Positions 1-64,000 of a stretch of DNA of 64,000 bases are shown here, one piece after another. Both the position numbers and the translations under genes were made by a program. Source of the DNA: Capitulum mitella (taxonomy: Eukaryota; Arthropoda; Thecostraca; Pollicipedomorpha; Pollicipedidae); the NCBI GenBank assembly GCA_030062745.1, contig CP099846.1, positions 29,843,201 to 29,907,200 of the forward strand, written 5' to 3'. Positions within the stretch are counted from its first letter, which is position 1. Each line of letters starts with the position of its first letter. The notes beneath the pieces are model-generated. The model did no database searches, was not told the origin of the DNA, and saw only the letters and a program-made list of their open reading frames with translations.

Positions 1-315
1 ATGTGGAAGAGCGAACTGTGGGGGGGGGGGGGCTCCTCAGTGATGAGCATTGTCAGTGGTCATGGAATTGAGCAAGTGAATTATGTGCTGCAAGTGGATG
101 GCATAGCAAGAACTTGCTGATCTAGCTTGGAATAACGTAGGCTTGGGCAGACGTTTTCTTGACAACCTACTGTGAGGCAGTAGGTGGCTTTCCTGCCAAA
201 GGCGGAACTGTGGTATCTTAACCCTAGTGACGGCGTGGGTTGTGATGTTAAAGCGTTTCAGTTTAGTTTTTGGCGTCGTGCGCGGGGCGTGCTGACCGGC
301 CCTCACCGCCGCCAG
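1..315 (+). other. 3' part of the last GOLGA7 intron
   Basis: Non-coding sequence leading into the GOLGA7 terminal exon. It ends in a pyrimidine-rich acceptor (ggccctcaccgccgccag) directly before TGC at 316. It holds a G-run near 21-32 and no other feature I can support. The 5' exons of the gene lie before the window. Confidence 0.7.
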
Positions 316-459
316 TGCGTCAAGAAGTGCTCGCGCTACATCGTGGAGCAGAACGAGCGGCTGTGGCTGCCGCGCGGCCTGCTGCTGACGGACCCGATCG
401 AGCGCGGCCTGCGCGTCATCGAGGTCAGCGTGCTGAACGAGCCGGCGCCGCAGCGGTGA
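316..459 (+). CDS. GOLGA7: GOLGA7 (GCP16), terminal coding exon
   Basis: This exon encodes the C-terminal 47 residues of Golgin A7, the small cytosolic Golgi-associated partner that stabilises DHHC9-type palmitoyltransferases (yeast Erf4 counterpart), which palmitoylate Ras and other proteins. Seen in the sequence: [13 protein letters not shown] followed by [16 protein letters not shown]. The second block is a near-invariant signature of the family and sits at its usual distance from the C-terminus. The reading frame opens directly after a CAG acceptor at 313-315 and ends at TGA 457-459 after EPAPQR, matching the normal length of the family's C-terminal tail. Only this last exon is in the window. 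The gene is convergent with the homeobox exon at 12.8 kb. Identification rests on motif recall, not a search, but the signature is distinctive. Confidence 0.92.
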
Positions 460-2058
460 CCGCGCCCCCGGACAGCGGCGGCCGCCGGGCCCGAGCCGGC
501 CTGAGTGGCCGCCGGAGCTCGTGAGGCGGTGATCTCGCCCGCGCCGCCGGGACAGCGGTGCGCTCGCGGAAGGACCGGTAGTGATTTTTGGTGGGGCGGA
601 CTTGTGATGGACCGCTCCCGACGGTGGAGATTTGGTGGGTTGTCGATCAGGATGGTGCCGCCGTCGATGGCCCACTTAAGCCGAGATTTGTGCAAGGATT
701 GACTGAATGTAATTAATTTGAGCAAGGCATTGACTCGGACGGAAATGGCACGTGTATTCCGGATTGTTCCGTTGGAGCGGTGTATGCCCGTGATGATGAG
801 GAGATCGGGTGGCAGATGTGAGAAGCGGGCGGTTCACACCCTCTTTAACATGGCTAGCGCCCTCTGAACATTTGCCAAGGTCCATGTTGCTGACGGAAGC
901 CGATGAATTGCCTTTTGCCAGGAAATTCTTCGAGGTCACAGCAGCCCCCTGAAGTGGTATCCTGGACTGCGGGGGAATAGCTGTTAGCATGCGTTGCATT
1001 TCTTGATATCCATTGTCTAATCGTGGGTGTTAAATACTTGCGTCCTCTGTGTCAGCGTTGACAAAGTTTTGTGCGTCAGAAGGTGTATGAAGTGGGAGAG
1101 AGCCTAAGACGCATCATAAGAGGATTCACAACTCGCGTGATGAGTGCGGGACGCCTCAGAAGTCGATGTAATATGCTGCCGAGCTTCCGGGCTGATGCTT
1201 TTCCTGTGTTCGAGGGCGGTATCCGTGGCGATTGTGAGTTTAGAGTGAGGCACCGGCGGACAGGTGGCAGCATTGTCGCAGTCTGCGCTCCCGCCATGGC
1301 TTGGCCTGCCGTGCTGATCGGTGTCCGACTGCCGTGCTGATCGGTGTCCGACTGCCGTGCTGATCGGTGTCCGACTGCCGCGCGTCGTCTCGCTCTAACT
1401 TCCTCCGCTGTATTGGACCTGCGGCGGTCGTCTGCTGGCGGTGGCACGCTCTGCGTGGCAGCAGCACCTCAGTCTGTCGTCGAATATATTGTTTATTGTA
1501 GATGGTTTTGCCGGTTGTGGGGCGTTGTATGGCAATTCTGGAAGCTACGATATGCAGTTTGGACTGCGCATCAAACGCCTTAGGTTATACGGTATTAAAA
1601 CTGTTGCACTGGAATAATGATATTTAAACTGTTTGGGGTCATGGCATGATGGCATCCTTCAGTTAGACAGCGCAACTTTTCACCTCTTCACCGGCACTGC
1701 GGGATAAAACACGCGTGTTTTCTTGCTGGGATTCTTCGACGCCAATATAAGAAAGGTTTGAATGCGAGATGGTGCGATCATGATTATTTCTCTGCCGATG
1801 ACTACTGGGTTGGCCTCTCATCCAGATTTCCTCGATCGCTTGTAACTAGTAGTTTGCTTTAACATTTTGTTTCCATGGAGGTTGATGCCCACGTCAAAGG
1901 CGTTGTTACAAGATACATTATCAGAACTTTTGGCTTCAGGGTACGATGAATGATATGCTACTTAGTTATCTGCAAGGTCGGGAAAGCCTTAGTCGACCTG
2001 TTTTCGAAGCAAAAGGCACGTGGCTCGATGAGTGGAAACGTTAGATTTCTGTGAAAGT
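460..2058. other. GOLGA7 3' UTR and intergenic sequence
   Basis: No coding region is supported. The first 150 bases are GC-rich and probably 3' UTR. A possible poly(A) signal ATTAAA lies at 1594-1599, but none is compelling. Apart from three copies of a 23-bp repeat at 1309-1377, I see nothing here. Confidence 0.4.
1309..1377. repeat. Three perfect tandem copies of a 23-bp unit
   Basis: Units at 1309-1331, 1332-1354 and 1355-1377 read ccgtgctgatcggtgtccg plus actg. The copies are identical, so the duplication is recent. Confidence 0.9.
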
Positions 2059-2256
2059 TGTGTGATGTCGATTTTTCGGATAACACTGAAGGAAGGTCGA
2101 TCTCGACAAGAAATCGCACCATACATTTCGGACGATTTTGCTCGTCCTCGGACACTGGTCGAGTGACCAGTGTCCAAATACAACAACATATATGGTCTGT
2201 TTTTTTTATCGAGATCGACCTTCCTTCAGTGTTGTCCGAAAAGTCGAAATCACATA
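2059..2256. mobile_element. Palindromic MITE-like hairpin element, about 200 bp
   Basis: The left arm (2059-2107) and right arm (2210-2256) are near-perfect inverted repeats; both contain aacactgaaggaaggtcgat in opposite orientation. The centre holds a second perfect stem, ggacactggtc/gaccagtgtcc with a gagt loop, at about 2150-2175. No coding capacity. A degenerate relative lies near 18.3-18.42 kb. A non-autonomous foldback or MITE-type transposon is the simplest reading; I could not define target-site duplications. Confidence 0.75.
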
Positions 2257-2740
2257 AACTAACCTGAAGAAAAAACGACAACGGAATGAAATTGCGTCAA
2301 CATATGAAAGTTGTGGTTAAACAGGTCTTGTTTCAGAGTCAGTGGTGTAACTGCCGCTGGTGGCCGTCTGCTAGACTGCCGTTTTGGTCACGATACACCC
2401 GACTGAATTTGGCCTCAGGTCAAGGATGCCCAGTCGTAGAGAAACTGCCAGGCCTTCAATGTGTGACGAGTTTGGTGACCAGAGCAACGTAGGTGGGTTA
2501 TCTCGTGTAATGTGATGGATGTCGCTCACGCGATGGCCCTATGGTCTGGATACTGTGACTGGCTCAGCCGACTGACCAGCGTGAAGAAGCCTAGACATGG
2601 CGTGGTTTGAATCGGCCGCTCCAGATGTTTGCAGTGTTTGACTTATCAATCAGTCCACCGATGGGCGTTTTTCTATCATTACCCAGGTCTGTGGTGTGAC
2701 TTTCCGACTGGTCTCCAGCGTGTGCCACTGGCACCAGACA
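2257..2740. other. Intergenic, nothing recognised
   Basis: No exon, RNA gene or clear repeat is visible in this stretch between two inverted-repeat elements. Confidence 0.4.
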
Positions 2741-2989
2741 CGGAGCCAGGATTCTCCTCGGGGGGGGGGGCAAATGTCAAATTTTGTCATATGCCACAGG
2801 CATATGACAAAATTTTCAAGAAAAGGTAACAATTTTAGGCAATTTATCTCATACTCAATGTACAGCAAATCGTATAATGTTTGTTTTCGCAACATATATA
2901 TGATCACTGTTACGTATTCATGCGAAACCGCCATGTATTTAGTGTAGACTGCTTGGCTCGGGGGGGGCCGTGCCCCCCCCTTGGCTACG
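2741..2989. mobile_element. Non-autonomous TIR element, copy 1 (G-run / C-run ends)
   Basis: One end reads ggagccagg followed by a G-run; the other is a C-run followed by ttggctacg, so the termini are imperfect inverted repeats. The interior (aatgtcaaattttgtcatat and the tagtgtagact block) is shared with 30069-30320. The element is about 250 bp with no ORF, consistent with a MITE. Confidence 0.7.
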
Positions 2990-3470
2990 TCCCTGACTGG
3001 CGCACTGTTGCTGACCAAGGCTTATGGCGACTCTCCTGCCTGCCGATGCCTGCCTGAGCCTGATGCGGTTTTTAGCGTGCCTCCTGTTCAGCGCTTGCAG
3101 CGCCTTTTCCGGCGCACCCACGCGGCCCAGTGGCGGGCCGCTGCAGGCGGTGGAGCAGTAGGTCCGGCCTGTCGGCCCGCCGCAGACGGCCGGCCGAGGT
3201 CAGCGCCGCCGCACACAATCAGACGCCGCCTGTTCTGCGCCGGGCGGGCGGCGATCGGGAGTAATTGGAGCGGCGGGTATGCGGAATACTGCCGGGCCGC
3301 GGGAGGTCGCCCTGTCGGCTTCCGACCCGCGCGGACTCCGGACCCGGCTCAAGGTTCCGGCGCCCGCCCGGGCCGTGGGAACGGGGGGCGTGCTGGTGAC
3401 GGGGTGTCCACGTCTTCCACGCCGGTGTGAGGACGCGGGTTTGGCCTGGGATGGACAATGCTGACGTGAC
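2990..3470. other. CpG-rich block
   Basis: A GC- and CpG-rich island about 450 bp long lies in otherwise AT-richer sequence. It contains the short signal-peptide-like ORF at 3063-3161. It could be a promoter with a first exon; no transcription evidence is available. Confidence 0.35.
3063..3161 (+). CDS. Tiny ORF with signal-peptide-like N-terminus (uncertain)
   Basis: The ORF of 32 codons starts MRFLACLLFSACSAFSGAP: a basic residue, a hydrophobic core and small residues at a possible cleavage site, as in secreted-protein signal peptides. It sits inside a CpG-rich block. It stops at TAG 3159-3161, so it would be either a micropeptide or a first exon spliced before the stop; a weak donor (gtggag) lies near 3150. 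I recognise no family. Chance occurrence is quite possible in GC-rich DNA. Confidence 0.2.
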   Translation: MRFLACLLFSACSAFSGAPTRPSGGPLQAVEQ

Positions 3471-6400
3471 TGCCTGTTAATGCGTGAAATACGTGTGTAG
3501 GTACTGAGCACGTACGTGGACATTCACAGACGCTGTATGTAATGAGTATTATTCAGCTGTGAATTAAACCCTCCTGATTGAGCTGAACCCTGTTGCGGGG
3601 GAGATGAGCGTCGATACTCACCGTATAAAGACCGACCCTGTGCCTCGTCAGAATGCTTGACCAGCATTGTTGGTCAGAGTGATCGAACCGGGCTGAACTT
3701 CACGTCTGCGGATTGAAGAACTTCGTAGGAATGTGGTCATCAAGGTCGAATGATGTTCTTGGTTGTGTCCAGGGATTGTTGTGGTGTTCCATCGGATGTT
3801 TAGTTCTGAGGCTTGTCCTTACAAGAGGTTTTCGACTCACGGCAATGGTACCATTATTATCAGACGATTCTGTCTCACTGATCCGCGTTATTCCCTTCAA
3901 AGGCTTCCCATGACCCACTCCGTGGACAAGTTAGGAATGCGGCGGGCGACGATACCGCAGTGTTGAATGGGCCTTGTTCCCGTGTCCGTCCCAGGCTGTG
4001 TGATGAATACATTCTGAAAGCATCGGCTGCAGCCCGTGGTCTCACGCTGCTGTTTTGTCTGTTCCGGCTATTGGTGTCCATTGCGCTTGGCGTCTTTGTT
4101 TTCACGCTGGCCAATATTCGTCAAGCGCAGCAGTTCTCACCAAAACGGCCGAAAGTTTCAGTGACGTTTGTGAAATTTATGACCCTGCCATGTACTGAGA
4201 AACAGCGTTTTATGTCCGTCGTTCCGGCTTTGTTTTAAATCCTAGATCCCTGTTTCCACCCACGCCTTGAATGGGCCGCCAATCTTGGACGTCGAGCGGA
4301 ACGAAACTTCACGCGCTGCCAGAAGCGGTGACGAATTGGACGCGAGACACCGTCTCTCGCCCACAATCAATTAAAAACCGCTTAGCCGCTACTGCCGCTT
4401 CGATAGCGGGAGATACGCGAGCCATTAAGGCCGCCGCAATCTGTGTCAGTAGGAGTGGGCCGTCAGCCTGTCAGGACCGTCGGAGAGAAAGACCCCGAAC
4501 AAGGCTCTTAGGTAATGTAAACAGCGAGGCCCCCTTGCGGCGGGCGGTCGTGGATAGGCGCTGCCGAAAAAAAAAACAACAAATCGGTGGATAAATCGGC
4601 TGCTACCGGCGTCTCGGCTACGAATTATACCTAATGGGAGCATCAGTCATCTTTTAGAATGTGTTCGACACCATGGGTTTTAGTGTCTAATGGTACTGAA
4701 AAGAGGCAGGTTCTCCAGAGATGCGAATATCTAAACATACTTCCAGAACATTTATCATTTAGATATTCACCGCTGGAGGACATGTTATGCAGCACTGTTG
4801 GGATATGGGCATAATCGGGTTTAGTAAAAGCTCGTTGCCTGTTGCAGTTGCTGAAATCCAAACATTCAGTAGATGAAATGTAATTTTTCATTAATAATGA
4901 CCGCGTTACGATTCGCCTACTAACGGTGACTTAGTTATTTTGTTTTCCTGAATGAAAATGATCGCAACAGTCCGAATATTGTTTTGTTAATGGCTGTGGT
5001 AGATGATCCAGGTCAAACTCAGCCCACACAGCAATAATTTATCTCGTCGAGTTGATGCCTAGCTTGGGGGCACAAGGGAGAGGAATGGGAAGGTGCATCA
5101 TTGAAGGGCATCGCATCGCCAAACCAATGCGATCAATGTTGATATGAACGTACAGGTGAAGACCGCAGGCACGAGACGACCGAGGGTTCTGCAGATTAAT
5201 GGGGCGCTTCCCAAGGATTGCGAGGTCCTGTTCATGGCTGTCGCTGCGTAACTCAGGCACGTAACGCCAACAAGTACGCGATGTCACGTGATTTGTCCAG
5301 GTGCGACTGCGGGGATGGCAGTGCATGCTCAAACAGTGCATGCTTAAAATGCATGCTTGAACATGCATTTTACCTCGGGACCTACGTGGACGCAAACGGT
5401 GGCAACTTCTGGTTCATAAACCTCAGCCCTGTCCTTCCATGGACCATATCCGGAAGCCAGGTCACTTCCATCACAACTTCTCAGCGGCAGAGGGAGCCCT
5501 GATGGCGACCTTTCATTGCTGGTCGCAATTATAGCCCATCAAATAACACCCAACAGCAGCTAATCGCTCGGCTGACCCCGTCAGCTAAGACGCCGCCAGA
5601 CGACGCGCAACCGTCCAGCTCCATCAATCAGCGTAATCGCCGCCTTGACGTTTCGGCTCGGGGTCAGCTAGATCGTCCGGCCGCACCCTGGCCTCCTCCG
5701 GATGTCCGCAGGCACGCCAGATCCTGTTTTTGCCTGAGGCGGTCAGGCTGCACCTGGCTGCCGCAAACGGGAGAAGCTGGGGCAGAGGCGCAGTGAGCGG
5801 TGGCCTTCAGGCGGTGGAGCAGTGACGAGTTTACCCGCGGGGGCTGCAGCGAAAGTGCTGGGATGGGGAATTGCTGGGTAAGATTAGCCGAGACGAGGTA
5901 CACAACGGCAAACCTAACAGCGAGATGTTTTGACAAAAATAAATTTACGTAAGGAAATGACAACTGGGGGATTTGGCCTGTAAACTAACAACAGTGTACG
6001 CTTGAACAACAGGCAGCTTGAAAACAGACCGATGTAAACTGACTGACAGCCGTGGCCGATGAAAACATGCTGAGCTCCACATTCGGACGTGCAGTTCCGG
6101 GTAATAACTGATTTATGGCGAAAGTTTGGCATTACCTCAAAGGTCCGAAACGACCGTGTGCCTGTCACCAGTCAGTACGACCCTTTGCTGGCTAGCTGCC
6201 AGCTGACCCGCGGACCGCAAAGCCACACAGCCCCGAAACGATTCGAACCAGCATTGCCAGGATGGGGAGACCAACGCCCCTCTAAGCCACCGATCGCGGT
6301 ATTCGGGGGTAGTTCCGACGAGCGTGCTGGAAGCCAGGTGGATGGCGAGTGCAGGACATTGAAACAAGGCGGGCGGTGGCTCTCGCCTGAGAAGGGCGGC

Positions 6401-7460
6401 CAGAACGGCCCCGCAGTGCCTGGAGCAGTACAGAACAGGTTTTCAAAACAAAGCAAGGTCGTATAGAACGTGTCTAGGCCACAAAAAACCCAGTCAGGCC
6501 TGTGGCTTGACTCAGAGACCTCAACACCTGTTAGTTGTTCTCACTGAAAATGTTCCAGAAAGAAAGATTTCCTTAGTTATTATCACATCTGATCTCGATA
6601 ATTCGGTATCATCAGACCATATCTCTGTCACTGTGGGCAGAAATGGAAGCAAAGGGTACCCATCTCATGCCACGGTCTCTAAAATATATTGGTCTTATGG
6701 CTCGAAATATCGGAGTGAACTTCGTGTTCTATTATTTCTTTACTATCCCAGCGCAAATATCAATCACCATCTGTAGCCCTCATTACGCCATGTATCACAC
6801 CTGAAGTGTTTCTTTTCACCGATCGCCTGATAAGAAGCTTCGAAGCCATTTGTCACGTGCTGCATTAGCCAGTCGTCCCCGGGTTGGGAAAGCGATTTCA
6901 TTTCTTTCAGCCGTGCGGTGCCAATTCAAACAGATTGAAATCACCTGTACACGAGATTCGTTTCCAGTCGTAGGGATTAATCGAGGCTCTAAGTTTAACA
7001 ATTGGCAGCGATATGTGTGAATCTAGAAAGTAAGGCTGCCTGGGGTGAAAGAACGCAGGACTCCTGTACGCTGCACGAGCTGCGCCAGATTTCGTTCCGT
7101 TGTGATAAATGAACGTAGAAGTCAGCTAACGGGAGATCAGGCAGACAGATGGGTGATTTTCGCCGGATTTACGCTCGGAAAAGTGGGCCGGCTTCGGGCT
7201 TTTTGACTACGAACGACCAAAAACGGATGTTCTGGCATGCGTGCGTGCGATCAGTTACTGGTCTGTGCTTATCGCGATCAGCCATGTGCTGCTTTCACCG
7301 CGTACATTGCTGCTTTTCGTAGGCATGCGTGCAACATCCATATTTTCAACGGAGTTTTACTCGAACTTCGGACATGGTGCCGCGATGCCCTGGTTTTGAA
7401 ACGTAGGTATTCCGTGGAATTCGCCCGAGGGCAACAACCTTTGCTGTAATTAACTCATAC
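3471..7460. other. Intergenic, no gene recognised
   Basis: ORFs here are short, lack codon bias and have no recognisable motifs. A cluster of overlapping tgcatgct words at about 5320-5370 forms short palindromes. Otherwise I see nothing to annotate. Confidence 0.4.
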
Positions 7461-7462
7461 CT

Positions 7463-7605
7463 GATTCATCCGCGTATGGGCGAGCACCTGTGTAAAAGGC
7501 TCTCTCGTTGGCACCGTTCGTAATCGAGTGTATGACTGATTCACCCACCCACCTGAGTAAAATGGACACCCTCGCTGGCACCGTTCGTAGTCGAGTGTGT
7601 GCACA
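7463..7605. repeat. Two diverged tandem copies, about 70-75 bp each
   Basis: The block gattcatcc...ggcaccgttcgtaatcgagtg is followed by a diverged copy gattcaccc...ggcaccgttcgtagtcgagtg. Confidence 0.6.
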
Positions 7606-9985
7606 TTTGGCTCGGTTTCTGCGCACAGCAGCGACGATGACGCCATATTTCGCCAATCTCCCAACTTCCCGTCGGACGTCATTTGTTCGTTCGTTCGGGT
7701 ACCAGTCTTGAGCCTTAGTGTAGCCACCTTATTTTGTACCACTCCAACGGCTCAAGCGACTGGATGACCCCCCCCCCCAAATCAGTTACTGAGGTTTTGC
7801 TCTATTTCGTGTGAGACTATTGGTTGACGCTTTTCGCTACAACCATGTCCCTCGGCCTGTCCTTAATTCTCAGCCTGCCTGCTCCTGTTCCGCCATCCTT
7901 TGTCCTCCCTGCGCCCTGCCGGCGCCGTTGTGGCCGCGGCAGCTGATCGTCCGCCGGCCGGCCGGCCGGCCGCAGCTGTGAAGGTCAGGACCCAGCCGAC
8001 CCGGACGTCAATGTCGCCTCCATTTGGCCGCGCCGCTGACTCAGCCGCCGCCGTTTTTATGTGCCCGTCAAACAGCGCGGCGCCGATCGGCACGTGTATT
8101 CGTGATTCATACGCTGCCACTCACGTCCACGCCCACACGTATTAAAGCCATCACAGGCCGAATGAAAATGCAGCGAGAACTGTACGCTCGGTCGGCTGTG
8201 TTCGTTCATGTTCGGTGTTGTGAAAATCATGCATAATGCACCGGGTGAGCGTTCGTTTACCGTTGGGTCGATGCAAAGATGGCACAGCATCCAGAGCAGA
8301 AGTGAAAACGTTACGGTATCAAGGCGAGGCAGTTAAACATGTCGTCAGGTAGTGCTAACGAGTATAGATATGGGCGACATTTTGCATCATTCATAAACAG
8401 TGACAAGGCCTAACTACAACTTCCCCTTCCTCCTTTTGCGAAAAACTGTTCTGTAGGACGATGTACGCTACCATCAACCTAAGTGCAAGCAATTAACACA
8501 GCACTATAATTTACCTAGCAATGTGGTACATTCGCTACAGCACACTTTCACAGACCGACCGAAACATAGCATGCAAAGGCTCACTTTGCTGCAATGGCCT
8601 GCGCAAGTGCTTTGTTGATCGTGACGCAATGTCGGTCGTTTTCACTCGGGAGTCCCAAGGTGCCCCGTTTTTCGTGGCCTTGGCATCGAGGAGGTGACGT
8701 TGTCGTCGGCGGGTCGCCCGGGCCTTTCATCCGGCTCCCGCAAGTACTCATCAGATCCCGTATGTTGGCGCAAAGCGCACGTCCGCCCCGTGCACGTGCG
8801 CGGCTCCGCGCAAACAGGCCGGAATCGAGCCTCTGCCGCCCTCGCCCGGCGCCGCGCGGGCAGAAATCACGCGCACTTCACACGCCCGCTCGGTCTCGTC
8901 GAGCGCTGGCCCGGTGGTGGGAGCGTCTTTAGGCAGCGAACGATCGACCACTGTGCACCGACAGCTGTTCGCAGGACGTCGCTCCTCCCGAAGATCCAGG
9001 ATCGCAGGTCTCGCTCCACCGGTTACAATGCGCCGGCCAGTTTCCCTCCGACGGCGGCAGGATAGCGGTCAGTTCGCTCCAGCACAGGCCCGCGGGTTTC
9101 GTCCTCTGCGTCACGCACAGTGCAACGCGGTCCACGAGATGAAACGCCTCTCAGGGCACACCCCGCCGGCTAATGGTAACCCGGGTCGCCACCGGGCTCT
9201 CACATCATGTCGACCCGACGGCCATTTGGCTCCAGGCCTTGCTCCTGCCGCCAGCAGGCCAGTCTGTGGCTGAACCAGCGCTGAAACAGATACGCTCCAG
9301 TTACCAGCAGGCCAACGAGAGGCGCACAACGCGATCACAGGGTGGGCCGATTGCAACATAAAGGCCGGGACTTACCAGTATGGTTTGGTAATGAGCAGGC
9401 GTCAGTCAGGAATGCCGTTTGTCAATGTGGACTAACCCTGGCCTGTTGTCTGCTGATGTAGTGTTCATAAACTAAATAAACTTATTCCGGCACCGGGCAC
9501 CACTAGAGTGTGAAGAAGGCGAGCCACAGTGAGTGAATTCGGGGATCTAAGACAGCGAATGATTTCAGGACACAGTTGGCTGGATCAAGGCCTTTGGAAA
9601 GCTACCAAAACCCACGGGTAGTCATGGACCGATGATATTCCTTTCTGGAGAGGTCCGTTGCTTTACAAAGAAGGCAGCATTGTATGAATATCAACTACCA
9701 CTGCAGCTCTTCATCCGCCTGAGCCGGGGTCGCAGGGGCGCTTCCTGATGACGAATGCTGACCCGGCCGGTTGACCCAGTTTGCGGCGCCCCGAAGTCCC
9801 GACCGCTACAGATCGTTCTCTCGCCATCCGTAAAAACCGCGCGCGAAAGCGGCGGAGGCCGACCGTCGTAGTGTCGGCCGATAACCTATCGGCCGTCACA
9901 ATCAAACCGCCGCCTCTGATCGATGCCGGTCGGGCGCTTTAATTGGCGCCGCCTGGCACGCGGAGAGCGCCCGTCCCCGCCGCCG
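7606..9985. other. Intergenic with scattered CpG-rich blocks
   Basis: GC- and CpG-rich patches at about 7860-8110 and 8690-9350 contain overlapping ORFs in several frames, as expected from composition alone. No splice-flanked conserved exon was found. A poly-C run lies near 7769-7778. Confidence 0.35.
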
Positions 9986-10325
9986 CCGCCCGCGGCGCGG
10001 GACGCTCCCTGGCCGCCGCCGCCACGGGCGCGGGACGCTCCCTGGCCGCCGCCGCCCGCGGCGCGGGACGCTCCCTGGCCGCCGCCGCCCGCGGCGCGGG
10101 ACGCTCCCTGGCCGCCGCCGCCCGCGGCGCGGGACGCTCCCTGGCCGCCGCCGCCCGGGGCGCGGGACGCTCCCTGGCCGCCGCCGTCACGGCGCGGGAC
10201 GCTCCCTGGCCGCCGCCGTCACGGCGCGGGACGCTCCCTGGCCGCCGCCGTCACGGCGCGGGACGCTCCCTGGCCGCCGCCGCCCGCGGCGCGGGACGCT
10301 CCCTGGCCGCCGCCGTCACGGCGCC
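9986..10325. repeat. GC-rich minisatellite, about 33-bp unit
   Basis: Roughly ten copies of gcgcgggacgctccctggcc plus gccgccgccc; later copies use a gtcacg variant that is one base shorter. The array creates long overlapping ORFs on both strands (repeats of ARDAPWPPPP), which I regard as by-products. Confidence 0.9.
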
Positions 10326-10560
10326 GTTTCTCTTTGTCGCTCCGTGGGAGCGCGCCGGCCGGCGCGGAGCGTTATAAGCGCGCGCGGCGCGCCATTACCG
10401 CCGCGGCGGCTCGTTTTCCGCGCCGCGTCCGCCGCGCCGGAAAGCGCGCCTCCTGCGACAACGTCGAAGACCGGGGTCTGCGGAGAGGGGGTGGGAGGCG
10501 TGGGATCAAAGCCGATTTAAAGGCCCGGCTCAGCGCTGTTTACCGCGACTGTGGAAATGG
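10326..10560. promoter_or_regulatory. CpG-rich region with TATA-like and E2F-like words
   Basis: Directly after the minisatellite, ttataagc near 10371 lies in a stretch saturated with CpG, followed by ttttccgcgcc, which resembles an E2F site. It looks like core-promoter sequence, but no first exon could be attached to it. Confidence 0.2.
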
Positions 10561-12813
10561 CCCACGGGGACAATGGCGAGTCGAGCGCCCGTCCGGGTGG
10601 ACACAAGATGTACACCCAGGGAAAATTGGAAATTTGGGGGCGAAGCACTGTCAAGTTCACGGCCAGCCACGGCTAGGACAAAAGCTTACGTCGAGCAGGC
10701 TACCTCCTCGTCCATCGTTCTTCCGCGACGGTCCCGTGATGAATGGTCTTGACTCACGCGCCCAATGACTGTCACGTCGCCCGCTCGCCCGTCACGGTCC
10801 ATCAGAGTGCTTGGTGTTGGTACGCCTCAGAGACAACATCGGATTTCAGCAGAAACTGGGCAGCATTGGTAGCCGGCTTTCCAACCTATCGCTTATTCTA
10901 CCGCTTGGTGTTTTGAGAACGTAAATATCAAGCAAAGGGACATGGCTGCGTGCCTGCCGGCCCCTTCCCTCTTGGTCCACGGCCGCGTCGTGCCGCGTTG
11001 TTTACTCTTGCCTCACGGCGTTACGCCCGTTCCCACCGAGGACGTCACATTCTGACCACTAATGAGCCGCTGCCGACTCCGTCTCCGACCACGAACGACG
11101 ATGTCGTAACGGCCGCTCGACAGCCGTGGGCGCGCCGCCGCCGCCGCCGCCGCCGCCGCCGTATCACCAAACTTCGACGAAGAAAGGAAGGCAGCCAGCG
11201 ATACGGTTGCGATTGCCTGAAGTTTAGCTGACTCAGTGTAGCGTACACTTCCGGGCACACCGTACAGGCGCCAGCTTTTTATGGGGCATAGCTGTCTTAC
11301 GTAGCAAGGCTTCCTTCAGCACATTAAAACCTGCCGCATGTTTTGGAAATCAACAGCAAATGGAGCGTGGGCTACGATTTTAGGAAAAAACGACCTATTT
11401 CCTCAGCACATGTCGCCAGCCTTACAGCCTAATTACGCCATCGGTAAATTAATCACTAGCTCCTGGCAACATATGTCACTAGATATCCGCCTGACTGCCA
11501 GTAAAACCGGTCCAGTCCGTCCGGAGCGACAACCGTTCCAGATGGCCGCATCCATAGGCGGCGGAACGAAGGGGCACAGGAGCGCCGTGCAGCTCCTTGA
11601 ATCGCGAAAAAACACCATTAGCCCTATGCTGTTCCATGATAAGAGACTGAAAAAGACTTTGGCGCCTCCTCTTTCCTCTCCCTTGACGATACACGCGCCG
11701 CAGGTAGTGCCTGCATGTCGCCGCAGTGACAGCAACATACGTCGGAAATCAGAGTCGCAAGAAGGGTTGCCATTTTCCAGCCGTGCGGTGCGTCGGTGCG
11801 TTCCTCCGCAGAAACGTCAGCGCAGCTTGAAACATGGATGCACTTCAGGCATCCGGCCCCTGGCCACTGCTGGAGATTGCGTACAGGTCCTCTCCGAACC
11901 ACTCGCGATAGCCGGAAGTCGGCAGCTAGCCATGGAACACAAGATCAGAGCCAAGCGCCGACGGGAGTGAGCCAGTCCCCGTGTCGCCGCGGCAGAGATC
12001 CTGGTCTTTCACACCTGAGCGTTCACATGTCTTCAGCCGGTCGGAGCCGAGTCGAGCCGAGTCGCTCCCGTGGGGCCAGATGAAGGGCGAGAGCCATTCC
12101 TCGACCCACGCGAGGATCGGATCGAGATTGGAACCACGCCAGGCGTTTTAGCTGCCTTTCAGCCTGTACCAGGCCATCAGACCTGTCTGATCCATGTTTT
12201 ACAACCTGGGTTTTAGCGACTCAGGCATAAATGGTGCGCTGGAAGAATCCGTTTATAAAACACACCAAACTATTCGATTTTAACCAAGCCTAGATTATCG
12301 TCTATAATGTGGTTGTGGTAAAGACGAGTTTCTTCGGCTCACGTCTAAGAGGTAAACCTTTTAAGGGACTGAAATGATTCCATGTAGATTTAGCGAAAAT
12401 ATGCCCAGCCATGATAGCTATTTTACAATTCACGCGTATCCTACGAAGGATTACAGTGATACGAACAATACCAAAGGTTTGTTCCCTAATTCATCAACTT
12501 GGTTTGGATGGTCAAATTCAGGATAAGGTTAGACTTATTGAGCCTTTCACATATATCTACTATTCACGACGAAGTGCTGCCTCGCCAACGACTGCCTCGG
12601 TTCCTCACAAAGGTCTACATGTGTTTGGAAACATTCCTTCAACCCGGAAAAGGAACAGTTTTGTTCACTCGACACAACATAAATGTGTCCATCCGACTGC
12701 AGCGGACAGTACTGTTTAGAGACTACGGATGTTAACATCCGCGTCCCCTCCATCTTCCCTATCGGCCCCTCCCTTCCCTCTCTCTCTCTCGCCCTGCTCT
12801 CTCTCTCGCTTAC
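10561..12813. other. No gene recognised; downstream side of the homeobox exon
   Basis: If the - strand homeobox gene continues, its next exon (starting with the WF of helix 3) should lie in or below this interval; I did not find it. A short (CGC)n run lies at about 11134-11161 and a CT-rich tract at about 12775-12812, directly downstream of the homeobox exon's donor. Confidence 0.35.
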
Positions 12814-13060
12814 CCGGATCTGCGCCTCGTCCACGCCGAGTTCGACCGACAGCAGCATCAGGTCGCTCTCGTGAGGGTTCCGGTTGGCGCGGAAGCTGTG
12901 CTCGAGCGCCTGCTGCTGCGGCTCGGAGAGCGGCGGCAGCTCGCGTGACGGCGACAGCTGCGGCGACACGGGCGACAGCTGTCCGGGCGAGAGCCGCGGC
13001 GGCGACGGGCTGCCGAAGCGCTCCGAGCCGCCACTGAACCGGTCCGAGCTGGCGCCGAAT
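12814..13060 (-). CDS. Homeobox exon, first 46 homeodomain residues, HOPX/PRD-like
   Basis: An 82-codon exon on the - strand has a good donor (CCGG|gtaagc at 12813) and an acceptor after a pyrimidine-rich tract (cggcag before 13060). A Ser/Pro-rich lead is followed by LSEPQQQALEHSF and NRNPHESDLMLL, then GVDEAQIR at the donor. Aligned on the standard homeodomain, Q12, L16, E17, F20, N23, R24, L34, E42, Q44 and I45 fall in expected places and the exon ends after residue 46. The 46/47 intron is characteristic of PRD-class homeoboxes. Proline at 26, where most homeodomains have leucine, and the acidic helix 2 resemble HOPX, which lacks normal DNA contacts. The recognition helix is on a missing exon, so subclass and DNA binding cannot be judged. 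Homeodomain identity is fairly sure; HOPX relationship is an inference. Confidence 0.65.
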
Positions 13061-13531
13061 CTGCCGACGCGGTCGGGCGCATCAGCAGGGAGGCAGAGAG
13101 GCTTACGTCGGCACATGTTCAAACAACAAAGCTACGCGGTGTGGTCCAGGTAAAGAAACTTGCGAAACAGTCTGCAGCACATGTTGGAAAGCGTTACAAC
13201 CGCAACGCGACGTAAATGATGAGTAAATGATGAGATACATAACACTTGCGTCGATTTGATCACAAAATAACAAAGTACATGCACAAAGGCACACACACAC
13301 ACGCAAACCAGAACGTGACGTGACAGTAATAGTCTTGGCATTCTACGCAGTTCTTCACTGGATTTTTTCATACGGTACATGTAAATACACGCATTACCGC
13401 TGCGATGTGGACACGCCAATTCTATGAAAAGTTACGGGTACTTAATTAGATGAAAACGCCTTGGATGCACATAGAATTCAACACAGTGTAACACATTGCC
13501 AAGCATGCCAACAAAAGCGGACGACTGGCCT
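13061..13531. other. Presumed intron, nothing recognised
   Basis: This is sequence upstream of the homeobox exon on the - strand. A short (CA)n run lies near 13295-13305. No other feature is supported. Confidence 0.35.
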
Positions 13532-14057
13532 TCGTTTTTACCGACCTGCTGTGGCTGTTGGTAATGCATGTCAGCCGAATACTGCAATTATGTTACCATT
13601 ACAACTTTCATCACCTATCTGCTGTGACTGTTGTCATGTGTATACGTGCGATCGGGAAAATATAAATTTGACTGTGGTGGAACATCTACAACGTCCCACT
13701 GGGTCACGCACTGGGTCACACATACCTACAAATGGGGGTGGAGGACTTTTCACCACATCATAGCATCGATGCGTAATGCTTCACACGCGATTGCCACCTC
13801 TCCACAATGGCATGCGTATTGCACAGCGGCATACGTGCCAATGAAGCAATGATTCGGTCTGAAGCGCAGCTGTGGAATTGCCGTTGCAACAGGCGCTGAA
13901 TGTCATGTAAATGATGTTATCACAGATCCGTGCCAGGAGACCGGTGCTGGCAGTACAGCAGCCACAGCAGACAGGTGATGAAAGGTGTGATGGTAACATA
14001 ATTACGGTATTCGGCTGACATACAATATGGACTGCTGCGGGACGTCGGTAAAAAGGA
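13532..14057. repeat. Inverted repeat pair, about 105-bp arms, 310-bp spacer
   Basis: The arm at 13532-13640 matches the reverse complement of 13950-14057. Both read as ...CQPNTAIMLP... or CQPNTVIMLP... and share tgtcagccgaatac and aattatgttaccat. The two arms have diverged by roughly 15-20 percent. Likely a foldback transposon or two opposed copies of one repeat. Confidence 0.7.
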
Positions 14058-15290
14058 AGGATTTGTGACGGTGAGTGGGAGAGAAAAGGTAACGATATAA
14101 GGATGAGTATCCAATGCATTATGTTCCAGAGCTGTATAGTTTCTTTTAAGTGTATCACATATATCATGTGCGGTTATTTCCGTGTTCCACGGGGTCCTGT
14201 AAAGTTAAGTAAATTGTTCTCAAAATCGCCAAAAACGGTTCCCACGCAAGTAGCAAACACTGCGGCAGAGGAATCCCTAACTGTCATTGCGCTAACGCAG
14301 AAAATTCAGGAAACATGACGTTCATGAAAGTCGCAGCCTGGACCCACTCGTGCAGCGCTTACAGTTTAGCGGCGCCGATTCCATGAGCTGGCGTCACTAA
14401 TCGTCATCGTTTCCGGTGCTCCACGGTCCGAGACATTGCTTCGAGCCGCGAGCAATGACATGCAGATTTCATCAGAACCTTTTCACTTATTTCCCGCCGT
14501 CCCAGCCTCATTGCTGGCTCAGCTGCTGAGCTTCTGACCCACCTAACCTTGACAGGTTTCGCTTGTCCGCTCTCGCTGGCGTGGATTCAGACCCCATTCC
14601 ACCATCAATAGACTGTTGACATAGTTGGTATACCACTAGGGCGAAACCTGCTGTTGGCCAAAAACACGCTGAAGGCAAGTTTTTTCGTCCCTAGAGATCC
14701 TGTTAAAAGCATCGTGTCTTCCCCCACCTACGAGCGGCCGCGAAATCGAAAACGACCAGCGAGCCTCACACGGCATCTTTGCAATTACGTCTCATTTGAG
14801 TTCCACAGCAGCCGCTCCAAGGGACGAGCTAACCGTACTCACACAGCCTGTCCAGTGTCCGTCCATTTCCAGAACCATGCAAAATGGTGCACGATGGGAC
14901 ACGTCCATAAAGCCCCGCTTCACGGACCACCCATCAGTTTTTCACCATGAGTCACGCTCGTAAACGGAGCAGGTGCGACCACAGCAGGACGTGAGACTCC
15001 TTGGCCTCGAAACAGGCTCGGTGTCCGCACATCTGAAGCAGGCATTGGATCTGGTTGTCTGCTGATGCGGGCTTAAAGCCTGTGTTTCAGCCTGTTAACC
15101 AAGGCTGGACGTAAAACTGGGCCTGCTCGCGGAGGCTGTGTCGCGAGGAGCGTATTCGCCCGGCTTGAGACCTCGGCTGCAGCCCTCTGCCTAAGAGCCG
15201 TACGACGCACGGGGAGGGCTTGTTGGGTTGTGGCTCTCGGACCATTCTGGTGAGTTTTAAAGCCGTAGCCTACGAGGTAGGTCTGTAAGG
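14058..15290. other. No gene recognised
   Basis: Short non-conserved ORFs only. I see no repeat structure or RNA gene here. Confidence 0.4.
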
Positions 15291-15700
15291 AGTCGTAAGG
15301 AGCTGTGAAGCCTGCGGACTGTGGCCGGCCGGATCCGAGCCCCGCGAGCTCGACCTCCTTCGGAGCGGCGAGCGCGTCTGGCCGGCCGGCGCTGGCAGGC
15401 GGCCAGCGCTCGTGCCGCCGTCGCCGGGCTCGAGCATCGGCTCTCGGGCCGACTGCCAGGGTGGTCCCTCAGCACGGCTGTCCGGCTCCGCCTGGCGAGG
15501 CCGCGCCGGGTCTAATCGCGCCCTCCGGCCGACCGGACCCGGGTGTGGCGGGTCTGGCCCCAGCCTCCCGTTCGGACCCAGCCCCGCCTGGGTCCTCTTC
15601 CAGAGGACCCTGACGGGGCTGGGTCCTCTGGGGGACTCGGGCTCGGATGGCTCTGAGGTGCCACACGACGGACGCGCCGGCGGTGGCGCGCGCGTTGAAA
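15291..15700. other. CpG-rich block
   Basis: A 400-bp GC- and CpG-rich island lies 2.2 kb upstream (on the - strand) of the homeobox exon. It is a candidate promoter or 5' exon for that gene. ORFs in several frames are explained by composition. Confidence 0.25.
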
Positions 15701-17330
15701 TATGCTTGTATGAACTGCCGAACTGGAAACTGCGGCATTGGCTTTGGCACGAACAGTCAGATAGGTTATTGACTGCTGACCTCGCTATGATCGTGCGATA
15801 TTAACTGGGTATGGCCCTGCGTCATATAATGAAGACGATATGTCTGCAGCCTTGAGCTGACCTCGAAGGCTGTGTTTAAGTTAACCCTTCGCAGAACGAG
15901 TAATCATCAGTTCCAGTCACTGTTCCAAAACCGAATGGTGAGACATTGCATGAACTATCAGTGACTTCCCGTCTGGAGCGCTGACGTTAGTCTGAAGCCG
16001 GTCGTCACGTCGACCGGACGTTTACGCTACACCGCTGTGCGATTCGTCACCTTCCTGTCACACTTCCGGGCCATCCAGAAATCCGTCCCCCGCGTCTCCA
16101 CGGTCAGGACAAGCTGACTCACAAGCCTGACTCACGTCCAGGGCTGAGAGACGCAGAGTGGACTTCCCGGCTCCAGCGCAGCTGTCCGAGCAGCCCCAGG
16201 CATGAGCCAGCCGGGGGCGGGGGAGGGGGCTAGTTTGGAGTTATCGTGCACCCATCTGGGAGCCACCCTGTGAAGAGCTTGTCTACAGATCAGCTGCTGG
16301 AGGAGGAAGTGTGGCTTGCGGCCTTGTAGCGATAAACGGAGCGATTGTCAGGACATCAGACTTCGTGCCTAACTGGTGACGGCCGCAGCAACAGTGATAA
16401 CAGCAGCGATAATAGCAATGGGGAAAAAACAGCGAACAGGGCCCACTGAAGATGTTGACGGAGTTAATGAGTTTGCATGGTGTTTTTCGCGAAGTTAAAG
16501 ATTGATTTGATCCAATGATTCTTTCATCTATCCCCTCCCTCTCTCTTTCTTTGCCCCTCACTCTCTCTTTTCTCTCTTGCCTTCTCTTTCCCTTCGTTTA
16601 TCTCTCTTTCTTTTCCTCTTCCTCTTTCTGTCGGCCTTTTCCTCTGCCTCCTCTCTTCTGTTCCTCGCCTTCAGTTTCCATCTTTCTTTTCAGTCTGCGC
16701 AATGCCTTTTTATTACGACAAACAATGGCATTACAACAGCAGTAGTGCACTATCATGCCTAATTTTTTTTTATCGCCAGATATTTGTATGTGACCTTCAC
16801 TAATGCTATGTGACTCCTAAAACCAATCGGCGTCCTATCGCACCCAATCGCACGGCCATCAAACGAGTTCACGCTGACAGCGTGTTCCGGCTGTAACCGG
16901 CCTGGCCGCTCAGCGCCCGTCCGGCCGTGAGTTGTTAAGCGGCACCGCCCGGCGATCCGCCGCCTGAGGCCCGCTCACAAGCAGCTGCGGCGGCTCCTGG
17001 TCTCCGCGCAGCTCATGGGCACCCCAGTCCGGCAGCAGGAACTTTCCGGGCCTTTAGTGCCACTCTCCAGCCGTAGTGCTCGTTCCCGGTGCCTGGGTGT
17101 CCATAAATGGTCTCTGAAAGTCTGTGTTCGACCTCAGGAGTGTTCATATCTGAACTTTGGGTGCTTGCGCATGGCCCCTGAGTGCCTCTATCCGGCCTGG
17201 GGTGCCCATGTATGGCTCTGGGTTCTCGTTCGGCGCCTGGGAACTCATGCATGATCTGCTGGCATCCACATACGGTCTCTGAGTACCCTGTCCGGCCTCC
17301 GATCGCCTGACTCGCAGCGCCGCCGGCGGC
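15701..17330. other. No gene; CT-rich tract 16520-16690
   Basis: A long pyrimidine-rich stretch on the + strand (ctctctttctttgcccctc and similar) occupies about 16520-16690. Nothing else is supported. Confidence 0.4.
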
Positions 17331-17555
17331 GTGACTGAGGTGTCACGCCGCCGCCGGCTGTCGGTCATTCCGGCACGAGCGGGCGGTGGCGGCGTGACCT
17401 TGCGCCATCGACACAGAGGACGGCGGTCGGAGCCGGACACACGTGACAGAGCGGCCGGACCGGCGGCGGCGGCCCAGACGGGCCGGACACAGCGGCGCCG
17501 GCGAGAGAAGGCCGGACGGAGCGCGGAGCACAGCCGGAGAACCGAGCACAGTGAC
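17331..17555. other. CpG-rich block next to the 17.5-kb array
   Basis: GC-rich, with ORFs in several frames on both strands. No exon was supported. Confidence 0.3.
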
Positions 17556-17870
17556 CAGGCACAGGAGTGTAGGAGATCCGGGTGCGCTGACCGGCCAGAG
17601 GAGTCGAGGAGATCCGAGCAGAGTGACCGGGCACAGGGATGGAGGACATCCGAGCAGAGTGACAGGGCACAGGACTGTAGGAGATCCGAGTCCAGTGACC
17701 GGCACAGGAGTGTAGAAGATCCGGACATCCTGCCCGAGAAGAGGTGTGTAGAAGACCTGGACATCCTGCCCGAGCAGAGGTGTGCAGGCGATCCGAACAG
17801 AGCGATGGACAGAAGAGTGTCGGAGACCCAGGCGCTCTGACCGAGCAGAGGAGTGTAGGATATATGGTCA
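17552..17870. repeat. Degenerate minisatellite, about 36-bp unit
   Basis: About nine diverged copies of gtgaccgggcacaggagtgt plus aggagatccgagcaga. ORFs in this block on both strands are products of the array. Confidence 0.75.
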
Positions 17871-19740
17871 GACTGATCGGGCAGAGACAGAGAGAGAGTG
17901 AGACAAACACCCGTGAAAATTGCAGGGGTCACTAGGTCGCAAATTAGAACTAACGAAGTCACGACTGATCACCCTATCTTTTCAGTTGCATTGGTTACCG
18001 TTTTCCCTGAACTGAGGAATAAATGCCCGTCGTCGAAATCGTGAAGAAAATGGCCAGGCAACAATAAACACGGCTCCACATAAGAAAAAAAAAACAACAA
18101 AGATTACACAGCCAATGCATACATCAAAACTGACATGAGAATTGACATAGAACTGAAGACCGTTAAAGCAGGGTAAGGCGTAGTGAACATCTTAAGTGAG
18201 TCTGGCCGTCCAACTACACATATTCTGATTGTCGAATCTGATTGTCAGGTCCTGAAAGCAACATTATGCCCCTCTTTAGCGTTTTTAGTAAGCGGATATT
18301 TACGGTTTTCGATTTTCTCGGACAATACTGTACTAAGGTCGATGTTGTATAGAAACAGACGACATATTTCGGACGGTCTTACTCGTCCTTGCACACAGGT
18401 CGAGAACAGAGTCAGAGACTGGTGAAATACAAATGCAAAATTTCGAAAAACATGTGCTCAGTCCCACGGGAACATTAAATATGCTTTCCATATTGGTCTA
18501 GGCGACTGCTCTGCCATAATCCAAACCTAAGATTTACATGTTCTTCCCCTTAATCGTTCGCCGTGACTTAAATTACGCTCTATCCATGCTCATCGTGTTA
18601 TCGTTCGCTAAAAAATAAAATAAGACACATGACGCCACACACATAAATAGTACAATAATATAAATATAAATACAAATACAGATAAATGTATTTATAGTAT
18701 AAATATAAAACCGCATGGACTACCATGAAGTTAAACGAAACGAAATGACATTGCGCGAATATATAGGTGGACATTTGCTTAGCTCTTGTAATAAGTAATA
18801 TGCCATAGATGGTCGGCAATAAACTTCAGTGGGCGCTACAGAGTCAATATGTGGACCTGAGATGCTCCACTCTACTGTTTTGAGAAAAGAGCAAAAAACT
18901 GTTTGTAACAGCCAACCTCACAAACAGTTGTGACGAATTTAGAACGACATGCTTTTAGAAGACAATAAAAATAACAGTTCAGCGCAGCACAATACAAAAA
19001 GAAACAGTTTAGAAGAAACATCAAACGGTTTTGACAACCATGGCCATTTTGCAACTGTTTCACAACGACTTAGACCCACAGTCAAATTTTTGCAGTTCAG
19101 ACCATCCCCGACATTCTCCACTGTCCTTGGCGAAGAACAATGCGGTCTCAGCTAGTGAATCCCCCTATTATTTGTTTAGCCGTTGCTCGCTGATTTGTTT
19201 GCGCAGCCAACGGCTGTCGCGGGAGCTCCAGCCTCAATCGCTGTGAAATACGGCCGGACGGGTCTGTGACTGAGACCTGTTTAATATCGGAAGCGCTGTC
19301 GCATGAACCACTGACAGTCCTGTCCCGCTGTCCGGTGGGCGCGCACACGACGCTGTCAGCTCGCCTTCTGACAAAACACCGGTCGGTTAGTGGCGCGTTA
19401 GGTCATCAAGGATTCCGGGAATTTCGCCCAACGTTGTTGGCAGAGCAGGATCAAATGCGGCCGACGTAACGCGGCGCTTAATTGATGCCCTCCGGCACGC
19501 AACGGGAGAGAACGCGACAGCAGCTCTCCGGGTGCAACAGATGTCTTAAAATTATACGGTTCCACGATACTGTCTCAAACGCTGAGCGGAATATTTGGTA
19601 GCCGTGAGCGAAAAAGGCATTGTTCTGATTGAGACGCGCGATATGTCTTGATCGACTTGATATGTCGATATCATCGACAGACCCCAGTTAAACAATTAAC
19701 AGCCCGTCCCTACTGGAGGCCCCGCGACAGTGGAAGTGCC
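17871..19740. other. AT-rich non-coding DNA with a degenerate hairpin-element copy
   Basis: The segment around 18310-18420 (ttttctcggacaatactg, atttcggacggtcttactcg, cacacaggtcgag) is a diverged copy of the element at 2059-2256. An AT-rich simple-repeat patch (ataaatataaat words) lies at about 18650-18710. No exon was found. Confidence 0.45.
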
Positions 19741-19742
19741 GC

Positions 19743-20248
19743 CGCTCGCGCTCGGTCGCCCTGACAGCTGCCGCGCTGAGCAGCGGTCGGTCGCGCTGAC
19801 AGCTGCCGCGCTGAGCAGCGCTCGCTCGCGCTGACAGCTGCCGCGCTGAGCAGCGCTCGCTCGCGCTCGGTCGCGCTGACAGCTGCCGCGCTGAGCAGCG
19901 CTCGCTCGCGCTCGGTCGCCCTGACAGCTGCCGCGCTGAGCAGCGGTCGGTCGCGCTCGGTCGCCCTGACAGCTGCCGCGCTGAGCAGCGGTCGGTCGCG
20001 CTGACAGCTGCCGCGCTGAGCAGCGCTCGCTCGCGCTGACAGCTACCGCGCTGAGCAGCGCTCGGTCGCGCTCGGTCGCGCTGACAGCTGCCGCGCTGAG
20101 CAGCGCTCGCTCGCGCTCGGTCGCCCTGACAGCTGCCGCGCTGAGCAGCGGTCGGTCGCGCTCGGTCGCCCTGACAGCTGCCGCGCTGAGCAGCGGTCGG
20201 TCGCGCTCGGTCGCCCTGACAGCTGCCGCGCTGAGCAGCGGTCGGCGC
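19743..20248. repeat. Minisatellite, alternating 45- and 36-bp units
   Basis: About thirteen copies of ctgacagctgccgcgctgag plus cagcg and a variable number of (g/c)gtcggtcg or ctcgctcg blocks. Units differ by 9 bp, so on the - strand the array is one long ORF (SARQLSGRPSATDRC repeats). I see no evidence that it is translated. Confidence 0.9.
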
Positions 20249-20685
20249 CGGCGCGCACCAGTCCGATTTGGCGCCGTTTCTGGCGAGCGCGCGACTAACG
20301 AACGTGACAACTGCGACCCGCTGCTCCCGGAATGTCGTTTCTGGGTCAGAGGCGGGTGAGTGACATTTTTGTCGGGCTCAGTCTCTGCGTGCGCTCTCAC
20401 GAGTCCGCACGCCGAGGCACATTCAGCTCCTCTGTTGGAACTTAGGGTTGAAGGATCGTTCCCCGCATATCCACTCATGCCTGGAAAGCCAATGATTACA
20501 ATGGTTTTTGGCTTTCTGCAGGACCGATACAAAGCAAACGTTAAAGGGTCTGATGCAAAAACATCGTAATCAAATAACGATCTCGCATAGATGTCATTCG
20601 TCTTCAGTTTTTGCGGTTCTTCACGCCATCTTTGCCTTGAGAGCACATTCCTGAAAAAGCTCTGTCTGCATATCACAAACCATTC
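20249..20685. other. Spacer between two minisatellites
   Basis: No exon or motif is supported. Confidence 0.4.
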
Positions 20686-20923
20686 GTCAGACGAGTGCCG
20701 TGACTGTGGGTGTCCGTCAGACGGATGCCGTGACTGTGAGTGTCCGTCAGACGGATGCCGTGACAGTGAGTGTCCGTCAGACGGGTGCCGTGACTGTGAG
20801 TGTCCGTCAGACGGATGCTGTGACTGTGAGTGTCCGTCAGACGGATGCCGTGACTGTGAGTGTCCGTCAGACGGGTGCCGTGGCTGTGAATGCCGGTCAG
20901 ACAGGTGCCGTGACTGCCGCCGC
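20686..20923. repeat. Minisatellite, 30-bp unit, eight copies
   Basis: Unit cgtcagacggatgccgtgac plus tgtgagtgtc, well conserved. The length is a multiple of three, so several frames stay open; coding function is unlikely. Confidence 0.92.
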
Positions 20924-20969
20924 CGGTACCGTGACCATCCGTCGGGCGTCTCCCGCGGCCGCCCGATCG

Positions 20970-21060
20970 CGTGACGTCACGCCGGCCGGGCGTCCTCATG
21001 TCGATACACGGCGGCCTTATATAGGGTCGCGGCGGCCGCGGCCGGCGGATCTGAGCCGGA
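20970..21060 (+). promoter_or_regulatory. Candidate core promoter: CRE plus TATA box
   Basis: A perfect CRE, TGACGTCA, at 20972-20979 is followed about 40 bases later by cttatatagg (21016-21025) in a CpG-rich setting. The TATA word also reads well on the - strand (TATATAAGG), so direction is uncertain. No downstream exon was identified. Confidence 0.3.
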
Positions 21061-22600
21061 TCCGCCGCGGGGATCTGCACCGCTGCCCCACTGTGGAATC
21101 CATGCCGGCAGCCAGGCTTGGCTCAGACTCCCCACCAGCTCTTCTGGCTCGTTTGATGTGTGTGGCTGGTCGATAGGGACAGCACAAAATTTCGGTGGAT
21201 TGTGGTGTGATGCGGTAAAAAGCGTATGCTCGGTGCGGATTTAGCACTCGTAGCGGTGCATCGCGATGCCCACGCCATGGGCGTAACGTTGTTTGATGAC
21301 ATGCGCAAGCCACAGCCACCTTTGATGGTCGCCCGATAAAGGTCTTTGGCAATTCCAAACACCTGTTTGCCAAATCGCTGAGTTACAGACGACCGGCTTG
21401 AAGACAAACCGCCACACCTCCACCATGTCGTCAGCGGTTCTCTGGCGCTCAGTGTGGCTGCGAGACGGGTCGGCTCCAGCTCAGTGATGTGCAGTCGTAC
21501 GCCGGTCTCTGTTTTAAGCCTTTCGTTAAATGCGCTCCTGACGACGCTCCCGCGCAGACGGACGGCACCGCCCAGCTCCGTAAGGCGACATTCCCGACTG
21601 TTTTATGCGGCTGACCACGGCTGCCCGGCCGCCGCACAGGCCTTATCGCAACATCTGCACCAGCTGCAACAATCAGGCCCCGAGCTCGCAATCGGACGGC
21701 AGCCACCTGGCCAAATGGGCGGCTTTGCGCCGGCCAAATGACCAGCAGTTACGCACAGTGAGCACCCCTGCGTCGCGAGGACCGCGGTCGGGTTCAACGC
21801 CCGAAAAGACGACGCGTTTCGCCCTGCAGCAGACCGTTGTGGTCCGGACGGAGCGGCCCCTGCCTGGGGACTGCCACGACGCACTGCTGCGTAACGTCCG
21901 CGGCCGGAAGGCAGGGCGGCGGCGGCCGACGCCGACAGCGCCGGCTGGACACCCCACTCAGCCTTGGCCCCGGCGGCGGAGTGGACGGGAAACAATGGCC
22001 GTCGGAGCGTCCGCCTGTCCAAACAGAGCGACGGCACGTTCACGCGCGACGAGACAGGAACGCAAACAGCGCGCCCGCCGGCGTCGAATTTTCTCCGCCC
22101 GTCGCGCGGCGCAGGCCGGCGGCGGCGCCGACGCCGGAACGGGTCGGCTCACGGCGAGCCCGAGTAGAAACGCGGCGAGCCAGAGCAGGAACACGGCGAG
22201 CCAGAGCTGCCGTGGAAGCCAGGAACCGGCCCTGAGCTGACAGCGAGCCGGGGGCGGCGCAGCGCCGTCCGCCGGCCCAGGAGACGCGTTACCGGCTCGG
22301 CGGCCAGGCGCCGACCCTCCCAGTGGCCGGCGGTCGCAGATGGTCGCTGGACGCCCAGCCCCGCCGGCTGGCTCGACGGACGGCGGCTTGTCAGGATGGC
22401 TGGCGTGTGGCAGGCAGCGGGATGGAGGCGTATCGTTCGTCCATCGGCGCCGGCCGGGGCGGGTGCGCGGCGAGCCCCAGCGCGGGCGAGCTCGCGAGGT
22501 GAATTCGCGGCGCATTTCTGCACGCCAAGACCCGAATCGCGGCAGCAGGAGTGATCGAAAACTGTAGGCTGCGGCTTGCTCCAGGAGAGACAGTATTTAA
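21061..22600. other. CpG-rich region, no confirmed exon
   Basis: About 21550-22550 is strongly GC- and CpG-rich with long overlapping ORFs on both strands, as expected without stop codons. At about 22170-22240 the - strand reads a hydrophobic run (LWLAVFLLWLAAFLLGLAV), which comes from a short repeat gcgagccagagcaggaacac. Treat as a possible promoter block only. Confidence 0.3.
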
Positions 22601-23532
22601 AAGGAAGAGTAAAGCCCATTTCATTTTGTGGGTTATGTTACCCGGCTTGACACGTGACCGGCGTCACTGGTTTATTTGGATGATCGACCAAGTTGGAATG
22701 CTCTCGTGCACCTGGTTTGTTTCCGGCTTCTGGGATGTTTTTGACATGCCTTTCAATACAAAGACCGACCTGAATTCCACGCGAGGGAAAACGTTCGACC
22801 GCTGTGTGATTGTCTGGAAAACCCGCAATGTACCGGGAAACAAATGTAGCCAGTCGTAGTACGATAGTTTCTTTGACACTGAAAAATGCCATTCCAGTAA
22901 GCGAGAGCTAAAACCTGTTAGATAAAGTTTTCGCTGACGTTTTAAAAATGTTTCTTCAATAAGCAAGTGTTAAAAGCTGTGCGCTGCAACCACTCTGCAG
23001 CTTTGCGTCTTGCAAACAAACCATTTAGTGACGCTTGCAAGGTCCACTGCTTCCGAGAGGTGACGTGGTGCTGGAACAGAACTTCCAGAGAGGAGTTCAG
23101 TGCTAGCATCCGTCTGTTACTCACATAGTTACAGCAAAAAGGTAGCTACTCAGAGAAACTAAGGAAAGTTTTGCGAATGTGCTAAACCTTCCTACGCGTA
23201 AGAGATATCTCCTGAGAATAAAGCATCATTAATGACACGGGCATGAGTTTTCCTATGGCCTTTCATCTTTTGCCCATACTTGGCATTACGCAGGATAATT
23301 GATACCAGTGTAACATTGGAACAGAAGGCATTTGTGCCAGGTTTTGCGCCACTCGATTTTACCGAACGAGCTGAACTGCTGCATTCTATTTGCATTGATC
23401 AGGTGACCATGAAAATTAGAGCTCCTTTCAAAGACCATCCTTTCGGAACCGGCTATCAATCTTTAGAATGCATTTCTGGTACGTAGTTCAAATAGCTCAA
23501 TTATCCACAGCTCCGAGATTATTCCCCTTATG
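22601..23532. other. No gene recognised
   Basis: AT-richer sequence with short unconserved ORFs. Nothing to annotate. Confidence 0.4.
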
Positions 23533-23549
23533 CAGTGGCGTAGCCAAGG
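23533..23549. repeat. Isolated hAT-like terminal repeat
   Basis: cagtggcgtagccaagg matches the general CAG-GGCG-CC pattern of hAT-type transposon ends. The partner end was not found, so this is a solo or truncated terminus. Confidence 0.35.
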
Positions 23550-23700
23550 GGGTGGGGAGCCACACCCCCCAGGAGGCCAAGCGGGGCCCCCTGGCGGCCG
23601 AGCGGGCCCCAGTTCTTTGGATAGTATGAGGCGCCCGCAAGGAGCATTACACTGCCCGAAACAGCCAGTAGAAGCAAAATAAGAATATTTTAAGCATTAA

Positions 23701-24906
23701 CCCTATTCCCCGAGGGCTAGACGGTATGGTCAATTCCCGGCAGGGGGCGGATTCGGCCCCCCCCCCTGAGATCTTGAGAACTACTCATTCGATTTCATCG
23801 CAACAAACGGCAATCGATTTGCCGTGACGTGGACTACCTTTTTTTAAAACAAATTTCCAAAATTTTAAAATTTGTGGATACAGGGGGGCAAAAATGTCAA
23901 AATGGGGCGTACTTTTGGACTTCTTATAACTCCGTTGTTTATCGACCGATTTCGATGAAACTGGCATGAATCGAGAGATTATGGATAGGGCTTTTACCAT
24001 GGGTCTGCAAATCTGAAATTTTGAGAAAATTCATGGGCGTTCACAGGGTTTTAAAAATAGGAGGATTAGTTTTCTAACAACTGAATGAACAAAAGAGGCA
24101 AACACCGTTTTTTGGCTTCTGCTAGTCATGTTATACTAAAGAAGTACAAATCGCATTACAATGTTTGTATAATGTTAGCAGAGGCGGTGCCAGGGACATG
24201 AAAAAGGGGGAACTGTCATGGTCACATGTTTCTCAGATCAACTTGTGACCTTTGACCTTAAATGACCTCCAGTGACCTTGGGGTCACTTGGAATGATACG
24301 TGTGCACTTAATATTATCTGTAAACGTTTTCAATCATTTGAATTCACTCTATTTCAAAAAAATCATTTTATGGCTATTGCGATATAGGGTACGCCCACTG
24401 ACATTTTAGGTCATAGCTCCGTGACCCGACCTGATATCAAGCTGAAATTTGGTACACATATAGAGGGCACCTTTCTACGTGATATATCTTCCGGGTTTGA
24501 CATTTGAAAAAAACGGCGCCGAAATTATTGCAAAAAACAGATTTTGACTTTTGACCTTGACCTGACCTTGTAAAATGACCTCAGATAAACAAAATTACGT
24601 CTGCACATTGCCCAACTATTTAGCTATACATCCACATGAAGTTTCATGTTCATGTTCGTTAAAACTCTGTTTTTGGCAGACATTTTCCTTTTACCCTCAA
24701 CATGGCCAAAAATGACATGAGGTGCCTCCCAAAAATGTTACCTGGCTCCGCCCCTGAGCAAAATAGAATTTTGAAATTTTTTCATGGCACGTAGAAAGAA
24801 TAGCTAGGAAAAGTGACCAATTTTCGTGGAGCTGCGTTAAAAAGCCTGGCATTGGCAAGCAAAAAACCCGAGGGGGGCGGACTCAGCCCCCCTGCCGGGA
24901 ATAGGG
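23701..24906. mobile_element. piggyBac-type non-autonomous element with TTAA target site duplication
   Basis: The element starts CCCTATTCCC directly after TTAA (23697-23700) and ends GGGAATAGGG directly before TTAA (24907-24910). TTAA duplication and CCC/GGG termini are the hallmark of piggyBac transposition. Sub-terminal inverted repeats rich in G and C runs (ggcagggggcgga) follow on each side. The 1.2-kb interior has no transposase ORF, so it depends on a source elsewhere. Confidence 0.85.
24179..24756. mobile_element. hAT-like MITE nested in the piggyBac-type element
   Basis: The ends cagaggcggtgccagg and cctggctccgcccctg are 16-bp inverted repeats with three mismatches. The 578-bp body is rich in tgacctt words and has no ORF. 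Flanking 8-mers do not match as a target-site duplication, so the boundaries or the class may be wrong. Confidence 0.5.
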
Positions 24907-25027
24907 TTAAAGAAGGCTTACGAGCCAAAAAACATACTCCGAATTTACAAGAAGGCTTTGTGTGCTACGAAGAATTGTCAGAATCTTTGTCCATTGTCTG
25001 AATGAATGTTTAGAGACCTCTGCTAGT

Positions 25028-27010
25028 TTGTAGGGGAGTTCACTGCTTGTCTGGGAGGGCCCCTGTCGGCGCATAAAAGCCCCCTGCCAGTCTCCGGGGG
25101 GATCTCCTTCCGGTCTGGAAGAAGGCCCCTGACCCTGCCTCCAGAGGTCGACAGAGGCCCTTTATAGGCAGATAGGAGGCCCTCTACAGGCAGGCAGTGC
25201 TCCCTCCCCCCTACAGGCTAACAGGGGCCCCCAAACGTTCATTTAGGGGCCTTGTTTCCCTGTAAAGATGCCCCTCCCGATCTGTAAGGGGCACCAGCCA
25301 GGTCGGCAGGAACGTCTTGACAGGCAAGCAGTGGCCCCTTTACATTCCAACACTCCAGAGGGGCTCCTTTACAAGCCAACAGTAATTTTAACCACATGGG
25401 ACCACACTGATTACAAGGCCAGGCGCGGATCCATGGCGGGAGCGACAAGAGCGAACGGCCCCCCGAGGCCTGAGAAGTGGCCCCTGTCAGACTTAAAAGG
25501 AGACCCGAAGGGGCCCCGTATGAGCTTTACGGGGTCTCTGTAAGAACTTGACAGGCTCGTGATGCGGTCAGAAGGGCTTCCGGGAAAGTTAGATGACCTC
25601 TGAGACGCATGGAGGGCCGCTAAAACTCCAAACGGCCTCTGAGACTACAACAGGGCCCCAACATGGCAGAGTTCCCTTGAGATCTCCAGAAGGGTCATAG
25701 GGCCCCTGAGACGGCCAAGATGAGGACTGAGTCTGTAAGAAGCTCCTGGAATGTCATAGGAGACCCGAATGGGTTTCACGGGCCTGTGTGAAAAGCTGAA
25801 GGTTCTTGATGTAGTTGAAGGCCCTCTGAAAGTGTTAACGAGACCCTGAGACGGTAAGATGGCCCCTAAGATGAATAGAAGAGTCCCTGAAACTCTCCAA
25901 GGGCCCTTGGGGCCGCAAGAGAGGCCCCAACACGGCAAAGGGTTCATGAGATCGCTAAAAGTGCCAGAGGTTCCTGAGACGGAAAAAACTTAAGAGGGTG
26001 CCTATCACGGCATAAGGAGGCCCTGGCCCACCAGAGGGGCCCCTGAACGGGTATTCATCGATGACCTTCTTAAATGGGCTACACTGGCATTTTTTGGAAA
26101 TCTAGGGGTTCTTGATGCTGCCAGGGAGCCCCGGGAGGGTCAGGTGATTTCTGAGACGGCACAATGGGCCCGTACACCGCAGATGACCCCAGAGACCGCC
26201 AAAAAGGTTGGAAGGCCCCTGCAAAGAAAAGACGACGAGAGAACCTCTGATACGGCCAGAGGGCCCCCGATTGTATTAGGCGGGCTCCTGGCTCGGGCAA
26301 TGTCCCCCTGGGGCTACTAGTGAGGCCCCTGAAATGCCAACAAAGACCCCTGTTACGGTTAGAGGGGTCCTAAATCTGCCTGATATACTCTATGTAACAC
26401 GGGAAGACTCCTGATACAGCCGTCGGGACTACCGGAGACGTTCAGATGGCCCACGACACTGCAAAGGGGCCATGAAATTGAAAAAGGGTCTTTTTAACTG
26501 CCAGAGGGCCCATGGGTCGGCAAAAATATTCCCCAGAGACGATAAGAAGAGTACCTAGGACTATAGGGGATCCACTGCGACTGCCAGAGAGGGACCTTTG
26601 AGACTGCTAACCACAAGTCTCTAACAATAGGTGCCCCTGAGACGAACAGAGGAGCCTCTGAAACTGCTAAACCTTGAGACGTCCTGACAGCTCCTGAAAC
26701 GGCCAAAGGACCTAGAGAATTGCCAGAGGCGTCTCTGTCACGGCAGAGGGAAACTTATAGAGCGCATTTGTCAGTGCCTGATGGGCTCCTTAGACGGTAG
26801 CAATGTCCCAGGGACGACAGGAGGGAACCCGAGATGGCTTAAGCGTCGCTGAAACTGCCATACGGGTCCCTGAAACTGTCCGAGGTGCCCCTGAAACTGC
26901 CAAAGGAGGGCCTGACACATCTTGAGGGACACGTGAAACTGTAAAAGGAACCTGAGGACAATAGAGGGTCCCGACGTGGCAGAAGGCCCGGGACCATCAA
27001 GTGCCCCTGT
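25028..27010. repeat. Long degenerate satellite of GGCCCCTGA-type units
   Basis: For 2 kb the sequence repeats a loose unit of about 25-30 bp, for example ggcccctgagacggccaa with many variants. The first 300 bp use a ggcccctgccggcc form that also makes up 30330-30810. Copies are old and highly diverged. No coding function. Confidence 0.75.
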
Positions 27011-28515
27011 AACTGCAAGGCGAATTAGTCATGCCCAGTGTGCAGGGAATAATAGCCGTTTAAAGTATGCGGGACGAAACACCGCCGTACATTGCTCTCA
27101 GCCTCTGATGTTGTTCTTAAAATTAAGTACGAGACAATCCCTCCTTCAGCATCCAAGCTACGGTAAGAGGTGCCTTGGCGATAACAGGGGAGGGAAGGAA
27201 AACCGAATTATGTGTTATCCAATAATGGCAAAATGGCATCGACATTGGTATGGTATGGCACTGATATTGGAATTGGTTTTGAGCTGACTTTCTCTGTGAT
27301 AAACAACAAATTTAACTGACAGCATAATAAAAGGCATGATAGCTATTTTTGCAATGGTGAACCTATAAATATGACCCTTTAGTCTTCAAAGCGAAAGGGC
27401 AATTCTCCCGACACATCCCAGGTGTGTCATTGGCCCGAAATATGTTACTGCGTTGAAGGTTTCAATTTTAATCAGCATCAATTCAAGGATAAACTTTGCA
27501 ATTTGAGAGGTATTTCAGGCCACATGCGATCAAATATCGTAATAATATTTACAAATTCACCACTGTGAAAACGGAAGGTGGTAAAAATAAACGATCCAAG
27601 TGAAAGCCGAACCTCAGGGCGCCAGTGAAAGCACCAAATGTCACACAAAGAACTATGCACGGCCCAAAGAGTCACGTAATTAGTCTAGCCCGCGACGGAA
27701 GTTCGTTTCAGCCAATCTGAATATCCGCCCGTGCGACATTGTGTGCGGATGTAAATGCGTCGCAGCCAGCAGGCAAAAACTGACAGAACTCTCCACGCGG
27801 CATTGTTCCATGAAAGCAGTGCTGTGCGTCGGCCGTGACAGCTGGAAAAAGGAGTCTGATTCGGACTAAGGCTGCAAGAAATTTCCCTGTGTTGTCCAAG
27901 CATGCAACCCATCAGGGTTGTTACAAAGCCATCAGTTCGAACACATGGCCATGAACTCGATGCTTCGTTACTTGGTTACTGTTTCACAGTGTAAGATGTA
28001 CAATGGACGATTTCAGCATGAAACGGCATCAATGGCTGTTTCTGGTTATCCATACTATAGCCGTAGGTATAATGAGGGTTATCAGGTTATAGTAGTGCCC
28101 CGTAACAATTCATCATTTGTCAGCCGGCTGCATACATGCGCGCATATCATTTGGAAAAAAAACAGTGAGAAGGTGTGGCTAGAGATATCCGCAAATAAAT
28201 GAGGGTCTAAATGGGATTTCAGACTATTTGTTTCCTATCGTTGCTATATGCTTTCTGTTGGTCTCTGAATCGCGCGGATCTAGACCCTACCCCCCGATCT
28301 CCAGTCACGAGTGGACCATTTTGTGTCACGGGCAACGGCATGAATAGCTATGTCGACTCATGATGTAAAGCCGGGACAGATATGTGCGGTGGTCAGCTTT
28401 TAAGAACGTAAAGATCAAGTACGGCTGCTTCCATTTGCCGGTAAAGTTTCCCTCCAATCAGCAGCATCTCTCCCGGTTAATGTTTGAAATCGTGTCATTG
28501 GTATACCAATTGCCT
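27011..28515. other. No gene recognised
   Basis: Short ORFs without conserved motifs; nothing else seen. Confidence 0.4.
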
Positions 28516-28517
28516 GT

Positions 28518-28620
28518 GATCGGTGACTCAGTTGGTAAGGACGCTGCCCTCCACAGGACCATCGCAGGACGGGTTCGAGTCGTCTCGATACTCGATAGTT
28601 GGCCGGTGTGTCAGCCGGCG
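28518..28620 (+). repeat. tRNA-derived SINE-like sequence
   Basis: A box A-like word gactcagttggtaagg (about 28524-28539) and a box B-like gggttcgagtc (28571-28581) are about 32 bases apart, as in RNA polymerase III promoters of tRNAs. The sequence cannot fold into a proper cloverleaf, so a tRNA-derived SINE is more likely than a tRNA gene. Confidence 0.5.
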
Positions 28621-29540
28621 ACTGGTCAGTATAGGGTCACGGTGATTACAACACGGTCTTGTCATATCTTTCACGGCACAAAATCAGGCGTTACCTTTCT
28701 CAGTCAGGTTTAGGGGTTGGAGTCTGTGCAACAAGTTGTTTAGTGCAGAATCCTGTCCATAGGTTTGCCTCAGGAATCACTCCGATGACGTTTATAAACG
28801 GCATGATATACCACAAATAGAATTTCAAAAAAAATGAATGACAGTTATAAACAAGTATGTGGTAGCGATCCCTGCGGCCATACCAACCTGGCGGTAGCCC
28901 TGCCAACCTGAATAATTTTAGCATTGGCTCCACAGTAGCGCATGGGAAGAAGCTATCTAACAACTAGCCCTACCAGTTTTGAGAACGCTCGTGCAGCGCT
29001 GTGGATAGGTATCGATACAAACGGAAGCCACGGAACAGAACGAAAGGACGGAATTGTTGGAGCTGAGATACGAAAGCCATTTTCCGACTGACTGATTCTA
29101 TAGCACGTCATAAGGCTAGCATTACATACTTCAAGATCAAAGGGCTTTGACCAACCATGGACGCGGGAACCATGGGGCCTGGGGATTCAGCTCCCCAACT
29201 CTTCTGAAATTGAACATGGATCCTATGGACGCTGACTGGAAAGAATGAATCCAAAATGCGTCTTCCCCCTTAAACTGAAGAGGCGTTCCCATGTCCCTGG
29301 CCTTAACCTCCCTTTTTCCTCCAGCGGCGTGATCATTGGATGAATGCGTACAGCATAAGCCCCATTGCAACCACTGCAAACATGTGGCATGGCGCCGTTG
29401 CAGTCTAACCTTCTGAGGTGCTCCATCGTGCCAAACTTGTATCCTCCCAAACACTACCACACCGCCCCACCACTCAGCGCACAATGCAAACTAGCCAGCC
29501 ACTGTGGTCAGCAGACAACAAACCAACACCTCCCCCGCCT
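28621..29540. other. No gene recognised
   Basis: No conserved ORF or repeat was seen. Confidence 0.4.
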
Positions 29541-29595
29541 ACTGACGTCACCCCAATCAGCCGTCCGATTGGCCGGACTGGGGTGTGACGTCACC
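29541..29595. promoter_or_regulatory. Palindromic CRE-CCAAT / CCAAT-CRE element
   Basis: Two perfect CREs (TGACGTCA at 29543-29550 and 29586-29593) flank two opposed CCAAT boxes (ccaat 29553-29557; attgg 29568-29572). The outer arms TGACGTCACCCCA and its counterpart are inverted repeats. CREB/ATF and NF-Y sites are commonly paired in bidirectional CpG promoters. A CpG-rich stretch follows to about 29860. Confidence 0.5.
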
Positions 29596-30068
29596 ACTTG
29601 ATTCGCGTCCGACGAGGCTTTCCACCGGCGCGGCGCCCGGTCATGAAGAGAGCGTGGCGGACGTTTGAAATGAATGGTTCGGCCCCGCGTGACGCGGCGC
29701 CGAGCGGGGAAACACACGGCTGAGATCGATAGCTAATGTTCGGCTCGATATCAGCGGTAGAGCCGCAAGCTAGCCGCGCCGAATTACACCGCTGTCCCGG
29801 CTCGGCAGCGATACTTGTGGAGAGGTCGGAGTGACAATTGCACGGGACTCTGGCCATCTGGGGTCACAGGTAGGGCTGAAGAAACCTGACGGGGGGTCCG
29901 TACCCCGGGCTCATGGGGGCCCAAGGATCCAGGTCCTTATAGACATGTAGCAAACACGCACGAGCCATTAAGAACAACTAAGAGTTTCTGCACGTATCTG
30001 CTTCACTCGTTGATTGGACACTCGGAGTACAATGGGCTGTCTCAACAAATGCAGCACACAACCAGGTA
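29596..30068. other. CpG-rich flank of the CRE/CCAAT palindrome, then unannotated sequence
   Basis: CpG-rich to about 29860, then ordinary sequence. No exon could be defined. Confidence 0.35.
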
Positions 30069-30320
30069 CGTAGCCAGGATTTTCCCGGGGGGGGAATGTC
30101 AAATTCTGTCATGTTCCGCTGGCATATGACGAAATTGATAGACAAAACAACAATTTTATGCAATTTACCTTACATTTAACGCACAGGAAAACATGTAGTG
30201 TTTGTTTTTACAACATCTATATGATTACTACTCCGTAGTCCTGCGAAATCGCCATATGTCTAGTGTAGACCACTTGACTGAGAGGGTCCTTGGCCCCTAT
30301 GCCCTCCTCCCTTGCCTACG
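30069..30320. mobile_element. Non-autonomous TIR element, copy 2
   Basis: Starts cgtagccaggattttcccgg plus a G-run and ends ccttgcctacg. The interior follows the copy at 2741-2989 through aatgtcaaat, gcatatgac, ttatgcaattta and tagtgtagac. About 250 bp, no ORF. Confidence 0.75.
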
Positions 30321-30329
30321 TCCCTAACT

Positions 30330-30810
30330 AGGCTGTCCTGTAGGGGTTCCTGCTGGCTCGCAAGTGCTCCCTGCCGGCCTGTGGGGCCCCTGTCAGCTTG
30401 TAGGAGCCCCTGCTGGCCTGAAGAGGGACCCTGCCGCCGGCCTTTTGGTCCCCCTACCGGCCTGTAGGGGCCTCCTGCCGATCTGAGGGGTCCCATGCTG
30501 GCCTGTGGGACCCTGTCAGCCTTCGAAGGGCCCGTGCTGGCCTCTGGAAGGAACCCCTGCTGTCCTGAGGGCCCCTACCGGCCTGTATAGGGGCCCCTGC
30601 CGGTTGATAGCACCCTTCCCCTGCCTGCCTGTAGATGGCTCCCTGTCGGCATGCAGGAGTCCTTGCTGGCATGTAGGGACCATCTAAAGGCAGGCAGCGG
30701 GTCCCTACTGACCCGCAGGGATCTCCCGTAGGTTTTTAGGGTCCCTACTGGCCTGCGGGGCCCCTGCCAGTCTTCGGAGGGCCTCTGCTGTCCAAAGGGC
30801 CCACACGAAA
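30330..30810. repeat. Degenerate satellite of cccctgccggcctgtaggg units
   Basis: About 20 diverged copies of a 24-27-bp unit directly after the TIR element. It is the same family as the first part of the 25.0-27.0-kb satellite. Confidence 0.75.
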
Positions 30811-30904
30811 TGAGGGGGACCACCGCTGAATGAAGACTCCTTAAATTCTTGGCTGGCCGCGTTCCTGGTTTATTACAAATATTAATATCACTCGATCCCT
30901 TCAT

Positions 30905-30923
30905 ATATGTATATATGCATAAA

Positions 30924-30966
<43 letters not shown>
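30905..30966. repeat. (TA)n microsatellite
   Basis: Almost uninterrupted alternating T and A, with the degenerate part at the left end. Confidence 0.95.
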
Positions 30967-30969
<3 letters not shown>

Positions 30970-30977
30970 AAAATACA

Positions 30978-31243
30978 ATGTGGGGGCCTTTTGGCGGATT
31001 CGGATCAGGGAGAAGATAGGCCGATTACTGCCCCAGCAGTACCGAACCCTACAGAAAGAACAGGCTGAACATTTCACCGACAAACTGGATTCCGTAGCAA
31101 ATGTCAAGGCCCGCTTCGGCCTCACGTATGACGATGCTGGTATGACAAACGCTGAAGTCGTAACAGTTATGCCACAGAAATGCAGCCTTGAGGTCATAGA
31201 AGGCGGATGGGGAAGCCTAACGTGGTACTGCGGGATACTGTAG
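30978..31243 (+). other. Unrecognised ORF fragment, possibly transposon-derived
   Basis: An 87-codon open frame contains QKEQAEHFTDKLDSVANVKA and LTYDDAGMTNAEVV. It looks more protein-like than most ORFs around it, but I cannot assign a family. It has no flanking splice sites that connect it to a gene, and it starts just after the (TA)n tract. A decayed mobile-element gene is likely. Confidence 0.2.
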
Positions 31244-33359
31244 CGCAAAAAAGAACGGCTTCGTGAGATCCACCAACATATTCCACCTACCAAGGACAAG
31301 CTGCCAAAGGTGCTCGGCCAAAAAACTTGACATCTCTATCAGTGCAAAATAAGCATGTATAGAAAAGTGACATAGTCAAGGGGTTTTGACCGGAAACATC
31401 GTTTGTCAGCTCGACAAGTCCCAGACCGCAGAGGACTCTACTTCCAACGCTTAATGGTCTGGTAGCGTCGAATGCGGTTCGCAGTGCTCTGCTCTGATCT
31501 GCTCTGCATGTTCAGGAATTTTAGATGAGGTGGAATCTGGTGCATAACCATGAGTGTCCCAGACGCCAGATGTCTCCTGGCCGCTTGATTTCATTTCTGA
31601 TCGAAAGAAAATATCTACACCACCAGCTCTGGACTCGCCCTGTCATCTGACAACGTTCTAGTAGGTCATGCACTGGTTGAACAACGGCAATAAGGATATT
31701 GATTATTGACATCCCACGGCCTTATAAAAGGCGAGAGTTGTGTGATATTATCTTGTTCGGAAGAAAACGTCTCATTTGCTCTTAATCTGCGACATAAACG
31801 GCAATGGTCCCACAGCGATGCGACTTCAAGGCGAATGGAAAAACCCACAGAAAAGGGGAACTGTTGTTTCGGACTTACTCTGGCTGCATGCAAAACAAAC
31901 GGCATGCCTTGAATCGACATTGTACCTCGTCCAACATCGCATGACATCAGACCCTGCTCTCCCAGCCGGGTCGTTTGGCCCCGAACGAGGAAAACGCTAT
32001 CAGCCGCGCTCGACTCCCTTCTCCCGGGAAGACCGGGCTGAAGCTCATAACAGGCAGGACACTGGACGCCGGCTGTATCCACTTTCTCCCCGGATACCGC
32101 GGAGAGGACCCCACGGTCGGACGAAATTTCGAAGAACGGGTGGTCCTCACGGGCGAAACTGAAATGTAACTTGGGGTTGCTTTGTGAAAGCAGCTTTATG
32201 CCTGACATGTTGCACCAAACGGAATCCCTTGTAAAGTGGCATCTGCATTGCCAGTGCTTTGGGACAAACTCCTGCAGGTCCTGCCAATCCTCTACTTTCA
32301 GACAAGCGAGATATCAGAACTACCAGAGGCCATCTCTGGCCGGACATGCGGAAGTAGGCATCGGGCGGATCCCGCTTTCTCTCCTGGAGACATCGGACCT
32401 CGGACAGGGCGACGGATGACGGCCGGGTTTCGTTCTTATCTTTTCCAGGTATGCTAGAGGGGAAACATGGTCACATAAGGTCCCCCGTAAAAAGCAGTGC
32501 CCATGATCGAAAAATATAACAATGCAACTGACCAGATCCGGTGAGACAGGAGGGCCGTCGTCGTCGAACGGGGAATCAGATACCATCATCGTTTCGGGTA
32601 CCTTCTGTTGGCTGCACCAGTGAGTTTTTAGTCTTGCTCCCCTTTCGAGAACATTCATTGGTGAACCCGGTCAGTGATTCTGCCCAAATGCTGTGGACAG
32701 GAAACGCCCTGTACAAGTAGCCGTCTGCCATTGGGAAATTCGCCGTCAGCAAAGCTCTAATGCGGGGCGGGAATTCCGGCCTTAGTCCGACTCATGAACC
32801 GTGTGAAATTCGGCGTGATGTAAAAAATCAGTGACGCAAACGACAAGTTTGACAGCTGTATGACAGTTCTGTCTTCGATTCAATGTCCAGTCTGCCGCAG
32901 TTGTATCTCAAGTAGAGACAGAGAGAAAGTTGAAACAGGGGTGGTAACGGGTCAAGGTAGTGTGGCTCGCCAAACACAGCGACAGCAATTATCACTTAAT
33001 TTACCATTTCCAGTGTTGAAATACCCATCTGCGCTGATGTTTTAAGAATGTCATGTGGTATGGTGGCAATGGTCCAGGCTTCTGGAGGGCCATAGAAATA
33101 CCTCATGAGATTAAAGTGCTCCGTTCATTTCCATGCCGGTTTTAAATAGGTTTCGTTCAAGGACGGCACACTGCACACGTCCTTCAGAGACGTTATGCAG
33201 TTTAATTATATTTTACTACATTTTCATTAAAGGTAATTGGGAGTATGGGTATCCTCCATGGCCTGAAAAGTATGCACTCGCGAACCACTTTTACTTGTGT
33301 GCCGGTCGTCTCAAGGATAAAACTTCGCTTTAGTCCTGCTCCTTCCGCAAATGTGAAGG
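31244..33359. other. No gene recognised
   Basis: The region includes overlapping ORFs on both strands at about 31.67-32.46 kb, none with recognisable motifs or splice-defined ends. Confidence 0.35.
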
Positions 33360-33651
33360 ACAAGTGGCCAAGTACCGGGCCTTCAGGACGGTCCATCGGA
33401 CCGAACAAGACCGGTCGTTTGCGGAATCGGTTGGTAAAGCGGCTGCAGCAGCAGTGTATGAGCTGCCTGTTGTGGTCCAGTGCAGTCCTTTCAGTGGCAA
33501 CGTTGCCCAGATGACGGCAACTGCGGCCGCTGACCTCAGCTCTGACCAGCGGATCCTCTGCGACCTGGCTACCAGCGTTCAGAGAGGGATGGTTTCGTCC
33601 GACGTGGCGCGCCGCAAAATCGGACCGTTAAATCACGCAAGCTGGGATTAG
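33360..33651 (+). pseudogene. Fragment of an invertebrate transposon-like protein
   Basis: A + strand frame carries VYELPVVVQCSPF, then LSSDQRILCDLATSVQRG, and ends GPLNHASW before a stop. The DQ-L-L...G...GP-NHA-W pattern is one I associate with uncharacterised, repeated genes in invertebrate genomes, in which the frame continues after the tryptophan. Here it stops at that point, so the copy is truncated. Family recall is imprecise and no domain name is claimed. Confidence 0.35.
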
Positions 33652-35245
33652 GTTCCCACTAACGACTTGCACGCTGCTCTTTCTGTGTTCACACTCCAGT
33701 GACGACATCTTCAGTTCGATTCAAGCGATCTTGGGATTTAAAGCAGAGCGTTTCAGCGCACAAAAAATACCTTCGCTGTTATGTCTGGGTTCTGATGTGG
33801 TGGAGCATAGGAGGCCGGTAGTGGCGTCGCTCTGTTAGCAGACTGTCCAATGTTCACAAGTAGGAAGTCTTCATAAATTTCCTCTGGTCAACCCCACTTC
33901 ATTGGCAATTACCAAATCTTCGTGGATTCTAATTTTGTTTACACACCTTCAGCAATACGATATGCACATTGTAGGTGGTTCACGCTCGGTGCACGTTTGC
34001 TGAAGACAAACCTGTCGATGAAAAATCCATTCAACTTCAGGACATGGCAAAGCATCTGGCGCGCCACTACGTACCAGTATGACTCCACGTAAGGCAAAAC
34101 GACACAGGCGTCAGTGGACCAAAGAACATGCTGCATTCCCTGAAGGACCTGAGACCAGACCACATGCAGGAGACTGTACAGTCAGTCATTGAGAGGATGC
34201 GTTCTGGTTTCATCCAAGCGCTGTGCGGATGTGATAAGGATGCAGAGATCAGAGTCCAGACCGTCTAGCGCATAGAGAATTGCCACATTGGGTCACAGGA
34301 CGATGTTCGTCCGTTCATTCTGCCAGATGTGAATTTCGCTGCCGACGATTGTTCGACTGGGACGCAGGGCTGGTGACAGAGCCGCCACTGACAAAACGTG
34401 GGTGGACAGGAGCCCAGAGGCATCAAAGGTGTAAGGATTCCCTTTCCATACTCAGGCCGTGGCGAGGGCGGTCAGAGTGGTGACAGAAGCGTCAGCTCTC
34501 GTGATCGGAGACATGGCTTCTATGTGCACGCCTCAAGCATAGAAGGTTCATGTCCACGCAGCCCAGAAAACTGGACTTCGCTTTTTCGGCTGGTGAGTAG
34601 CGTGGGTGAAAGCAGATGCTTACAGGAGTGGCCAAGTCGGACAATGAATGCCTTCGTTTCCCGAAGTTCCGTTTCTGTCGTACCGATCTTGATACAGCGG
34701 CCTAACGTTTGGAGCATGGGGGCGGGTCGCCCCACCGTTTTACGAACCTTCCAATCGCTCCTAATGCATGGAACTATGTGTGAGCAGGTATCCAGAGTGA
34801 AATGTGCACATCACATTCGACGCCTGAATGTTCGCTGAAATGCTGCATCATTCCACCTGTGTTCCACTATTTCCTCAATGCCTGCCCATTTTTACGAGAT
34901 GAAATATCCATGAACTAATGTGTCTCGCCGAGTTCATGACAAAACGTATATTACATGTCACATTTCAATGAAAGATAAAGAAGCTGTGATTTTTGCAACT
35001 AGTTGTCAGCACTGACGACAGCGTGATAAAGATTATCGGTTGACGCACGCTGAGTTTTTAATATTTCGGCGAAATGTTTTCAGAAGTTCCATAACAGCTA
35101 TTCCGCACCAAATTATCGCCGGCTCACCATGTTCTGCGTCTGACGACACACCCTAATTACATACTGTAACGAACGAGCTCAAAAAGCCTGGCAGAGTCGC
35201 AATCGCCGCAATGGCAGGGCGCACCCCACCCAGGGTGGGCGATGA
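33652..35245. other. Downstream of TACC; no gene recognised
   Basis: A - strand ATTAAA at 35062-35057 is the nearest plausible poly(A) signal for TACC, about 400 bases after its stop codon. Short ORFs at 33.9-34.8 kb have no recognisable features. Confidence 0.35.
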
Positions 35246-35466
35246 ATGATTAGTCAACGTTTTAGCGCAATTGTGTTAGCTCTATCGTTCCGCGTTTCCG
35301 CGCCGCTCGACGGCGCCACTGCGTCCGATCAGCCACCAGGCCGTCTCTCAGGCACTTTCACGTGCGTCCTGCGCTCGCCGCGCCATCTATCGCACTGCAG
35401 CACAAACACTGTTTCGAGCGCGGCGCCGCCCGTTCCGGACCGTACCGGAAGAGGGCGCACCGGGCA

Positions 35467-35635
35467 TCAGTGCTGTATGCCCATCTTCTCTATAAGCTCG
35501 TTGCAGAGGGCGGTCACCTCCTGGTTGTCCCGCTCGAGCTTGGTGGCGCGGTTTTCGGCCAGCTGCAGTTTGGCCGACAGCCGTAACACCTCGGTGTCGT
35601 GCGTCTTGCCGGCGATCTCCATGTCCGTGCGCAGC
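35467..35635 (-). CDS. TACC: TACC terminal coding exon
   Basis: Encodes LRTDMEIAGKTHDTEVLRL, LQLAENRATKLERDNQEV, then TALCNELIEKMGIQH and a TGA at 35469-35467. Known TACC proteins end in a very similar Leu-Thr-x-(I/L)-Cys-(D/N)-(D/E)-Leu-Ile-x-Lys-Met tail, here complete. The domain mediates XMAP215/ch-TOG binding and dimerisation. Acceptor cgttcgccgcag at 35636. Confidence 0.96.
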
Positions 35636-35652
35636 CTGCGGCGAACGAGGCG

Positions 35653-35750
35653 TGACGTCACTCGCCGCCACCAGCCACGGAGGCCGCGACGCGGAGCGCG
35701 AGTGGGTACAGGCGAAAAATACGGGATAATGTGTCCGGCACTCTATATAA
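35653..35750 (+). promoter_or_regulatory. CRE plus TATA words in a TACC intron, antisense
   Basis: TGACGTCA at 35653-35660 and TATATAAA at about 35743-35750 on the + strand, inside the last TACC intron. A possible antisense promoter; no + strand exon found after it. Confidence 0.2.
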
Positions 35751-35918
35751 AGCCAACAGCCATGCAACGCCAAGAAGCCGCACTGAAGAACATCGAAACC
35801 CTGGTCTGGGACTAAGGCACGCGGCACTCAACAAAAGAAAACAAACACGAAGTCGATGGAGACAGACAACAGATTAACACCGACATCTCCGAGGTGATCG
35901 GGCGGGGAGCAGACTCAC

Positions 35919-36068
35919 TTCTGCAGAGTGTCCTCCGCGTACTGCTGCAGCATGTCGTAGCGCTGTCTCTCGCGCGATACTTGCTCCAAAGCGTGCTGGC
36001 ACGTGGCAGCGTTCTCCTCACTGCTACGCTTGTCGTCTTGCACGATAGCCTTCAACTTCTCGTACTTC
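35919..36068 (-). CDS. TACC: TACC coiled-coil exon, central TACC domain
   Basis: Encodes KYEKLKAIVQDDKRSSEEN, then RERQRYDMLQQYAEDTLQ. The KYEK-LK...EE and RY..L..(H/Y)AE..L pattern is typical of the TACC domain. Acceptor gccggcag, donor CAGAA|gtgagt; phase fits both neighbours. Confidence 0.95.
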
Positions 36069-36218
36069 CTGCCGGCGGCCGCAGGCAGGGACCGGTCACG
36101 AGAGGCCGAACCATGGCCAGGGCACACGGAGAGCACAAAAAATCTAACAGCACGGTAAACAGCAACCGGATACGATTAGACAAAGACCTAATCATAACAT
36201 CGGTCTACCAATCAACGT

Positions 36219-36254
36219 TGAATGGATGAATGAATGAATGAATAAATGAATGAA
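36219..36254. repeat. (GAAT)n microsatellite in a TACC intron
   Basis: About eight copies of gaat, with one aataaa interruption. Confidence 0.85.
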
Positions 36255-37013
36255 CACATGTCCGAATGTTCGGACGAATCTATTAGGTCTATTTCAAAGA
36301 CAGGTCAATCACACATGCCAAACGTTCGCAGATGAAAGTCATGTAACCGAGACGAATCGTCCGTCACCCAGCGCCACACGGCGATCATACACGATCCTCC
36401 TTCCATCCCACCACCAGGCATACCGGACATAACGCTGGCAAACCGAGGACAGCAAACGCAGCGCCGCAACCAAGCACGATTACAACAGTGTGTGTATCCT
36501 GGTGCGTCCATGCGACTGCTACAAGGGTATAAGGCAGAGTATTCAGATAAACAAAACAAAAGAACGTTAATTAACTTTTTCGAAGTATACGCGAGTAACA
36601 AATCTGTTTCAAGTTTTTATGCATTACCATGTTCGATGTATGTATCAATGTATTCAAATTAAATGTATCGTGCATGTATGCATTTTCGTCAACATGTTTG
36701 ATGTATGCTTGATGTCTGAAGATTCTCCTCAAAACAATATTATGTAATGAACTACTGAATAACGTCACAACGGACCCATATGAAATAACCCCACTTTTAC
36801 GCAGCAGAAACAAATATAAAAAAGATGCCTTCGTCGTCCATATCTCCCGAATACGCAACTAACCTCACATACAATCTACACAATAATACCAAGGCCCATG
36901 TATCCACCGCAGTTTTCATCACTGTATAAAGACCTGCGCATCCAACAAAAAGGCACGCCCGATGGCGGCCAAGAGGACCCCTCCCCCTTTCTCTGCTGCC
37001 GCTGGTAACTGAC

Positions 37014-37171
37014 CGGTGCAGGTCGGCGAACATGGCCTCGATGTTGGCCACCTCCTGACGAGCTTCGTCCCGCTCCATAGTGAGTTTGCGCACGGTGCCC
37101 GTCAGCCTGTCGTCCTGGCGCTCCTTCTCAGCCGCCAGCCGCACCAGAGTCGCCGCGTACAGGTCCACCGT
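37014..37171 (-). CDS. TACC: TACC coiled-coil exon next to the 50-bp array
   Basis: Encodes TVDLYAATLVRLAAEKERQ, then a charged helix to EAMFADLHR. Acceptor ctcggcag at 37172; donor CACCG|gtcagt at 37013. The (M)F-x-DLH(R)-(R/K)YEK junction with the next exon matches the core of the TACC domain. The acceptor and first 15 coding bases are repeated in the adjoining minisatellite; this copy is the one joined to real coding sequence. Confidence 0.92.
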
Positions 37172-39034
37172 CTGCCGAGACACAACTGAGCTCAGAGGAA
37201 CACCACGTACAGGTCCACCGTCTGCCGAGACACAACTGAGCTCAGAGGAACACCACGTACAGGTCCACCGTCTGCCGAGATACGACTGAGCTCAGAGGAA
37301 CACCACGCACAGGTCCACCGTCTGTCGAGATACGACTGAGCTCAGAGGAACACCACGCACAGGTCCACCGTCTGCCGAGACACAACTGAGCTCAGAGGAA
37401 CACCACGTACAGGTCCACCGTCTGCCGAGACACAACTGAGCTCAGAGGAACACCACGTACAGGTCCACCGTCTGCCGAGACACAACTGAGCTCAGAGGAA
37501 CACCACGCACAGGTCCACCGTCTGCCGAGACACAACTGAGCTAAAAGGAACACCACGTACAGGTCCACCGTCTGCCGAGACACAACTGAGCTCAGAGGAA
37601 CACCACGTACAGGTCCACCGTCTGCCGAGATACGACTGAGCTCAGAGGAACACCACGCACAGGTCCACCGTCTGTCGAGATACGACTGAGCTCAGAGGAA
37701 CACCACGCACAGGTCCACCGTCTGCCGAGACACAACTGAGCTCAGAGGAACACCACGTACAGGTCCACCGTCTGCCGAGACACAACTGAGCTCAGAGGAA
37801 CACCACGCACAGGTCCACCGTCTGCCGAGATACGACTGAGCTCAGAGGAACACCACGTACAGGTCCACCGTCTGCCGAGACACAACTGAGCTCAGAGGAA
37901 CACCACGCACAGGTCCACCGTCTGCCGAGATACGACTGAGCTCAGAGGAACACCACGTACAGGTCCACCGTCTGCCGAGATACGACTGAACTCTGAGGAA
38001 CACCACGTACAGGTCCACCGTCTGCCGAGACACAACTGAGCTCAGAGGAACACCACGTACAGGTCCACCGTCTGCCGAGACACAACTGAGCTCAAAACAC
38101 CACGCACAGGTCCACCGTCTGCCGAGACACAACTGAGCTCAGAGGAACACAACGCACAGGTCCACCGTCTGCCGAGATACGACTGAACTCTGAGGAACAC
38201 CACGTACAGGTCCACCGTCTGCCGAGATACGACTGAACTCTGAGGAACACCACATATAGGTCCACCGTCTGTCGAAGATACGACTGAACTCAGAGGAACA
38301 CCACGCACAGGTCCACCGTCTGCCGAGATACGACCGAACTCTGAGGAACACCACGCACAGGTCCACCGTCTGTCGAGATACGACCGAACTCTGAGGAACA
38401 CCACACACAGGTCCACCGTCTGTCGAGATACGACCGAACTCTGAGGAACACCACACACAGGTCCACCGTCTGCCGAGATACGATGAACTCTGAGGAACAC
38501 CACGTACAGGTCCACCGTCTGCCGAGATACGACCGAACTCTGAGGAACACCACGCACAGGTCCACCGTCTGCCGAGACACAACTGAGCTCAGAGGAACAC
38601 CACGTACAGGTCCACCGTCTGCCGAGACACAACTGAGCTCAGAGGAACACCACACACAGATCCACCGTCTGCCGAGACACAACTGAACTCTGACGAACAC
38701 CACACACAGATCCACCGTCCGCCGAGATACGACCGAACTCTGAGGAACACCACGCACAGGTCCACCGTCTGCCGAGATACGACTGAACTCTGAGGAACAC
38801 CACGCACAGGTTCACCGTCTGCCGAGATACGACTGAACTCTGAGGAACACCACGTATAGGTCCACCGTCCGCCAACTGAGACAACTGAGCTCTGAGGAAC
38901 ACCACGTATAGGTTCGCCGTCCGCCAACTGAGACAACAGAGACAACTGAGCTCTGAGGAACACCACGTGTAGGTCCGCCGTCCGCGGTGATAGAAATGAG
39001 CTTTGAGGAATATCATGTACAGGCCACCGTCTTC
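37156..39034. repeat. 50-bp minisatellite built from a TACC splice acceptor
   Basis: About 37 units of cgtacaggtccaccgtctgc plus cgagacacaactgagctcag plus aggaacacca. On the - strand each unit carries the exon's 3' splice site (tctcggcag) and its first coding bases for TVDLY, followed by gtggtgttcctctgagctca. Units near 37.2-38.1 kb are the most uniform; those above 38.8 kb are diverged, so growth was near the exon. Long ORFs here (up to 196 codons) come from a unit whose length is not a multiple of three and are not genes. Confidence 0.95.
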
Positions 39035-39727
39035 GTGGCTATAATCGACGCTCCCTCCACTCCTTGCATGGCCCCATACGAAGCAAACCTGAGGACGCCA
39101 GCAGGATTCAGGTGAAGGCCGCACACGCTCGCGCGAGCCCACAAAGCCGCCCAGGCAAGAAAGATGCGGGAAGATGCAATCAAACGACTTAACATCTTTG
39201 CAAGTTGATTATGCCACCAAGGGACTGAATGGTAGCCCGACCAACCCACTGGTTTTTGTGCCCGCTACAAGCAGCAGCTTTTCACACACCCCCGAGCGGA
39301 TAATCCGCAGGCGACGACAAAAACCGTGTGGTGGGCGGTAAATATCGAACAGCGTATACCAGCAGTCTGGGGACGCATCAGCCATTAGCAGCATTCACGT
39401 CTGAACAAGAGCAACGTCATCGCCCGCCGCAGCACCGCGAAACGCCGCAGCGGTGGCAGCGTCGGTGTCACAGACTCAGGGATGGCCAGGTCCACGGGAC
39501 GGCCAGGCCAGCCGGCCGGCGGTCAGGGACGACCGGCCGGCTGCAGGTCTCTGGTCACAGATCAGGCTGGACTGGCCGGGAGCAGGCTCTTGGCCTCCAA
39601 TACGAGATCGCTGGAAACCGATCGGGAAGCAGGTCTCCTGTCAGATTTCCCGTGTCGCATAGGTCCATCACAACCGCTCTTCACTTCCCCCGGGCTACCA
39701 AACAATCGGCTCTCTGACAGTGCTTAC
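39035..39727. other. Rest of the TACC intron between array and 39728
   Basis: GC-richer sequence with short ORFs; nothing conserved. Confidence 0.4.
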
Positions 39728-39829
39728 CTTTAAAAGTTTCTGCTGGGAGGTCTGCAAGGTGGTCTCCTGCTGCTTCATCTTGGTCATCGCCTCTTTCATG
39801 GCCGTCAATTCCATGTCTCGCTTCAGCAG
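39728..39829 (-). CDS. TACC: TACC coiled-coil exon (102 nt)
   Basis: Exactly 34 codons, phase 0 at both ends, acceptor ccctccgtcag and donor TTAAAG|gtaagc. The sequence (LLKRDMELTAMKEAMTKM, then QQETTLQTSQQKLLK) is an uninterrupted heptad-rich helix. It is 102 bases, too short to appear as an independent ORF. Confidence 0.88.
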
Positions 39830-40301
39830 CTGACGGAGGGACAACAAGACGTTACGAGGATCAACAAGGTCACCTCAAGCAGTGTCGATAGGGTCACCAC
39901 GCGAGACGCGAGGTCACTGCGTAAACACGGTGGCAATGCCAGGTCAGGTGGTCGGCAGAAGGACGAACGGCAGACAGACCGCCGGCAAGGTGACTCCACC
40001 TAGACGCCCGATACACGAGAGAACGGCTGCATTCTCTCCTGCGCAGCACAAGATTCGCCGCAGATGACAGCACAGATTAAATCCCTTAGACAGTGCTGAG
40101 CTTCCAGGGGTCGGTGAAATCACCCCCACCCATGACAGCCAGCCAAAGAAAAACAGCAACCAGCAGGAGAGCCGAGCGTCTGTGTATCACCCAGCCATAC
40201 AAAGCAACCACTCATGACTACGGACAGCAAACACGGCAAACCACGACCACCATGCCTCTCCGCCCCAGCACCTCCGGCCACCTCCCCCTCAGCTGGCTCA
40301 C

Positions 40302-40587
40302 CTCCGCCTGGAAGTGCAGCTCCTGCTCCTTGAGTGTCGTGGAGACCGGCCGGGCGGCCGCTGGCGCGGCGGCGGCGGTGGTGGCGGGCGGCGAACCGGC
40401 GGCGGGCGCCGGGGCGGCAGGCGCGGCGGCAGGCGCCGCCCGGACAGGAACCGCAGCCGCCGGCGGCGACGGCTCGGCTCTCGACTGGGCGGCGGCCGCA
40501 GCCGCGCCCGGCGAGAACACGATCAGGTCCGACTTGACGGTTGCCAGCTGGGGCTGCAGCCCCGGCGCCGACTCTCCTTGCTGCGTG
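40302..40587 (-). CDS. TACC: TACC exon, Ala/Pro linker and start of the coiled coil
   Basis: One base plus 95 codons, from acceptor gtcgacag to donor GCGGAG|gtgagc. It encodes TQQGESAPGLQPQ, a long Ala/Pro linker, and LKEQELHFQAE, the start of the C-terminal coiled coil. This is the common exon for the long form and for both candidate short forms. It ends in phase 0. Confidence 0.85.
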
Positions 40588-40599
40588 CTGTCGACGGGC

Positions 40600-40935
40600 C
40601 GGGCAAGGTCACAGGTGCAACGTCCAGTGTCAGACGCACCACATCCAGATAGTGTCAGACGCACAACACTCAGAGAGAGTCAGACGTACAACACCCAGAC
40701 AGTGTCAGACTACATCTAGACAGACGTGCAGCATCCAGACAGTGCCAGACGTACAACACTCAGACAGTGTCAGAAGTACAACACCCAGACAGTGTCAGGC
40801 GTACAAAACCCAGACGGTGTCAGACGTACAACACCCAGACTGCGTGAGACAGAACATCCAGACGGCGTCCGAGGTACTTCAGATGTACGCAGACAATGTC
40901 ACAGGTGCAGAACCCAGACAGTGTTAGCGGTGTTG
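40600..40935. repeat. Degenerate 25-bp minisatellite next to a TACC acceptor
   Basis: About a dozen copies of cagacagtgtcagacgtaca plus acacc in the intron, starting about 15 bases upstream (on the transcript) of the acceptor at 40588. Confidence 0.8.
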
Positions 40936-42172
40936 CACCCGCATGGCGTCACATGTACAGTTTCCATACAGTACGCGAAAGGTTTCACGAAACCAATACA
41001 CCACTGACAATTTGTCTTCTGAACAAGACAGATAACCCAGAAATCACGACGTCCTAATGGCTCATCCACGCGTCCCTCATTATTCCGAGCGTCGTTTCCT
41101 GGAGACCCATCTCATTCATTTCGATCGACCTGTCCACTCTGCGGCCGCTGCGGCACCGGACGGGACGGGCCGGCGGCGCCGCTCAGTGCCGGCCCTGATT
41201 ACGGTCACCGACCACGTGCCGGCAGCGGGACGTCCGATCAATCGGTCAGCGCGAGCCCCACCGTCGGTAGCTCCGGCAAGCCGGCTGACGCGGCCGGCGC
41301 CGGGCCCGGCTCCGGCGGCGCGACGGACAGGACCGCGGGCCGCCCTCCCGGGTCTCAGCCGAGCTCTGACGCCGCGGCAGTCCGACGTCAACCGCTTGGA
41401 CCGGCCGAGCCGAGCCGAGCCGGGCCGGCGGCGATGACAAAAACGGCGGCAGACTCCGGCATTGATTTGGCGACGGCCCGGGCAGGCCGGGATGGCGGCC
41501 GGGGCGGGGGCAAACAGAGCCCGTCGCGGCACGCCACCCCGGCATTCCGGTCACGAACGCCGCCAGCGGCCCGGCCGGCGGCGGGCACGCTCCGCGGATG
41601 CCGCGCCGCACCCGTCTCGGTCTGGCAGCGCCGGAGGCGGCCGCCGCCGCTGCGGTCGTCCCGTGGGAGTGGCGCTCCATGCACGGCAGCCGGCAGCGAC
41701 CCCACATCGGGAGTGGACGGTCGCGGACGGCCCGCACACACATCACGTCCCCAGACCGACATACAGACATCACGCCCGCGGCAAGACCGCCCAGTTCCTT
41801 TTTCACGCCGGGGCGCCCCGAACGCGACATCGGTCCGAGCGCCGACGAGCCGCCGGTCACGCGGCGCCGCCGCAGCTGGCCGGGCGTCGGCACGTGCGCG
41901 GACGGCGGCGGCGGGTGTGACTCCGACGTGCGTCACGTCTCGGCCGGCTGCCTCCGGAGCCGACGGCCGGACCAGCGGCGCGGAGCTGCTCCCTCACGGC
42001 GTGGGGCGGCCGTCAGCGGCCGGCCGTCCGGCCATCCGGCCCGTACCGGACGCGCTATCGACCGGCGCCGCGGCGAAAATCGATGGCGCCCACTTTCCGA
42101 GTGCGGCCGGACCGGCCGACACTGGCGCGGTGGGTCGGCACTCGCGACCGGCCGAGCGGCCACCGTTCTCAC

Positions 42173-42225
42173 CGCCAGCGGACGTAGACGAACTCGTCGT
42201 CGGCGCACAGTGACGACAGCGTCAT
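42173..42225 (-). CDS. TACC: Candidate alternative first exon B of TACC
   Basis: ATG in good context (gccgtcATGA) opens MTLSSLCADDEFVYVRW and ends at a strong donor GGCG|gtgaga, again two bases into a codon and in phase with 40587. It sits in a CpG-rich block running from about 41100 to 43000. A second short-isoform start is implied. The chance that two independent ATG-donor exons both carry the required phase is modest (about one in nine), so support is real but not decisive. Confidence 0.5.
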
Positions 42226-44968
42226 GACGGCGGCGAGAGAGTGCGGCTGCCGGCGCACCGGCGCCCACCGCGCAACGACACCGACTGTCGCCGGCCGGCC
42301 GGCACTGCCGGCCGCCGTCAACACGTGTGCGGCAGTGGGGACACGGCTGAGTCGGCACCGTTCGACGCCGGCGCGCGTGCGGGGGCAGGGAGGCTGGACC
42401 AGGTCCGACGTTCGCCGTCCGGGGAAGGAGTATGTACCGCACCGAAGCACGTTTGTGTGCCACGTGACGTCCGCGCCGTCCTCCACACAGCCGGGCACAT
42501 CAGGGGAGGGTGTGGAATGTTCTCCCATCGCCAGGCACGCGACCGGATCTGCACGCAAGCCGCAGTCCTCGGACCCTGATAACTTCCCCGCCGAACTAAG
42601 CGAGCAGCGCTGTCCGCCGCTGTGACGCAGTCGGCCCGGCCACCCGACCGACGCGACGCGTAAACTCCGCGTCTCGACATCGTCGGCGACGACGGTGCGG
42701 CGGGCCGGCCGAGGCCGTGTTTAGGGCCGGTCTTCCGGCAGGCGGTGGGCAGGCGGCGGCCGGCTGGGCGGCAGAGGGCGGCCCCGCCCCGGACACCTGC
42801 TGCCGGGCCGGGCTGGGCCGGCCCAGGACGGGGCGGCCCGGCCTCGGCCGCGCGCCGATCACAACCCGGCGGCCGAGCCGGCCGGCCGACACGTGACGCC
42901 GCCGGGAGGCTCGAGGACGAACGGAAGGTCGACTCCATGGACGCCGGGAAAGGCCGGAAAAGACAGCGCTGGGCCAGCACGCCAGGAAACAGGAGCCGGG
43001 CAGCGGTGACCCAGACACATCACAGCCCAAACCAGGATGCAGCAAGTGAGCTCTTCCACCTGGTCCACTCGAGATCAGAGTCCGGCAAAAGGCGTTCTGC
43101 TCAACGTGCTGCGGCAGGCCTTACCCGCCTACCACATGGTATGACTGACCTTTCACCTGAACGTTTTAAGACTACTATGAAGCGTTGCTTAATGGAAGTG
43201 AACGGCTTTGAGTATCACAGGACTGTTGCTCGCCAATGATGTTTCACTTTCACTTCTGTGATACTATTTATGTTTCCCATGTTGTTTCCCCTTGTTATCG
43301 ACTGAATGTGTGACGTGTGTGCGCGCATGTGACTACGTCAGAGTACCTCATCTGACTATTTTTTAACTTCCTGACCTGGGAATGCGATAGCCACACGTTT
43401 TCTTTGGCATTCGAGGAATTCCCAGTGACTTACAACACAATACAACGGAAGCAGCCTGAACAGAGACGAGAGGGCCTAACCTCACGAGAGGGCACGGCCG
43501 GCAGTAAAGACGAAAAGCGGACAACCAGGGAATCAGAGCCTCTCCAACAGACGGACACAGCCAACGAACGGCATTGAGCAGCCAGAGCAGGCCGGGGCAG
43601 ACCGGGCCAGACAGGAACAGACCGGAACAGACCACACACCGCCGACCATCTCGCGCGGCAGACACCGACAGACAGCCAAAGACGGCAGAAACATTTCGCA
43701 CTCGACCGCTCCAAAGCCACCTCACTTCGTGCCCACGGGGCCACGCCACATCTTATCACGGTGTCGCCAGCCGCACGTGCGACGCGCCCGCGTCGACAGC
43801 CCTCAGAACAGCGGTCGCCACGCCCAGCCGCCCGGCGACGGTGGCGGCGGCCGCTGCCGCTCCGGCACCCTGCACGGACACTGGCCGGCGGCCGGCACTG
43901 ACCAGGCCATGCGGTCGGCATGAGCGCCCCGGCTCCGCTGACCTGACCCGGCGGCCGCCACCCGGGCCGTGTCACTGCCGCCGGCAGCAGGCGCCCATCG
44001 ATCCCGTGACGTCACGAGGGGCGCGCGCCGCTCCGGCCTCGGCACCGTTTGAACCGTGGGAGCCGCCCACTCGGGCGTCCGCGCTCCCGAAACGTTGCTT
44101 CCTGTCCGCCGCCTGTCGACGCGACTCGCCGCGGTCATTAGCACTGACAGCTCCATCAGGCGGCCGGGACGCGGGCAGACCGAGCCGATCGGCCCGCCGC
44201 GACGTCTGTCGGCGCTCGCCACGACCGGCCGCCGACGAACGGGAGGCTACGGCCGCCACGAGACGGACACGCGCTCCGCGGACGACCGGCCGTGCCGGAC
44301 GGCCGAGACCGCAGTCCGCTGCGGACTCGCCGCCGGACCGCAGGCGTGGACCGCCGCGCCGTGACCCGGAGACCACGCGGCGGGGCCGGCGGCGGCGGGC
44401 GGCGCCCAGGAGCGCCCCGGCCGTGACACGGCCCTCCTCCGCGCCGCCCCCGCCGGCCCCGTCCCGGCGCCAGCTGCCTAACAGCCGCGATCAACTGCAG
44501 CTGCACTGCAGCGGGCCGGGGCGACCGACGCCCACCGCCGGCGTCGGAGGCGGCGGCGCAGCACGCTCCGAAGCCGATGGCCCTCCTCGACGGCTTACAG
44601 GCTGCTGCCGAATGTCAGGAGCACGCCTGACTGGAGTTAATGGATGCAACAGCCGATGACATCAAACTCTTGCACATTGCCAAGTGCAAAAGGTCACCCC
44701 TGTCACCCCGCTGTCTGCTCACTCAGCCGCCCATTCCGCATTGCCGACCCGAAACCGGCGCCATCCAGAGACTCCGTCATGGTCGACGAGGACCCCGCCT
44801 TCCACTGCTCGGACACCTGCCGTCACCGCAGAAGCTTTAAACACGTCCCAGAATCAGCCAGCATCTCACAGACCCTGTCTCCCCGTCCGTACACCCAGCC
44901 AGTGCGCGGCACCTCCACACATCACACGTTCAGGACGCGTCACACGTCACACCGATCGCCAGCGTCAC

Positions 44969-45033
44969 CTGGCCGGCTTGTCGGCCGGCCGCGCGCGGCC
45001 CAGCAGGCTCTGCACCAGCTGGAGGCCGCGCAT
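44969..45033 (-). CDS. TACC: Candidate alternative first exon A of TACC
   Basis: An ATG in strong context (gccgccATGC) opens MRGLQLVQSLLGRARPADK and ends at donor GCCAG|gtgacg two bases into a codon, the same phase as the giant exon, so it can splice directly to 40587. It lies in a CpG-rich block (to about 45300) suitable for an internal promoter. It would yield a short isoform with the linker and coiled coil only. Inferred; no transcript evidence. Confidence 0.45.
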
Positions 45034-45355
45034 GGCGGCGGCGCGCGTGTGAGCGGCCGCGAGACGGCCGCCCGCCGCGGCGCCGGTGGCGGCACGCGGC
45101 GGCCGCCGCCGGCAGCTGGGCGGCCGCCGCAGCGCGGGGGCGGCCCGGCGACAAGGTGGCCGGCGCGACGGCCGGGTCGGCTGTCTGCCGCGCTGGTTAA
45201 TCGGCCGCGCACACATAACGCGCCGCAGCCCAGCGGACACGACAGCCGACGCCGGGAGCGCCAGAACGACGAGCAGCTGACCGCGCCGCTGCTGGCACAG
45301 GGCACTCGCTTCAGGCAGTAGCCGACTGCGACCCGCCCTGACAGTACTGCGTCCT

Positions 45356-45515
45356 CCTCGTTAACTCAGTGAGTAAAGACTGACTGATAATCGTAAGCTC
45401 GTGGGTTCGAATTCCGACGCCGCCTGTTCTAAATTGGTGGCACGAGTGGTGTGGATTGGACGCCAGACACCTCAGCCCAAGTGGCTATGGGTCCTAACCC
45501 AAACTAACCAACCAA
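45356..45515 (+). repeat. tRNA-derived SINE-like sequence
   Basis: Box A-like taactcagtgagtaaag, then box B gggttcgaattcc at 45403-45415, followed by a non-tRNA body ending in aaccaaccaacaaca. A diverged copy of the tail lies at about 61370-61445. Confidence 0.5.
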
Positions 45516-46371
45516 CAACAGAGCGCTGCCTTCCATCCCGCACGGCCCGTCGGCGTGACGTCAGCGGTCGGCTGTCGGCGGTGCAGACCGGACGAATCCC
45601 GCCGGCGTGTTCGACCGCACACTGTCCAGCCGCAGCCGACCGCCGCGCGCCTCAGCAACAGGTGCCGCCAGGCCGGAGCTGCAGCGGCGCGGCTGAACGT
45701 CGGCCGATCACGCTCGCTTACGGGCCGGCGGCCGACAGCAGAGCCGGGAGCACCGGCCGCGGCGCGCCGCCGCACCACAATCGGGCCCCCGGCCGGAACG
45801 GCCTAAAGACGACCGCAGAGTCACCGGTGAGCTACCTGGAATGAGCTCAGACGGGCTGATGCGCAGAAATAATGACGCAGGATGAGTCATCCCGATGAGC
45901 CCCGATGAATGCCGAGAACAAAAACCCTTATTTGGGTGGCTACCGAGACTCTGCGAGCACCAAGCCGGTAAACCCGCAGCAAACCACGCCATTCAGCGTC
46001 TCAGGGCGCGCAGCTGCGCCCAGTCTGTCGCAACCAGCCCACGGGCCGCGACTTCCTGGCAGCCGTTACGCTCCCCTCGGCAAAGCTCTGGCGAACCCGT
46101 CCCACTCACAATGCACTGCACCAGTTAACCCCGCCGGCGGCCGGTAGTGGAGGCCTGGCCGTGGCGGCGGCGCGTCCCGCCCATGCAAATGAGGCTCCGA
46201 TCGGCGCGGCGCGCGGGATACACGCACAGCGCGGCAGTGAAATCCGACGCCGGCGTCAAGGCCAGCGCGATGCCCTCGGCCGCGGGCGGGCGGGCGGGCG
46301 CGCGGGGGCAGCGGCCGCCTTGTGTTGCCGCCGCGGCCGGGCCGCCCGGCGCCAGCCGGCGCACCGCTCAC
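45516..46371. other. TACC intron just downstream of the giant exon
   Basis: GC-rich near both ends. No exon found. A CRE lies at 45556-45563. Confidence 0.4.
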
Positions 46372-49054
46372 CTGTCCAGCAGCGCCTCGTCCAGCTCAAA
46401 CTGGAGCGACGCCAGCGAGCTCCGGTCAGACTCGAGCTCCGGCAACAGCTCGTCCCCGACAGGACTCGCGTCCCGCCCGGCGCCGAGCTCCGGCGGCCAG
46501 GGGATCGCCTCCTCCGCCGCCGGCGCGCCCCGGCTGCCCGGCAGCGGCGACGGCGCCGACGCCGAGTCGACGTCACTGACGGCACCGCTCTCGAGCGACG
46601 GCCCGCCGCGCGCCGGCGCCGCCACGATCCGGTTGCGGTTCTCGTCGACCAGCCTCTTCTTCTCCGGCGACGGCCGATCGTCGCCGGGGCGGGACTTCCT
46701 CCTCCTGGGCGGCGGCAGCGGCGGGCTCGCTCGCGGCGACGGCGGCGTCTCAGTCAGCGCAGCCGGCTCGCCTCCGGCGCCCGGCGCGTCGCCGCTGTTC
46801 ATAGGCCAATACCGCTCCGTCGCCGGCGACGCGTCGGCGGCGGCGCGGCCCGCCTGGTCGGGCGACTGCGACACGCGCCGTGGCACCAGCCGCAGCGTGG
46901 CGATGCGGCACTTAATCGGGCTGCGGGAGCGCGAGCGCCACGGCAGGCCGGCCGCCAGCCGCTCTGGCGAGCGGGTCTTGCTGGAGGCCGTACGGCGCAG
47001 GCCGGACCGCGGCCGTGGCGCGCCCGCCGCCGGCGAGCGCGCATTGTCCGCCCGCGACCGGCCATTGTCCGGCGTCGGCCTGCTGATCTCCGCCGCTCCG
47101 CTATCGGCGGCCGGCCGCGGCGAGGCGCTGGCGAGGCAGTTTGCGTTCGAGTCGTCCGGCCGTGTTGTGGCGCCGCGCGCCGGAGCTGCGGACGCCAGCA
47201 AGCTGGTCGCGCCACCGCCAGGACGGGGCGGACGGCCGCTGGCTGCCGGCGGAGCAGGACTGACCGGCACGGGGCCGACAGGGTCTGTCCGCTTTGTGGC
47301 CTCGCCGTCCGGCGTCAAGTTCAGAGTTCGGGGCCGGCCCGGGAAGGTCTGGCGCAGCGGAGTGGTGACGTCATCGCCGGTGTTGTCAGATACTTCACTG
47401 TTGCATGCAGCTTCGTCCGATGACGTTGGTTGGTTTCGTGAAAAGACGTCGCTACGAAACTTCTCCAGATCGGTGGTAAATTCGCGGGCCTGAGTTCCTG
47501 GCACAGCGTCCAAGACGGGGCTTTTGGCCGCAACAGACACCTCTGTCTGGAGGCACGAGTCTTCCGCAACGTGACCGGACAAAACGGCAGGGGAACGCCT
47601 TCCAATACCGTTCCATTTCTCCCCGGCAGCGACGTCCTCGCTGTGATCGGTCGGGCCATCCGTCCAGAGCGCGCGGCGCCAATTGCCCGGCACCGGCGGC
47701 AGTCCCCTGACGGGCGGCGTCTCTCCGTCCGCACCATCGCCCGCGCCTCCAGCCGCGACCCCCGCAGCATAAGCAGGGCCGCCCCTGGTAGGCTTCAGGG
47801 CGCGTCTCCAGGCGGCCGGCGTCTCGTCTTGGGACGGACTGGCCCTCTCCGGCGTGACTGGGAGAGGCGCCGCCTCTTCCGTGGCCGGCGGCAGCACGAG
47901 CCGACCCGCCAGCGGTGAGTCGGCGCCGGCGTCCCAGCGGGCCGCCGGCGGCGCTTTCTCGGACGCGCCCGAACTGCTGGAGCGGCCGCTGCTGACGCTG
48001 GCCGCCGCCGCCGACAGGTCCGAGCCGCAGCTGTCGCGACGCGCGCCGAGCGCGGCCCGCGGCTCGGTGCCGCCGTCCGACGCGCGCTCGGCCGAGCCGT
48101 CGGCCGAGCGGCGGCCGGCGCGCCACGACCGCGGCTCGGCGGCGAACAGGTCACGCGCCGAGACGCCGGCCGGCGCGGCACCGCCGGCCGCCAGCCGCGA
48201 CGAGCGCCGCCGCGCTGCGCGCTCCAGAATCTCGTCCAAATCGCGGCGGCCGACGCGCGGCGACGCGCGCCCGCCGCCGGGCCCGAACAGGTCGATTCGC
48301 GCGCGGCCGGCACCGCCCGACTCGGCCGCCTCCGCCCCATCCCCGGCCGGCTCGTCAGCGCGGCGCCGCCACACGCCGTCCTGGCTTGGCCGCGTCAAGT
48401 CCGGGCTCGAAAAGACGCACGCCTCGCTCTGGCGCGCCAGCCGGCCGGAGATGAGGCGCGGCGTGGCGCCGCCGCTCCGCTCGCCGCCACCGCGGCCGGC
48501 CTCGGTGTGCAGTGGCCGGCGCCGATTCAGGGAGCCGCCCCAGTCCGAACGCAGGCTCAGCGTCACCCGGTACGCGCTCGCGCTCGAGCTGTCGCCGCTG
48601 AGTTGCAGCTCGTCGGCCCCTGTCTCCAGCGAGGGACTCTTGGTCAGGCGTTTCAGCGGCCAGTTCCGTGCCTCGGACGGCGTCCACGACTGCTGCGGGT
48701 CCCAGGCCGGCCGACTGAGGGCGGCCGACCGCTCGGGGGAGTTCCCAATCCTCCCCGCCTGGCTGGCGTCCGCACGGCCGGTTTTCAATGGCGCGCCGCC
48801 GACCTCTTTCGTCGGCGATCTCCTCGTGCTCGGCCGAGCATCGTCGCGCGAGTCGCGCTCGAACGAGTCGTCGGAGTCGCTGCGCCGCGCACGGGAGAGT
48901 CCGCCGCGGCTTCCAACGGGCAGCCGCGCCGGAAGCGGCGGCTCCCCGGCCGCCTCCCAGCGGGCGCGCGTCTGCAGGAATGCGTCACGGCCGCTCACGC
49001 CGCGCGCCAGCATCGCCGCGTCACTCGCGTCACTCAGCGTCTCCAGCACCGCCT
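46372..49054 (-). CDS. TACC: TACC giant exon, disordered Ser/Arg/Ala-rich region
   Basis: About 894 codons without a stop, bounded by acceptor ggcgtcag and donor GACAG|gtgagc. The protein is low-complexity and charged (for example SDSDDSFERDSRDDARPS), lacks recognisable domains and should be mostly disordered, as the middle of TACC2-like proteins is. GC3 codon bias is strong. A competing acceptor (gattag at 49081) would break phase with 50553. The exon ends two bases into a codon and joins 40587 exactly. Long ORFs on the opposite strand are composition artefacts. Confidence 0.75.
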
Positions 49055-50552
49055 CTGACGCCTCCGGTCGGTCGGCGCGCTAATCGGCGCGCCTGCCGCC
49101 GGCCGCACCTGGCTCCGCTCCGCTCTGCCGTCAGCACGTCCCGCGGCCGGCTGCGGCCAGCTCGGCGGCGCGTCTGCGGCGCCGCGCGCGCCGCCCGCCG
49201 ACCCGGCGTCCAGGGTCGCCCGGCGCGGCGGCCGTGGGCGGCGGCGGCAGCGCTGCGGCGGCGGCGGTGCCGACCACGCGCGGGCCCCCCGGGGCGACGC
49301 GCGGCCACGGCACGGGCGAACAGCACGCCGCCCGGCCCGAAAACGACCTCCCCCAGCCAGCGCGTCCCGGCCGGGCGCTCGGCGGGGACGGTCGGCCACC
49401 TCTTCGCCGTGCCGGTCCGGCACGACCGACTGGCGGCCGGACCGATTTCGACACCGCCTATCGGCAGGGATCTGCCGGCCGCGGTCCGCCGGCGGCCGGC
49501 CGGCCCCCCAAATATGGCCAGCGGTCGGCACGGCCGGCCGGACGCGTGCCGGGTCAGAAGGCGCGTCCCCCCGTCCCCAGGCCGGCGCGCTCATCCAAAC
49601 GGCCGCCGCCGCAGTCGGCCCGATACGATCGCCGCGGCCGTTGACGGATGCGGTCGGGCCCGGGCGGCGATCGGTGGTGGCCGCGCCGCGCCGCGCCTCC
49701 GCTGCCGCCCCCGCTCGGACCGCTAACCAGGGCCGGGTGGCGGCTGGCGGTCGCAGCTGGGCTGCCTCCGCCGCCTCAGCCGCCGGCCGCCGGCGACGTC
49801 GGCAGTCGTCACACACGCGCGCAGCCTGCTGCCGGATGTGGCGGCCCGCCCTGTCGGCCAAACACGCACGCCGCCGAGTGGGAGGTACCAGTTTGGCGCC
49901 GCCGCGCTGCGGCCGGCGCCGCCCGCAGCCGGCCGGCCGCCGGCTCTGTTCGGTTTGATGTTAGGTGGCGGAGCTGGTGGCCCAGAGAGCCCCAGCCGGC
50001 CAGAGCCCAGCCGCCGGTAGCGTGTCTGGGGCCGGCGCGCTCTGCCGACTGTTTGCACGACCTTGGTCGGCATTGGCGACGGCCGGCCCCTCTCAATTGG
50101 CCGCTAACCCTTTGTCCGCCGCCGCTCTGTTGACGACCGTCTGCAAACTGCTGCAGGCCTACGAGCGGGCACAAAACACTCAGAAGCGACCCGAAGGAGG
50201 GCGCCAAAGGCCGACGTCCGGACAGAGTCGGCAGTTGGCGGCCCAGGTGTTGCCCTCCCCGCCGCAGACACTCGACCACGAGCCCATTGCTCCATTCAAG
50301 GCCACGCAGCGGCGTGCGTCCGAGGCAGTTTCACAGCACTCCACACCGGCGCCGCGACCTCGTTGCGGTGCATCTTCATTACGATATTCAGCGCAATAAC
50401 CCCATGCCCTTCTCACCCCATGGGGCAGCCACAAAGTTCCGACTTATGTAGTTTTAGCGCCCTCGTCCCAGACGTTTGTCCGACCCGGGCAGCGGTTCAA
50501 AGGCCGCCCACAGCCCGCCGACTGCGCTCCTACCGCCGGCCGGGGTACTCAC
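49055..50552. other. GC-rich TACC intron
   Basis: ORFs open in most frames because of composition; none has a splice-defined, phase-compatible structure. Confidence 0.4.
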
Positions 50553-50782
50553 GTCGCCGCCGCTGTTTACCGAATGTGAAAAACGTGCCGACAAATAGGG
50601 CGGTCTCGCCGCGGGTGACGGGCTCGTCAGCGGCGCGCCTGAGCTGCCTCTCGGAGGCGGGGCGGCCGGCTTCGGCCGGCGACGCCCCTCCAATCGCACC
50701 ATCGCTATTCAGATTTCCAGCCGAGCCAGTTTTTTTCTTCGGTCGGCGCAGTCGCGGCAAGCCATCTGTCTCCAGTTCGAGC
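50553..50782 (-). CDS. TACC: TACC exon, basic segment
   Basis: A 230-base open exon, one base plus 76 codons plus one base, which fits between 52853 and 49054 in phase. It encodes LELETDGLPRLRRPKKK, a basic patch, then a polar segment ending in RGETALFVGTFFTFGK. Donor GGCGAC|gtgagt is strong; acceptor ccaccatcag is weaker. No conserved TACC motif, so assignment depends on the phase chain. Confidence 0.55.
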
Positions 50783-52682
50783 CTGATGGTGGCCAAGCAT
50801 GCGATCCCTCATTCGCCAAGGACCGTGGTTCTGCCGCAGCCGGGCCGCGGCGTCGCGTCCGCACCGCCTCCAACCGGCTGTCCATTACGCAACACTACAG
50901 CGCACGCTTGTTATGCAAACGACGCGACGCGGTTTGATGCCAAATATGCCACGGTTTGCATAGATATGGCTGCATGACGGTGTTGGCTACGTGCCTCCCT
51001 CGGACAAGGTGCGCCGGCGTCCCCTCCCTCCGGGTCTGACCTGGCCCAGCCGGGCGGGGGCGGGGGCGGGGGCGGGGGCGGGGGTGGGGGCGTAGGTGGT
51101 CCCGAAGAGCCGGCCGCGGCACCTCTCGTCCGTCCTGGGGCTGCGGTCGGGGGACGGGCTGCCGCCTACTCGTGGGTCGGGTTCTAGTTCACGCGGGCCC
51201 GACGTCTGCACTTCTCCCCACACCTTCCCCACCAGACCAGTTTCGGTCCAGACCCGGTGGACGGGGGGGGGGGGCGAAGGTGGGGGAGCGGTACCGTTCG
51301 TCCGTCTGCAGGGTGCGGTCGGGGTCCGGCCTGATGATTCAGACGACCCCTGCCGTCCCGTCGACCGGCCGAGCTCCGCTGCTCCCCGGCCCTGTCCGGG
51401 CCGGCCGCGGCGTCACGCTCGCTCCGGCGTCACGCCCTCCGGCCACGTCTGCCGGGCCGGACGGTGTCACGTGACCGCAGCGATCGGTTTGCGAAGCGGA
51501 GCGACGGCCGTCGGCGACACCGGGCGACTGAACGTGAGGTCAACAGCCGGACGTCCAGGCAGCCGCGGAGAGGATGCCAGTCAGCCCGTCTCAAAACGTC
51601 AAGAACGACCCAAGTCGTAGTTTTTTTTAACTTCTTCACGACACCTCGGCGACGTACTCACAACGTCAACCGTCGCTCGTCGCGAGGACGGACAGATAAC
51701 TTCTATTTGCCGGCAATGAGCCGGAGATCTTTCGGACTAAAATTGGTATCCTCCGGCCTCTGCCTATCGGCTCTAACCACCTCCACACCGCACGGCATGG
51801 AGCGGCGATGTAGCCCGCCCCTCTCCCCCTTCCCCGACGGCAGCAGTGACCGCCAGTCACGCTCGATCACAAGCATGCTGAAGCGCCCACAGCAGCCTGT
51901 GGGGCCAGGCGGCCCGCGCACCCGCGGGACGACCGACGATCACTGGCCGCCTGCCGACGTGCCCCGGCACCATCGACCGCGTCAAGGATCCGAAAACGGC
52001 TGGACCATCGGTCCCGCATTGCCGAGGAGAAAACGACCCAGCCGACCGGCGCACCGGTCCAGGACTACCGAGGCCAAAACGAGCCAGTCATGCCAGAGGC
52101 GATAAAACCTCCATTGTCAGGCGATTCGGCGCTGGTAAAAAAAATCTCGTCATTGTCGCCTATTAAAACCCGGAAGCGCCAGGTAATGATTCCCAGTCAC
52201 ACGAGGAGATTCAAGGCAGAAATCTTCACTCTAGGCCACAGCTGGTGGCCACTGTCAAATTATCCGGGTTCACTAACTTGTGTTTGTTCATTTCGGTTCC
52301 AATAACCAGCATCGCACTACCCAATCAAGGGCATATCTGAGATTCCGAACAACACATATAGAGCCATGAGCAAGCAGAAAACGGCTTCAGTTCCCCTTTC
52401 ACCAGTCTGATCATCTCCTTTCGATTCAGTGTAAGCGCTGCTCCACCATCCAAGGCTGCCTTCACGCTTTGCAAGACAGTATCTCATGCCAAGCCACTCC
52501 AAATGCCTAGCACATTACCATCCAATGATGATGCCTATTCGCTTCCCTCCTATACCAACCGCACACCACACACCGACATTACCACATTACCACAACCCCG
52601 GCGTCTCCACGCTGCAGAGACCGTCCTCCACCCCCGGTGACCCGACGTCACAGCCCACAGCCTCGCATGGCCCAGCCGGCCG
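50783..52682. other. TACC intron, mixed GC-rich and ordinary sequence
   Basis: A (GGGGGC)n run lies at about 51052-51088 and a G-run at about 51263-51274. No exon was found. Confidence 0.4.
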
Positions 52683-52855
52683 GTGCACTCCCAGCCGCCG
52701 AACTCCCAGCCGCGGCGCTGTCAGCCGCGGTACACCCCGTCGCGGCACTCCCACGAGCGGTTCTCCCAGCCGCCTTACTGCCAGCTGCGGCACTCCCAGG
52801 AGCGGTACTCCCGGCCGCCGTACTCAGCGGTACTCCCAGGCGCGGTACTCACCCG
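52683..52855. repeat. 15-bp minisatellite starting at a TACC donor
   Basis: About eleven diverged copies of gccgcggtactccca. The last unit overlaps the donor: its ggtactcacc is the reverse complement of the exon-intron boundary GG|gtgagtacc. Most copies read ggtactccc instead, destroying the donor. Confidence 0.8.
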
Positions 52856-53000
52856 GCCAGCCGGCCGACCTCCGGCAGCACGCTGGGCCGGCCCAGCAGC
52901 GGGTCGAACTTGACGAAGAGCGAGTTGCGCGCCAGGTTGGCTGCCAGCCGGCCGTCTCCGTGCTCCGCCAGCTGGTCCAGCTCGGTGGCGTCCTGGAAGA
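52853..53000 (-). CDS. TACC: TACC exon with the conserved KFDPLL block
   Basis: Encodes FQDATELDQLAEHGDG followed by NLARNSLFVKFDPLLGRP. The Ser-Leu-(F/Y)-x-Lys-Phe-Asp-Pro-Leu-Leu block is conserved between the SDP region and the coiled coil of TACC proteins. Acceptor gtcccgcag at 53001; a nearby alternative (cttccag) would drop eight bases and break phase. Donor CCGG|gtgagt at 52852, immediately followed by a 15-bp minisatellite. Confidence 0.9.
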
Positions 53001-54410
53001 CTGCGGGACGGCGGTCCGGTCACCCGGCGGCAGTCACAGAAGAAAGGCCACGGGGTCACGGAATTTGGCCGGGAAAAGGAAATTCAGATTGGTGGGTTGA
53101 ACATGTGAGCGCGTTTACGACTGAAAACCGCGCTGAGCAACCCATGCACCTAAACAACAACCGGATTCTTAGTCTGTAATACGTCTGGCGTGCAAGCGAA
53201 GACTGGGCACAAACCAGGCCACTTCTCTAAGACGTGACCAGTGCCCCGTATGTAATCGATGCAAGGTACGAAAACATTAATCGCTATGCCACACCACAGG
53301 AAAATACGACAGTACTCAAGGCGTCGCACGTTACGGAGACCAGAGCCAACCCACCACAGCTCGTGACATTACAAGTGGACGACTCTGAGCAATGCCCAGT
53401 GACGCTGTGACGCTGACACTGCCCAGCCGTGTAGCCCAGGTTTGTGCACGGCTAGCGTCCAGGCGTCCGACAGGCGAAGGCCGTACCGCGCCAGCACAGT
53501 GGCCCACATATCCCCCACACAGTTCCCAGCGGTCACACCGGTCGTCCGTTCCCCGCATAACCTTTCGGTCCCCTCCCGTCACCAACCAATAACAATTTTG
53601 CTTTACGCCCATCCCATCCCATCCCATCCCATCATTCACGGCTCGTCACGACCTGTCACGTCGCGACCCGTTCCGTCAAGGCCCGACCCGTCACGTCACG
53701 ACCCGTCACGTGACGTCACCTGTCACGTTACGACCCATCACGTCAATGCCCAGTCGCGTCACGACTCTGCCACGTTACGCCCCGTTACCCGTAACACCAC
53801 GATTAAATCACGTCACAACCAGTCACGCCATGGTCCTTTAAGTCACCACCTGTGACGTCACGGTCGTGTCACCTCGCGACCCGTCACGGTCCCGCCAAAT
53901 CATGTTCCCGCCATCACGAACCGTCACGTCAGTCGCGTCGCGACTCCACCACGCCGGCCACGACGAGGGACGGTCGGCGGATGAAATTTCAACCCGACGT
54001 CAGAGTACCAGTCCTAACGGAACCATAAATGGAACACACATGCGCATATGGCGAGAACACTTCGGCCCCTCCCCGCACACACACAAAAGTCGTTTCGGTT
54101 TCCACAGATCGCATTGCGATAAAACGCAAGAGTGACGTGTTTTGTACCGGGCCGGCCAATACCAAACTGTCTGCCCAGCACTCGTCCAGGTCTTCGCGGG
54201 ACCCATCGTGCGCAACGAGACTGGAGATGTCTAGTCGGGCTGCGTACCATGGCATGACTGATGGTAAAAGCACCGAGAACGTTTTGAATTAAACCAACCA
54301 CTGAGGCCAATAATAATCCAGGCCAACCACTGTCAGCCCGGTTTCGAAACCGATCGCACAACATCCAAACGTGATATGCATAGAATCTAGTCTCATTGGG
54401 CAATACTTAC
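53001..54410. other. TACC intron with CRE-like repeats
   Basis: A short (ATCCC)n run lies at about 53607-53630. From 53640 to about 53960 loose repeats of cgtcacgacc / gtcacgt make up the sequence, with perfect CREs at 53711-53718 and 53853-53860. Nothing else was found. Confidence 0.5.
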
Positions 54411-54503
54411 ATTCAGAGGCGGGCACAAAACCACCAGCCGACACTAGCGCCCCCGCTTGAGAGGCGTCAGAAGTTTCAACCATCTTCTCAAACTCCAGAG
54501 GCA
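54411..54503 (-). CDS. TACC: TACC 93-nt exon
   Basis: Flanked by an excellent acceptor (cttgttcacag) and donor (GAAT|gtaagt). Encodes PLEFEKMVETSDASQAGA and a short tail ending VPASE. Starts with two bases and ends with one base of split codons; it joins 53000 in phase to give EFFQDATELD. Confidence 0.75.
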
Positions 54504-54715
54504 CTGTGAACAAGCACAGTTCGTAAATTAAAACAGACGCCGTGGAGCGAAAAATTGAATATTTTCTGTTTCGCAACAAGGACCATTGCGTTTTCGCGCG
54601 CCGAAACGATTACCCATGAGACAGGTATTTGGCCGTTCCCGGGTCGGTTCGGGCCCCTATATGAAGCTGCTGGGATCCATGTTGTTGGGTTTTGGAGTAT
54701 TATGTGGTATAGACT

Positions 54716-54858
54716 GTGCTAGCACTCACGGAGCGCGATCTTGACTATCTCTCGGATTGGCTGGCAGTCCAGGAGCACAATTCAAAAATACCAGCACTGT
54801 GTTTGTGGATTAGCCGAGCCGTGAAATGGTCAAGATCGCGCGCCTTGAGTGCTAGCCC
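54716..54858. repeat. Imperfect inverted repeat in a TACC intron
   Basis: The arms (gctagcactcacggagcgcg atc and gatcgcgcgccttgagtgctagc) are about 30 bp with an 80-bp loop. The left arm contains a gtgagt word on the - strand, which first looked like a microexon donor. Confidence 0.6.
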
Positions 54859-55463
54859 AGCCCATACCGAATAGTAATTCAAAACACAACATGGATTCCG
54901 ATGGTTTCCTATGTGCGCCTGGTGCTAGCGGCCGGCCGTCCGTACAGACAGCATAGGAGACTGCAACGCCCAGCAAACGACATTCAACCTCCATGTGGCA
55001 ATGATAAACGTCGATCAAAATGGGCGAAATTCTGTACAAGCTATGCTTTCAATGAGTCCAACAAAAGCATGGAAAAGCACTTTTGAAAAATTTCAAAACA
55101 GTATTTGAGGACCGCCCTCCTGCACATGCACTATTAGAACGATCCAAGAAGTTCTCATCATCATCAGAACTCTATCACTGGGAACCCAAAACAAAGGACA
55201 GCCACAAGACACCTCTACGCTATTTTGCCACTATACTGGCCACCTCCACATCACAGCCCATTAGCCTCTGCTGGCATTTAATGCGCGAGTCCTCTGCTGG
55301 TCAGCACCAGTTTCGCCCCTTCCCTTCCGTCATAAACCCCTCCTCACATCCCCTGTTCAATCCCTGCATCTGTCCGACGGTCCTACGTTCCTGCAAGCGA
55401 CTTCCACCTCGCTGGCTGCCCTCTTGCTCCTATGTCTCCGGTCCCACCCCACGGAGCGCTCAC
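54859..55463. other. TACC intron, possible site of a missing small exon
   Basis: Because 55464 and 54503 do not join in phase through the best donor, a small exon may lie here. I could not find a convincing one. Confidence 0.3.
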
Positions 55464-55734
55464 ACGCCCTCCCACCCGGCGCGCGGTCCGCTGCCGACCA
55501 CACAGGCCGTGGAGCCCTGCCGGTCGGCCGTCGGCGACTCGCCTGTGTCCATCAGCGAGACGGCGGACAGTTCCTTGTCGGCCGACGGCGGCAGCAGACC
55601 GGCCGCGTCGCCCCCGCCCAGAGGGTCGGCCGCGCCGTCCGGCGACGTCTGCTCCACCACCGTCACTTCGGCTTCGGCCACGTCCGACACGCCCTCATCC
55701 CGTGGCTCCAGCTCCGGCTCCGGCTCCGGCTCCA

Positions 55735-55774
<40 letters not shown>

Positions 55775-57108
55775 GGGCGGCGGGGCGACCGGTTTCTCGG
55801 GCGACGGCTTAGCGGCCGACTTCCGCCGCGGCGGCGCGGCGGCCGGCTGGGCCGCCTCCTTCGCGGCCGCCGGCGACGCGACCGGCGCACTCTTCCGCGT
55901 CGGCTGCGGCGAGCCGCTCGGCGAGTTACTGACGCCACTCTTGGTGGCGAACGGGTCGAAGTTGGGGTCGTCGAGCTGGTCCAGGAAGTCCAGGTTGTAG
56001 CCCTTGGCCGGCGCCAGCGGTGGGCTGTCCGCGCGGCCGTCCACCGCCGCCGACTCCGGTTCCGGCTTCGGAGGCGGCTTCTTCTTCAGCGGTCGCTTCA
56101 CCGCCGGCCGGACCACCTTCTTGACGTCCGCCTTCCGCTTGGTCTTGGTCAGCGGCGGCGGCGGCTGCTCGGGCTCGGGCGGCGGCGCGGCGGCGTCGGC
56201 CACCTCCGCGCCGTTGACGCCATTTGTGGCGGCCGGCTCCGCCTGCTCGGCCTCGCGCTGTTTCTTGGTTCGCGCCGCCTTGAGCGGCGGCAGGCCGGGT
56301 TTTGGCGACGCCGGCGGGCTGAGCCGAATCCCGCCGCCAGACGTGAACGGATTGAAGTTGGGGTCGTCCAAGAAGTCCAGGTTGTAGCCCGCCTTGGGCG
56401 GGATCGGCTCGTCCTCGTCGCCGGTCTGAGTCATCTCCCGCGCGGCCGCGGCGGCGGGCGGCGAGACACAGTCCTGCGTCGGCTCTCGCGGTGTTCCGAT
56501 CACCGGCTCGGCGGGCGCAGCGTCACCACCGCCGTTCGGCAATGTCTCGGGAACTGCCGGGGCCAGGCTCCCCTCACCAGACGCAGTCGGCACGGTCTCC
56601 GCGGCTCCACAGGCGCGACCTGCGGATTGCTCGCCGGCCGATCTCTCCTGTTGCACCAGTTGCGGCTGAACCTCCTCCAATTCCTGCTCAGACTGAGCCC
56701 GCTTCTCCTCCTGGCGAGGCTTGGCCTCCTCCTGTGGTTGACAAGCCTGTTCCAGGTCCTCCTGAGGCAGTGGCTGCTGTTCCGGCTCCTCCTGAGACAG
56801 GGGCCGCTGTTCCTGCTCCTGCTCCGGCGACGGCTGCGGCTCAGCTGGCTGCTCTTGCGATCGGGGCTCTGACCGCACCTCGGCCCGATCCCGCTCCGGT
56901 CGCGGCGGGGTCGACTCCTCCTCTCCGCTGCCTTCGGGCCCGCAAGGCGGCGACGGCGCGGGCCGCTCCGGGCCGCTCTGCGCCGGCGGCCGCTTGCAGG
57001 GCGTCTGCAGGGCCAAGCCCAGCAGCTGGTCGGCCAGCAGCGACGTCTCCGAGCGGATCGCGGTCGGCTCCGGCGGCTCGTCCTCCTGCTCCGGCGCCGA
57101 CTCGTACT
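55464..57108 (-). CDS. TACC: TACC large exon with two SDP repeats
   Basis: About 548 codons. Order on the protein: acidic start (EYESAPEQEDEPPEP), a Gln/Glu-rich stretch, SDP repeat 1 YNLDFLDDPNFNPF (56343-56389), a basic NLS-like stretch with KRPLKKK (56081-56149), SDP repeat 2 GYNLDFLDQLDDPNFDPF (55943-56002), then a Glu-Pro run and a Ser/Asp-rich tail. SDP repeats are specific to TACC proteins and follow from conserved Asp-Asp-Pro-Asn-Phe cores. The acceptor gtcggcag overlaps an ATG (57119) that could instead serve as an alternative start. The best donor, CGT|gtgagc at 55463, does not match the phase of the next exon, so either a small exon is missing or a weaker donor is used. Confidence 0.88.
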
Positions 57109-58760
57109 CTGCCGACATCGGAGCCGCGGTCACCGGACACGTCAGGGCGCGTCACGTCACATCACGGCAGAACGTCAGTGCGTCAGGCCGGCCGCCGCGA
57201 CAGGCCGGGTCACACGGCAACGGGTTACGACACCAGCCAAAAGGTGGCGAAATGACCAATGTGCCGACGGGCTGGGCACAATGCGGTCACAGCACGTAAG
57301 ACCTAGAGAACCGTCGGGTGGAGTGGCTGCGGCGGGCAGGCCGCGCATTCGACCTTGGCTGAATGAGCTCCTGGCTGAGAGTGGACGGGGTTCCACAAAC
57401 ATCGGACGGCTGTCTCGTGTCTGCATCATGACACGACATTTACTAGACAGCTGCCAAACAAGCCTGAACATGACGGTACGCGGTCGGTCGTATCAGAAAC
57501 ACCATGAACAGTAAGGTGCCGTACGTCACCTAACCGCGATCACTGCGTCAGGTCCAGTCACCTCATCCGTAATGTCTAAATCATAAAGCAAGACGGGCTT
57601 CGAAGGAAAACGGCCTGGCTAGAGAGCCCCGTCCCGGTATTACGAGTCTACCTATACGTGTTTTGCTCCACTACTGTCTGCACTACTCCACTACTGTCCA
57701 CTACTGTCTGCTCCGCATCGTCCCACTCACGAACTACACTACCGGGACGAGATAGACCGTCGAGTGGTAGTCAGTCAGCCACCGCAACGCTAGTTTTTCT
57801 CATCCATGGCCTTTAGTGGGTAGACAGAAATGCTCTTCCATAACCATGTGAGCCAATCAGGTTCCATACCAAACTTGAGTATTCATTCAAAACAAGCCAC
57901 GACGGACCACATCACTCCACGTCGTTTTACCTCGTTGTCTGAGGGAAGCCATTGCCGGTGTTAGTGCGCTATTTGACCCAGGACCTCAGCAAGGACATAT
58001 AGAAGCCATTGACGTCCGTCGAAATCCCGGGCTATTTATTCTAAGAGTTTAAAAGGGTCATATAAAAAACATACATCAAAACGCAGGTGAACAAATGAAT
58101 AAATTACACAAAAGAAGAGGGCATTTAACACAACTTAGAGCATAAATAAATCATAAACTGCTTTATGGAACCAATGAATAATAGCCCAATAAGAAATCCG
58201 AGTAATACAATGACGCAGGCAATACCGTCACATCTAAATTAATCCTTAAGTTCCGGTGTATTTTTTTCATGTCGAAGCTCCTGATTTCTTTGTTAGGGAT
58301 GAATTTTTTTCTCGGAGTTTTTTTACACGTGACTGGTGTTTTTATCTATCTTACCAACGACTCTTCCAAAGTTTTGGTAACGAAAGCGTTAGCGAAAAGG
58401 ATCTGAAATTTTCAATAGCACAAAGAGTAAGGAAATGCTCAATTTATCAGGTGCTGAGTGGTCCCCTGTGGTTGGAAAAGTCTCGAGACTGTTCCAATTA
58501 CAAATCCAACTGTCAAAGTAAGTGACGTAACAAACCACATCAGAAAGCCACCAGGGCCAGGTCAGCACGCTAACAGCGGCCGCAGCGGGCGTTCCGACCA
58601 GCCGCCGCGGCCGGAGCGAGCGGCCGGCCGGCGTCGACCGCCCGCCCGGCCCGACCTCGGTCCCGGCGCGCCCAGAGGGCGGCGGCACGCGACGGCGGCC
58701 GGTTCGCCGCCGGGTTAGTCAGCCGGGCGGAGGTTAGTCGGTTAGGCACGCCACCTCACC
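57109..58760. other. TACC intron
   Basis: AT-rich from 57.9 to 58.5 kb, then a CpG-rich block at about 58560-58760. Short ctactgtc repeats at 57665-57715. No further exon. Confidence 0.4.
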
Positions 58761-58808
58761 GGTGCCGGTGCCTGCGCGGCCCGCCGCCGCCCCGGGCATC
58801 GAGCGCCC
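58761..58808 (-). CDS. TACC: Candidate 48-nt TACC cassette exon
   Basis: Exactly 48 bases between a strong acceptor (ttttctctgcag) and a donor (CACCG|gtgagg). Because 48 is a multiple of three and the needed frame is open (RSMPGAAAGRAGTGT), it can be included or skipped without shifting the frame between 60141 and 57108. A long (CT)n / (ATCTCC)n tract lies just upstream on the transcript. No family conservation is visible. Confidence 0.4.
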
Positions 58809-58877
58809 TGCAGAGAAAAGCAGCGTGATCGATCCTCATGCGCTGGCGACAGGGACAAAAGGGGATGGGGACGGGAG

Positions 58878-59007
58878 GGGAGATGGAGATGGAGATGGAG
58901 ATGGAGATGGAGATGGAGATGGAGATGGAGATGGAGATGGAGATGGAGATGGAGATGGAGATGGAGATGGAGATGGAGATGGAGATGGAGATGGAGATGG
59001 AGATGGA

Positions 59008-59102
<95 letters not shown>
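58878..59102. repeat. (GGAGAT)n followed by (GA)n
   Basis: About 22 copies of ggagat, then about 45 GA dinucleotides. On the TACC transcript this is (CT)n followed by (ATCTCC)n, about 70-290 bases upstream of the cassette exon acceptor. Confidence 0.95.
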
Positions 59103-60140
59103 GGCTTAGATTGAATGGGAAAATATGAGGTAAACTGACACCTGGTATGTTCTGTCGAAACGAGACAGAAGGCATATCCCGAGAAAGGCGAGAATGGGTG
59201 ATCTGACGACGTTTCTAGGATGGTCGAAAGCAGGTGATATGCAATGCAAGCGAGAGTAGATAAAGATGATGTACGACACATGCAACGCCGCTATTCGCCA
59301 TCTGACCTCAACAACTGAGACGGAATGAAATAAGCCCGCATGACATACTCAGATTAAGCTATGTCTGCAATGATAGTTTACACGTCGCGCCAGGTTCTGC
59401 ATGACAATTAATTCCACGTGCATGGGTTGGTCGGCTTCTCCACAAAAGACGAACAATCGCAACCCACAAGTCGGCCGTTCGCAAACAGCAAAAACAGCAA
59501 AACACCAAGCAGAGCTCTGCCGACGAGCCACCCGACTAGCTGGTTGGAAACACCATGCTTCCCAGAAATCGAAGGAAACTCCATCGGATTCGTTCGGTGT
59601 CTCAATCGAACCTCACAGTAACAGGTCCCCAGTAACGCGTTAAACCGCCCGTCTGATGACTTCAGATCCCGTCTGACGATACATCCCAGTCATCCGGATC
59701 CTGAGCCACACGAGCTCAGTCTGAGCAGCCAATGCCAACTACAACAGCGCTCCCCATGTCCCGTTCAGCACTGCTTTTCCACATCACCTTCATCTTTCCC
59801 GCCCCCGAGACATCGGCGAAGCTGGCCCAGTGCGTCGTCACGACTGAGTCCGGCGACTGACACCCCTCAGTCTACCAACCTGTTGTAGGAGTTGCCATAG
59901 TGGCGGCCGCCGCAGCGACTGCCCAGTACCGCCCCACGCCGACCGGCCACATGGCCCGAAGCGGGGTCGAGGTCACGGCACGGCCGGCCGCAGCCCTGGC
60001 CGGCTGATGCAACCGCAGCCCTGGCCGGCTGATGCAACCGCAGCACAACACGACACCACCCCGGCGACCTCCAGCCCCACCACTTCCGACACGCACGGGA
60101 GAGCCCCGCACGTCTGCCTGCCTGTCCGGCGGCGCAGTAC
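59103..60140. other. TACC intron
   Basis: GC-rich from about 59.87 kb. A 25-bp duplication (gcagccctggccggctgatgcaacc) lies at about 59988-60040. No exon was found. Confidence 0.4.
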
Positions 60141-60280
60141 CTGAGTCGCCGGAGTCGCTGGCGCGCGGGTCGGCCACGGCTCGCACCACGTCCGGCAGAC
60201 TGCCCGACGTCGGCAGCGGTGGCGGCGGGTTCGACGACACCGTAGCGAAGCTCACCGACGACGAGCTCTCAGTGGGCGTG
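60141..60280 (-). CDS. TACC: TACC exon, Ser/Pro-rich segment
   Basis: Acceptor ccgttgcag at 60281, donor TCAG|gtactg at 60140. About 46 codons encoding TESSSSVSFATVSSNPPPP and ADPRASDSGDS. It takes one base from the join with 60658 (completing serine) and ends one base into a codon, compatible with either 58808 or 57108. Confidence 0.7.
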
Positions 60281-60657
60281 CTGCAACGGCAATGGGTGGC
60301 GGCGTCACCTAGGTGGGCATCATGCATCACTTCAGTCAATTACGCGACAATCACGTCACTCAGCTGACAGGGCCATCAGCGCTGCAGCCTGTCACGGCAA
60401 TCCTCCCGCTGCAGGCAATGCTAAGCTCAGACAGCCACTCTTGCCCAGAGCGGGGTCTCCACTCGTCGACCTGCTGACGTCAACAGACGCCATCCCTCCC
60501 ACGTCCTGCCCAGCCCCAGCGACAGCGAGACCGAATAGCTGACGATAACACAGCCGCTCACAGTGCCAACCGCAGACCGCCGTCGTTTCCACTCGCCGAG
60601 CGCACCCGACAGCCCCCGCCGGCGCGCAAGCTGTCCGCCGGGCCGCCGCCCACTCAC

Positions 60658-60809
60658 CTGGCGGCGCTGTCCACGATCTGCTCGATGATGTCCCTTGCCA
60701 GCTGCTTGTTGAACGCGTGGTCCTGCTTGGTAATGACCTCGGCCCGTTCACGCCAGTTCTCCTCCTCGTCGAGCGCGCGCACGGCCTCAAAGCCGGACGG
60801 TGTCCCCGG
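60658..60809 (-). CDS. TACC: TACC exon, N-terminal region
   Basis: Fifty codons in phase 0 with a strong acceptor (cctttccag) and donor (GCCAG|gtgagt). It encodes a charged, probably helical segment (RALDEEENWRERAEVITKQ, then DHAFNKQLARDIIEQIVDS). It ends two bases into a codon and joins 60280 in phase. I do not recognise it as a named domain; membership in TACC follows from the phase chain. Confidence 0.7.
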
Positions 60810-62700
60810 CTGGAAAGGCGGCGGGTCCGGTCAGGTCGCGTTACTGCCGGTCCTGTCCACGGGCCACTCTGGCGAACAGGACAGGCTCCCGGCACATCAA
60901 ACGGTCGGGAAACATGTCCCGACGACAAGGCAGCACACCAAAACAGGACTAACGTACGGCGGATGTTAATGGCAAACGAGCCGGTCGAAATACGACGAGC
61001 TACGTTTCCATTGTAATCACACGTCATTAAAGGGAGTGTGTCTAATCTTTTCGGTTTTCCAAAAAGACATTCCAGCGGATACTCGACCCTAGCTATGATT
61101 TATGACAGCAATGAAAAGCGCATCTGGGGCTTCGAACAATGATAATTCACTTCTATGATTTTGATTTTTTCCAAATCCGCGATATCGATAGCTGTGCGGG
61201 TGTAAATACAGTACTAAGGGGCGGTAGCAAAAGCATGAAAAGCAACCAATGAGCGGGCTGGAAACGACCAGTACGTGATACAAAAAATAGCGCACCCGAG
61301 ACAAAACAAGATGACAGTGTTCATACGTTCACGTAGTCATCAGACGACTGACTGACGCCCGACGAGACACAAGGCTTGACCCAAGACTTTGGACACCTGA
61401 ACCCCAGAGGTTGTGTGTCCTAACTCACAAACAAGGAAACAAACAATTCACGTAGTCATCTTGGGTTACGCATAGTTACCGACAGTCTCAACCAACGGTA
61501 ACTTTCCATACCAAAGGATATTATTGGTATGGGACCCCATACCAGTATCTTGATCCATTCATGTATTTTTCTGCTCCATAAAATAATGTACTGTAGATAT
61601 GCTAAGCTAAATTTTTGGGCCTGATGAATGAATGGTACTTGTTTGAATTCTGATTCCTTCTCATTTCTTTGTTCTGGGCGGGGCGTAGTTTTGCAAAATA
61701 TGTTGGGGAGACAGGGGGGGGGGGGGGCTGAGCAAGGAAAATGGATAAGCCTACCAGGGGTGTTGATTTCTGTAAATGATCGGATGGGCCAAGCCAAGGG
61801 TCAGACAACCTAGCCTCCCCCCACATGTAGGCTTCTTAACGGATGTAGCCCACTTTATCCCACTTTATTTTGGCCAATGAGGATATTCAGGTTTTTCTGC
61901 TATTTATTAAGTAAAAAATTACATTTGTCATCAAGTATTTGGATATATATATATATATATATATATTTCATTTTTTTGCTTTCTATCCCTATCCCTTATC
62001 TTTTGCAGCCATTCTTTTCATGATTTTTGCTGATTTCCCTTTCAAACCAGTATAAAATATTGGGTGGGCCCACACCAACATTGGAGGGACCCAGAGTAAC
62101 ATTGGGTGAGCCATGGCCCTCTCAAAAGAATACAAATGAACATCCCTGAATCCCACCCACAAAAGACAATTCTTCCCAGACTTACCCGCTTTCTTTCCAA
62201 AGTTGGGAGGGGGCTAGAACCAAAGTTGGGGGCTCAAGCTCCCACCCCCGACCGAATATCGAATTACGCCCTTGTCTCTAGGCGTTCCCTGCACTTGATT
62301 TTGCAATGTAAACTGCAGATGGCACAGCCAGGTTCAAGACGAAATATGTGACTGCCAAGTCGGCTTCGGTTTGGCAGTTCCACGCTTGTGTGAGATTGGT
62401 TATTCCTGCCTCTGAGACAGTTCATTCCTTTATTTATGAACATATTTTTGCTTACAGCAGCCAGCAAGGTAGCCATGTATGCATTTTCTACACCAGTCTG
62501 TAGAATCAAACAACATTTAGTACAATGACTACCAGTCATTTTCATAGAGCACATCGGAGTGCCATTTCCTTACATAATCAAACATTTCAAAATCTGATTC
62601 ACTTGTGACAATTTACATCATCCAGCTAAGGGAACATTGTAAAACAGACAATGCCAGGAGCAGCCGAGGCGGAAAAATATTAAATAACGCGCAAAAAACA
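60810..62700. other. Upstream of the first recognised TACC exon
   Basis: AT-richer sequence, likely intron. It includes a diverged SINE tail at about 61345-61445, a G-run at 61716-61728 and an (AT)n tract at 61943-61966. No exon was found. Confidence 0.4.
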
Positions 62701-62977
62701 ATACCCTATTTCAGGTGGACGTAACTCGGCCGGGGTGTTCGACGATTACTACCATTCTGCCTTTTGTGGGCCATCCGCCGACGATTCTCAGAGCCTAACT
62801 ATACTGGGTGCGACGGCTTCCGGAGCGTGCTCTAGGAGCTTTGAGCCACGCACAGCCTCCCCCCAGCGCCAACTGTTCGGCGCGCGGTTGTGGCGCCGGC
62901 CGCTCCGGATGCGCAGACTCCTCGGCGACTCGATGGCGACGGCGACTGCCTCAATGATAACGCCGATGGGCTTCATG

Positions 62978-63197
62978 TTACTCCCTGAACGAGCTGATGT
63001 CCTCCGCCGATGGTCGGGCATCCGGATTTACATAGAAATGCATGCGTCGTTGGCAATCGGAGAACTTCGGTCGTGGCCCAGAGATGGAAGCCTCCTTCCT
63101 GAAAGCCACCATCAGCTGGAGCATCTCCGCAATGTCCCGGTAGCGCTTTAGACTACTCTTGTCCCAGGGCGACCTTGCTCTTTGCCCGGCTGTGCAC
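62978..63197 (-). other. Unassigned ORF, possible exon or transposon remnant
   Basis: A - strand frame encodes SPWDKSSLKRYRDIAEMLQL, then a polar segment and NPDARPSAEDISSFRE before a stop at 62980-62978. The reading is more protein-like than its surroundings, and a possible acceptor (ctgtgcacag) precedes it. It ends in a stop, so it cannot be an upstream coding exon of TACC. I recognise no family. Confidence 0.25.
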
Positions 63198-64000
63198 AGG
63201 GACTAACCTGTAAACAGTAATTGGTTGTAGGCATGTGTAATGACTGACCAGCTTATATTTGAACAACGCACTGCCTGTCAGAATGACAGTGTGTAGCCTG
63301 TCAGTGGCCAAGTGCAATCATCCACTGCTGACTCCAGCAGGCATTGCTGTCACATGCTCAGCATGTGATTGTACAATGGATATGATACAAAATGTGAGTT
63401 ATCACCTGAGTTCTAGATAGCCCTGTTAAAATTACTGTCAGTTGTTAGCAGGCACACCCACAAGCTGATTTCAGATTTGAACTATTCTGATGGCATTGAC
63501 AGTCAGCCAACAGGCTTATCTGCACCTTGCCAATTGCCACCAAAAGCAGACTGAGGCATTTTTGCTAATCTCTGAACTGGCATCACACTTGTGCAACACA
63601 CCCACAAGGTTTACAACAGGTTTGCGATAACCGCTGATGGTGTCAATAGAGTAATGCTGTGCAAACAGTATTATTTTTTATGTTCTTTATACTGAAATAT
63701 AGCCATCAGGCATCTATTACACCCTCTGATGGGGCTACTGGCAACAGTTTATTCTGTTCATGCCTGGGAGGCCAAATATGAGTTGAAAAAGTCATTCACC
63801 TCTGACCTTATGATAGTGTCATTTAGCCTAAGGACAACATTAGCCATCCCCTAAAACCAAGTTAATTCATCTGATGCACACATTATCATTTATGGTTAGA
63901 TCTGCACAATTACCATTTTCTTGCAGCAGGGTTAATGATATGGGTAGCAATGTTCAAATGTTCAACAAGCTAACAGCCACCATTATTTTGATGATGCTTG
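63198..64000. other. AT-rich non-coding DNA
   Basis: No ORF, repeat or RNA gene was identified to the end of the window. CpG is scarce compared with the TACC exons. Confidence 0.45.

Follow-up and report, generated by a model that had tools for sequence, protein, structure and literature searches.

A 50-bp minisatellite repeats the predicted 3' splice site of a TACC exon in the barnacle Capitulum mitella

We have identified a minisatellite in the barnacle Capitulum mitella whose 50-bp unit spans the 3' end of an intron together with 16 bp at the start of E2, a predicted exon of the cell-division gene TACC. The array is real, is striking in copy number, and belongs to the uncommon but previously described 'mirage' kind of boundary-spanning repeat. 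It extends the mirage structure to a barnacle; under that name, the best-ranked matches in the open-licence literature gave it only for amphioxus. Fourteen of the upstream decoy acceptors equal the real site over positions -20 to +3, and together they form a ladder that differs in distance to the E2 donor. This comes close to an ideal natural test of whether 3' splice-site choice is decided by proximity across an exon. We consider it probable that the array is a mirage minisatellite that is mostly neutral, and that the right acceptor is picked largely by exon definition.

The host gene lies on the minus strand of the window, the 64,000-nt stretch of C. mitella DNA that was analyzed. Predicted exons at 39829-39728 (E1), 37171-37014 (E2), 36068-35919 (E3) and 35635-35467 (E4) join in frame to encode 192 amino acids followed by a stop codon. 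When compared to the Pfam TACC_C profile (PF05010), this product matched with an E-value of 1.2e-19 and a score of 71.3 bits (cut-off 29.9), covering positions 16-201 of the 201 in the profile. Two of the four exon stretches submitted alone matched TACC_C below the cut-off, at the adjacent profile parts 45-95 and 96-146, and the other two submitted alone gave no TACC_C match. The C-terminal part also matched a PDB TACC3 chain weakly (E 0.0043). As judged from the predicted product, the host gene is a member of the TACC family and contains the C-terminal TACC coiled-coil domain. The exon junctions were predicted from the TACC_C match together with splice signals. E1 (102 bp), supported by the gene model and its donor score, has the donor AAG/GTAAGC and contains a whole number of codons, and the E2 acceptor is therefore in phase 0. 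E2 (158 bp; TVDLYAATLVRL...FADLH(R)) starts with ACGGTGGACCTGTACG (TVDLY) directly after GGCAG. E3 (150 bp) is supported by the gene model and the TACC_C match, and E4 is the last coding exon of the model and carries the stop codon. The introns flanking E2 are 2556 and 945 nt in length.

Tandem Repeats Finder (TRF) placed the array at 37156-39032, with a period of 50, 37.4 copies, 91% matches and a score of 2718, the highest in the window (the next-best repeat scored 910). It sits in the intron upstream of E2, and its final copy is the genuine acceptor plus the first 16 exon bases at 37171. Splitting the copies at the acceptor yielded 36 well-formed upstream units and the genuine junction, and units were numbered from 1 (distal) to 36 (adjoining the exon). 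A degenerate 37th upstream copy, the most distal (38982-39030, acceptor at 39030), keeps its AG (gaag) and, when aligned, departs from the consensus unit by 11 mismatches and a single 1-base gap. An earlier note on this DNA had described a minisatellite multiplying a 3' splice site about 36 times, with the acceptor and the first coding bases of the exon at 37171 inside a 50-bp unit. Both descriptions were borne out by TRF and the unit list, with the junction itself being predicted. The genuine acceptor region (37172-37200) comprises 29 nt of intron ending in CAG, and the sequence from -29 to +16 is identical in eight of the 36 upstream copies; for -20 to +3 this number is the 14 given above. 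The AG is retained in 32 of the 36 well-formed copies. In units 1, 2, 3 and 6 it is missing, with CGG preceding in place of CAG, and what the earlier note says of splicing to the acceptor in each upstream copy thus applies to 32 of the 36.

Unit variation follows a gradient along the array. Units 1-6, at the distal end (38669-39030), differ from unit 36 by 16, 9, 5, 6, 7 and 6 edits, and units 20-36 differ by 0-4 edits, as do the exon-proximal units 25-36 (37172-37771) among them. Unit 8, identical to unit 36, is an exception to this trend. There are 21 unit types among the 36 units, the commonest of which accounts for eight, and in the 31 units that are exactly 50 bp long, 16 of 50 columns vary. 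A four-unit block, HSTH, occurs twice at a spacing of seven units (350 bp), as units 25-28 and 32-35. The shuffled variable sites and this block repeat point to unequal exchange or conversion that would have included the genuine boundary. The genuine boundary, on the exon side of the array, has not escaped homogenization, as it matches the nearest unit. A dispersed repeat was also considered and rejected, since all of the matches listed for the array in the assembly (at least 10; 477,042,490 bases in 16 contigs) fall within the array itself.

Splice sites were scored with a simple generic weight matrix, which is of general origin rather than trained on C. mitella. By this matrix, the real acceptor scores 4.86, at the 90.5th percentile of the 7231 AGs in the window. 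The 32 AG-bearing decoys range from 4.47 to 7.32, and 26 of them equal or exceed the real site. A scan with the same matrix covered 117 AGs in the array, 84 of them at other unit positions, and some of these outscore the real site (8.89 at 38927 and 8.77 at 37535). Concealment of the decoys by RNA folding was rejected, as predicted pairing is alike for the real site (mean 0.64) and the six nearest decoys (0.61-0.70). Neither the splice scores nor the folding predicted for the real site and its six nearest decoys revealed a local feature marking the correct acceptor. What separates the real acceptor from the decoys is its distance to the donor at 37013.

We then read the decoys out in the phase of the exon. 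An immediate stop was found in 21 of the 36 copies, all of them among the 32 that bear an AG: ten read TVDLYVVFL-stop, ten TVDLCVVFL-stop and one TVDLCVVF-stop. The remaining 15, which include the four copies lacking an AG, continue for 18-158 amino acids. The earlier note had given TVDLYVVFL followed by TGA as the product of each copy, which is exact for ten copies and close for eleven more, and does not describe the 15 that run on. Every phase-0 read ends within the array and none of the 36 reaches the exon, and the possibility of a coding array was rejected on these grounds. Truncation by each decoy, as had been proposed, thus holds at the exon-acceptor position of the unit (36/36) and fails for two other AGs, in the units next to the exon. 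With first exonic bases at 37285 and 37240, these would, under the gene model, open into the exon and lengthen E2 in frame by 38 and 23 amino acids (37172-37285). Likewise, the picture of a row of acceptors in which only the one adjoining the exon gives a full product is true, from sequence, at that unit position. As the unit length of 50 is no multiple of three, reads cross all frames of the unit, and one unit type, N (2/36 units), is open over four tandem copies. As a control, 300 units were shuffled with their composition kept; 33 or more of the 36 copies stopped in 257 of these, and none stopped in the other 43. Stopping inside the array is therefore the chance expectation, and we rejected truncation as evidence of design, since shuffled 50-bp units mostly stop as well.

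The anatomy of the array and the equality of its sites are direct observations, and the following account of its origin and behavior is built upon them. As read from the unit, a tandem duplication probably once brought together ~16 bases from the start of the exon and ~34 from the end of the intron. The array would then have grown, and unequal exchange or gene conversion would have homogenized it and made the real acceptor part of the shared pool. The last copy would serve as the working acceptor mainly because, measured across the exon, it lies closest to the donor downstream: the distance is 158 nt for the real acceptor and 208, 258, 308 nt and onward for the decoys. Most decoys would be silent, and any leak would come from the nearest few copies, giving transcripts with an early stop that would probably be removed by quality control. 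The array would then be mainly neutral or slightly costly, and it probably has little effect. Given 32 near-equal competitors, a real leak from the array is nevertheless plausible.

Several points bear on exon definition as the means of choice. Exon definition is reported to favor the sites closest across the exon (PMC9225289, abstract), and the long introns on either side (2556 and 945 nt) favor this mode of recognition. The donors of E1, E2 and E3 score 11.4, 5.8 and 8.4 bits with the generic matrix, and the best donor-like string in the array, present in one copy, scores 4.8 bits; the decoys are thus without a better donor of their own. The E2 donor scores lowest of the three (5.8 bits), and this weakens the case for exon definition. 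In the available text of PMC9225289, long flanking introns make the upstream 3' site significantly less preferred, and for equal long introns that text gives no reversal. Its 3'-site data are weaker support than the closest-site statement in its abstract.

In order to place the TACC array in a genomic context, splice boundaries in kinase and kinesin genes of the assembly were sampled; the sample is partly hand-chosen and non-random. The kinase set comprised 80 of 138 listed matches, namely the 30 best loci and 50 matches in 40 hand-picked stretches favoring partial matches, and the kinesin set comprised 71 of 129 listed matches, from 14 hand-picked exon-dense stretches. Boundaries were placed with the generic weight matrix at most 24 nt from the HMM edge, by which a few may be misplaced, and the 5' boundary of locus L091 was excluded from the further kinesin set for having no splice signal in range. 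A 24-mer centered on each boundary was then used to seek extra copies within 2.5 kb. Extra copies were found at 7 of 246 sampled boundaries (2.8%, 95% interval 1.2-5.8%), with copy numbers smaller than that of TACC: 6 of 116 kinase boundaries, none of a first 75 kinesin boundaries and 1 of a further 55. The extra copies are on the intron side in all seven, and at the six boundaries of the first set (191) every one of the 17 extra copies keeps its AG or GT. By the same test, the TACC boundary has 32 extra copies, the most among the boundaries examined (the next has seven), and six other TACC boundaries have none. These results suggest that boundary copies recur in conserved genes.

The same 24-mer test was applied at set distances from the boundaries. 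Moving into the intron, copies were found in 12/246 cases at 30 nt, 15/246 at 60, 14/246 at 100, 7/186 at 150, 15/230 at 200, 9/228 at 300 and 3/180 at 400; moving into the exon, they were found in 2/246 at 30 nt and in 0/246 at both 60 and 80. For the first 191 boundaries, the rate of 6/191 did not differ significantly from 10/191 at intron position -30 (Fisher p 0.44) or from position -60 (p 0.23), and it did differ significantly from exon position +60 (p 0.03). The boundary rate is thus above that of the exon interior and not significantly below that of nearby intron. Tandem repeats with a period of at least 10 make up 4.7% of the kinase sample (188,160 bases), and TRF arrays lie within 30 nt of 7 of its 116 boundaries. 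Loci L049 and L050 have a TRF array near a boundary with no boundary duplication by the 24-mer test, and L048 is duplicated with no TRF array. Among the first 30 kinase loci, blastn gave no exon self-copies, and 13 of the 30 had no inner boundary by the boundary rule. Although the numbers are small, they fit arrays that arise in many places and are tolerated at splice sites. This tolerance is only loosely shown, by a boundary rate close to that of nearby intron and the 3/180 at 400 nt.

The duplicated boundaries are varied in form. Loci L045 (acceptor 898) and L048 (acceptor 934, reverse strand), which we take to be GSK3-like genes, have the same acceptor duplicated in units of 60 and 62 bp whose intron parts can be aligned, and 222 of 234 exon bases are identical between them. 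As these are paralogues, two of the seven boundary matches perhaps reflect one event. From this similarity, the duplicate probably predates the gene pair or spread by conversion; an independent origin is less likely. At L055 (1417-1740), in what is presumably a CDK-like exon, a 69-bp unit in 4.7 copies with 98% matches multiplies the donor GTGAGT, with copies at half-unit spacing carrying GTGGGT. L072 (795-928, reverse strand), presumably a MEK-like exon, has a perfect 66-bp duplicate over its acceptor, and splicing to the upstream copy would add 22 in-frame codons. L064 (1094-1391) repeats the donor end of its kinase exon in roughly ten degenerate units of 28 bp (66% matches), three of which pass the 24-mer test. 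L046 (reverse strand) has four more copies of the kinase acceptor at 801, at -98, -157, -215 and -274, all with AG, and L091 (reverse strand) has one more copy of the kinesin acceptor at 2580, 104 nt upstream.

The mirages of amphioxus were reportedly described by Canestro and colleagues in a 2002 paper in NAR. The C. mitella array resembles them in its minisatellite-like tandem units (here 50 bp x 37.4, with 91% matches), in a unit made of exon and intron sequence across a splice junction (predicted here), and in that the splice signal survives in many repeats but is lost from some (here the AG is kept in 32/36). It also resembles them in a pattern of concerted evolution in which copies at the distal edge escape (units 20-36 versus units 1-6, with unit 8 as an exception). 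The host differs, being a barnacle TACC gene. Amphioxus mirages are reported in Adh3, the globin genes BflGb6 and BflGb9, TnC and PGBD5 (PMC3087553, PMC3902484, available parts), PGBD5 being the addition of PMC3902484, which in its available part cites Adh and TnC as producing no aberrant mRNAs. The available parts of both papers report regular splicing as undisturbed for the globin, Adh and TnC mirages, as well as length variation and somatic instability (PMC3087553, PMC3902484). As far as these parts go, the BflGb6 mirage, like the TACC array, spans the 3' end of an intron and the 5' part of an exon, but its two haplotypes carry 3 and 6 units, each 150-160 bp long, in contrast to the 37 upstream 50-bp copies seen here. 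The Adh3 mirage units are given there as 10-72 bp, compared with 50 bp for the TACC unit. Among the best-ranked matches in the open-licence literature, judged by titles and the starts of abstracts, no barnacle or crustacean case was recognized.

Other systems in which splice sites are repeated are more distant. A 1995 paper in NAR is said to describe a minisatellite with multiple splice donors in the interferon-induced 6-16 transcript, the gene of which we take to be IFI6. There too a splice site is multiplied within a gene, but donors are repeated in IFI6 and an acceptor in the TACC array; an IFI6-type donor minisatellite was rejected here, since the repeated junction is an acceptor and donor-like strings reach at most 4.8 bits. 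The polyubiquitin gene UBC contains tandem AGGT sites that can be used as donor or acceptor and that delimit coding ubiquitin monomers (PMC10809524, available part). On that description, UBC resembles TACC in having splice sites arrayed in tandem within a single gene, whereas the TACC-array acceptor is followed by ACGG and its units are intronic. A recursive or dual-specific (AGGT) array was rejected, because the units read GGCAG followed by ACGGTGG. The intronic VNTRs of ABCA7 and TERT, compared by their brief descriptions, likewise tie an intron repeat to a splicing outcome (predicted for the TACC array), but those descriptions mention no unit holding the gene's own splice site, as the TACC unit is predicted to do.

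In a regulatory array, as the earlier note proposed with a length that may differ between individuals, decoys would be used frequently, and the length of the array would decide what fraction of transcripts is truncated or decayed and how much full-length TACC is made. This reading would draw on the 32 retained AGs, the 26 decoys that score no lower than the real site, and the failure of all 36 phase-0 reads to reach the exon. In the available text of PMC9225289, moreover, the upstream preference of 3' sites is no more than lowered under exon definition. Against this, such stops are expected by chance (257/300 shuffled units), 15 of 36 copies lack an immediate stop, similar copies at other boundaries have mixed consequences, one being in frame, and the amphioxus cases are reported, in the available parts of PMC3087553 and PMC3902484, with no disturbance of splicing. 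We regard the regulatory array as unlikely. A broader version would make splice-boundary minisatellites a standing feature of the genome (7/246) and the TACC array a length-dependent dial, in which every added unit would be an extra competing acceptor leading to an early stop. If true, allele length would control the amount of full-length TACC; we rate this version as somewhat less likely again.

We are slightly more doubtful still that the array is an intermediate of intron and exon evolution, in which the unit may turn into a new exon or move the boundary. Such a role has been proposed for the amphioxus globins (PMC3087553, available part). The in-frame array AGs that would add 23 or 38 amino acids, the open reading of type N units over four tandem copies, and the in-frame 22-codon duplicate at the L072 boundary would all suit it. 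A sign that the unit is used is absent, however, and donor-like strings in the array reach no more than 4.8 bits with the generic matrix. Least probable of all, and in our estimate very improbable, is an assembly artefact, either a wrong copy number or a mis-joined array. Tandem arrays are difficult to assemble, and one amphioxus mirage was apparently assembled aberrantly in the draft genome (PMC3087553, available part), but the matches listed for the array (at least 10 in the assembly) are all inside it, the differences between units are structured with a distal-to-proximal trend, and the same class of repeat is found at other boundaries.

The window is rich in further minisatellites as identified by TRF, and its GC content of 57.3% is likewise that of the kinase sample, in which the CpG ratio is 1.07. 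These minisatellites include arrays at 40625-40840 (25-bp unit), 19746-20240 (45/205), 20685-20916 (30-bp unit), 9979-10315 (33 bp) and 17536-17799 (36 bp). At 58879-59101, a pure run of GGAGAT x 22.8 is followed directly by pure GA x 45.
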